Origin: Bacteroidota bacterium
GTDB lineage: Bacteria; Bacteroidota; Bacteroidia; Bacteroidales; Paludibacteraceae
Direction of reading: 5' to 3'
Assembly: GCA_017860345.1 (NCBI GenBank)
Contig: JAFNAV010000021.1
Location: 1-39,522 of the forward strand
DNA: 39,522 nucleotides
The number at the start of each line of letters is the position of its first letter. Position 1 is the stretch's first letter. The translations under genes and the position numbers were made by a program. Below the pieces are notes generated by a model, which saw only the letters and a program-made list of their open reading frames with translations, was not told where the DNA came from and did no database searches. Shown here in pieces: positions 1-39,522 of this stretch.

Positions 1-12
1 CGCCCGAATTGT

Positions 13-582
13 ATGGAAATGAATATTGCTAAGATTTTTGCCCGTTCGTGGGGATTAATGATGACTACAACCCCAACCTGGGAAGGTATTGCCGGGGAAA
101 AAACCAGAACTAACGAATCGTTCCGGAGTTTCGTTGCACCGTGGGTTATATTTTGTTCGATTGTATCGTTGGTATTTGGCGTAATTTATGCTGATAGTAA
201 AGTGTTGGAAACCGGTTTTCTGCATGCTGTTATCACATCGGTTTCGTTATTTGCTGCCTTTTTCCTGACTAAGGCTTTTTCTTTTTCATTTTTTGCAGCC
301 AATATATCCAAAGTAGTTCCCAGACAGGATATCGAAAAACTTCTGGCATATTCATTCACAGTGGTATTTGTTATCAAAGTAATTACGGATATTATTCCAA
401 GTTTGTTTTTTCTGAAAATACTGAACGTGTACACGGCCTATATTGTTTGGGAAGGATGTAATACTGTACTTGTGCTCGATGAAGACAATAGAGGAAAAAT
501 GATGATTATGATGAGCTCCTGTATTGTTTTTTTACCGGGTCTTATCAGTAAAATTATCCGGTTGATGTTGCCGGCGTTTTAG
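13..582 (+). CDS. YIP1-family integral membrane protein
   Basis: A protein of about 189 residues with no catalytic motif. Hydrophobic segments lie at roughly residues 42-60, 70-92, 108-130 and 165-187, so it is a small polytopic inner-membrane protein. The N-terminus (WxGIAxE, then a short loop before the first membrane segment) and the overall pattern resemble the YIP1/DUF1282 family, whose bacterial role is unknown. ATG at 13 is used, with another at 19. The frame is open to the window edge, so a start further upstream cannot be excluded. The stop lies 20 bases before smpB on the same strand, which suggests cotranscription. The family assignment rests on general pattern, not on a diagnostic motif. 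Confidence 0.6.
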   Translation: MEMNIAKIFARSWGLMMTTTPTWEGIAGEKTRTNESFRSFVAPWVIFCSIVSLVFGVIYADSKVLETGFLHAVITSVSLFAAFFLTKAFSFSFFAANISKVVPRQDIEKLLAYSFTVVFVIKVITDIIPSLFFLKILNVYTAYIVWEGCNTVLVLDEDNRGKMMIMMSSCIVFLPGLISKIIRLMLPAF

Positions 583-602
583 AACCCTGATTTTTTAAAG
601 TT

Positions 603-1058
603 ATGTTTGCAAAATCCAATATTCTGATTAGAAATAAGCGGGCTACTTTCGATTACGAAATAGTGGAGCGCTACGTGGCTGGTATTCAGCTTTTCGGAAC
701 CGAGATAAAATCTATCCGCGATGGAAAAGCTGCCCTTACCGACACGTATTGTACGTTTTTTGGCGATGAGCTTTGGGTGAAAAATATGCACATAGCCACT
801 TATTTTTTTGGCACTTATAATAACCACGAGGTTCGTCGCGACCGCAAGCTGCTTCTTACCAAGCGTGAGCTTCGTAAGCTGCAACGTGCTACACGCGAAA
901 CCGGTTTTACCATCATACCTACAAAATTATTTGTAAATGATAAAGGGCTTGCAAAACTTGAAGTCGGACTGGCCAGAGGTAAGAAAACTTACGACAAACG
1001 GCAAACACTCAAGGAAAAAGAAGATAAGCGCAGCATGGATAGAGCCATGAAAAGATAA
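603..1058 (+). CDS. smpB: SsrA-binding protein SmpB
   Basis: SmpB binds tmRNA (SsrA) and delivers it to stalled ribosomes for trans-translation. The 151-residue length is normal. Family hallmarks are present: the N-terminal [10 protein letters not shown] strand, the [14 protein letters not shown] block near residues 32-46 that forms the tmRNA-binding face, [11 protein letters not shown] near 75-85, and the basic C-terminal tail [15 protein letters not shown] that reaches into the ribosomal A site. The ATG at 603 follows an A-rich stretch without a Shine-Dalgarno sequence, as is usual in Bacteroidota. It is convergent with the thioesterase gene; the 119 bases between them hold only a weak A/T hairpin near 1117-1132. 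The tmRNA gene itself is not in the window. Confidence 0.97.
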
Positions 1059-1177
1059 ATGCGAATTTGCTCACGAGGCATGTGGATTGATGTAATACCC
1101 CAAATTTTTACTCATAAAAACCTGCGTTTTTTTGCGAAAATTTTACATGCTGAAAACACTCCGTTACAGTCAGATAT

Positions 1178-1537
1178 TTATAGTTTCGACATAAATTTTT
1201 CTATATCAATCACAAATCTTTCGTGAGTTCCTTCCCCAATCAGATTACCTTTGCTATCGGTTGCCGTCAGGGCGAATACATAGCGTCGTCCTTCGTTTTC
1301 AATAAGAGTGGCCGTGCAGGTAATTTGTTCGCCTACAGCGCTTGCTTTCAGGTGTTTTACACTTATGGCAGTTCCTACGCTCGATTTACCTTCCGGGGTA
1401 CTAATTAGTTTCATGGCAGTATTTTCCATAAATGCCACAAGGGCAGGAGTGGAGAATACAGGGAGCAGACCCGACCCTAAGTTTTCAGCAGTCTGATTTT
1501 CGTCTACGGTTATTGTTTGTGTAAGTTGTTGTTCCAT
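1178..1537 (-). CDS. FlK-like hotdog-fold thioesterase
   Basis: A 119-residue single hotdog domain, probably hydrolysing a small acyl-CoA. It matches the fluoroacetyl-CoA thioesterase (FlK) subfamily. LPVFSTPALVAFMENTA puts Thr30 and Glu38 eight residues apart, and KHLKAS supplies His62, equivalent in spacing to the Thr42/Glu50/His76 triad of FlK. The substrate cannot be inferred; fluoroacetyl-CoA itself is unlikely in this setting, and family members often act as housekeeping acyl-CoA hydrolases. The gene starts 22 bases after the stop of the upstream symporter on the same strand, so the two are probably cotranscribed. Confidence 0.85.
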   Translation of the reverse strand: MEQQLTQTITVDENQTAENLGSGLLPVFSTPALVAFMENTAMKLISTPEGKSSVGTAISVKHLKASAVGEQITCTATLIENEGRRYVFALTATDSKGNLIGEGTHERFVIDIEKFMSKL

Positions 1538-1559
1538 TGTTTTTTATGATTTTTGCGTG

Positions 1560-3119
1560 CTAAGCTTTATTTTTCATCAACTTTCTTTCTGTTTTCAGCC
1601 ATTTCATATATTCTTTCAGTTCCGTTCTCACTTCGGGAGCTAATATAAGCAACCCGATAATGTTTGGTACCGCCATGGATAATATAAGCATATCCGAAAA
1701 GTCAACAAGCGCACTTAAACTTAATACCGAACCTATAGCAGTAACTATCAAAAAGATAATTTGATAAAACCGTGTTGCATAAATTCTTTTGCCAAAAGTT
1801 TTTTCGCAGGTATCACCCAATAGATAATCAAAACTGGTGGCTCCATAGTACGACCATGAAATAATAGTGGTGTAAGCAAAAAGTATGATTGTGGGTAAAA
1901 GTAAATACGGAAACCAGCTTGAAACCGTAGAGAAAGCAGCCGAAGTGAGATCAGCTCCATTCAGGTTTTGCGGATTATCGTACAGACCTGTTACAATAAT
2001 AACCAAAGCCGTCATGGTGCAGATAACCACCGTGTCGATAAACGGTTCGAGCAGTGCTACGATGCCCTCGGTAACGGGCTTTTGCGTTTTTACGGTAGAG
2101 TGTGCTATAGCTGCCGAACCAATGCCGGCTTCGTTAGAAAAGGCGGCACGGCGGAAGCCGATAATCATTACCCCGATAAAGCCTCCTTTAGCAGCGTCGG
2201 CATTAAAGGCTCCGTTGAGAATGGTCAGAAAAGCATCGTCTATATGGCGGTAATTAATGCCAATTACCACCAGGCAGGAGGTAATATAAAGAATAGCCAT
2301 GATAGGGAAAAGTTTGTCATTGACCTTTGCAATTCCCTTTATTCCGCCAATAATAACCACTCCTACGAGTATTGCAATGGCTATACCAATCCATATTTGA
2401 TAGCCTTCCAACTGAGGGAAGGTGATTACGGTTTGAGCCACTACTTGATTGCTCTGAAACATATTGCCAATACCAAAAGCTCCAATAGCGGCAAAAATGG
2501 CAAACATGACCGACAGGGTTTTGCCCAGTTTACTCCAACCACGCTTGGCCAGTCCTTCTTTCAGGTAATACATAGGACCTCCCGAAACTGTGTTGTCAGG
2601 ATTTATCTTTCTGTATTTTACTCCTAATGTACATTCGGTAAATTTGGTTGACATACCCAGCAGACCGGCTACAATAAGCCAGAAAGTAGCACCCGGGCCG
2701 CCAAGCGAAATGGCTACAGCAACTCCGGCAATATTTCCCAATCCTACAGTAGATGCTGTAGCTGTAGCAATAGCCTGAAAATGGGATATTTCGCCATCAT
2801 GTCCTTCTTTGTCGAATTTACCCATAACCAGTTCGATGGCATGCCGGAAACCTCTGAGGTTAATAAAACGAAAGTAAATGGTAAAAAACAAAGCCCCAAA
2901 AACGAGCCAGATAATGATAAAAGGTATTTTAATACCAGCATCAATTCCAAGTGCAGCTACCGGATCCCAAAACAGAACAGCATCCAAAAACTTCACAATA
3001 GGGCTGAAGAAATTGTTTACACTATCGCTGAACGAGCCGCTGGTTTGGCTCTGCGCACTTAATGTTGTAAGCGGCAAAAGACCTGAAATGCAAAAAGCAA
3101 GTGTTTTTCTCATTATCAT
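1560..3119 (-). CDS. Sodium:alanine/glycine symporter, AGCS family
   Basis: A 519-residue inner-membrane transporter that couples uptake of a small neutral amino acid (alanine or glycine in characterised members) to Na+ or H+. Family signatures are clear: FQAIATATASTVGLGNIAGV with GGPGATFW near residues 112-147, KYRKINPDNTVSGGPMYYL near 169-187, RRAAFSNEAGIGSAAIAHS near 325-343, and about eleven membrane segments. Unusually for this family, but as in many Bacteroidota members, a signal-peptide-like N-terminus (residues 1-24) precedes the core, followed by a Ser/Thr-rich stretch. The start may be Met1 or Met3. It has its own promoter, lies just after the nrdJ terminator, and leads into the thioesterase gene. 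Confidence 0.93.
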   Translation of the reverse strand: MIMRKTLAFCISGLLPLTTLSAQSQTSGSFSDSVNNFFSPIVKFLDAVLFWDPVAALGIDAGIKIPFIIIWLVFGALFFTIYFRFINLRGFRHAIELVMGKFDKEGHDGEISHFQAIATATASTVGLGNIAGVAVAISLGGPGATFWLIVAGLLGMSTKFTECTLGVKYRKINPDNTVSGGPMYYLKEGLAKRGWSKLGKTLSVMFAIFAAIGAFGIGNMFQSNQVVAQTVITFPQLEGYQIWIGIAIAILVGVVIIGGIKGIAKVNDKLFPIMAILYITSCLVVIGINYRHIDDAFLTILNGAFNADAAKGGFIGVMIIGFRRAAFSNEAGIGSAAIAHSTVKTQKPVTEGIVALLEPFIDTVVICTMTALVIIVTGLYDNPQNLNGADLTSAAFSTVSSWFPYLLLPTIILFAYTTIISWSYYGATSFDYLLGDTCEKTFGKRIYATRFYQIIFLIVTAIGSVLSLSALVDFSDMLILSMAVPNIIGLLILAPEVRTELKEYMKWLKTERKLMKNKA

Positions 3120-3132
3120 ATCGTTTTATTTG

Positions 3133-3140
3133 CAAATATA
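3133..3140 (-). promoter_or_regulatory. Predicted promoter -7 element of the symporter gene
   Basis: On the minus strand this reads TATATTTG, a full match to the Bacteroidota -7 consensus TAnnTTTG. It lies 13 bases before the ATG, which implies a very short leader. A -33 TTG at the usual 19-21 base distance is not evident. Confidence 0.5.
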
Positions 3141-3173
3141 CAAATTATTATACAAGGAGAAATTCTAAAAACA

Positions 3174-3201
3174 AAAAACGGATACTTTTGTATCCGTTTT
3201 T
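3174..3201 (-). terminator. Intrinsic terminator after nrdJ
   Basis: CGGATAC (3179-3185) pairs with GTATCCG (3190-3196) across a 4-base loop, and flanking A and T runs extend the stem to 12 pairs. Read on the minus strand the stem is followed by a U-rich tract. It lies about 20 bases past the nrdJ stop and separates it from the symporter gene. Confidence 0.85.
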
Positions 3202-3221
3202 CAGCTGTATTATATGATAAA

Positions 3222-5771
3222 TTAGCCGCATTTGGAGTATCCACAGCTTTTGCATGTAAGGCAACCCTCTTGGTATACAAGAGATTTTTGCCCGCAACTT
3301 GGACATGTTTGCTCCGAAATTTGAGTTCCGTCAGGTATGTATTTTTTTAGCGCGCGTTCAACACCCACTTTCCATGTGTTGATCGACTCATTGTCCAGTT
3401 GCAGACCTGAAACCAGTTTTACTACCTGATCAATAGGCATTCCGTAGCGCAATACTCCTGATATAAGTTTGGCATAATTCCAGAACTCTTTATCGAATTT
3501 GTGAGATAGACCTTCGACAGTGGTTTTGAAACCACGTTTGTTCATAAACTGGAAGTCGTAGCGCTTATTCCCGTTTTCATCCAGTGTTTTAATGATTTTG
3601 CCTTCAGTAACAGTTTTGGGTAGCAGTATACCTTCTTCGTCATCGGCCAGTCCGGTGAAAATTTCGTAGGGTCTGTCATCTTTCAATCCCACAAAAGCAA
3701 TCCATTTATCTTTGGAGTTCTGAAAACGCACCACATCACATGCCAGTTCTTTCGGGCGGATAAACCGTTCTTCGTCATATGGGAAACAAACTGTTTTCTC
3801 GTCTTTCTTCTCGTCTTTCTTATCCTGTGCAGCTATTAATACTCCCGAACGTGAACCGTCGCGATACACCGTAACTCCCTTACAGCCACTCTTCCAGGCT
3901 TCTTCGTAAAGTTTGCCTACCAGCTCTTCGGTAGCATCCGAAGGCAGGTTAATGGTTACGCTGATGGAGTGGTCTACCCATTTCTGAATGCGTCCCTGCA
4001 TTTGCACTTTTTTAAGCCAGTCTACGTCATTTGCAGTAGCTTTGTAATAAGGCGATTTGGCAACCAAATCATCAATTTCTTCTTTGGAGTAATGTTTGGT
4101 TGTAGAGAACCCGTTGGCCTCCATCCAGGTTACAAATTTATGGTGAAATACCACGTATTCTTCCCACGAATCTCCGTTTTCATCAACGAAATCTACGCGA
4201 ACATTTTTGTCGTTGGGGTTTACTTTGCGTCGACGTGTATATACAGGCATAAACACAGGCTCAATTCCCGAGGTAGTTTGAGTCATAATGCTGGTTGTAC
4301 CGGTAGGAGCAATGGTCAGACAAGCAATATTGCGTCGTCCGTATTTCACCATTTCTTCGTACAATGCCGGGTCGGCTTCGCGCAAACGCGTAATAAATGG
4401 ATTGTTTATTTCCCGTTGAGCATCGTATACGGTAAAAGCCCCGCGCTCTTTAGCCATAAGTACCGATGAGCGGTATGCGGCCAAAGCCACAGATTTATGA
4501 ACCTTTTCGGAAAAATCAGTAGCATCATCGGTGCCATACCGATAGCCAAGCGCCGCCAACATATCACCCTCGCCCGTAGTACCTACTCCGGTTCTGCGTC
4601 CCTGCGATGTTTTTAGTTTTATCTTTTCCCAAAGCTGATACTCAGTTAGTTTGATGTCATTATCTTCGGGGTCTGAATCAATCTTTTCGATGATTTTCTC
4701 AATCTTTTCCATTTCCAGATCGATAATATCGTCCATGATGCGCTGAGCCAATTCCACATGTTTGGCAAATAACTCAAAATCGAAATAGGCATCCTTCGTA
4801 AACGGGTTGACCACATAAGAGTAGAGGTTAATAGCCAAAAGCCGACAACTATCGTAGGGGCAAAGCGGAATTTCGCCGCAAGGATTAGTCGATACCGTTT
4901 TGTATCCAAGGTCGGCGTAACAGTCCGGTACCGACTCCCGAATAATAGTATCCCAGAACAAAATTCCGGGTTCGGCCGATTGCCATGCGTTATGTACTAT
5001 TTTTTTCCAGATGGCATTGGCATCTACATCTTTTTGAAACCATGGATTTTCCGAATTGATCGGGTATTGCTGGCGATAAGGCGTACCCTGAAGCGCAGCT
5101 TGCATAAAATCGTCGTGAATTTTTACAGAAACATTAGCTCCTGTAACTTTTCCCGATTCCATCTTAGCGTCAATAAAAGACTCAGAGTCAGGATGCTTGA
5201 TGGAAACGGAGAGCATAAGAGCTCCACGACGCCCATCCTGAGCAACTTCTCTCGTTGAATTCGAGTATCTTTCCATAAATGGAACAATACCTGTAGACGT
5301 CAGCGCCGAATTTTTTACCGGTGAGCCTTTGGGTCGGATGTGCGAAAGGTCGTGTCCAACCCCTCCGCGACGCTTCATAAGCTGAACCTGTTCTTCGTCA
5401 ATTTTAATAATTGCACCATAAGAATCAGAGTCGCCATCAAATCCAATAACAAAGCAGTTTGACAAAGAAGCTACCTGAAAGTTATTGCCAATACCGGTCA
5501 TAGGGCTTCCCTGAGGAACTATATATTTAAAGTTACGGAATAATTCAAAAAGTTCATCTTCGCTGAGAGGATTTGGGTATTTGTTCTCTATTCTGGCAAT
5601 TTCTTTAGCCAGCCTGCGGTGCATATCGTCCGGAGTGAGCTCATATGTGTTTCCAAACGAGTCTTTAAGAGCATATTTTGTTGTCCACACTTTTGTGGCT
5701 AAATCATCGCCTTTGAAGAATTCAAAGGATGCTTCACGTATTTCTTCTTGAGAATAAACTTTTGTTTCCAC
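3222..5771 (-). CDS. nrdJ: Adenosylcobalamin-dependent (class II) ribonucleotide reductase
   Basis: Reduces ribonucleotides to deoxyribonucleotides using adenosylcobalamin, independently of oxygen. The 849 residues follow the NrdJ plan. SLSNCF supplies the first redox Cys (about 106), NPCGEIPL (296-303) supplies the catalytic Asn, thiyl-radical Cys298 and Glu300, GRRTGVGTTGEGD marks the barrel, and APTGTTSIMTQTTSGIEP is the phosphate-binding segment. There is no N-terminal ATP cone. The C-terminal tail carries CPSCG and CKSCG plus a terminal SKCG, the zinc-ribbon and swinging-cysteine tail typical of the long NrdJ form. It is transcribed alone and ends at a strong terminator. No cobalamin riboswitch is visible in the 286 bases upstream. 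Confidence 0.96.
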   Translation of the reverse strand: METKVYSQEEIREASFEFFKGDDLATKVWTTKYALKDSFGNTYELTPDDMHRRLAKEIARIENKYPNPLSEDELFELFRNFKYIVPQGSPMTGIGNNFQVASLSNCFVIGFDGDSDSYGAIIKIDEEQVQLMKRRGGVGHDLSHIRPKGSPVKNSALTSTGIVPFMERYSNSTREVAQDGRRGALMLSVSIKHPDSESFIDAKMESGKVTGANVSVKIHDDFMQAALQGTPYRQQYPINSENPWFQKDVDANAIWKKIVHNAWQSAEPGILFWDTIIRESVPDCYADLGYKTVSTNPCGEIPLCPYDSCRLLAINLYSYVVNPFTKDAYFDFELFAKHVELAQRIMDDIIDLEMEKIEKIIEKIDSDPEDNDIKLTEYQLWEKIKLKTSQGRRTGVGTTGEGDMLAALGYRYGTDDATDFSEKVHKSVALAAYRSSVLMAKERGAFTVYDAQREINNPFITRLREADPALYEEMVKYGRRNIACLTIAPTGTTSIMTQTTSGIEPVFMPVYTRRRKVNPNDKNVRVDFVDENGDSWEEYVVFHHKFVTWMEANGFSTTKHYSKEEIDDLVAKSPYYKATANDVDWLKKVQMQGRIQKWVDHSISVTINLPSDATEELVGKLYEEAWKSGCKGVTVYRDGSRSGVLIAAQDKKDEKKDEKTVCFPYDEERFIRPKELACDVVRFQNSKDKWIAFVGLKDDRPYEIFTGLADDEEGILLPKTVTEGKIIKTLDENGNKRYDFQFMNKRGFKTTVEGLSHKFDKEFWNYAKLISGVLRYGMPIDQVVKLVSGLQLDNESINTWKVGVERALKKYIPDGTQISEQTCPSCGQKSLVYQEGCLTCKSCGYSKCG

Positions 5772-6058
5772 GATACAGATAATCTTAAAATGAATTGAAT
5801 AAACGTTTTAGGAATAAATAATGTCCGATGAATTCGGACTACAATGTTATATAATTTTTCTTACTTATACAATTATTAAATCAATAATTTTTCAAATAAA
5901 AAATTCAAAGTTTCCAAAAAAAATACATAACTATCAGTATATTAAATTTTTAATTTTAAAAATTGACAAGAAAGTTTTCCAAAAAATATTTTTATAATAT
6001 TTATTGGTAAAAAAATACAAAAATCTGACATTTTTTTGTATGTATGAAAAAATGTAAA
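5772..6058 (-). promoter_or_regulatory. AT-rich nrdJ leader region with a small hairpin
   Basis: A 287-base, strongly AT-rich gap between recF and nrdJ. At 5823-5839 a perfect 6-bp inverted repeat, GTCCGA and TCGGAC with a 5-base loop, sits about 52 bases before the nrdJ ATG. It stands out because the rest of the gap is almost pure A/T. Two similar GGAAA(A)CTTT motifs occur near 5910-5920 and 5971-5981. No TAnnTTTG promoter, NrdR-like box or B12 box was recognised. Confidence 0.35.
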
Positions 6059-7162
6059 TTAAATGGCTGTTAATTGAAGGAAATTTCCATTTGAAACAGA
6101 AAAAATACGGGCTTCGTTACCTAAGTGAGATAACATTTTGTCTAAATGTTCCCGATTGGTGTCTGTAATAAATATCTGGCCAAACATTTCACCGGATACG
6201 AGTTGAATTATTTTTTTTACCCGGTTTGAATCTAATTTATCAAAAATGTCATCGAGCAAAAGTATTGGTGAAAAATTATGTGCACGTTTGAGAAAATCGA
6301 ACTGCGCAAGCTTGAGCGAAATGAGATAGGTCTTGTTTTGCCCCTGAGAACCAACACGTTTGATAGGATAGGTGCCAAGCAGCATTTCGAGCTCGTCTTT
6401 ATGAATGCCTTGAGTGGAGTAGCCCAGTATTCTGTCGCGTTCGCGGGTGTTTTTCATGCTTTGCGCTATATCCCGGTTGTCGTACTGCGACTGGTAGCTA
6501 AGGCTTATAACCTCGTTTCCACCGGATATTTCTTCGTATATATTCTGAAAAACAGGAGTAAACTCATTGATAAACAGCTTTCTTTTCTCGTAAATATAGG
6601 TGCCATAAATAAGCATTTGTTCTTCCCATATTTCATAGAGCGACACATCAGGTTCTTGTTCAAGTTTCAGTAGTGCATTGCGCTGTTTCAGCGCATTGTT
6701 GTACTGAAGCAGGTGCTGAAGGTAAGTATTGTCGTATTGCGAAATTACTCCATCAACAAATTTACGGCGCTCCTCACTACCTTCCGAAATGAGTGCAGAA
6801 TCATCGGGAGATACCAAAACCAGAGGGATAAGGCCTATATGGTCCGATAAGCGGTCATACTCTTTTTTATTGCGTTTAAACTGTTTTTTTTGCCTTTTCT
6901 TCATGCCGCAATAAATATCTTCGTCCTTATCGCCTAAAGAATATTTACCCTGTACCATAAAAAAATCGGCATCGTGTAAAATGTTTTGTGTATCGATAGG
7001 GTTGGAGTGGCTTTTGCAGAATGATAGATAGTAAATGGCATCGAGCAGATTGGTTTTCCCCATGCCGTTGTCGCCTATAAAACAATTAATTTTAGGCGAA
7101 AAACTGAGTTCGGCTTCACCTATGTTTTTGTAATTAATTATTGAAATTGAATTTAGGCGCAT
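6059..7162 (-). CDS. recF: DNA replication and repair protein RecF
   Basis: RecF is an SMC-like ATPase that helps load RecA at single-strand gaps with RecO and RecR. The 367-residue protein has the Walker A motif GDNGMGKT (30-37) after an N-terminal INYKNIGEAEL strand, the signature motif VGSQGQNKTYLISLKLAQ, and the Walker B/D-loop ILLLDDIFDKLD. These are in the right order and the length is normal. It is divergent from the yeiH-like gene, with about 130 bases of shared promoter region. The common dnaA-dnaN-recF neighbourhood is absent here, as in many Bacteroidota. Confidence 0.96.
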   Translation of the reverse strand: MRLNSISIINYKNIGEAELSFSPKINCFIGDNGMGKTNLLDAIYYLSFCKSHSNPIDTQNILHDADFFMVQGKYSLGDKDEDIYCGMKKRQKKQFKRNKKEYDRLSDHIGLIPLVLVSPDDSALISEGSEERRKFVDGVISQYDNTYLQHLLQYNNALKQRNALLKLEQEPDVSLYEIWEEQMLIYGTYIYEKRKLFINEFTPVFQNIYEEISGGNEVISLSYQSQYDNRDIAQSMKNTRERDRILGYSTQGIHKDELEMLLGTYPIKRVGSQGQNKTYLISLKLAQFDFLKRAHNFSPILLLDDIFDKLDSNRVKKIIQLVSGEMFGQIFITDTNREHLDKMLSHLGNEARIFSVSNGNFLQLTAI

Positions 7163-7185
7163 GAAAACGGGATTTTTTTGTTTTA

Positions 7186-7193
7186 CAAAGATA
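7186..7193 (-). promoter_or_regulatory. Predicted promoter -7 element of recF
   Basis: TATCTTTG on the minus strand, a full match to TAnnTTTG, 23 bases before the recF ATG. No clear -33 element is seen. Confidence 0.5.
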
Positions 7194-7288
7194 GAAAAAT
7201 TATGTATGAATTGAAAACCATATAATCGTTTGTAGTTAAACTAATGCTAAATTCCACATTTTTGTTCGCCGGTAAATTATAATAATTG

Positions 7289-7296
7289 TAACTTTG
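7289..7296 (+). promoter_or_regulatory. Predicted promoter -7 element of the YeiH-family gene
   Basis: TAACTTTG matches TAnnTTTG and lies 24 bases before the ATG at 7321. A TTTG at 7261-7264 could be the -33 element, though the spacing of 24 is a little long. Confidence 0.5.
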
Positions 7297-7320
7297 TGCC
7301 CATCAAAAAAATTTATCGGC

Positions 7321-8259
7321 ATGAAAAGTAATCAGCTTATTTTACTTAGTCGTATTTTATACGTTCTGTTAGCAGTGTTATGTTTATTCTCGTTTGTAAA
7401 ACCTCCGGTTGCGTTGTTCGCAGGCTTGATATTTGCTCTGGTTTTTGGGTCTCCTTTTCCATCTTTTAACAAGAAATTCTCTAAATATTTATTACAGATA
7501 TCTATCGTTGGACTTGGTTTTGGCATGAACTTTCAGGAATCGGTCAAGGCTGGAATGGATGGTATCCTGTTTACCATTTTTTCTGTTGTAACGGTGATGG
7601 TAATGGGAATTTTGGTTGGCAAGTGGCTAAAAACCGGCAAAGTACAGTCGTATCTGATAGCCTCGGGAACGGCCATATGCGGAGGTAGTGCCATAGCAGC
7701 CGTTGGGCCGGTGGCCCGGGCCAACGACAATGAAATGTCGGTATCGCTTGCCACCATTTTTGTGCTTAATGCCATTGCCTTATTTATATTTCCGGTGTTG
7801 GGGCATTGGTTGGATCTTAGTCAGCACCAATTTGGCATGTGGGCAGCTATAGCCATACACGATACCAGCTCAGTGGTAGGAGCAGGAGCTACTTATGGCG
7901 AAGAGGCTTTGAAGGTAGCCACCACCGTGAAACTTACCCGGGCTTTGTGGATTATTCCGCTCACTTTTTACACAGCATTTCATTTCCGGGTTAAAGGCGA
8001 AAAAATAAGCATTCCCTGGTTTATTCTTTTATTTGTAGTAGCTATGCTGGCCAATAGTTACCTGCCGCTTCCAAAACTTATAACCACCGACATTGTAGCA
8101 ATAAGCAGACAATGCCTTACACTCACACTGTTTTTGATTGGCGCAGGTCTCTCGCGAAAAACTTTACAGGCCGTGGGTTTTAAGCCTTTGATACTTGGAG
8201 TTACCTTGTGGTTTTTCATAGCAGTAATAAGTTTAGTTTTTATTTATGCATTTGTTTAA
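7321..8259 (+). CDS. YeiH-family putative sulfate exporter
   Basis: A membrane protein of about 312 residues from the YeiH/YeeZ-type family (Cons_hypoth698, often annotated as putative sulfate exporter). Roughly ten hydrophobic helices are visible, with family-typical segments ISIVGLGFGMNF, SGTAICGGSAIAAVGPV, AIHDTSSVVGAGATYG and KLTRALWIIPLTFY. Biochemical function is poorly established; sulfate or sulfonate-derived anion export is the usual proposal. ATG at 7321 is preferred over an upstream in-frame TTG at 7294, because that codon overlaps the predicted -7 element. The gene end overlaps the following peptidase gene by 14 bases, indicating translational coupling. Confidence 0.88.
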   Translation: MKSNQLILLSRILYVLLAVLCLFSFVKPPVALFAGLIFALVFGSPFPSFNKKFSKYLLQISIVGLGFGMNFQESVKAGMDGILFTIFSVVTVMVMGILVGKWLKTGKVQSYLIASGTAICGGSAIAAVGPVARANDNEMSVSLATIFVLNAIALFIFPVLGHWLDLSQHQFGMWAAIAIHDTSSVVGAGATYGEEALKVATTVKLTRALWIIPLTFYTAFHFRVKGEKISIPWFILLFVVAMLANSYLPLPKLITTDIVAISRQCLTLTLFLIGAGLSRKTLQAVGFKPLILGVTLWFFIAVISLVFIYAFV

Positions 8260-8911
8260 TAAGGCATTTGTGGTGATAGCGCTTTCGGTATGGTTATGCG
8301 CATGTACTGATATGCCCAAAGAAAAGAGATATGTAGCCCCAATGAATCAGAAAACGCAACCATTAAATTCTGATACAGTGATTGTTGACTGTAATTATAC
8401 TTTTGATGAGGCCATAGCTGGAACCAAAGCTCCCGATTCGGTTATTCGTACCCTGAAGCTCATAGAGGTTGAGTATTATTCCACTGACGGAAAAATTCAC
8501 CGTGGGCAGGTACTGACCAATACACATATAGCCGATGAAATAACAGAGATGTTTGATTTTATGCTCCAACAGAAGTTTCCCGTACATCAGGTAATTCCGG
8601 TTGTAAAGTACGATTGGGACGATGATTTATCGATGGAAGCCAATAATAGTTACAGCTTTTGTTATCGAGATATTAGTTATTCAAAACATGCCTATGGTAT
8701 GGCCATTGATATTAACCCATTTTTTAATCCCTTGCGCTGGAAAGATGGCTATACAAACCGCAAAAATAAGCCTCACGGTGCCACATACAACCCTGAAGTG
8801 GCCGGTACATTCTATCCCGGACATCCGGTAGTCAACAAATTTAAAGAAAAAGGATTCAGGTGGGGGCATAGTTTTTCAAGGAGCTATGACGATCATCATT
8901 TTGAGAAGTAA
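8246..8911 (+). CDS. M15-family peptidoglycan peptidase, predicted lipoprotein
   Basis: 221 residues. The N-terminus is a short hydrophobic signal ending in LCACTD, a plausible lipobox with Cys20 as the lipidation site, so the protein is probably membrane-anchored and exported. The C-terminal domain resembles the D-Ala-D-Ala carboxypeptidase / L-Ala-D-Glu endopeptidase M15 family: SKHAYGMAIDIN supplies a zinc-ligand pattern HxxxxxxD, and the end, GFRWGHSFSRSYDDHHFEK, supplies the distal His ligand with the WGxxW-like motif altered to WGHSF. It overlaps the YeiH-family gene by 14 bases. The exact bond cleaved cannot be told. Confidence 0.85.
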   Translation: MHLFNKAFVVIALSVWLCACTDMPKEKRYVAPMNQKTQPLNSDTVIVDCNYTFDEAIAGTKAPDSVIRTLKLIEVEYYSTDGKIHRGQVLTNTHIADEITEMFDFMLQQKFPVHQVIPVVKYDWDDDLSMEANNSYSFCYRDISYSKHAYGMAIDINPFFNPLRWKDGYTNRKNKPHGATYNPEVAGTFYPGHPVVNKFKEKGFRWGHSFSRSYDDHHFEK

Positions 8912-8984
8912 TATCCTTAATTTACTGCATCAAATAAAGTAGTCATAAAAAACCTTAAAAGCTGTAAGTTGTAGTTTTTATTTG

Positions 8985-8992
8985 TAATTTTG
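8985..8992 (+). promoter_or_regulatory. Predicted promoter -7 element of maeB
   Basis: TAATTTTG fits TAnnTTTG and lies 52 bases before the maeB ATG. The -33 element is uncertain; the nearest TTG (8969-8971) is too close. Confidence 0.45.
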
Positions 8993-9044
8993 CAATAAAT
9001 TTACATTAAACAGTACTTATTACTTACAAATCATATTCAATATT

Positions 9045-11345
9045 ATGGCTAAAATAACTAAAGAGGATGCACTCTTGTACCACTCGCAGGGAAAACCCGG
9101 AAAAATAGAGGTAACACCAACAAAACCATACAGTTCGCAGCGCGATTTGTCTCTGGCTTATTCGCCGGGAGTGGCTGAGCCCTGTCTGGAAATAGAACAA
9201 AATCCGGAAGCGGCGTACGAATATACCTCGAAAGGAAATCTGGTAGCTGTAATATCAAATGGAACTGCTGTACTCGGGCTGGGCGACATAGGTGCTATGG
9301 CCGGCAAACCGGTTATGGAGGGTAAGGGATTGTTATTTAAGATTTTTGCCGGAATAGATGTGTTCGACATAGAGGTGAATGAAAAAGACCCGGAGAAATT
9401 TATACAGGTAGTAAAAGCCATTTCGCCAACCTTTGGGGGTATTAATCTTGAAGATATTAAAGCTCCGCAATGTTTTGAAATAGAAGAAAGACTTAAGGCT
9501 GAGCTTGATATTCCAATAATGCACGACGACCAGCACGGGACAGCAATTATATCATCGGCCGGATTGATTAATGCATTAGAAATAACCGGAAAAAAAATTG
9601 AAGAAGTAAAGATAGTAGTGAATGGTGCCGGGGCTGCTGCTAACTCGTGTACTCAGCTCTACATGATGCTTGGTGCTAAGCTTGAGAATATTGTAATGGT
9701 AGATTCAAAAGGGGTAATTAATAAGCAACGCACCGATTTGAACGACAGAAAGAAACCATTTGCAACCGACCGCAAAATAACCACGCTGGCCGAAGCTGTT
9801 AAAGATTCAGATGTTTTTCTGGGATTATCAGTAGCCGGCGTTTTGAGCAAAGAAATGGTACAGAGCATGAACGATAATCCTATTGTTTTTGCGTTGGCTA
9901 ATCCTAACCCTGAAATTTCGTACGAAGAGGCTATGTCGGCGCGCGAAGATATTATTTTTGCTACCGGCCGCTCTGACCATCCTAATCAAATCAACAATGT
10001 ACTGGGATTTCCATACATATTCAGAGGGGCTTTGGACGTAAGAGCCAAGTGCATTAACGAAGAAATGAAGGTAGCGGCTGTAAAAGCTATTGCTGAATTA
10101 ACTAAAAAGGCAGTGCCCGACGTTGTTAATGCTGCTTATGATATTAAACGATTGAGTTTCGGACGCGATTATATTATCCCCAAACCACTTGATCCGCGAC
10201 TACTTACCACTGTGGCTCCGGCTGTAGCCAAAGCAGCGATGGAATCGGGCGTAGCTCGTAAAAACATCACAGACTGGGAGGCGTATAACGATAAATTGCG
10301 CGAAATGATGGGGCATGACAATAAAATGCTGCGCCGTTTTTACGATACTGCCCGCTCGAATCCGAAAAGAGTGGTATTTTCGGAGTCAAACCATATCAAT
10401 ATGCTTAAGGCTGCCGAAGCAGCTTTTGCCGAAGGCATTTGCTACCCCATATTGCTTGGTAACGAGGAGAAAATAGCCAATATTGCTGCTGAAAACCACA
10501 TCGACTTAAATGGCATAGAAATTATAAACCTGCGAAACGATAGAGAAGAAGCACGCCGGATACGTTTTGCCACTAAACTTGCCGAAAAGAGGAGCAGGGA
10601 GGGGATGACATACGATGAGGCCTATGAAAAAATGTATGAACGCAACTATTTTGGGATGATGTTGGTTGAAGCTGGAGAAGCAGACGCTCTGATAACGGGA
10701 GTTTATACCAAATATACCGATTCGATTCAAGCTGCTAAAGAGGTGATAGGAATACGCGATGGCCTCAGACATATTGGTGCTATGCATATTATGAATACCA
10801 AGAAAGGTACTTTTTTTCTGGCCGATACTTTATTCAACCGTCACCCAAGTAGTGAAACTCTGATAGATATTGCTAAATTGACTCACAATACGGTTAAGTT
10901 TTTCAATCACGAACCGGTGATGGCTATGTTGTCATATTCCAATTTTGGTTCGGATAAGCAGGGAAGTCCTGCCAGTGTACATGAAGTGGTATCAACCTTG
11001 CACCAGCTCTACCCTGAGATGGTGGTAGATGGTGAAATGCAGGTTACGTTTGCGCTTAACCGCGAATTGCGCGACCAGAAATATCCATTTTCAAAGTTAG
11101 CAGGTAAGAATGTTAATACATTGATTTTTCCGAACTTAAGCTCTGCAAATACGGCTTATAAAATGCTGATAGAGATGGGGCTGGCCGAAACTATAGGCCC
11201 AATCCAAATGGGCTTGAATAAGCCAATTCATATTTTGGATGTAGAAAGCTCTGTACGCGATATTGTGAATATGACCGCGATTGCTGTACTTGATGCTTTA
11301 GTTCAGGAGCAAATTGATAGCAATAATAAACTTCAGGAGTTATAG
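9045..11345 (+). CDS. maeB: NADP-dependent malic enzyme with phosphotransacetylase-like domain
   Basis: Oxidatively decarboxylates malate to pyruvate, linking the C4-dicarboxylate pool to pyruvate. Residues 1 to about 420 are the malic enzyme: SLAYSPGVAEPCLEIE, GDIGAMAGKPVMEGKG, the metal/substrate segment MHDDQHGTAI, and the nucleotide-binding GAGAAANSC. Residues of about 430-766 are a phosphotransacetylase-like domain that in MaeB enzymes acts in allosteric control rather than catalysis. The length of 766 matches the E. coli enzyme (about 759). It is monocistronic, with its own predicted promoter and a strong downstream terminator. Confidence 0.96.
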   Translation: MAKITKEDALLYHSQGKPGKIEVTPTKPYSSQRDLSLAYSPGVAEPCLEIEQNPEAAYEYTSKGNLVAVISNGTAVLGLGDIGAMAGKPVMEGKGLLFKIFAGIDVFDIEVNEKDPEKFIQVVKAISPTFGGINLEDIKAPQCFEIEERLKAELDIPIMHDDQHGTAIISSAGLINALEITGKKIEEVKIVVNGAGAAANSCTQLYMMLGAKLENIVMVDSKGVINKQRTDLNDRKKPFATDRKITTLAEAVKDSDVFLGLSVAGVLSKEMVQSMNDNPIVFALANPNPEISYEEAMSAREDIIFATGRSDHPNQINNVLGFPYIFRGALDVRAKCINEEMKVAAVKAIAELTKKAVPDVVNAAYDIKRLSFGRDYIIPKPLDPRLLTTVAPAVAKAAMESGVARKNITDWEAYNDKLREMMGHDNKMLRRFYDTARSNPKRVVFSESNHINMLKAAEAAFAEGICYPILLGNEEKIANIAAENHIDLNGIEIINLRNDREEARRIRFATKLAEKRSREGMTYDEAYEKMYERNYFGMMLVEAGEADALITGVYTKYTDSIQAAKEVIGIRDGLRHIGAMHIMNTKKGTFFLADTLFNRHPSSETLIDIAKLTHNTVKFFNHEPVMAMLSYSNFGSDKQGSPASVHEVVSTLHQLYPEMVVDGEMQVTFALNRELRDQKYPFSKLAGKNVNTLIFPNLSSANTAYKMLIEMGLAETIGPIQMGLNKPIHILDVESSVRDIVNMTAIAVLDALVQEQIDSNNKLQEL

Positions 11346-11360
11346 TTGAATTATAAAAAA

Positions 11361-11403
11361 CCGGCGGAGCAATTTATGATAATTGCTTCGCCGGATTTTT
11401 TTT
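11361..11403. terminator. Bidirectional intrinsic terminator between maeB and purC
   Basis: CCGGCGGAGCAATT (11361-11374) pairs with AATTGCTTCGCCGG (11381-11394) with one G-U pair and a 6-base loop. It has six A residues before and eight or more T residues after, so it can stop the two convergent transcripts. Confidence 0.93.
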
Positions 11404-11422
11404 AAGGACTGCGAAAAGTTAG

Positions 11423-12370
11423 TTATATGGTTTTCAGAAACTCAGTAACGTTCTTTTCTATTCTGGCCTGGATATTATCTACATTGGCCTTATCAAAACT
11501 TTCTCCGCTGATATTCTCAAATAATTCGATATAGCGTTCGCTGATGCCTGCAACGATTTCTTCCGTCATTTCAGGTACTTTCTGACCTTCTTTGCCCTGA
11601 AACCCGTTCTCCATTAACCATTCGCGTACAAACTCCTTGGACAGCTGTTTCTGAGCTTCTCCTTTCTCGAATCTTTCTTCGTAACCTTCGGCATAGAAGT
11701 AACGTGATGAGTCCGGTGTGTGAATCTCGTCGATAAGGTAAATTTTACCATCACGGCGACCGAATTCATATTTGGTGTCCACGAGAATTAAACCTCGTTT
11801 AGCAGCTATTTCAGTACCACGCAGGAATAATTCCATGGTGTACTTCTCCAGCATGGCATATTCGTCGGCCGAAACAAGGCCTTGTTTCAGTATTTCTTCA
11901 CGTGAAATATCTTCGTCGTGCAGGCCGTATTCCGCTTTGGTAGTAGGGGTGATAATCGGTTGCGGGAAACGTTGGTTCTCGAGCATTCCGTCGGGAATCT
12001 TCACGCCGCAAATATCGCGTACGCCGCTTTTGTAGGCTCTCCAGGCACTTCCGCAAAGATAACCGCGAACAATCATTTCCACAGGATAACCTTCGCAACG
12101 AAGACCTACGGTGACCATAGGGTCAGGCGTAGCCAGTTTCCAGTTGGGAACAATGTCGGCAGTCGCATCCAGAAATTTGGCTGCAATCTGATTCAGCATT
12201 TGTCCCTTGTAAGGAATACCTTTGGGCAATACCACATCGAAAGCCGAGATACGGTCGGTAGCAATCATAACGAGTAAATCGTTTTTCACTGTATATACAT
12301 CACGTACCTTGCCGTGATATACATTTTTCTGTCCATCGAAATGGAAATCGGTGTTTGTAAGTGCGTTCAT
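11423..12370 (-). CDS. purC: Phosphoribosylaminoimidazole-succinocarboxamide synthase
   Basis: Ligates aspartate to CAIR with ATP in purine biosynthesis. The 315-residue form (about 300+, as in Bacteroidota and eukaryote-like PurC) carries GKVRDVYTV near residue 20, the [12 protein letters not shown] block near 38-49, [20 protein letters not shown], and the Asp-containing [10 protein letters not shown]. The start ATG is immediately preceded by a GC-rich REP-like repeat, which therefore forms its 5' untranslated region. The gap to phoH is only 70 bases and is almost entirely repeat, so expression may depend on readthrough from the phoH side. Confidence 0.96.
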
Positions 12371-12405
12371 AAAGCCTCCCCAACCCCTCCAAAGGAGGGG
12401 CTTTT
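12371..12405. repeat. GC-rich REP-like palindrome directly upstream of purC
   Basis: CCCCTCC AAA GGAGGGG (12384-12400) is a perfect 7-bp hairpin inside a longer G/C-run unit ending in CTTTT. It touches the purC start codon. Similar G/C-run units occur at 12444, 19722 and 29824. Confidence 0.75.
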
Positions 12406-12440
12406 AAATTGTATTAATTTTAAATTGTTTCAATAATATA

Positions 12441-13418
12441 TCATTTCCCCCTTTTTAAGTCCCCTTGTGGGGGATTTAGGGGGCTTTGTTTCTCATACGC
12501 TTCCACAATTCGCTGAACAAGATGGTGCCGTACAATATCTTTCACATCAAATTCTATCTTAGCTATTCCTTTTACGTTTTTGAGTACCTGCAGGGCATCA
12601 ATTAAACCTGATTTTTGTTGGTATGGCAAATCAATCTGGGTCATATCGCCTGTTACAATCATTTTGGTGTTCAGTCCCATGCGGGTCAGGAACATTTTGA
12701 TTTGCGAGGTAGTGGTGTTTTGAGCTTCGTCCAGAATGACCACTGCATCGCTCAGTGTTCGTCCGCGCATAAAAGCCAGCGGAGCAATCTGTATGGTGCC
12801 GTTCTCCATATATTCCTTTAGTTTTACAGGCGTAATCATGTCCTGTAAAGCATCGTAAAGCGGTTGGAGGTACGGATCAATCTTTTCCTTCATATCGCCG
12901 GGCAGAAAACCAAGCTTTTCGCCTGCTTCCACCGCGGGACGACTGAGGATAATCTTTTTAATTTCTTTGTTTTTCAGCGAGCGAACAGCCAGCGCAATAG
13001 CGGTGTAAGTTTTACCCGATCCGGCTGGTCCGATAGCGAAAAGCAAATCGTTGGTTTCAAAATCTTTGACTAACTTTTGTTGGTTCTTGGTGCGTGCCGT
13101 AATGGATTTACCGTTTACGCCATGCAGAATCAAATGGTCGAACTTCATTTCGGCAGGTTGACTTCCACCTTTCACTATTTCAATGATATTGGTTTCGGTC
13201 AGACTGTTATTGTCGATGCAATAACGTTCCAACTTTTGAAGCTTATCAATGAACTTCTCTGTATCTTCTTCGTTTCCTGATATTTTCAATACATGCCCGC
13301 GAGCAGTGAAGCGGATATTAGGATACAAATTGCGCAAAGTATGGACATTGCTGTTGTTTACACCATAAAAAACAATGGTGTCGGTATGTTCGGAGAGTTC
13401 AAAGATTTGCTCTATCAT
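12441..13418 (-). CDS. phoH: PhoH-family ATPase
   Basis: A cytoplasmic P-loop ATPase/putative RNA helicase of the PhoH (PhoL) family, implicated in RNA metabolism; the precise role is unsettled. An N-terminal KH-like/PhoH-associated region (1 to about 110) precedes the ATPase core, with Walker A GPAGSGKT (130-137), SRPAVEAGEKLGFLPGD, Walker B VVILDEAQN, and TGDMTQIDLP. Of its 325 residues, the last 14 (SPLNPPQGDLKRGK) do not belong to the family and are the translation of a repeat at 12444-12487, which also precedes the TGA stop directly. The start lies 13 bases after a four-helix-bundle element on the same strand. Confidence 0.94.
   Translation of the reverse strand: MIEQIFELSEHTDTIVFYGVNNSNVHTLRNLYPNIRFTARGHVLKISGNEEDTEKFIDKLQKLERYCIDNNSLTETNIIEIVKGGSQPAEMKFDHLILHGVNGKSITARTKNQQKLVKDFETNDLLFAIGPAGSGKTYTAIALAVRSLKNKEIKKIILSRPAVEAGEKLGFLPGDMKEKIDPYLQPLYDALQDMITPVKLKEYMENGTIQIAPLAFMRGRTLSDAVVILDEAQNTTTSQIKMFLTRMGLNTKMIVTGDMTQIDLPYQQKSGLIDALQVLKNVKGIAKIEFDVKDIVRHHLVQRIVEAYEKQSPLNPPQGDLKRGK
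12444..12487. repeat. GC-rich REP-like repeat forming the phoH 3' end
   Basis: A unit of alternating C and G runs (CCCCC TTTTTAAG CCCC TTGT GGGGG ATTTA GGGGG). CCCC/GGGG arms can fold on either strand. It lies inside the phoH reading frame and encodes its last 14 residues. Confidence 0.75.
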
Positions 13419-13431
13419 AAATATATACAGG

Positions 13432-13469
13432 AATAAGAGGTTAGAAAGTAAGAAGTAAGTAATTTGTTA
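13432..13469. repeat. Left inverted-repeat arm of element A
   Basis: Purine-rich AATAAGAGG, then TTAGAAAGTAAGAAGTAAG, then TAATTTGTTA. It pairs with the right arm at 13852-13899 apart from a few mismatches and a 7-10 base length difference. It covers the stop codon of the four-helix-bundle gene. Confidence 0.8.
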
Positions 13470-13832
13470 TCTTTTCATATTTGCTTTACTTGCTGAAAAA
13501 ATCTTTACAAGTTCATCAATCTCATTTTTAAGATTTATAAAAGCAGATTTATCTAAAAGTTCAGCCTCTTCAATCAGTTCAAACCAAAATTGTGTTTCAT
13601 CAATCTCTTCCACTACAATACACATTTTAGAGAATCTTTCAGCATGTGACCTTCCACGGGTAAAAGCCCTGAAGTTTGCCGCCACAGAAGTTCCTGACCT
13701 CAATAGCTGTTTCCCGATTACACGTAACTCTTCTGATTGCTTACAATATTTTGCGTAAAACAAAATTATTGCCACTGCAAATTTCTTAGTTCGTTGTCGG
13801 TACTTTTCATTGTAATCCAAAACTTCTGACAT
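13467..13832 (-). CDS. Four-helix bundle protein (S23/IVS family), copy A
   Basis: 121 residues, almost entirely helical, of the four-helix-bundle family first seen as the ORF inside Leptospira 23S rRNA intervening sequences and related to the Avd accessory protein of diversity-generating retroelements. The family signature is QLLRSGTSVAANF (43-55), followed by EEIDETQFWFELI. The protein is basic at both ends, which is compatible with nucleic-acid binding. Its molecular function is not established. Copy A diverges from the canonical GANIxEA motif more than copy B does. It lies inside the inverted-repeat element between glyA and phoH on the same strand. Confidence 0.88.
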   Translation of the reverse strand: MSEVLDYNEKYRQRTKKFAVAIILFYAKYCKQSEELRVIGKQLLRSGTSVAANFRAFTRGRSHAERFSKMCIVVEEIDETQFWFELIEEAELLDKSAFINLKNEIDELVKIFSASKANMKR

Positions 13833-13851
13833 ATTCTAAAAATCATTTAGC

Positions 13852-13899
13852 TTACAAATTACTTACTTTCTTACCTCTTACTTTCTTACCTCTATTATT
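13852..13899. repeat. Right inverted-repeat arm of element A
   Basis: Read on the minus strand it contains two tandem copies of the 15-mer AGAGGTAAGAAAGTA, followed by AGTAATTTGTAA. The left arm has a shortened version. The arm ends at the glyA stop codon (13898-13900). Confidence 0.8.
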
Positions 13900-15178
13900 A
13901 GTACGCAAACAGCGGATATGCCTCCATTGTTTTATTTACTTTTTCGCGAACGGAAGCGATGACTGCTTCGTTTTCAACATTCGAAAGTACGGTTTCGATC
14001 AGTTCTGCAATCAGTTCCATCAGGTCTTCTTTTGCTCCACGGGTAGTGATAGCAGGCGTTCCGAGGCGGATACCCGAAGTCTGGAATGCTGAACGGCTAT
14101 CGAACGGCACCATGTTTTTGTTTACAGTAATATCGGCTTCTACCAATGCTTTTTCGGCCACTTTACCTGTCAGTTCAGGGAATTTAGAACGAAGATCCAC
14201 CAACATGGAGTGATTGTCGGTTCCGCCTGAAATGATAGTAAATCCACGGCTGATTAATGCATTTGCCAAAGCAGCAGCATTTTTCTGTACCTGTGCCTGA
14301 TATGCTTTGTATTCTGGTTCCAAACATTCGCCGAAAGCCACGGCTTTAGCGGCAATCACATGTTCCAGCGGGCCGCCCTGAATACCGGGGAATACGGCTG
14401 AATCCAATAAAGCCGACATCATTTTTACTTCGCCTTTAGGAGTGGTTTTTCCCCATGGGTTAGGAAAATCTTTTCCCAACAAAATGATACCACCACGAGG
14501 ACCACGAAGCGTTTTGTGGGTAGTGGAAGTGACAATGTGTGCCCATTTTACAGGATTTTCGAGCAAGCCTGCTGCAATCAGTCCGGCAGGGTGAGCCATA
14601 TCGATCATCAATAACGCGCCTACTTTATCGGCAATTTCGCGCATACGTTTGTAATCCCATTCGCGTGAATAAGCCGAGCCTCCACCTACAATGAGTTTTG
14701 GTTTTTCGCGCAAAGCCACTTCTTCCATCTGGTCGTAATCCACACGTCCGGTTTCCTGACTTACATTGTACTCGGTAGGACGGTAAAGGATACCCGAACT
14801 ATTTACAAGCGAACCGTGCGAAAGGTGACCACCGTGCGCCAGATTCAAACCAAGGAAAGTATCGCCCGGATTCAAACAAGCCAAAAATACAGCAGCATTG
14901 GCCTGAGCACCCGAGTGAGGTTGCACATTGGCCCATTCGGCTCCGAAAATTTCTTTCAGTCGGTCGATGGCGATTTGTTCGCTCTGATCCACCACTTCGC
15001 AACCACCATAATAGCGTTTGCCCGGATAACCTTCGGCATATTTATTTGTCAACACCGAACCCATCGCTTCCATTACCTGGTCGCTCACAAAGTTTTCCGA
15101 CGCAATCAATTCAATACCTTTCATCTGACGCTGTTTTTCACGTGCGATGATGTCAAAAATAATCTGGTCTCTTTTCAT
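13898..15178 (-). CDS. glyA: Serine hydroxymethyltransferase
   Basis: A PLP enzyme converting serine plus tetrahydrofolate to glycine plus methylene-tetrahydrofolate, the main one-carbon source for purine and thymidylate synthesis. The 426 residues include [10 protein letters not shown] near 23-32, [11 protein letters not shown] near 88-98, and the PLP-lysine motif [15 protein letters not shown] with Lys222. Length and motifs are standard. It follows the HU-like gene by 24 bases. The next gene downstream is a four-helix-bundle gene whose element begins at the glyA stop. Confidence 0.97.
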
Positions 15179-15202
15179 TTTATCTATACTAATTATTAAT
15201 TT

Positions 15203-15583
15203 TTATTTCTCTCTTTCGAACCTGACATATTTCAGATTGCTTTTCAAATCATTCTCAGCCCGAAAGCATATTTTATTTGCTTTCACGCGGTGAGGCGTGC
15301 ATTCTTCGGGTGTATCGAAACCATCGCTCGTTGCCGAAATGCTGAACAAGCCCAAATTATCGAGCCGTACCGAGTAACCTTCCTGTAAATACTTTTCTAT
15401 CAACCCCGAAAGCCCTATAAGTGCTGAATGCACATCGCCTTCGGATAGCGAACTGATTTTGGTCAGGTCTTTTGCCAGTTGCCGGGTGGATATTTCGCCC
15501 GACCGCACAGGAACGGCATAGTATTTGGCTGTTTTTTCGCCAATTCCGCTCCGTTTTGTTTTTACTCTGTAACGAAATGACAT
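15203..15583 (-). CDS. Orphan HU-like DNA-binding protein
   Basis: 126 residues containing a divergent HU/IHF domain (about residues 25-100): STRQLAKDLTKISSLSEGDVHSALIGL for the helical dimerisation part, then YLQEGYSVRLDNLGLFSIS for the beta saddle, the latter close to the HU family pattern. The N-terminal extension RYRVKTKRSG and the C-terminal tail are typical of the Bacteroidota-specific orphan HU family (TIGR01201-like), which is distinct from housekeeping HU. Its role is probably nucleoid or local regulation. It has a predicted promoter at 15617-15624 and a cluster of palindromic sites just upstream, which it might bind. Confidence 0.85.
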   Translation of the reverse strand: MSFRYRVKTKRSGIGEKTAKYYAVPVRSGEISTRQLAKDLTKISSLSEGDVHSALIGLSGLIEKYLQEGYSVRLDNLGLFSISATSDGFDTPEECTPHRVKANKICFRAENDLKSNLKYVRFEREK

Positions 15584-15616
15584 AAAGCTAAGAATGAAAA
15601 TTATATTTCTACACTA

Positions 15617-15624
15617 CAAAATTA
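15617..15624 (-). promoter_or_regulatory. Predicted promoter -7 element of the HU-like gene
   Basis: TAATTTTG on the minus strand matches TAnnTTTG and lies 33 bases before the ATG. Upstream TTTG motifs exist, but at about 14 bases, closer than expected for -33. Confidence 0.5.
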
Positions 15625-15651
15625 CAAACTCCTGCTTACAAAATTTACTTT

Positions 15652-15730
15652 TGATGTATATCATGTTGTTCATTAGATGTACATCTAATATATGCTATGA
15701 TGTATATCTGATATTTACTCAGATGTACAA
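15652..15730. promoter_or_regulatory. Array of four GATGTAyA near-palindromic sites
   Basis: Within the 241-base gap between the CAT-like and HU-like genes. Sites: TGATGTATATCA (15652-15663); ATTAGATGTACATCTAAT (15672-15689, a perfect 18-bp palindrome); TGATGTATATCTGA (15698-15711); CAGATGTACAA (15720-15730). Centres are about 23 bases apart, close to two helical turns, so one face of the helix would be presented. They lie just upstream of the predicted HU-like promoter. The rest of the gap holds only a distant 7-bp inverted repeat (15745-15751 with 15790-15796). Confidence 0.6.
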
Positions 15731-15824
15731 CAAACAAAAATATCATCGGTATGCTTTCATAAACTGATACTAGCGTCTTTCAGAATTCGTACCGATTGTT
15801 TTATGATTTATTGCTCTAAGGCCG

Positions 15825-16451
15825 TTATGCCTGATGAAGCAATGCCTGAAATCTTTCCACAAACTTCCCTACATGAAAACCATCCAGCAATGCATGGTTG
15901 GCGTGAATATCCACCGGAAGCCACATTTTATCGCCATCGCGGGTGATTTTCCCGAAAGTGATTTTCGGTACACTCCGCGCTGCATCCCACATCCGGGCAT
16001 GATTTACCGCTGTAAAGTCGGCCCAGGGTAGGGTAGAGTAGTGGATAATGTCTTCTCTGTATTCGGAGAAACATAATCCGGTATTTGCTTTTACCCGTTC
16101 GTTCTCGAGCAGGGCGCTTTTCATAAATGCCTCAATATCTTCGTAAAACGAATAAAATCCGTATCCGAAGGTTTCATCTTCCCTGAAGATAGTGGGCCCG
16201 GCTCCAACGGATGCATAGCAATACACTTTATCATCCTCAATACGGTACCGGAATTCTTCTATTTCGTTCACCACTTTCAGCGACAAATATAAGTAATAAA
16301 GTGAAAACGGATACCCTTTTTCTTTAGCTGTTTGATAAGCCGAAGCGCACTCCACCTTTACGGTAATGCCGAAAAGCGGCTCATCGAATTGATTAAAGAA
16401 TTCAAAATGCTCCCGGCGTTTCCAGTTTTTTATGTCGATTTCATTTTTCAT
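15825..16451 (-). CDS. Type A chloramphenicol acetyltransferase-like protein
   Basis: 208 residues, the normal length for the trimeric CAT fold. The N-terminus WKRREHFEFFNQF matches the conserved CAT opening. The active-site region is HANHALLDGFHVGKF near 183-197; it keeps the catalytic His186 and the DG pair, but the first His of the usual HHxxxDG is Asn. Many chromosomal Bacteroidota members of this family lack proven chloramphenicol resistance, so the substrate is unknown. It begins 10 bases after the KilA-N gene. Confidence 0.88.
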   Translation of the reverse strand: MKNEIDIKNWKRREHFEFFNQFDEPLFGITVKVECASAYQTAKEKGYPFSLYYLYLSLKVVNEIEEFRYRIEDDKVYCYASVGAGPTIFREDETFGYGFYSFYEDIEAFMKSALLENERVKANTGLCFSEYREDIIHYSTLPWADFTAVNHARMWDAARSVPKITFGKITRDGDKMWLPVDIHANHALLDGFHVGKFVERFQALLHQA

Positions 16452-16461
16452 AAGTTAAAAA

Positions 16462-17274
16462 TTATTTCAATATTTTATTCTCATTCTTTTCCTGCAAAAC
16501 AGTCATTTGTTGAATAGCAGCTTTATTTAATCTAATGAGTCGTTCTTTTTGCTGAAGTCCATCGTTAATAAAAACAGCGTTTAAGTTTTCCATGTTCGAA
16601 AGGCAAATTAATTCGTTGATAGTTGCATAATCACGAATATTCCCTTTCAAATCCGGGTTTGCATCGCGCCATTCCTTTGCCGTTATTCCAAAAAGTGCCA
16701 TGTTCAACACATCTGCTTCGTTAGCGTAAACGTATGAAATTTGCATGGGCGTAAGTTCTTGCGGAATAAGATTTTGTTTGATAGCATCGGTGTGGATATG
16801 ATAATTGATTTTTGCCAGCTCGCGCTTTGCAGTCCATCCCAGTGCTTTCTGTTCTTCTTCCTTGAGACGTTGAAACTCTTTGACGATATATAACTCAAAT
16901 TCAACAGAAATCCAGCTTGCAAATTTGAAGGCGATGTCTTTATGAGCAAAAGTTCCACCGTAACGCCCCGATTTAGAGATTATTCCAATGGCATTGGTCG
17001 TTTCAATCCATTTTTGAGGTGAAAGTGTAAATGCATTTAAACCGGCTTCGCGTCTAAACCTCTCGAATTCGAGGGGTTTAAAATTCTGGTTATACAGATA
17101 CTCCCAAATACCAAGAAATTCAATTGTGTTTCTGTTTCGCAACCAATTAGCAATTACAGCATTTGCATCACTATTTTTATGTTTTGCAATGTCTGTAAGA
17201 GAAATGTAATCATCATCATCATCATTTATTTGAATGATTGTTACATCTGTGTTTTTTACATTGATTTTTGCCAT
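16462..17274 (-). CDS. KilA-N domain protein
   Basis: About 270 residues (275 if the upstream ATG at 17289 is used). The KilA-N domain, a DNA-binding fold first defined in phage and large DNA viruses, spans about residues 5-140: YISLTDIAKHKNSDANAVIANWLRNRNTI-like helices, an aromatic FKPLEFERF stretch, then SGRYGGTFAHKDIAFKFASW and a helical FQRLKEE segment. The C-terminal half is helical with EWRDANPDLKGNIRDYAT, a block shared by Bacteroidota chromosomal KilA-N proteins. They are commonly linked with mobile DNA; function is unknown. The shorter start is chosen because MAKINVKNTDVTII matches the usual family N-terminus. It starts 24 bases after the flavin reductase stop. Confidence 0.88.
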   Translation of the reverse strand: MAKINVKNTDVTIIQINDDDDDYISLTDIAKHKNSDANAVIANWLRNRNTIEFLGIWEYLYNQNFKPLEFERFRREAGLNAFTLSPQKWIETTNAIGIISKSGRYGGTFAHKDIAFKFASWISVEFELYIVKEFQRLKEEEQKALGWTAKRELAKINYHIHTDAIKQNLIPQELTPMQISYVYANEADVLNMALFGITAKEWRDANPDLKGNIRDYATINELICLSNMENLNAVFINDGLQQKERLIRLNKAAIQQMTVLQEKNENKILK

Positions 17275-17298
17275 GATATTATTTTTCAAGAAACAGTG

Positions 17299-17871
17299 TT
17301 ATTTCTTTTTCTTCTCTACCGTCCACCCGAATTTTCCAATTTCTTCACCCAGTTTGTAATAATGTCCGTGTGAATAAGCAATGAGTCTGGCTTTTTCCAA
17401 ATCAAATTTATCGGTTAAGGGATCGATAAACCGACTGTCGGCCTGCACGTTTACTACATCGGCTATAAACATATCGTGACTTCCCAAGGGAATAATTTCT
17501 TTTACCTTACATTCGATGGCTAAAGGCGATTCTGCTATCACAGGAGCTTTTACTTTCTCGCCGGGCACCGCTGTGAGCTTCATTTCTTTAAACTTATTGA
17601 AGTCGCGCCCGCTTTTCACACCACACCAGTCGGTAGCATAAGCCATTTCTTCGTTTGTCAGATTAATCACAAACTCTCCGCTTTCCTTAATAATGTGATA
17701 CGAATGCCGCTCCGGACGAACGGAGATATAACACATAGGCGGATTGGAACAGATAGTCCCCATCCAACTAAGCGTGATGAGATTGTAATCTGCCTCGCTA
17801 CTACCGCACGAAATCAGTGCCGCAGGCAGCGGATAAATCATGGTGCCGGGTTTCCAACTTACTTTTTTCAA
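17299..17871 (-). CDS. Flavin reductase-like FMN-binding protein
   Basis: About 191 residues with the split-barrel flavin reductase-like domain: PGTMIYPLPAALISCG, TLSWMGTICSNPPMCYISV, SYHIIKESGEFVINLT, then DWCGVKSGRD. It binds FMN and probably acts as a flavoredoxin or NAD(P)H:flavin oxidoreductase. An in-frame ATG at 17946 would overlap pyrI by 52 bases and add residues unlike the family, so the TTG at 17871, just before KKVSWKPGT, is preferred; it leaves a 23-base gap after pyrI. It lies in the pyr transcription unit. Confidence 0.85.
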   Translation of the reverse strand: MKKVSWKPGTMIYPLPAALISCGSSEADYNLITLSWMGTICSNPPMCYISVRPERHSYHIIKESGEFVINLTNEEMAYATDWCGVKSGRDFNKFKEMKLTAVPGEKVKAPVIAESPLAIECKVKEIIPLGSHDMFIADVVNVQADSRFIDPLTDKFDLEKARLIAYSHGHYYKLGEEIGKFGWTVEKKKK

Positions 17872-17894
17872 GATAATATCATTAAAATGACAAA

Positions 17895-18350
17895 CTATTT
17901 TATTTTCACTTCTTCGGCTTTCACTTCCCGTTCGCAATAACGACATTTCAAACGCACTTGTTCATCTTCTTTTATAACGATAAAGCGGGTTACCACAGGT
18001 TGATGATTGGTGATACAGTTGGGATTAGCACATTGCACCACTTCCCGTATTTCGTCCGGTAAAATCAGCGGACGTTTTTCCACCACTTCGAAATCGCGGA
18101 TAATATTGATTTTGGCATCCGGACAAATAAGAGCCAGTTTGTTGGTTTCGTTCTCGGCCAACGCTCGGTCGGCTATCTTCACCAAACCTTTCAATCCGAT
18201 TTTTTTGCTTTCCAGATTGTTGGCCAGTGTAATCTGATTGTCGCAGGTATCCAAATGCAGGATATGCACTACTTTGAATAATTTATCAGCCGGAATATGG
18301 TCAATCACCGTTCCGTCTCTGAGTGCCGCTACTTTTAATTTCTTTTCCAT
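17895..18350 (-). CDS. pyrI: Aspartate carbamoyltransferase regulatory subunit
   Basis: The regulatory chain of ATCase; it binds CTP/ATP and bridges catalytic trimers through a zinc domain. The 151-residue length is normal. The four zinc ligands are Cys107 and Cys112 (CANPNC) and Cys136 and Cys139 (CRYC). The N-terminal nucleotide domain has AALRDGTVIDHIP. It begins 11 bases after the left arm of inverted-repeat element B, so its translation start would lie next to the base of the predicted RNA stem. The family normally follows pyrB directly; here a four-helix-bundle gene intervenes. Confidence 0.97.
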   Translation of the reverse strand: MEKKLKVAALRDGTVIDHIPADKLFKVVHILHLDTCDNQITLANNLESKKIGLKGLVKIADRALAENETNKLALICPDAKINIIRDFEVVEKRPLILPDEIREVVQCANPNCITNHQPVVTRFIVIKEDEQVRLKCRYCEREVKAEEVKIK

Positions 18351-18361
18351 TATAATAAATT

Positions 18362-18389
18362 TGCCAATTATTTAATGTGCCAATATGCC
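18362..18389. repeat. Left inverted-repeat arm of element B
   Basis: Starts TGCCAATTATTTAATG and contains three direct copies of TGCCAAT-like heptamers (18362, 18378, 18386 with one change). It is an exact reverse complement of 18779-18806 and begins just after the four-helix-bundle stop codon. Confidence 0.95.
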
Positions 18390-18391
18390 GA

Positions 18392-18793
18392 TTATTGGGC
18401 TGTGTTGGCTTTTGATGAATTGATGATACTATTAATGATTCTCTGAATATCTTTTATTTCTTCCAATAGTTGGCTATCAAAAGGATAATTTTCAGAATGC
18501 TGACATAATAATAACCAGTATTCGGTTTCTTCGGCTTCTTTTGCCGCTATTTTAAACTTGTGAATAAAGTCTGCTTTGCTTTCACAATTTTGTGCCTCTC
18601 TGATATTTGCACCAATCGATGTTCCGCTTCTTAGTAATTGATTGGCAACAGCAAATTTTCTTTTTTCTTCAAGTAGCTCTGTAAATGTAATGATCTTCAG
18701 GGAAAAAGCAAAAGTCAAATCAACAATCTTATTTCCTGTGAGTTTTATCTCTATCCCCATAACTGCTGAGTCTTGATTGGCATATTGGCACAT
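18392..18793 (-). CDS. Four-helix bundle protein (S23/IVS family), copy B
   Basis: 133 residues from ATG 18793, or 122 from Met12 at 18760. Canonical family motifs are FAFSLKI, then QLLRSGTSIGANIREAQ, then AAKEAEETEYWLLL, all in predicted long helices. The family is known from ORFs inside 23S rRNA intervening sequences and from retroelement Avd proteins, which form pentameric nucleic-acid-binding barrels. The function of stand-alone copies is unknown. The first ATG overlaps the pyrB stop as TAATG, a layout that favours reinitiation, and lies within the inverted repeat. Met12 matches the usual family N-terminus better, so both starts remain possible. Confidence 0.9.
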   Translation of the reverse strand: MCQYANQDSAVMGIEIKLTGNKIVDLTFAFSLKIITFTELLEEKRKFAVANQLLRSGTSIGANIREAQNCESKADFIHKFKIAAKEAEETEYWLLLCQHSENYPFDSQLLEEIKDIQRIINSIINSSKANTAQ

Positions 18794-18806
18794 TAAATAA
18801 TTGGCA
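18779..18806. repeat. Right inverted-repeat arm of element B
   Basis: GGCATATTGGCACATTAAAT and on to TTGGCA, the exact reverse complement of 18362-18389. It contains the pyrB stop codon, the codons for its last residues (VPII) and the first possible start of the four-helix-bundle ORF. Confidence 0.95.
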
Positions 18807-19710
18807 CATTGTCCAACACTTTACTCACTATCGCTTGTCTTACGTACAGCCCGTTTTGTGCCTGTTGAAAATAATACGCCTTTTCGCTTGCATCTACGTC
18901 CATGTCTATTTCGGTCACGCGGGGTAGCGGGTGCAGAATTCGCAAATTGGGTTTAGAGTGTTCCAGCATCTCATTTTTGAGCGTATAAACGTTTTTTACC
19001 CGTTCGTATTCCATCAAATCCTGAAAACGTTCACGTTGTACACGTGTCATGTACAGAATATCGGCATCGTTGAAATTATCGTGTAATTCTATCGATTCAG
19101 TATATTTGATATTGTGTTTCTTGCAGAAAATCTTGTATTCTTCCGGCATCTTCAGTTCGTCGGGAGCAATAAATCTGAAAGTAGGGTTGAAGTGCGACAT
19201 GGCCATAATCAGTGAATGAACAGTCCGTCCGTATTTCAAATCTCCTACCAGACAGATATTCAGGTTTTCGAGCGTTCCCTGCGTTTTTAGTATAGAATAC
19301 AAGTCCAGTAATGTTTGCGACGGATGCTGGTTGGCTCCATCGCCGGCGTTTACAATTGGTACGGGTGAGATTTCAGCTGCATATCGGGCTGCTCCTTCGA
19401 GCGGATGCCGCATTACAATGGCATCGGCATACGAACTCACCATGTGAATGGTGTCGTTGAGCGTTTCTCCTTTCGACGAGCTACTGGTAGCCGCATCCGA
19501 AAAACCGATGATGGAACCTCCGAGCCGTATAACCGCTGTTTCGAAACTAAGTCGCGTACGGGTGGAAGGCTCGAAAAATAAGGTAGCTATCACTTTTCCA
19601 TCCAGAGTTTTACGGTTGGGATTGGCTTCAAATTCGGCAGCCGAGTCCAGAATGGATAATATTTCTTCTTTGCTGTAATCCGATATGGATACTAAACTAT
19701 TGTTACTCAT
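18793..19710 (-). CDS. pyrB: Aspartate carbamoyltransferase catalytic subunit
   Basis: Condenses carbamoyl phosphate with aspartate, the committed step of pyrimidine synthesis, as the catalytic trimer of a PyrB-PyrI holoenzyme. In the 305 residues, [13 protein letters not shown] (STRTR, 49-53) binds carbamoyl phosphate, [11 protein letters not shown] (129 on) and [10 protein letters not shown] contribute the rest of the active site. The final residues VPII and the TAA stop lie in the inverted repeat of element B, so the native C-terminus may have been replaced or trimmed; catalytic parts are intact. It is preceded by a promoter, a leader peptide and an attenuator-like terminator about 100 bases upstream. 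Confidence 0.97.
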
Positions 19711-19721
19711 AGAAATCCATA

Positions 19722-19738
19722 CCCCTTAAGGGGCTTTA
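19722..19738. repeat. GC-rich REP-like palindrome upstream of pyrB
   Basis: CCCCTTAAGGGG (19722-19733) is a perfect 12-bp palindrome, followed by CTTTA. It is similar in style to the units beside purC and phoH and lies 11 bases before the pyrB start, within the mRNA leader. Confidence 0.6.
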
Positions 19739-19751
19739 TGATTAATTATTA

Positions 19752-19778
19752 TTACAACTTAATTGTTTGCTGACGCAT
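19752..19778 (-). other. Possible second leader mini-ORF, 8 codons
   Basis: ATG CGT CAG CAA ACA ATT AAG TTG TAA encodes MRQQTIKL between the attenuator-like terminator and pyrB. It may be chance. If translated, it would come into play only after readthrough of the terminator. Confidence 0.25.
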
Positions 19779-19812
19779 GTTGTCCGCTCCGCAGAGACAG
19801 GTATACAGTTAT

Positions 19813-19854
19813 AAAAAAAACCAACACAAATCCGCTAAAGATTTACATTGGTTT
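19813..19854 (-). terminator. Attenuator-like intrinsic terminator upstream of pyrB
   Basis: On the minus strand AAACCAATGTAAATC (19854-19840) can pair along its full length with GATTTGTGTTGGTTT (19832-19818). The stem is 15 pairs with three adjacent G-U pairs and a 7-base loop, followed by eight U residues (19820-19813). The leader-peptide stop codon lies in the 5' arm, so a ribosome at that stop would block hairpin formation. It could instead simply terminate the upstream YdhG-like transcript. Confidence 0.75.
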
Positions 19855-19941
19855 CATATTGAATAAGGCAATTCGACCTATGCAACTATTTGAATGAAAG
19901 CTGCGCTGATCGAAAAGATATTTATAATTCCTTGATTTCAT
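19843..19941 (-). CDS. Predicted pyrB leader peptide (32 codons)
   Basis: A small ORF encoding MKSRNYKYLF, then DQRSFHSNSCIGRIALF, then NMKPM. Its ATG follows a run of A residues and lies only 13 bases after a TAnnTTTG promoter element, so the mRNA leader is very short. The UAA stop falls inside the 5' arm of the terminator at 19813-19854. There is no run of one amino-acid codon, so sensing of a single amino acid is not indicated. The layout resembles the E. coli pyrBI leader, in which ribosome-polymerase coupling senses UTP. That it is translated is inferred from position only. Confidence 0.6.
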   Translation of the reverse strand: MKSRNYKYLFDQRSFHSNSCIGRIALFNMKPM

Positions 19942-19953
19942 TTTTTATGGTTA

Positions 19954-19961
19954 CAAAGATA
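19954..19961 (-). promoter_or_regulatory. Predicted promoter -7 element of the pyr operon
   Basis: TATCTTTG on the minus strand, a full TAnnTTTG match, just upstream of the leader ORF and about 244 bases before pyrB. A TTTG at 19974-19977 is closer (12 bases) than the usual -33 spacing. The remainder of the 19711-20043 gap, toward the YdhG-like gene, shows nothing else recognisable. Confidence 0.55.
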
Positions 19962-20043
19962 TAAAATTTCCGACAAATATTCAGGTGATTTTTTACGATT
20001 GTTGATAAGTTTCTCTTTGGGGTTGTCGAAATTTTTAAACCAC

Positions 20044-20427
20044 TCATTTTTTTGCCTTCATTAAAAACTTTTCTTCATCTTCGCGCAGTCTGTACAAAGT
20101 GATTTTTTTTACCAAATCAGCCGGAACACCTGTTTGCAATGGAAACTGAATGGCTCCTTTTGAAGTTTTGAAAGCACTTAAATCCTCTTTGAACACCTCA
20201 ATGGGGCTACCGGTAGGATAGAAGCCTATGTGGTTTTTATTGGCAGCAAAGTAAACCAATACGCCATGAACCTTGTAGGCGGGCATACCGTAACTAATTG
20301 TTTCCACTGCATTAGGAACAGTGCTTCTGATTATATGACGTATTTCTTCGAGAAGCGGCCTGACATTTTCTGGTTGAGCAGTCAGGTACTCATCAACAGA
20401 GGAAAAAGATTTATTAGATTGGTTCAT
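20044..20427 (-). CDS. DUF1801 / YdhG-like protein
   Basis: 127 residues of the DUF1801 family: SSVDEYLTAQPENVRPLLEE near the start, then ETISYGMPAYKVHGVLVYFAANKNHIGFYP and a C-terminal KGAIQFPLQ plus helix. B. subtilis YdhG of this fold is a frataxin-like iron chaperone, but most members are uncharacterised, so an iron role here is only a possibility. It is transcribed toward the pyr leader. It is separated by 68 bases from the YigZ-family gene upstream and has no evident promoter of its own. Confidence 0.85.
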   Translation of the reverse strand: MNQSNKSFSSVDEYLTAQPENVRPLLEEIRHIIRSTVPNAVETISYGMPAYKVHGVLVYFAANKNHIGFYPTGSPIEVFKEDLSAFKTSKGAIQFPLQTGVPADLVKKITLYRLREDEEKFLMKAKK

Positions 20428-20495
20428 AGTTTTTTTATGTAAGATGAATAAATACAGGCAAAATAAGCAATGTGTTTTATTCTAACAGATTACTA

Positions 20496-21101
20496 TCATT
20501 CATTGTTTTCTTCAATAGTAAGTCCCTGAATATTCTTTAGTTTTGAAACCAATAAATCAGCATCATTTTTTCTGATAGATAATTTCATTTCACACAGATT
20601 ATCAAAGCTTTGTTTCACAACATTTGCTCCGGTTTCTTTTACTACGCGCATGGCATCGTTCATAATTTCGTACCCGAAATAAACGGTAACTGTTACATCT
20701 ACAGTTTTTTCAATCACTTCGGCTTTGTCAAGCGCATCGGCAGTAGCTTCTTTATAAGCAACTACAAGTCCGCCTGTACCCAGCAATATACCTCCAAAAT
20801 ACCTGATTACTATCACCAGTATGTTGGTAAGTTCGCGGGAGTTTATTTGCCCCAGTATAGGTCTTCCGGCAGTACCCGAAGGTTCGCCATCGTCATTTGT
20901 TCTGAATTTTTCACGCTCGGCTCCTATCATATAGGCATAGCATACATGCCGTGCATCAAAAAAACGCTTGCGATACTCTTTTACTATTTCTTTTATTTCA
21001 TCAGTATCATTAACCGGAATAGCGAAAGATAAAAACTTACTCCCTTTCTCCTTGTAAATTCCTTCTGTTGATTTCTGAATAGTTTTATAAGTATCCGACA
21101 T
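20496..21101 (-). CDS. YigZ / IMPACT-family protein
   Basis: About 201 residues from ATG 21101. Family features: TEGIYKEKGSKFLSFAIPV at the start, then FDARHVCYAYMIG, DDGEPSGTAGRPILGQI and VIRYFGGILLGTGGLVVAY in the IMPACT domain, and a C-terminal DUF1949 RNA-binding-like domain. Eukaryotic IMPACT regulates GCN2; the bacterial role is unclear but ribosome- or tRNA-related functions are suspected. A longer frame from 21176 is rejected because it adds a hydrophobic stretch lying upstream of the predicted promoter. Confidence 0.93.
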   Translation of the reverse strand: MSDTYKTIQKSTEGIYKEKGSKFLSFAIPVNDTDEIKEIVKEYRKRFFDARHVCYAYMIGAEREKFRTNDDGEPSGTAGRPILGQINSRELTNILVIVIRYFGGILLGTGGLVVAYKEATADALDKAEVIEKTVDVTVTVYFGYEIMNDAMRVVKETGANVVKQSFDNLCEMKLSIRKNDADLLVSKLKNIQGLTIEENNE

Positions 21102-21124
21102 TTGATGGGTGTAAAGTTTGAGGA

Positions 21125-21132
21125 CAAAAATA
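21125..21132 (-). promoter_or_regulatory. Predicted promoter -7 element of the YigZ-family gene
   Basis: TATTTTTG on the minus strand fits TAnnTTTG, 23 bases before the ATG at 21101. This supports the shorter start. Confidence 0.45.
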
Positions 21133-21348
21133 AGAATTTTTGATGTTAAAAACACAAAACCGGAAAAAACGGGCACAGCAAAGCATCGATGTTTAAAATT
21201 TATTTATTATCAATGCGCAATTTAACTATATTTAGCTTTTAAAATACTGATTTTCAATGAACTTTAAACCTTTTGATTTGTTTATGTAATATGAAATGAG
21301 TTGATTTGAAGTGTCATTATAAATAACAAACCTTTAAAACTATATATC

Positions 21349-21741
21349 ATGTCAAGAATTGATTTAAAGCAAATTGATTTGCAATTTGAGCGCGAAATAA
21401 GCCACCTGAACCGGTCGACTTTTGCGACTCACCGGGATGCAATATGTGAAGATGCGCGTCAGGCAGTATCAGACCTTAGGTTTGATATTGAAAACTGGGT
21501 GAATGATTTGAACAGCAGGTCTATAGCTTGTTATGAGCTTGAAAAACTGCTGGAAACCAAAAGATCGGTGGTAGAGTTGCCTCGCTTGCGAACGCGGGGT
21601 ATCAACCTGACCGACATTGAAAACTATAAGAGTGATGTACTTAGAGTGATAGCCAAGGCCATTGTAAACTCTTATTTGGAATCGCTTTTCAGAAATCAGG
21701 AGTTTTCCAGAATTAAAGAAGAGGAAGTTTTTGATAATTAG
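21349..21741 (+). CDS. Hypothetical protein, helical, cytoplasmic
   Basis: 130 residues, not recognised. It is charged and mostly helical, without a signal peptide or membrane segment. Residues 1-60 (SRIDLKQIDLQFEREISHLN and on) and 95-125 look like amphipathic helices with coiled-coil character, separated by a Pro/Arg-rich PRLRTRGINL turn. There is one Cys at 27 and one at 60 but no metal motif. It has its own 172-base upstream gap without a TAnnTTTG match and ends in a clear terminator, so it is probably a real monocistronic gene. Confidence 0.7.
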   Translation: MSRIDLKQIDLQFEREISHLNRSTFATHRDAICEDARQAVSDLRFDIENWVNDLNSRSIACYELEKLLETKRSVVELPRLRTRGINLTDIENYKSDVLRVIAKAIVNSYLESLFRNQEFSRIKEEEVFDN

Positions 21742-21767
21742 GAATGTAATATGATGGGTTTTTAAAG

Positions 21768-21804
21768 AAACAGTCGGAAAGAGATAATTTCCGGCTGTTT
21801 TTTT
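21768..21804 (+). terminator. Intrinsic terminator after the 130-residue gene
   Basis: AAACAGTCGGAAA (21768-21780) pairs with TTTCCGGCTGTTT (21788-21800) with one G-U pair and a 7-base loop, followed by a run of seven T residues. Confidence 0.9.
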
Positions 21805-21825
21805 ATGGGGTATAAAAATTAGTCG

Positions 21826-21833
21826 TATATTTG
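21826..21833 (+). promoter_or_regulatory. Predicted promoter -7 element of tRNA-Thr
   Basis: TATATTTG matches TAnnTTTG and lies 18 bases before the tRNA 5' end. Confidence 0.55.
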
Positions 21834-21851
21834 CATCGCAATTTAAAAAAA

Positions 21852-21924
21852 GCCTTTTTAGCTCAGTTGGTAGAGCAATTCATTCGTAATGAATAGGTCT
21901 GGGGTTCGAGTCCCCAAAAAGGCT
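21852..21924 (+). tRNA. tRNA-Thr, anticodon CGU
   Basis: A complete 73-base cloverleaf. Acceptor GCCTTTT (21852-21858) pairs with AAAAGGC (21917-21923); D stem GCTC/GAGC; anticodon stem ATTCA/TGAAT with loop TTCGTAA, anticodon CGT at 21885-21887; variable loop AGGTC; T stem TGGGG/CCCCA with TTCGAGT. The discriminator is T. CCA is not encoded (TCA follows), so it must be added. It reads threonine ACG codons. Confidence 0.96.
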
Positions 21925-21962
21925 CATTCTGCTCACATCCACTTAAAAAATAAGGGTTGGCC

Positions 21963-22310
21963 ATGTTGATGTTTGATAATGCTATATTTGCTTCATTTAT
22001 TCCTCAGATACTTCTGTTTGTGGGATATTTGACATGCCTTATTCCCACATCGTACACCAAGCCTGAGCTAAACCATGAAGCTCTTGTAATCAACTATATC
22101 CATGCCGAGCGCGTAAGTATTGAGCAATCATCGGTAGTCTCGTTTCACGATTTTGTGAAAGCAGAAAAGTCTGATAATGAATATGTTTCTCAGATTTTCC
22201 AGACCGGATATATCCTCCGGAAACAAGCTTTTCCTGATAATACGTTTTCGCCGGGCGAAAGGCATTGTTACAAGTTATTTTCACGTCCTCCTCCTTCGTT
22301 TTTTTGCTGA
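21963..22310 (+). CDS. Small hypothetical protein with an N-terminal membrane segment
   Basis: About 115 residues from ATG 21963; ATG 21969 is also possible. A hydrophobic stretch (about residues 5-27) suggests a signal anchor. The rest is polar with several His residues (HEALV, YIHAER, SFHDF) and a Pro-rich end RPPPSFFC. It is not recognised. It sits 38 bases after the tRNA and 149 bases before the TonB receptor gene on the same strand, so it could belong with that operon, or it could be spurious. No supporting promoter is seen apart from that of the tRNA. Confidence 0.4.
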   Translation: MLMFDNAIFASFIPQILLFVGYLTCLIPTSYTKPELNHEALVINYIHAERVSIEQSSVVSFHDFVKAEKSDNEYVSQIFQTGYILRKQAFPDNTFSPGERHCYKLFSRPPPSFFC

Positions 22311-22459
22311 TTAGCACCTTTTCTGTAGTTGTGCTATCCGTTGACTGATAAAAATTATTCAGGCCAACTTACTTTCAGTTTTTCATTCAGTATAAAAAAT
22401 AAAGCATTACTTTAAGATATTTATTTTATCTTATTGTATACCAATTATAAAAAAATATA

Positions 22460-24544
22460 ATGAGCAATAAAAATATAATATTTACCGTATTGGCTCTCTG
22501 GCATATTCCGGCACTTGTTTATGGAGTAGATCCGGCCCCAACGGTTAGCGATACGGTACTACTCAATGAGTTGGTTGTAAACGCATCGCGTACTTCGTCC
22601 AAACTTAAGGAGTTACCATTGTCGGTGTCGCTGTTTACTTCAAAACAAATAGAATCTCTTGGTGTACAGTCGCTTAACGAAATGGCTGCTCTTGCACCCA
22701 ATTTTTATATGGCCGACTATGGCTCAAAGCTTACATCGCCTGTTTATATCCGTGGTATAGGCGCACGTATCAATGCACCATCGGTAGGTATGTACGTAGA
22801 TAATGTGCCTTACTTTGAAAAATCAGCTTTCAGTTTTGATTTCTTTGATATTTACCGCATTGAGTTATTGCGCGGACCACAGGGAACGCAGTACGGGCGC
22901 AATACCATGGGAGGATTAATAAATATACTCACCAAGTCGCCTGAAATTTATCAGGGTACCGACCTGATGATGCAAACCGGAAGTTATGGAACATATTTGC
23001 TGGGTTTGTCGCATTATGCCAAACCAGCCCGAACTTTTTCCTATTCATTATCATTAAATTACAGGCATCAGGATGGTTTTTTTGATAATGAATATCTGGA
23101 TGAAAAGGTAGACAGAATGAATTCGTATGGTTTCAGAAACCGACTCATATTCACGCCCAATAGTAAGCTGAGTATTGAAAACACCTTGTCGTTTGAACGT
23201 AGTGAGCAGGGTGGATATCCGTATGCAGTGTACGACGCTGCAACAAAATCGGCGCTACCTATCTCGTACAATCAGAAAAGCGGTTACAACAGAGACCTGC
23301 TTTCCGACGCTTTAGTAGTGAAATACGATGCAGACAATTTTGAGATAAAATCGGTTACGGCATATCAATATATGAATGATAAACAGTATATTGACCAGGA
23401 CTTTACGAAAGATTCACTGTATTTTATTGTGCAAACTCAAAATCAGCATACGTTTTCGCAAGAAATTACTGCACGATCAAAGGCAGCAAAGCGTTATAGC
23501 TGGATAGCAGGACTTTATGGATTTACACAACTTTTTGATAATGAGTCAATAGTTGATACATATTCAGCAAAAACTCAAAGCGATAAACAATATGATCATA
23601 TCATATCTGGTTATGCTTTTTTTCACGAATCAACCCTTCGTGATTTTCCGGTTAAGCGCATGAATCTTACTGCTGGTATCCGGATTGATGCCGAAACCGA
23701 TCAATTGGGCTACATATATCATAGTACAACTCAAGGTGTAAAAAAACAATTGACTGATACCATTTACCCTGTGCTTTCGGGGGTAGAGTTTTTACCTAAA
23801 GTGGCATTCAACTATTTTTTAAAGAATACCAATTTATATGCTTTGATATCACGTGGTTATAAAACAGGAGGTTTTAACTCTACTTTTGAGCGTCCCGAAG
23901 ATCTTACCTTTAAACCAGAATACAGCTGGAATTACGAAATTGGAGCCAAAACCACCTTGCTGGATAAGAAACTTTTTTTAGAAGCATCGCTGTTTTATAT
24001 TGATTGGAAAAATCAGCAAATTTATCATACAGTGCCAAGCGGAAAAGGCTCTATGTTGAAAAATGCAGGGCACTCGGTTAGTAAGGGAGCTGAATTTGCA
24101 GCTACCGCTACACCATGGAAAGGACTGGATGTTATTGTTAATTATGGCTATACTCAAGCTAAGTTTTTAACCAATGTACTCAATGCAACAACAGATTATG
24201 GCGGCAATTTTATACCATATGTACCCCAAAATACGGTTTCGGCACAAATTCGGAAAACAATGTATGTAAATCAACCCGATTTGTTTGAAAAAGTAGTTGT
24301 AAGCCTTATGTATAAGGGAGTTGGCGATATTTACTGGAACGAAGCAAATTCATCTAAACAGGATTTTTACAGCTTAATGGATGGGAGAATCAGTTTTATT
24401 CGCAAAAATATTCAGCTTGATATATGGGGAGCTAACTTAATGGCAACTCAGTACAATGCCTTTTATTTTGAGGCTTTGGGTCGCAAATATGTACAAGCCG
24501 GAAAACCAATGCAAATAGGAGTGAAGCTTCTGGTAAATTTTTAG
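22460..24544 (+). CDS. TonB-dependent outer-membrane receptor
   Basis: 694 residues. Signal peptide at about 1-22, TonB-box/plug region LLNELVVNASRTSSKLKELP, and a plug domain with SVSLFTSKQIESLGVQSLNEM, PVYIRGIGARI and the signature IELLRGPQGTQYGRNTMGGLINILTK near 135-160. The rest is a 22-strand-type barrel ending in a terminal Phe (IGVKLLVNF). There is no carboxypeptidase-like N-terminal extension, so it is of the iron-complex/siderophore type and not a SusC transporter. It leads a five-gene run with a permease and three heme-synthesis genes, so the ligand may be a porphyrin, heme or iron chelate. Confidence 0.93.
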   Translation: MSNKNIIFTVLALWHIPALVYGVDPAPTVSDTVLLNELVVNASRTSSKLKELPLSVSLFTSKQIESLGVQSLNEMAALAPNFYMADYGSKLTSPVYIRGIGARINAPSVGMYVDNVPYFEKSAFSFDFFDIYRIELLRGPQGTQYGRNTMGGLINILTKSPEIYQGTDLMMQTGSYGTYLLGLSHYAKPARTFSYSLSLNYRHQDGFFDNEYLDEKVDRMNSYGFRNRLIFTPNSKLSIENTLSFERSEQGGYPYAVYDAATKSALPISYNQKSGYNRDLLSDALVVKYDADNFEIKSVTAYQYMNDKQYIDQDFTKDSLYFIVQTQNQHTFSQEITARSKAAKRYSWIAGLYGFTQLFDNESIVDTYSAKTQSDKQYDHIISGYAFFHESTLRDFPVKRMNLTAGIRIDAETDQLGYIYHSTTQGVKKQLTDTIYPVLSGVEFLPKVAFNYFLKNTNLYALISRGYKTGGFNSTFERPEDLTFKPEYSWNYEIGAKTTLLDKKLFLEASLFYIDWKNQQIYHTVPSGKGSMLKNAGHSVSKGAEFAATATPWKGLDVIVNYGYTQAKFLTNVLNATTDYGGNFIPYVPQNTVSAQIRKTMYVNQPDLFEKVVVSLMYKGVGDIYWNEANSSKQDFYSLMDGRISFIRKNIQLDIWGANLMATQYNAFYFEALGRKYVQAGKPMQIGVKLLVNF

Positions 24545-24589
24545 ATGAAAGCATATTAACCATCAATAAACAGTAAATCATAAAAAATC

Positions 24590-25801
24590 ATGCAAGAAAA
24601 AAACTGGCATAAATTTCCGGTACTTTTTTTCCTTTATATTGCGCAATCCATCCCGATGAGCTTTTTTTCAACGGTAGTGCCTGTGATTATGCGACAGGAA
24701 AATTATTCGCTAACATCCATTGGACTGTTGCAACTGATAAAGCTTCCCTGGATACTGAAGTTTCTTTGGGCACCCCTTGTTGACAACAAAGCTCAGTCCA
24801 CCAGGGCATTAAGACGCATGGTTTTTTTATCGGAAGGGTTTTATGCTCTGGTTATCTGCGCTATAGCATTTTTCGATTTACAAACAGATTTTAAACTGAT
24901 TATCTTTCTGGTTATCATTGCTTTTATTGCATCAGCCACGCAGGATATAGCGGTAGACAGGTATGCCATTCTTTCCTTAAAGCCCGGCGAACGCAGTGTG
25001 GGTAACAGCATGCAGTCGGGCGGTAGCTTTATTGGTTCTTTTTTTGGTACCGGTGTTTTGCTGGTGGCTTATTATTACTTTGGATGGTCGGTCATCCTGT
25101 TTATGTTAGCCGGTTTTATAATGCTGGCTTTATTGCCGTTTGCTTTATCGCGCCGGGAAGTGTTTGTAAACGAAGAGAAAAAACAAACAGTAGGATTGAA
25201 GGATATCTTATCGTTTTTTGGTGAGAAGGGTAAGGTTTTTCACATACTGATGCTGTTGTTTTATTATGCCGGAATTATCGGTATTATGACTATGCTTAAG
25301 CCCTATTTGGTGGATTTAGGATATAATGTGAAAGATATTGCATTTATGTCGGGTATTTTTGGTACGCTTACAGCTGCAACAGCCACTTTTGCCGGCGGGT
25401 TTATCGTAAAAAAGATAGGTAGGAAAGTATCGTTGTACATGTTTCTGGCTTTGAGTGTGATAACCGGGCTTTATTGGGGCTTTATGTCATCGGAAGCCTT
25501 ACCATCGCTTGTGGCTTTGTATGGGGGTATCGGGCTGGTATGGGCATCTTACGGATTATCAACAGTAGCAATTTACACGCTGGCTATGGATAAGGTACGC
25601 AAAGGGCGCGAGGGAACAGACTTTACAATACAGATAGTACTCACGCATATAGGGAGTTTGCTGGTAGCTACACTGAGTGGAAAAATAGCTCACGAAACAG
25701 GTTATACCGCGCTGTTTTTTGGCGAGGCAGCCGTGGCTTCCATGGTTTTTTTGTTGGTGTATGGTGCTACAAGAAAAACAGGCAGTACCATTAAGAATTA
25801 A
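24590..25801 (+). CDS. MFS permease, AmpG/RhtX-like
   Basis: 403 residues with about twelve membrane helices. Features of the PAT/AmpG-like branch of the major facilitator superfamily are visible: SIPMSFFSTVVPVIMRQ at helix 1, LPWILKFLWAPLVDN at the helix 2-3 loop, and ATQDIAVDRYAI near 115-126. This branch includes muropeptide permease AmpG and the siderophore importers RhtX/FptX. Placement 45 bases after a TonB receptor and 51 bases before hemN favours inner-membrane import of an iron chelate or porphyrin over muropeptide recycling. The substrate is inferred from context alone. Confidence 0.85.
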   Translation: MQEKNWHKFPVLFFLYIAQSIPMSFFSTVVPVIMRQENYSLTSIGLLQLIKLPWILKFLWAPLVDNKAQSTRALRRMVFLSEGFYALVICAIAFFDLQTDFKLIIFLVIIAFIASATQDIAVDRYAILSLKPGERSVGNSMQSGGSFIGSFFGTGVLLVAYYYFGWSVILFMLAGFIMLALLPFALSRREVFVNEEKKQTVGLKDILSFFGEKGKVFHILMLLFYYAGIIGIMTMLKPYLVDLGYNVKDIAFMSGIFGTLTAATATFAGGFIVKKIGRKVSLYMFLALSVITGLYWGFMSSEALPSLVALYGGIGLVWASYGLSTVAIYTLAMDKVRKGREGTDFTIQIVLTHIGSLLVATLSGKIAHETGYTALFFGEAAVASMVFLLVYGATRKTGSTIKN

Positions 25802-25852
25802 AAATTACAATTTCTTTTAGGTAGAAATTTTACGGATGAATATTTAAGCAGG

Positions 25853-27220
25853 ATGGAAGAAATTTTTCAGAAATATGATAAAGCAGTGCCACGATACACC
25901 AGTTATCCTCCGGCTACAGCTTTCAACACAGCTTTTACTAAGGATGAGTTTGTAAAACACATTATTCGTTCCAATACTGATGAACCATCGGGAGTTTCGA
26001 TATATATTCACATTCCGTTTTGCACACAGCGTTGTCACTTTTGTGGTTGCAATACAGCACTTTATCAAAGCGAAAATGTAGTGCGCAGGTATGTGGACTG
26101 TGTAAAAAAAGAGATACGCGAAGTGGCTCAACTAATAGACAAAAGGAGACCCGTAACACAAATTAGTTGGGGAGGAGGTACTCCTAACTCTATTGATTTT
26201 GGATATATACGCCAGATTATGGATACGCTCCGCGAGGAGTTTACTTTTGCACCATATGCCGAAATAGCTATGGAATGCAGTCCGGCATACCTTGATTATG
26301 CCGATGTTGACAGCTTATCCGAAATGGGCTTCAATCGTGTAAGCCTGGGTATTCAGGATTTTCATAAAGAGGTATTGGACGCCATTAATCGTCAGGGTCC
26401 GAAACATCCGGTGGAGGATATGTTGGCTTACCTGCGAGCCAAAGGCTTTAAGGGTTTAAACATTGATTTAGTATATGGATTGCCTTTGCAGACAATAGAA
26501 TCGTTTGCAGAAAATCTCAGCATCGCAGCAGCAATGAAGCCCGACCGGATTGCCACGTTTTCGTACGCACACATTCCGTGGTTCAATCCGGCACAGAAAC
26601 TGATGGAAAAACATCGGTTTCCTGAGCCTGCCGAGAAACTTAAGATGCTCGTTTCTGCTATTAATTATTTCTCGCAAAATGGTTACGATGTTATAGGAAT
26701 GGATCACTTTGCATTGGCCGATGATGAACTGACTATAGCCAAACGAACGGGTAATCTGCATCGGAACTTTCAGGGATACAACACCCGAAAAACCACAGGA
26801 CAGGTATATGCCTTTGGTGCATCGGGCATTAGTCAGCTCAACAGTTGTTTTGCACAGAACGTAAAGTCGTTTGACCAGTATATGAATAAGATAGAGCAGG
26901 AAGGCTGGGCTATTGAAAGAGGTTATGCACTTAGTTCTGACGAAATGTTGATACGTGATACCATCAATGAAATTATGTGTAACGGATACATTCATTTTAC
27001 CGGGATGGCCGGGAAATATCATTTGAATAAGGACGATTTTTTTAAAATAACCCGATTTAGCCCTGATAAAATTGAAGATATGTTGCAGGATGGCTTGGTA
27101 GAACTTACCGATACATCGTTGAGCGTAACGGCTACGGGCATGCTTGTGGTACGTAATGTGGCTGTGGCTTTTGATCCGGCTTTTGTTCCGGGGCTGAATC
27201 AATATTCAAGAACAATATAA
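25853..27220 (+). CDS. hemN: Oxygen-independent coproporphyrinogen III dehydrogenase
   Basis: A radical-SAM enzyme converting coproporphyrinogen III to protoporphyrinogen IX without oxygen. The 455 residues carry the 4Fe-4S motif CTQRCHFCGC with Cys57, 61, 64 and the extra Cys66 of the HemN subgroup, the N-terminal PRYTSYPPA, SWGGGTPN, and the HemN-specific GMDHFALADDELTIA with LHRNFQGYNT near 300-325. These separate it from HemW-type paralogues. It is within the heme operon, 47 bases before hemH. Confidence 0.95.
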   Translation: MEEIFQKYDKAVPRYTSYPPATAFNTAFTKDEFVKHIIRSNTDEPSGVSIYIHIPFCTQRCHFCGCNTALYQSENVVRRYVDCVKKEIREVAQLIDKRRPVTQISWGGGTPNSIDFGYIRQIMDTLREEFTFAPYAEIAMECSPAYLDYADVDSLSEMGFNRVSLGIQDFHKEVLDAINRQGPKHPVEDMLAYLRAKGFKGLNIDLVYGLPLQTIESFAENLSIAAAMKPDRIATFSYAHIPWFNPAQKLMEKHRFPEPAEKLKMLVSAINYFSQNGYDVIGMDHFALADDELTIAKRTGNLHRNFQGYNTRKTTGQVYAFGASGISQLNSCFAQNVKSFDQYMNKIEQEGWAIERGYALSSDEMLIRDTINEIMCNGYIHFTGMAGKYHLNKDDFFKITRFSPDKIEDMLQDGLVELTDTSLSVTATGMLVVRNVAVAFDPAFVPGLNQYSRTI

Positions 27221-27267
27221 TACTAAGAAAAACCACTTATCGTAGCGAATAATAATCAATATAAACC

Positions 27268-28185
27268 ATGAAAGCAGTAATTTTAGCCAATATGGGGGCA
27301 CCGTACTCAGAAAAGGAAATGAAGATTTTTCTGAAACGGATGTTTAATGATAAAGCCATTATCTACGCGCCTTTTGGGGTTCGTAAGGTAGTATCAACAC
27401 TAATCAGCAATGTTCGGTACAAATCGTCGTGGAAAAAATATGAGTTGATAGGCGGTTCTCCATTGTACGCATCTATGGATAAAACAGCTCAGGAACTTGG
27501 TACCGTTTTGGGTAGCGAGTATCGTGTGTTATGCGCTTACTCATACTCCGCACCATTTATTGCCGATGTTTATAAGCAGATCTTCGATGAGGGTATCCGC
27601 GAAGTTACAGTAATACCGATGTATCCGCAAGCCAGTTATTCTACTACCGGAAGCTTAATAAGTGATACTGAAAAAATTCGCAAAAAATTTCCTGAATTGA
27701 AAATTGAGTTTATTGATGATTATTTTGAACACCCTCTGTTTATTGAGTTCTGGACAAAAAATATTGCACAAAAAATTAATGCAGAGTTATACGAGAAACC
27801 TTACCTGCTTTTTAGTGCGCATGCCATTCCCGAATCGTTTATAAAGCGAGGCGATTTGTATGCCCAAAAAATGGAGCGTTCTGCCGGGCTTATAGCCGAC
27901 GCATTAGCTTTGCCTTATGCCGTATCCTACCAGTCGAAAATAGGACCCATAGCATGGACTAAGCCTTATACAGCCCAATATCTGCGAATACTCAGGAGCG
28001 AAGGTGTTGACCAGGTGGTAGTTGTACCGCTAAGTTTTATTAATGAAAATCTGGAAACCCGATACGATCTGGATACCGAAATTATTCCCGAAGCCCGAAA
28101 AATAAGCGGATTTAAAGATATTTGCCGGGTTAATATACCTGAAAGCGATGCAACTCTGGTAAAGATGTTTAAAGAATTTATATGA
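27268..28185 (+). CDS. hemH: Ferrochelatase
   Basis: Inserts Fe2+ into a porphyrin. The 305 residues have the class I ferrochelatase layout: LANMGAP at the start, MYPQASYSTTGSL near 124-137, the metal-site histidine in FSAHAIPESFIKRGD (near 187-201), SYQSKIGP and PLSFINENLETRYDLD with the acidic substrate side chains. Whether it prefers protoporphyrin IX or coproporphyrin III cannot be read from sequence; the adjacent HemN points to protoporphyrin. It is part of the heme operon. Confidence 0.94.
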   Translation: MKAVILANMGAPYSEKEMKIFLKRMFNDKAIIYAPFGVRKVVSTLISNVRYKSSWKKYELIGGSPLYASMDKTAQELGTVLGSEYRVLCAYSYSAPFIADVYKQIFDEGIREVTVIPMYPQASYSTTGSLISDTEKIRKKFPELKIEFIDDYFEHPLFIEFWTKNIAQKINAELYEKPYLLFSAHAIPESFIKRGDLYAQKMERSAGLIADALALPYAVSYQSKIGPIAWTKPYTAQYLRILRSEGVDQVVVVPLSFINENLETRYDLDTEIIPEARKISGFKDICRVNIPESDATLVKMFKEFI

Positions 28186-28193
28186 ATATCATG

Positions 28194-28233
28194 AAACGAG
28201 CATTCCGAAAACTTTCCGGGCGCTCGTTTTATA
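28194..28233 (+). terminator. Weak hairpin between hemH and hemG
   Basis: AAACGAGC (28194-28201) pairs with GCTCGTTT (28222-28229), with an inner CCG/CGG pairing. It is followed by only TTTTATA, so it is at best a leaky terminator that could lower hemG expression. Confidence 0.35.
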
Positions 28234-28264
28234 CTACAACTATCAAGAAAGTTAAAATTTACGC

Positions 28265-29656
28265 ATGAAAAAGCAGATTGTAATAATTGGCGCCGGACTT
28301 ACCGGATTGTCGTTGGCATATTTTCTGAAAAAGGCTGGTAAGGAGGTATTATTGCTTGAAAAATCCAACCGTACCGGAGGTGTTATCAATACCATGAACG
28401 AGGATGGGTTTATTTACGAAACCGGCCCTTCTACGGGAGTATTAAGCTCGTCGGAACTGGCTGAGCTATTCAGCAGTATAACTGACCGATGTAAACCTGA
28501 AATAGCAGGCAATGATTCCAAAAGAAGATATATCCTGAAAAAAAATCATTGGGAAGCATTGCCGGGTGGGCTGTTTGCTGCCATCAAAACACCTTTGTTT
28601 ACATGGTATGATAAATTCAGGATACTGGGCGAACCTTTCCGTAGGAAGGCTTGTTATCCTGATGAACCTGTAGCTTCGATGGTGGTTCGCCGGTTAGGTA
28701 AGAGCTACCTTGATTATGCCGTTGATCCTTTTGTGTCAGGTGTTTATGCCGGCGATCCATGGCAATTAATTACGCGCCATGCTTTGCCTAAACTTTATGC
28801 GTTGGAAGATAATCACGGAGGTTTTATTCGCGGAACCATTGCTTTGCACAAAAATGTAAAGAAACAACCGCCTAAATCTCATGCTAATCATCCTACGCGT
28901 GAGGTGTTTTCGGTAAATGGTGGTTTAAAAAATCTGGTAGAAGTACTGGCTGATGAAATTGGGGTTGAAAATTGTATTATCGGTTGCGATAACATGGTTA
29001 CGGAGTTTAAAAACGGTGAATACCAGATTAACTTCACCAATTCTGCTGGCCAATCCGTTGAAATAGGTACATCTGTGTTAGTAACTACAGTTGGTGGCTA
29101 TGCACTGCCTGAGCTTTTGCCATACATTGACAAAAGCTTAACCGATACTTTAGCTGATACTACTTATTCGCCTGTAATACATGCAGCTGTAGGATATAAA
29201 CATTGGACAGGCGTGAAGCTCGATGGTTTTGGAGGCCTTATCCCAGCTCGCGAAAATAGAAGAATTCTCGGTGTGCTATACCCATCGGCTATTTTTAGTG
29301 GCAGAGCTCCCGAAGGAGGCGCTATGCTTTCGGTTTTTATGGGAGGTATTAAGAACCGGGAAATGATTAATCTGCCTGATGAGGAAATAATAGCGATTCT
29401 GAAAGAAGAAATCCGCCTGACGATGAAAACTACCAATGAGCCTGATTTAATACGTATTCATAAACATAAACACGCTATAGCTCAATATGATATTAAGAGC
29501 GAAGCTCGTTTTAATGCAATAGATAAAATTGAGAAAGAGTTTCCCGGATTAATTATTGCCGGAAGTATGAGTGGCGGAATAGGAATGGCAGATCGGGTGA
29601 AACAGGCTAAAGAAGTAGCAAAAAGGGTGGCTTTATTCACCGACCGAGACTTGTAG
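28265..29656 (+). CDS. hemG: Protoporphyrinogen oxidase, HemY/PPO type
   Basis: An FAD enzyme oxidising protoporphyrinogen IX to protoporphyrin IX. The 463 residues start with the dinucleotide fold VIIGAGLTGLSLAYFL and the FAD motif LEKSNRTGGVINT, continue with VDPFVSGVYAGDP near 158-170, and end with the second FAD segment IAGSMSGGIGMADRVKQA. This is the flavin amine-oxidase-like PPO (often named hemG in Bacteroidota annotations but homologous to hemY), not the flavodoxin-like E. coli HemG. It is the last gene of the heme operon. Confidence 0.92.
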   Translation: MKKQIVIIGAGLTGLSLAYFLKKAGKEVLLLEKSNRTGGVINTMNEDGFIYETGPSTGVLSSSELAELFSSITDRCKPEIAGNDSKRRYILKKNHWEALPGGLFAAIKTPLFTWYDKFRILGEPFRRKACYPDEPVASMVVRRLGKSYLDYAVDPFVSGVYAGDPWQLITRHALPKLYALEDNHGGFIRGTIALHKNVKKQPPKSHANHPTREVFSVNGGLKNLVEVLADEIGVENCIIGCDNMVTEFKNGEYQINFTNSAGQSVEIGTSVLVTTVGGYALPELLPYIDKSLTDTLADTTYSPVIHAAVGYKHWTGVKLDGFGGLIPARENRRILGVLYPSAIFSGRAPEGGAMLSVFMGGIKNREMINLPDEEIIAILKEEIRLTMKTTNEPDLIRIHKHKHAIAQYDIKSEARFNAIDKIEKEFPGLIIAGSMSGGIGMADRVKQAKEVAKRVALFTDRDL

Positions 29657-29823
29657 GTGCGTGACTTGAACGATTGTAATTTACTGTTTTGAGGTTAAGC
29701 AACCGACCTTATGAGTAATCTTTTTTAGTAGTTTAATTGAATGATGATATAAAACACTTGTGAGTAAGTTTGCTCGCGCAAAGGAATGATTAACAAATCC
29801 GACATCAGCTCAATCAATCGGAT

Positions 29824-29859
29824 AGCTTCCCTTTGGGGGAGGATGGAGGGGCTTTTAAA
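29824..29859. repeat. GC-rich REP-like unit upstream of an outer-membrane protein gene
   Basis: AGCTTCCCTTTGGGGGAGG then ATGGAGGGGCTTTTAAA. TCCCTTTGGGGGA can fold. It ends in the same GGGGCTTTTAAA phrase as the repeat beside purC and touches the start of the following gene. The rest of the 29657-29862 gap shows no recognisable feature. Confidence 0.6.
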
Positions 29860-29862
29860 CCG

Positions 29863-30438
29863 ATGAATAAAAAAACGACATTGATTTTACTTTTAATAGC
29901 TGTAAATGTGATAGTTATGGCTCAGCAAACATTTATATCCAAAGTGCCTAAGCAATATAGCTTTGAGTTTGGGTACCGTAATTTATTTGCGCAATCCAAC
30001 TTTGTGAACCAATCTACTCATGGTTACGGTATGCTTTTCGATTATGCCTGGCAGTTGAGCGGACTTGATGGGAAGAAATCGCCTGTTTATTTGTCTGTTC
30101 CACTGGGTTATACTGTATTGATGCCTGATAATCCTGAGTCCAAAAGTGTACATATGCTCAATTATGGCTGGACAGTTCGCCACGATTTATCGCACGGCCA
30201 TAAATGGACCCCGTTTGTAGCTTATGGTTTGTTACTTAATAATATGAGGATAACCGATACTGAAGGATCTTTGTTTGGGCATCAGACTCAGTTTGATTTG
30301 GGCGTGAATATGAACACTTCAGGACGGCTTAAGTATTATGCAAAAATTGAATACAGCTATACTTCTTATCCAAGGTTTAACGAATCAGAGCGCATTCGCC
30401 TTCATTACGCCGATTTAAGAATTGGGGTGAGATTCTAA
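29863..30438 (+). CDS. Small outer-membrane beta-barrel protein
   Basis: About 191 residues. The signal peptide is at residues 1-21 (MNKKTTLILLLIAVNVIVMA). Alternating aromatic/hydrophobic strands such as YSFEFGYRNLFAQS, VYLSVPLGYTVLM, TPFVAYGLLLNN, LKYYAKIEYSYTSY and a terminal LRIGVRF ending in Phe fit an eight-stranded OmpA-like or OprF-like barrel in the outer membrane. The function is unknown. ATG 29863 is chosen; an in-frame TTG at 29833 would encode residues from the repeat. It is convergent with the GNAT gene. Confidence 0.8.
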   Translation: MNKKTTLILLLIAVNVIVMAQQTFISKVPKQYSFEFGYRNLFAQSNFVNQSTHGYGMLFDYAWQLSGLDGKKSPVYLSVPLGYTVLMPDNPESKSVHMLNYGWTVRHDLSHGHKWTPFVAYGLLLNNMRITDTEGSLFGHQTQFDLGVNMNTSGRLKYYAKIEYSYTSYPRFNESERIRLHYADLRIGVRF

Positions 30439-30455
30439 ACTTGTTTATGCTTATT

Positions 30456-31004
30456 TTATAGTATTTTACGTGGTTTGCGTACATCAATTCGCCACCACAG
30501 CATGCTATCTACACTTTTAAAAATTCTGAATTTGTTCTTTTCAAGTACGCGGTGCGACGCCAGGTTGTCATTATCCGTTTCGGCCACTACAGCATCAACT
30601 CCGGGCTGCGTTGATGCCCACTTCACCAGTAACCTTACACCCTCTGACATGTAGCCCTGACTTTCAAAATCAGGATAAATGCCATATCCAATTTCAATTT
30701 CTCCTTTAGCGTTTGGTAAGCCTTTAAAACAAATATCGCCCACCATTACATGTTTTTCTTTATCAATGATTACCCAAATGGTATTGTAACATCGGTATTC
30801 GTTGCCAGAGTTTTTAATCACCGGTATAACTGAACTTTCAATAATTTCCCTGAAAAAATCAGGGGTATGTCTCGGGTAATGAACTACGCCGAGCATGGTT
30901 TCGAGCGAAAAATCTGTTTTCAGATACGCCCAAAGTTCTTCGTAAGTTAGCGGAATAATACAGATTCTATCCGTTTCCGGATATTCTATGTTATTAATAA
31001 TCAT
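30456..31004 (-). CDS. GNAT-family N-acetyltransferase
   Basis: 182 residues of the RimJ/RimL-like acetyltransferase type. VMVGDICFKGLPNAKGEIEIGYGIYPDFESQGYMSEGVRLLVKW contains the acceptor strand and the acetyl-CoA loop (QGYMSEG in place of the usual QxxGxG/A), followed by VVAETDNDNLASHRVLEKNKF, the typical C-terminal Asn/Ser-His-Val-Leu-Glu-Lys element. The substrate is unknown. The last residues, WWRIDVRKPRKIL, are basic. It stands alone between a barrel-protein gene and the DUF4407 pair, with no recognised promoter. Confidence 0.88.
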   Translation of the reverse strand: MIINNIEYPETDRICIIPLTYEELWAYLKTDFSLETMLGVVHYPRHTPDFFREIIESSVIPVIKNSGNEYRCYNTIWVIIDKEKHVMVGDICFKGLPNAKGEIEIGYGIYPDFESQGYMSEGVRLLVKWASTQPGVDAVVAETDNDNLASHRVLEKNKFRIFKSVDSMLWWRIDVRKPRKIL

Positions 31005-31103
31005 TTTGTTAAGAAGTCATGTGTTTTTTTTATAGATTTAAGCTAACATAATCCAACCATATATTAGGGTTTAAGTGGTAATTTCTTAAAATACTACTGA
31101 AAA

Positions 31104-32072
31104 TCATTTGTTGTTTTTTACCATATCTTTCAAAGAATCGGATTTTACATTCAGCTGATATTCAATAATCATATCATAATCACATTTTTTATCGCCTATT
31201 TTGCTCACTACTACCAGCAGTTCAAGCGCTATAATAAAACTGAACAGTAAAAAGTAAAATGCACCAGCCAGCGATTCCGATTTAATCAATACAATCATCG
31301 CCTTAAGTTCTTCCAAAAATCCCGAATTTTCTTCGAGCTCTTTTCTTACGGTTTGCTCAATATTTATTTTCTGATCGTACAAAATTTCCAGTCGGTTACG
31401 GCACTTACTGATTGTTTCGTAGTTGGTTTTTATTTGTTCTATTCTGGTATTGGCAACATGCTGAGTTTCAACTGTACTTTTGGTGTCAAAAGATTTTGAA
31501 CCATCGTTGTTTCGTACCGGAATTTTTTCAGTCTTAACATTGGTTACCTGTATGGTAGGTTTTTTGGCCACTTCGTCGTTCAGTCTGGAGTTGATTGTTT
31601 CCAACGAATCAATAATACCATTCAGTTTATCTATCTCAAGTTGAATAGTTTTCTGGCGTTTAGCAGCAATCTCGTTCACCTTATCAGTTCTTAAGTCTAC
31701 CAATACTTTTTCCACATCATTTTTGAAAATAATCTGATCCAGAATGGTAGAGCCAATTACAGCCATCAGAACAGCCAGAATAATTCTGAAAACCACGATA
31801 CCTGTGTTTTTGCCAACAGTGAGAATCACCTGTCGCTCAATTTGAATAACAATGACAATAAAAATCAACGCAGTAATGGCGCATCCCCACCAGGACTGTA
31901 TCGACAAATATCTTTGCGCAAAAGTATAACCTGTTGCACCCCAGATAAATAACAGGATGAGTATAGAAGAGCTGTATTTTTTCAGCGCTTTGTAGCTTGC
32001 TTCACTGCAATTTTTCAATATTTCCGGATTCCATCCTATAAGGAAACATTTAACTCTCGTCCACCAATTCAT
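31104..32072 (-). CDS. DUF4407 membrane protein with coiled coil
   Basis: 322 residues of the DUF4407 family. The N-terminal WWTRVKCFLIGWNPEIL motif and SYKALKKYSS precede hydrophobic segments at about 33-52, 60-78 and 90-112. A long charged coiled-coil region (about 120-255) follows, rich in K/E/Q, then a final membrane segment near 268-288. The family function is unknown; the shape suggests a membrane protein with a large periplasmic or cytoplasmic helical domain. It starts 5 bases after the stop of the upstream unknown gene, so the two are translationally linked. Confidence 0.85.
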   Translation of the reverse strand: MNWWTRVKCFLIGWNPEILKNCSEASYKALKKYSSSILILLFIWGATGYTFAQRYLSIQSWWGCAITALIFIVIVIQIERQVILTVGKNTGIVVFRIILAVLMAVIGSTILDQIIFKNDVEKVLVDLRTDKVNEIAAKRQKTIQLEIDKLNGIIDSLETINSRLNDEVAKKPTIQVTNVKTEKIPVRNNDGSKSFDTKSTVETQHVANTRIEQIKTNYETISKCRNRLEILYDQKINIEQTVRKELEENSGFLEELKAMIVLIKSESLAGAFYFLLFSFIIALELLVVVSKIGDKKCDYDMIIEYQLNVKSDSLKDMVKNNK

Positions 32073-32077
32073 AATGT

Positions 32078-32617
32078 TTACTTTTTAATATTAAGTGTTT
32101 CCAACGATAAAGCAGCCAATCCTCTGAGAAAACCTCTTTCGTACGAAAGTAACATACCTACCATATATACTTCATCTTTATCTAAATCCTGTTCCATTTT
32201 TTCTACTTCTTTCAAATGGGAATCCAAGGTGTCTTTTCTGTTTTTAAGCAATTCCACAATATCGATCAGTCCGGCTTGCTGGCGCGATTTGATATGAAAT
32301 TCCGTATTACTCAGGCTATCGGTATATATTTGTTTTACCTGTTTAAAAAGCACTCTCAGGTTACTTACAATCAGTTTTTTGTTCATGTCGCGGTACGAAA
32401 TGTCCGGGTTACATAGCGCATCATCATACCCACGGCTCTCAAAGTCGGTTTGCAGGTATTTATATATTTCATCAATAGGCATTGCAGCCACCAGATTATT
32501 GTTGGCTTCGTCCTGCTTGTTGACCGTGTTTTCCTGTATATCATTCAAACCGCTTTCAGGTGTCGCTTTTTTATTGGAGTCAGAATTCTGTCTTTTAAAT
32601 ATATTAAACAGTCCCAT
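32078..32617 (-). CDS. Hypothetical cytoplasmic partner of the DUF4407 protein
   Basis: 179 residues, not recognised. It begins with an amphipathic MGLFNIFKRQ that could attach peripherally to the membrane, then a low-complexity polar linker (11-45), then an all-helical domain (48-179) with many heptad-like stretches such as LLKNRKDTLDSHLKEVEKM. It has no catalytic motif. The tight spacing to the DUF4407 gene (5 bases) argues for a shared function or complex. An AT-rich 191-base gap lies upstream, shared with the nifJ terminator. Confidence 0.7.
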   Translation of the reverse strand: MGLFNIFKRQNSDSNKKATPESGLNDIQENTVNKQDEANNNLVAAMPIDEIYKYLQTDFESRGYDDALCNPDISYRDMNKKLIVSNLRVLFKQVKQIYTDSLSNTEFHIKSRQQAGLIDIVELLKNRKDTLDSHLKEVEKMEQDLDKDEVYMVGMLLSYERGFLRGLAALSLETLNIKK

Positions 32618-32734
32618 AATAATAAACTTTTATCTGTTTTTTTATAATGATAATATCAACGGTATAAAATTACAATTTAGTATCCATAGTTATGTGTTTT
32701 TTTACCGCAAATAATATTAAATTATTTTTTCGAT

Positions 32735-32774
32735 AAAAAAAATCTCCGAACAACTTTCGTCGTCCGGAGATTTT
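32735..32774 (-). terminator. Intrinsic terminator after nifJ
   Basis: AAAATCTCCGAACAAC (32739-32754) pairs with GTCGTCCGGAGATTTT (32759-32774) with two G-U or mismatch positions and a 4-base loop. On the minus strand it is followed by a run of eight T residues. Confidence 0.92.
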
Positions 32775-32808
32775 ATCTTAAGTCCTCATTGAAGAGGTTG
32801 TGAGGATA

Positions 32809-35800
32809 TTAATATACTTGTTCAGAAGTACGCTTGTACCAGTTGTAACGCCATTTGGCATTTTCTTCGGCAGCTTTAAACAGTTCTTCTGCTTCGGCAG
32901 GGAATTGTTTCAGTAGCGAAGTGTAACGTACTTCACCTTTGAGGAAGTTCTGGAATTCATCCCATTGCGGCTCTTTCGAGTCCAACTGCATTGGGTTCTT
33001 TCCTTCGGCTTCCAAATCAGGATTGTAACGATATAAATGCCAGTATCCACATTTAACAGCTTTTTCCTGCTCATCGTTGGCATGACCCATTCCGGCGGTT
33101 AAGCCATGGCTGATACAAGGAGAGTAAGCGATTACGATAGAAGGTCCATCATAAGCTTCGGCTTCGCGCAAAGCTTTCAGTGTTTGAGCCTGATTAGCAC
33201 CCATAGCTACCTGAGCTACATATACATAACCGTAAGTGGCTGCAATCATACCTAAATCTTTTTTGCGGACTTTTTTACCCGATGCGGCAAACTTGGCTAC
33301 AGCACCTACCGGAGTAGATTTAGAAGCCTGACCTCCTGTGTTTGAGTAAATTTCGGTGTCCAGTACAAGGATATTTACGTTTTTGCCCGAAGCAATAACG
33401 TGATCCAATCCGCCGAAACCGATATCGTAAGCCCAACCGTCGCCACCAATAATCCACTGCGACTGTTTAATCAGATATTGAGTCAATCCCGAAATCTGAG
33501 CACATTTATCGCATTTAGCTTCTTTTACAAGCGGAGTAATTTTGGCCGATAGTTCTTTCGATTTATCAGCATCGTTACGGAACTCCAGCCATTCTGTGAA
33601 TAAGCCTGTAAGCTCATCCGAGCAGCATTTTTCAGCTATAGCTTCGTTCATTAAACGCACCAAACGTTCGCGCATGTTATCATAAGCAAACACCATACCC
33701 AAACCAAATTCAGCATTGTCTTCGAACAATGAGTTTGCCCACGCTGGTCCGCGACCTTCGTCGTTGGTGGTATATGGAGTAGAAGGAGCAGAAGCCGAGT
33801 AAATTGAGCTACAGCCTGTTGCGTTAGAAACCATCTGACGGTCGCCAAACAGCTGAGTAACTAATTTTACGTACGGAGTTTCACCACAACCGGCACAAGC
33901 ACCCGAGAACTCAAACAAAGGAGTAGCAAACTGCGAATTTTTTACGTTGGCTTTAACATCCACAAGGTTTTGTTTTGTTTTAACGTTTTCGATACAGAAG
34001 TCCCAGTTATCCTGATTTTCGTATTGAGTTTCGATAGGCACCATTTTAAGCGCTTTACCGTTTTTGTTGCCCGGGCATACTTCAGCACAGTTATCGCAAC
34101 CCATACAGTCGAGTACGTCTACCTGAATGCGGAAGCTCATATCGGCAAACTGTTTACCGTTAGCTTTCAAAGTGTCAGCAGCAAAAGGAGCCTTAGCAGC
34201 TTCGGTAGTATCCAAAAGGAACGGACGGATAGCAGCATGAGGACAAACGTAAGCACATTGGTTACATTGTATACAGTTTTCTTTTTCCCATACCGGAACA
34301 AAAGCTGCTACCCCACGTTTTTCGAATTTTGAAGTTCCCTGATCCCAGGTACCATCTTCACGACCTTTGAAACCGGATACGGGTATATCATCGCCAGCTT
34401 GCGCATTGACAGGAACAACAATGTTTTTGATAAAATCAGGAACATTTGAAGTAATCAGCGCATCTTCTTCAGCTAAGTTAGCCCATTCGGCAGGAATCTC
34501 AACTTTTGTATATTCGCCACCGCGGTCAACGGCTGCGTAGTTCATATTGATAACTTTTTCACCCTTTTTACCATAAGATTTTACGATGGCATATTTCATT
34601 TTTTCAACAGCCAGTTCGTAAGGAATTACGTTGGTAATTTTAAAGAATGCCGATTGAAGAATGGTGTTGGTACGGTTGCCCAAACCAATTTCCTGTGCAA
34701 TGTTAGTTGCATCGATAATATACAATGTGATATTATTGGCAGCTAAGTATTTTTTTACTTTGGTAGGAAGATTTTTCAAAACTTCTTCAGGACTCCAAAT
34801 TGTATTCAACAGGAATGTACCGTTTTTCTTCAATCCTTTGGTTACATCGTACAAGCGTAAGTAAGCCTGAACGTGACAAGCCACAAAGTCGGGAGTAGTT
34901 ACCAAATAAGTAGAACGGATAGGAGTGTTACCAAAACGAAGGTGAGAACAAGTGAAACCACCTGACTTCTTCGAGTCGTACGCAAAATAAGCCTGCGAGT
35001 ATTTATCGGTATTGTCACCAATAATTTTGATGGAGTTTTTGTTAGCTCCTACAGTACCATCGGCACCCAAACCGTAAAATTTTGCTTCGTAAGTACCCTC
35101 ACCACCCATAGGAATTTCTTCACCAAGAGGAAGCGATGTAAATGTTACATCGTCAACAATACCTACCGTAAAGCCATTACGTGGCGATGGCAGGGTTAAG
35201 TTTTGATATACAGCCAATACCTGAGCAGGAGTAAAGTCTTTTGACGAAAGACCATAACGTCCGCCAACAACCAAAGGTTGGTTTTCGCTACCGTAAAGCA
35301 CATCTTTTACATCTAAGTACAATGGTTCGCCACCGGCACCCGGTTCTTTAGTACGGTCGAGTACACAAACACGTTTAGCTGTTTTAGGCAATACCGAAAG
35401 GAAATGTTTAGCTGAGAAAGGACGATACAGGTGAACCGAAATCAAACCTACTTTTTCGCCTTTTTCGGTTAAGTAATCAATACCTTCGCGGATAGCTTCG
35501 GTAGCCGAACCCATAGCCACAACCACACGGTCGGCATCAGGAGCTCCGTAATAATCGAACAGTCCGTATTTACGGCCGGTAATTTCATTCAGTTTATTCA
35601 GGTAGTCTTCCACTACAGCTGGTATGGCATCGTAGAAAGGATTGCTGGCTTCGCGAGCCTGGAAATAGATATCAGGGTTTTGGGCAGTACCACGAACCAC
35701 AGGATGTTCAGGGTTCAGGGCGCGCTGACGGAATTCGGCAAGTGCTTCCTGATCAACCAAAGCCTGAACAGCTTCGGCGTCAATTTCTTCAATTTTCTGA

Positions 35801-36345
35801 ATTTCGTGCGAAGTACGGAAACCATCAAAGAAGTGAACGAAAGGAACGCGGGTAGTAATTGCTGAAAGGTGAGCCACAGCAGCAATATCCATAACTTCCT
35901 GTACAGAACCTGTTGCAAACATTGCGCAACCAGTCTGACGAACGGCCATAACGTCCTGATGGTCGCCAAAGATAGAAAGAGCATGCGAAGCCAGTGCACG
36001 GGCAGATACGTGGTATACACCCGGAAGCAGCTCGCCTGCAACTTTATACATATTAGGAATCATAAGCAGCAGACCCTGCGAAGCGGTAAAGGTGGTAGTA
36101 AGCGCACCGGCCTGTAAAGAACCGTGCATAGCGGCAGCAGCACCGGCTTCGGATTGCATTTCCTGTACCTGAACTTTTTCACCGAACATGTTTTTGCGGC
36201 CGGTAGCAGACCATTCGTCAACGTATTCGGCCATTGTCGACGATGGTGTGATTGGGTAAATTGCAGCCACTTCGCTAAACATATAAGCGATGTGAGCAGC
36301 AGCCTGATTGCCATCACACGTTAAGAATTTTTTCGTTTTAGCCAT
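32809..36345 (-). CDS. nifJ: Pyruvate:ferredoxin (flavodoxin) oxidoreductase
   Basis: A single-chain PFOR converting pyruvate and CoA to acetyl-CoA, CO2 and reduced ferredoxin, central to anaerobic fermentation. All domains are present in the 1178 residues: the N-terminal pyruvate domain (ITPSSTMAEYVDEW at 31-45), the gamma-type domain around 420-600, two 4Fe-4S motifs CIQCNQCAYVCP (near 688) and CMGCDNCAEVCPG (near 745), the CGETPYVKL region with a further cluster Cys, and TPP/Mg binding GGDGWAYDIGFGG near 963. C-terminal cysteines include CDKC and ISHGL context. It is monocistronic with a strong terminator. Confidence 0.97.
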   Translation of the reverse strand: MAKTKKFLTCDGNQAAAHIAYMFSEVAAIYPITPSSTMAEYVDEWSATGRKNMFGEKVQVQEMQSEAGAAAAMHGSLQAGALTTTFTASQGLLLMIPNMYKVAGELLPGVYHVSARALASHALSIFGDHQDVMAVRQTGCAMFATGSVQEVMDIAAVAHLSAITTRVPFVHFFDGFRTSHEIQKIEEIDAEAVQALVDQEALAEFRQRALNPEHPVVRGTAQNPDIYFQAREASNPFYDAIPAVVEDYLNKLNEITGRKYGLFDYYGAPDADRVVVAMGSATEAIREGIDYLTEKGEKVGLISVHLYRPFSAKHFLSVLPKTAKRVCVLDRTKEPGAGGEPLYLDVKDVLYGSENQPLVVGGRYGLSSKDFTPAQVLAVYQNLTLPSPRNGFTVGIVDDVTFTSLPLGEEIPMGGEGTYEAKFYGLGADGTVGANKNSIKIIGDNTDKYSQAYFAYDSKKSGGFTCSHLRFGNTPIRSTYLVTTPDFVACHVQAYLRLYDVTKGLKKNGTFLLNTIWSPEEVLKNLPTKVKKYLAANNITLYIIDATNIAQEIGLGNRTNTILQSAFFKITNVIPYELAVEKMKYAIVKSYGKKGEKVINMNYAAVDRGGEYTKVEIPAEWANLAEEDALITSNVPDFIKNIVVPVNAQAGDDIPVSGFKGREDGTWDQGTSKFEKRGVAAFVPVWEKENCIQCNQCAYVCPHAAIRPFLLDTTEAAKAPFAADTLKANGKQFADMSFRIQVDVLDCMGCDNCAEVCPGNKNGKALKMVPIETQYENQDNWDFCIENVKTKQNLVDVKANVKNSQFATPLFEFSGACAGCGETPYVKLVTQLFGDRQMVSNATGCSSIYSASAPSTPYTTNDEGRGPAWANSLFEDNAEFGLGMVFAYDNMRERLVRLMNEAIAEKCCSDELTGLFTEWLEFRNDADKSKELSAKITPLVKEAKCDKCAQISGLTQYLIKQSQWIIGGDGWAYDIGFGGLDHVIASGKNVNILVLDTEIYSNTGGQASKSTPVGAVAKFAASGKKVRKKDLGMIAATYGYVYVAQVAMGANQAQTLKALREAEAYDGPSIVIAYSPCISHGLTAGMGHANDEQEKAVKCGYWHLYRYNPDLEAEGKNPMQLDSKEPQWDEFQNFLKGEVRYTSLLKQFPAEAEELFKAAEENAKWRYNWYKRTSEQVY

Positions 36346-36414
36346 TTTGTTTGTTATTAATGTATTATAGATATTTTAATTTTTCAGCTTATAAAAGACT
36401 ACATGTAAAAAACC

Positions 36415-37602
36415 TTAATACAGGAATCCGAAAAGCCATAATGGTATTTCGTTTTTATTTCCTGTTTCAATATCGGCAGTAGCATAAAATATTTTATTGT
36501 TTGCCTGATATTTTTGCTGTCGTTTTGCATCGCATCTGAAGTGAAACTGATAGTCAATCAGAAAGTCATTTTGATACCGGCTCATATTCACTTTATGTCT
36601 GGCATGCAGGGCATTGTAAAAAAAGGTTTTGTATTCGGCTTCCCTGTCTACATTTCCCGGACATATGGCGTGCATCAGATTGGTGTTTTGAACATAAATC
36701 TGTTTGGGCTTTTTCGGGAATGTTTCGCCTTCCATGTACAACAGATTAAGTAAACGGGCGTCTTGCAGGTATTTTATATAATTCATGATGGTTGCCCTGG
36801 AGGTTTCAATCTCTACGCTCAACTGGCTTACATTGGGGCCGGCAGGAGCACTGTTCATGAGTATATAAAGCAATTTCCTTATTTTTGAAAGATACTTCAG
36901 GTCTATTTGCTTAATGAGCAAAATATCCACCTCAAGCATCATATTCATTGTTTTAAGCAAGTTTTCAGAGTAGTTTCGGTTTTCGAGATAAAAAGGATAA
37001 AAACCGTGATGCAAATATGCCTGAAAATAATCAAGCGGTTGTACTTCTTTGCAAATTTTACCGGCTATCTCTACATGATTTTGAAGAATTTCCTGGAGCG
37101 TATACGAACTCAGATTGCAGCCGGTACTGTTATTGAGATATTCCCGAAACGAAAATCCTCTTAAGTTGTATGATGCCACAATATCCTTAATATCAGTGTT
37201 ATCCTCGATAAGCCGCATGACAGATGAACCGGAGAAAACGATATGCAGTTCAGGAAACTTATCGTAGCATTCTCTTAACTCTCTGGACCAATTCTCGTAT
37301 TTGAATGTTTGGTCTATCAGCAGAGTTTTTCCACCTTGCTCACAAAATCTTTCAGCAAATTCAACAAGGGTATGTTGGGTAAAGTAGAAATTATTGAAAT
37401 TAATGTACAAGCAACTCCTGTCGGTGCCAAAATTATCTTTAGCATATTGAAGCAAGAATGTTGTCTTTCCCACACCACGACAACCTTTTATTCCTATCAG
37501 GCGGTGGTTCCAGTTTATTTCGTCCATAAGCTGTCGGCGAATGGGCGATTGGACATGCTCAACCAAGTACTGGTGTGTTTTGTAAAATGCCTCCATGTGC
37601 AA
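36415..37602 (-). CDS. AAA_14/DUF4143-type ATPase
   Basis: 395 residues. An N-terminal P-loop domain with Walker A GCRGVGKTT (40-48), IFSGSS-like sensor motif VFSGSSVMRLIE near 121-132, and RGFSFREYLN typical of the AAA_14 family is followed by a winged-helix/nuclease-like DUF4143 region with VSQLSVEIETSRATIMNYIKYLQ (helix-turn-helix). Such proteins are common in Bacteroidota and archaea, often in multiple copies, and their role is unknown; DNA- or defence-linked functions have been guessed. ATG 37602 or 37596 may be the start. A TAnnTTTG element lies just upstream. Confidence 0.87.
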   Translation of the reverse strand: MHMEAFYKTHQYLVEHVQSPIRRQLMDEINWNHRLIGIKGCRGVGKTTFLLQYAKDNFGTDRSCLYINFNNFYFTQHTLVEFAERFCEQGGKTLLIDQTFKYENWSRELRECYDKFPELHIVFSGSSVMRLIEDNTDIKDIVASYNLRGFSFREYLNNSTGCNLSSYTLQEILQNHVEIAGKICKEVQPLDYFQAYLHHGFYPFYLENRNYSENLLKTMNMMLEVDILLIKQIDLKYLSKIRKLLYILMNSAPAGPNVSQLSVEIETSRATIMNYIKYLQDARLLNLLYMEGETFPKKPKQIYVQNTNLMHAICPGNVDREAEYKTFFYNALHARHKVNMSRYQNDFLIDYQFHFRCDAKRQQKYQANNKIFYATADIETGNKNEIPLWLFGFLY

Positions 37603-37613
37603 TTATTTGTCTA

Positions 37614-37621
37614 CAAAAATA
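37614..37621 (-). promoter_or_regulatory. Predicted promoter -7 element of the AAA_14 ATPase gene
   Basis: TATTTTTG on the minus strand fits TAnnTTTG, 11-17 bases before the candidate ATGs. Confidence 0.45.
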
Positions 37622-37767
37622 CGATAAAAAATCCATTTTGCAATGTGGAGATTACAAAAAATGACTACAAACATGTAATGTGTTGATTTGTAGGTATATG
37701 TTGAAGTTTAAAAATGTATAAAAATTCAATATATTAATACTGAACAGGTGCTTATTTTTGAAACAGG

Positions 37768-39522
37768 TTATTTCCGTTTGGTATTTGCTCTGGGAGTAAA
37801 TATTTTATTATAATCGATGTAGTATAATATTTTTAATGATAAAACATTATTCTTGTTGAGCCACGAAGTTTTTAAATTATTCCAGTAATGATAATCCGTT
37901 GTCTCACCGTTGGTGTACGACAGGGTTTTCCATGCAAGCGACATTTCGGAGCCGGGCGCAAATATCCATCTGAACACAAGGTCTATCGTAAAGGCATTAT
38001 AGTTCTGATCGGCACTTCCGCCGAAATCATCAAAATCCCTGAGTTTTCCATCATTCTGCAGGAGGTAAAACCGGTTATTTTCCACTCCGCTCCAGTAGTG
38101 TCGGGTGCGCAGGCTAAGTCCGCTTTTGGTGTTCAGCACATAAGTGGCTTCTATCGTGTTGGATAGCGTGTATACGTTTCTGCGGGCAAAAACTATTGAA
38201 TCGGTAGAATTTATCATCGAAGCATAACCCTGCTCTTTTTTTGAACTGCTGTAATTCATTTCGTAATTCAGGTTGAGTTTTTGACCAATTCGCCAGGTCA
38301 TGTCGGTTTCGTATTCGTTGCTGTAATGCTTTAAGGCTGGCTGGTAACTGTATTTGTATTCAAGATTTACGGTGAGCGGTTTTCTGAAATCGGATTCTAC
38401 TTCAAAATTAAAATAGTAGGAGTATGGATCATAAAAGAAACGTCCTGCAACCCGTGGTTCGTAGTAATCGTATTGGTTGGTGCGAATAAAAAAGTTGGAC
38501 GAAACATGATAATTGTTTTTTAGTCTCATGTTCAGGTCATAGCCCATTTCATTGTCATAAAGCGCATTCGGGTTGTACATGCGGTTGTAGTTCCACCATA
38601 TATCTCCATTTATTTCTCTGAATATCCAGAATGGCTCTATGATCTGATACATCACCCATGCTTCGGTAGTTACCCGGTTGTTTCGTTGTAAATACCCCAA
38701 ATCATTCGGGTTATACTGGTCGGTGTATATATGTTCTGTAAGTCCCCAGTATAGCTTTCCCTTGATTCGTTCTACACCTAACTTACCACCAAAACCATTC
38801 TGTTTGCCATCATTATATCGTGTGCTAACGCCCCCTGTTCCTTTCAGGGCATAAGTTTTGGAATTGTTTTTCAACTCAAACTCCGTAGCCGTAACGTTGG
38901 CATAAAAGGGGTTGTTTGCCATGGCCATATTGGTATTGATAATGCTTAAGTATGAGTTGTTTTTCAATGACTTATCCACCACCAGCACGTTGTAGTTGGT
39001 AAATGGCTGTACCATTTCTTTGCGCTCATCGCCAGTTTGGTTGTTTTTAATTTTTGCATAGGCAGGTAGCGTCATGGCGTTCAAAACTCCGAGTCCCCAG
39101 CCTTTGTTGTTTCTGCCCGAAACTTTGGTTGCATTTACAAGTTGTGTTTCAGCCGGGTTAAAAGCAATACTTTCATTATTGCTCAATGAATTGTCTGCGC
39201 TGAATTTAGGCGCAGCGCCTATTCTTCGGGAATAAAACACATCTCCTCTGTCGAACAGTTCGGTACCTTCGGTAAAGAATTGCCGTTTTTCGTCATAGTA
39301 CAGCTCGTAAGGCGATAAGTTAAGTTCCTGGTCATCTGCCTGTACCTGGCCAAAATCAGGTATTACCATCATATCCAGCGTAAAAGCATCATTTATACCA
39401 TATTTAAGATCGAGTCCGGCTTTGTACATAAATGACGATTTGCCATTTGCTTTGGGCTCAAAGTAGCTTGCCATATAGGGACTTAAAGACAGTCTTACGG
39501 GAGGTTTTATGTTTTTCAACCC
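37768..39522 (-). CDS. DUF5916 outer-membrane barrel protein, 3' part
   Basis: The C-terminal 584 or so residues of a larger protein; the frame is open to the window edge, so the N-terminus is missing. RLSLSPYMASYFE, GINDAFTLDMMVIPDFGQVQADDQELNLSPYE and FFTEGTELFDRGDVFYSRRIG are hallmarks of the DUF5916 domain. The remainder shows repeated amphipathic beta strands with aromatic girdles, as in an outer-membrane barrel. Complete family members carry an N-terminal CBM9-like carbohydrate-binding domain, expected beyond the window. The function is unknown; a link to outer-membrane uptake or proteolysis is sometimes proposed. Confidence 0.9.
   Translation of the reverse strand, partial: GLKNIKPPVRLSLSPYMASYFEPKANGKSSFMYKAGLDLKYGINDAFTLDMMVIPDFGQVQADDQELNLSPYELYYDEKRQFFTEGTELFDRGDVFYSRRIGAAPKFSADNSLSNNESIAFNPAETQLVNATKVSGRNNKGWGLGVLNAMTLPAYAKIKNNQTGDERKEMVQPFTNYNVLVVDKSLKNNSYLSIINTNMAMANNPFYANVTATEFELKNNSKTYALKGTGGVSTRYNDGKQNGFGGKLGVERIKGKLYWGLTEHIYTDQYNPNDLGYLQRNNRVTTEAWVMYQIIEPFWIFREINGDIWWNYNRMYNPNALYDNEMGYDLNMRLKNNYHVSSNFFIRTNQYDYYEPRVAGRFFYDPYSYYFNFEVESDFRKPLTVNLEYKYSYQPALKHYSNEYETDMTWRIGQKLNLNYEMNYSSSKKEQGYASMINSTDSIVFARRNVYTLSNTIEATYVLNTKSGLSLRTRHYWSGVENNRFYLLQNDGKLRDFDDFGGSADQNYNAFTIDLVFRWIFAPGSEMSLAWKTLSYTNGETTDYHYWNNLKTSWLNKNNVLSLKILYYIDYNKIFTPRANTKRK

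Follow-up and report, generated by a model that had tools for sequence, protein, structure and literature searches.

The window analyzed here, a 39,522-nucleotide stretch of DNA from a member of the Paludibacteraceae (Bacteroidota), carries a small gene between pyrB and pyrI that is enclosed by two inverted arms. Taken in the direction of the genes, the features are these:

18793 to 19710, minus strand: pyrB, the host gene upstream of the element; profile matches confirm PyrB
18776 to 18810, minus strand: upstream (5') arm, from the inverted-repeat search, the arm alignment and the sequence
18395 to 18760, minus strand: IVP (four-helix-bundle) gene, ATG at 18760, 122 amino acids, stop codon at 18392 to 18394
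18358 to 18392, plus strand: downstream (3') arm, the reverse complement of the upstream arm with 2 mismatches
17895 to 18350, minus strand: pyrI, the host gene downstream, confirmed as PyrI; its start codon lies 7 nt past the arm

On the gene strand, the upstream arm reads AATGTGCC AATTATTT AATGTGCC AATATGCC AAT, with a period of 8. The arms are 35 nt long, pair with 2 mismatches (94%) and are spaced 383 nt apart; their perfect core of 28 bp runs from 18362 to 18389 and from 18779 to 18806, precisely the limits given in a preliminary description of this DNA, which had noted an S23/IVS-type ORF between perfect inverted repeats. With up to 3 mismatches allowed, the arm pattern occurs twice in the window, compared with a mean of 0.03 in shuffled sequence, where 1 shuffle in 100 reaches two. 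The gene and its two arms wholly take up the pyrB-pyrI gap, and a second gene would not fit. The upstream array also encodes the last PyrB residues, NVPII, and the stop codon; most relatives have other residues there.

The full ORF spans 18392 to 18793 on the minus strand; the ATG at 18760 is the likelier start, and a longer one at 18793 is possible. The ORF matches Pfam 23S_rRNA_IVP (PF05635) with 79 bits (cut-off, 33.8) and the TIGR02436 four helix bundle protein with 95 bits (cut-off, 24), in agreement with the earlier assignment to the family of the ORF inside 23S rRNA intervening sequences (IVSs). PF05635 is its sole Pfam match up to an E value of 1, and the element does not encode a Y1 transposase. 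The AlphaFold model is a confident four-helix bundle (mean pLDDT, 94.6). An Rfam scan of window positions 13000 to 20000 gave 0 matches. Elsewhere in the window, an ORF at 16462 to 17289 (minus strand), which we take to resemble a KilA-N-type protein, has an in-frame run of GAT codons close to its start.

With its terminal inverted repeats and no transposase, the element is built as a MITE is. It also has two of the marks of an IVS, an IVP/S23 ORF and complementary ends that form a long stem, and it shares with the rRNA IVSs both the protein family and the terminal inverted repeats (about 28 bp in IVSs, according to parts of the published descriptions). As passages of PMC4990558 have it, the Coxiella IVS measures 428 nt, compared with about 450 bp here, and carries three tandem GACAGAT heptamers before the S23 start codon, the stem of rRNA IVSs of the S23 family is cut by RNase III, and both IVS and S23 protein have been of unclear origin and function since about 1990. 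Unlike an rRNA IVS, the pyrB-pyrI element lies not within a 23S or 16S rRNA gene but between protein genes, has two-sided repeat arrays and comes from a genome with several IVPs. We regard it as a variant of the IVS kind rather than an IVS, because a location in rRNA is among the features that define the latter.

A second element, which we take to be the "element A" of the preliminary description, lies in the same window between ORFs reading as glyA and PhoH-like (names by reading):

13867 to 13893, minus strand: 5' arm, gene strand AGAGGTAAGAAAGTAAGAGGTAAGAAA
13467 to 13832, minus strand: second IVP gene, 121 amino acids, TIGR02436 70.5 bits
13436 to 13462, plus strand: 3' arm; arm score, 19.5

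Across the 3.27-Mb source assembly, PF05635 has matches at six places, and all six have inverted arms with a score of at least 14 (lowest, 15.5). The repeats of these arms differ, with AATGTGCC at pyrB-pyrI and leuC-leuD, GTAAGAAA at the second element of the window (13.5 kb), and repeats based on AATTATT, GACAACAG and AAATAAC at the remaining places. We saw no near-identical copies at two loci of this genome; the two IVPs of the AATGTGCC type share 73% identity. Nine further AATGTGCC-type places read in the source genome were 7 gene-less arm pairs and 2 single arms. The pairs always have AATGTGCC on the left and its reverse complement on the right, one of them in a tRNA spacer; the spacers between paired arms are too short for a gene, and the only IVP matches there come from the neighboring leuC-leuD element. 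In a tRNA cluster (by reading) of the same genome, at about 1400 to 1710 of contig C82 (L015, L039), two different gene-less inverted arrays adjoin in spacers.

How general are the arms? Scoring covered 93 IVP loci in 30 Paludibacteraceae genomes, with arms counted as present at a score of at least 14. This family set combined 35 loci from profile searches with 58 mostly full-length matches from nine IVP-rich genomes, the latter picked before scoring and regardless of their flanks; it took in part of the places found, with five duplicate fetches scored once, and it includes four loci with a stop codon and 35 pairs that share flank similarity (orthologous). Arms were present at 68 of the 93 loci; among 958 shifted intervals the rate was 0.5%, and among 519 mismatched flank pairs it was 3.3%. 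The other 25 loci fell below the threshold, and in individual genomes the yield was lower still (5 of 10 loci in G102 and 2 of 5 in G107). The best period among the 68 elements was 7 in 27, 8 in 11 and 14 in 16.

A cross-phylum set gave a similar result. It was drawn from the best 80 of at least 587 confirmed relatives in named genomes; three lay near a contig end, leaving 77 loci, one of which (Paludibacter sp. 221) is also in the family set. Among these best-matching relatives, 52 of 77 loci had arms and 25 fell below the threshold, with a control rate of 1.5% (15 of 1,019). The loci of this best-80 set come mostly from Bacteroidota, together with records titled Ignavibacteriae, Verrucomicrobiia, Planctomycetes, Clostridia, Betaproteobacteria, Omnitrophota and Methanophagales; because several records are metagenome bins, any one phylum label is uncertain. 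A plasmid protein search found 27 IVP places in 25 plasmid records, and all 11 annotated loci read there scored above 20 (a count without a control, 9 of them cyanobacterial and two pairs being the same locus in two plasmids). Phage records gave 2 IVP matches, and the one locus read by eye had no obvious heptamers. The preliminary description had proposed looking for inverted repeats around the four-helix-bundle genes of Bacteroidota genomes, and in both sets the enrichment is strong.

Gene-flank controls were low as well: 4 of 82 small ORFs of G016 passed (including an IVP and a Y1 transposase), as did 1 of 30 flanks at pyrI and 2 of 28 at leuD. With the shifted, mismatched and gene-flank controls all low, we rejected or at least marked down chance or low complexity as the source of the arms. 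An inverted-repeat scan of 400 kb of G016 gave 46 hits, most of them short hairpins, and a block-shuffled control gave 4; this stretch holds one IVP element, only one gene-less period-7 pair of that kind and five ACCCCTA-type copies. A separate inverted-repeat family, ACCCCTAACCCCTAAAGGGG and its variants, appears on contig C1 of G016 near 151784, 161627, 207013, 390211 and 458658 and at L309 and L298; it is made of 7-bp units, with a loop of about 50 to 60 bp and no ORF.

The arms are arrays of degenerate 7- to 8-bp repeats, usually G-rich towards the gene. In the family set, G exceeded C in the upstream arm of 57 elements, and the reverse was true of 10; among 51 elements of the cross-phylum set (best 80 of at least 587), the numbers were 47 and 2. 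Arm similarity rose with protein identity (r = 0.264 over 2,098 pairs from 68 elements, the pairs being nonorthologous loci in different genomes; 0 of 2,000 permutations). At protein identities below 0.5, arm cosine was 0.057 within genomes (133 pairs) and 0.049 between them (1,882 pairs), and on these figures we rejected, or at least lowered, the idea that the arrays are sequence typical of the host genome. Arm sequence follows the protein lineage, not the host genome. This codivergence could be explained by joint inheritance alone. The two arms of one element were more alike (0.69) than those of related elements (0.21), the former value being inflated because arms were picked as the best-matching stretches. 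Of 100 elements, only 13 had a unit order that agreed between the arms better than a shuffled order did (P < 0.05). In one Nostoc plasmid element, the perfect 40-nt arms both contain the same longer nonheptamer sequence, as though one were a copy of the other.

These properties bear on the suggestion that the arms are ordinary intergenic simple repeats gathered after insertion. Other short repeats do occupy these gaps in relatives, and unit order is often unmatched between arms, but control rates near 0.5 to 5% refute such an origin unless the controls are unfair, and both the codivergence with the protein and the consistent inward polarity argue against it; we consider it highly improbable.

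Within the genus, arrays tend to go with their protein. Across 48 genomes, AATGTGCC-type array matches had a median of 16 in the 19 with the cognate IVP clade (some with broken copies) and 2 in the 29 without it (P = 0.0002; P = 0.005 after subtracting 4 per carrier). There are array-rich genomes without a close IVP (G023, 78 matches; G008, 70; G014, 26; G026, 23) and genomes with an IVP yet few arrays (G009, 0; G005, 1). On the tree, 7 supported independent pairs gave a mean of 4.0 agreeing and 0.1 opposing (median P = 0.125), a test that is not significant alone because the pairs are too few. In G025, AATGTGCC also forms long one-way arrays of about 190 to 230 bp (C26:11718-11944 and C34:2930-3116) that are not inverted pairs.

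The distribution among relatives points to mobility. We found pyrI in 73 of the 80 relatives searched (the source genome included), and 29 of the 30 loci fetched were readable. The IVP gene is intact in the source genome and broken in G043; G026 has a gene-less arm pair in its place, and the gene is absent at the other 26 loci. The preliminary description had asked whether relatives show empty pyrB-pyrI junctions or always carry the gene there with nonpaired flanks; the latter is not the case, and its idea of a mobile-type element agrees with the enriched arms and the empty sites, which are not those of a fixed gene. Two of the 26 IVP-less gaps (L063 and L067) hold an ORF of about 850 bp that is methyltransferase-like by reading. 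At leuC-leuD, 30 loci from the 48 genus genomes had 4 IVP elements, 1 remnant, 12 GxxExxY elements and 1 repeat pair of the CCCCCTAAATCCCCC type; at the other 12, the gap measured 18 to 27 bp. The tree (39 genomes, 29 with a scored occupant) calls for 12 or more changes of occupant in this gap; it is weakly resolved, with 10 of 36 inner branches starred and 17 open. G013 and G025, which are sister species (support, 99), carry different occupants.

Plasmids provide direct comparisons of filled and empty sites. At three Nostoc plasmid sites, elements of 431, 469 and 589 bp replace 197, about 330 and 64 bp of target, respectively, and by eye we saw no target duplication in these three comparisons. 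In the second, the element splits a plasmid cytosine methyltransferase gene (L266 637-1533, L267 and L281) that is intact in relatives; the empty form carries the array unit CAATTCG at its left junction. On plasmids of Nostoc and Anabaena, IVP elements were also seen to separate cas2 from cas1 (L263 907-1263 and L264 916-1263), with relatives L278 and L279 having cas2-cas1 without one.

One might instead see here a nonmobile host gene whose protein regulates the operon it belongs to through leader repeats that it binds. The leuC-leuD IVP is indeed under purifying selection (dN, 0.03 to 0.07; dS, 0.4 to 1.9), and the codivergence of arm and protein, the sense orientation described below and the consistent polarity of the arrays (in the family set and among the best 80 of at least 587 relatives alike) would all suit such a role. 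However, a host gene of this sort does not account well for the empty and differently occupied sites, the gene-less arm pairs or the insertion inside a methyltransferase gene. In addition, for two of the six pairs compared, 4-fold differences are fewer in the leuC-leuD IVP than in its neighbors (P = 0.0006 and 0.005); in the remaining four the difference is not significant (P = 0.07 to 0.68). We judge this explanation improbable.

GxxExxY genes, which belong to an unrelated nuclease-type Pfam family (PDDEXK_3), follow the same short-gene-in-arrays plan and use the same leuC-leuD gap. In the Paludibacteraceae, inverted short-repeat arms flank 19 of 28 such loci, compared with 0 of 200 controls; the units are mostly 8 to 10 bp, with no G-rich polarity (11 to 7 of 19), and 20 of the 22 genes scored lie in sense between codirectional genes. 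The leuC-leuD GxxExxY genes (L288, L290, L292 to L295, L298, L304, L306, L307, L311 and L313; identity tested in three of these twelve, the others assigned by reading) sit between inverted arrays such as AACGCAAATTACGCAAAT. That two unrelated proteins share one architecture and one gap speaks for a class rather than a quirk of one family. The family of minimal elements suggested earlier is borne out and is wider than first described.

The elements keep a consistent orientation. In the family set, 85 of 92 scorable IVP genes lie in sense between codirectional neighbors and 1 lies in antisense; in the cross-phylum set (best 80 of at least 587), the figures are 64 and 2 of 70, and the remaining 6 and 4 loci have divergent or convergent neighbors. 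Pooled, with the same best-80 scope for the cross-phylum part, this makes 149 sense and 3 antisense of 162. In control comparisons, codirectional neighbors were common anyway at these loci (58 of 71 and 62 of 71 cases), and operons are here deduced from gene order. The left arm starts within 15 bp of the upstream stop codon, or overlaps it, in 58 of 68 elements. Selection for read-through expression explains the sense bias as well as any mechanism does.

This orientation is part of the case for an element acting at the RNA level, whose arms would pair in polycistronic mRNA, with RNase III cutting the stem and movement going through RNA. As RNA, the pyrB-pyrI arms form a 28-bp stem, and 0 of 100 shuffles fold equally well (z = -3.5). 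Relatives of the protein are similar to Avd, the reverse-transcriptase partner of diversity-generating retroelements; the similarity (Pfam bAvd) is found in 7 of 17 IVP members, with a best E value of 4.7e-7, and not in the window protein. Unlike the setting of Avd, reverse transcriptase does not appear to accompany the IVPs: RVT_1 was undetected in 14 of the 20 genomes with at least 3 IVP matches, among them G000 (the source genome, 86% complete), G016, G037 and G102, with 6, 9, 7 and 11 matches, and its counts do not follow those of IVP (rho = -0.02). Two of the RVT_1-negative genomes, with 9 and 11 IVP matches (8 and 10 above the cut-off), are single contigs. As for the stem, G.U wobble pairs are rarer than A.C mismatches (91 versus 136; P = 0.003, 119 elements). 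Selection for pairing in sense RNA would leave the opposite bias, so there is no sign of pairing kept in sense RNA. On these grounds, reverse-transcriptase dependence and upkeep of an RNA stem through wobble pairs were each rejected or at least lowered. The rRNA IVSs of the same family are processed in the proposed manner, as passages of PMC4990558 describe, and we still find an RNA-level element unlikely here. The preliminary interpretation thus holds in part: a family of minimal elements sitting in mRNA spacers, in sense between codirectional genes, is supported, and a maintained RNA stem and movement through RNA are not.

RAYT/REPIN systems offer another comparison, in which a single gene has flanking inverted repeats and gene-less repeat pairs lie elsewhere in the genome. 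The IVP gene likewise has inverted repeats on both sides, and these recur elsewhere as gene-less pairs; unlike in RAYT/REPIN, its protein is a helical bundle rather than a Y1 transposase, and its arms are 7- to 8-bp arrays that vary by clade. The element could nevertheless be a passenger mobilized in trans, as REPINs are, by an arm-recognizing Y1 transposase of the IS200/RAYT type. Y1_Tnp counts correlate with IVP counts (rho = 0.64; 0.54 after genome size), and in the 400 kb of G016, a Y1_Tnp gene was the only other one of 82 small ORFs with arms of at least 18. However, PDDEXK_3 counts correlate nearly as well (rho = 0.59, persisting after genome size), so the Y1 link may just reflect genomes rich in mobile elements; these counts take all matches at an E value of 0.001, fragments included, with G083 and G113 (low-scoring PDDEXK_3 matches only) set to zero. 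Y1_Tnp matches are missing from G121 (7 IVPs; 96% complete), from G116 (3 IVPs; 55% complete) and from G082, G089, G090 and G103, with 1 or 2 IVPs each, and the arms are arrays rather than REP palindromes. Mobilization by a Y1 enzyme seems to us improbable. At C1:247390-247843 of G016, a Y1 transposase gene lies between AGCCACGAAGTGGC palindromes and is likely a RAYT with its own repeats.

IVP genes and arms co-occur at unrelated loci, gene-less arm pairs exist, and relatives' sites are empty or otherwise occupied. We lean toward reading these observations as a minimal one-gene element whose protein recognizes its own array. IVP elements are widespread and, it appears, mobile, and the best known of their relatives interrupt rRNA genes. 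The element, about 450 bp long, has an IVP gene with an inverted array of degenerate 7- to 8-bp repeats on each side. We propose that the protein, a helical bundle with Avd-like sequence, is expressed from the host operon and not from a promoter of its own, that it binds its own array, and that such predicted binding may serve to keep or spread arm pairs, in cis and in trans. The solved structures 2rld and 2gsc, both named uncharacterized, match the IVP profile at 9e-33 and 4e-26; the IVP is probably ring-forming, because both of these relatives, alike to it by profile match, hold five chains per entry. New copies would arise at the DNA level, with a stretch of target replaced by an enzyme that the element does not carry, and the rRNA intervening sequences probably are members that landed in rRNA genes.

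Intergenic heptamer repeats present a related question. TAACTGA heptamers are described in Beggiatoaceae, cyanobacteria and Bacteroidetes as repeats without a settled cause, and the author speculated on a repeat-binding mobile protein (PMC4679880). Like IVP arrays, they are intergenic 7-bp tandem repeats, but they are direct repeats; the main text of PMC4679880 is without the terms "four helix," "S23" and "intervening," and the link between heptamers and IVP is drawn here. Among the matches listed in a search of titles and abstract openings, whose coverage excluded most subscription journals and all bioRxiv preprints, we found no report of IVP genes with inverted short-repeat arrays outside rRNA.

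More tentatively, the elements may represent an unrecognized class of recombinase-free mobile elements, each with one small gene (IVP or, separately, GxxExxY) in self-recognized inverted arrays, colonizing operon gaps in sense in bacteria and archaea and spreading gene-less arm pairs in trans; such a class may lie behind the rRNA IVSs and many intergenic heptamers, for example, those of cyanobacteria. If the protein does recognize its array, the questions of the IVS and S23 protein and of the heptamers could be tested using the purified protein, of 120 residues, and the repeat that goes with it. The elements would then exemplify a way to inhabit operons without a promoter or recombinase of one's own, and many genes annotated as "four helix bundle protein" or "GxxExxY protein" would be parts of mobile elements.
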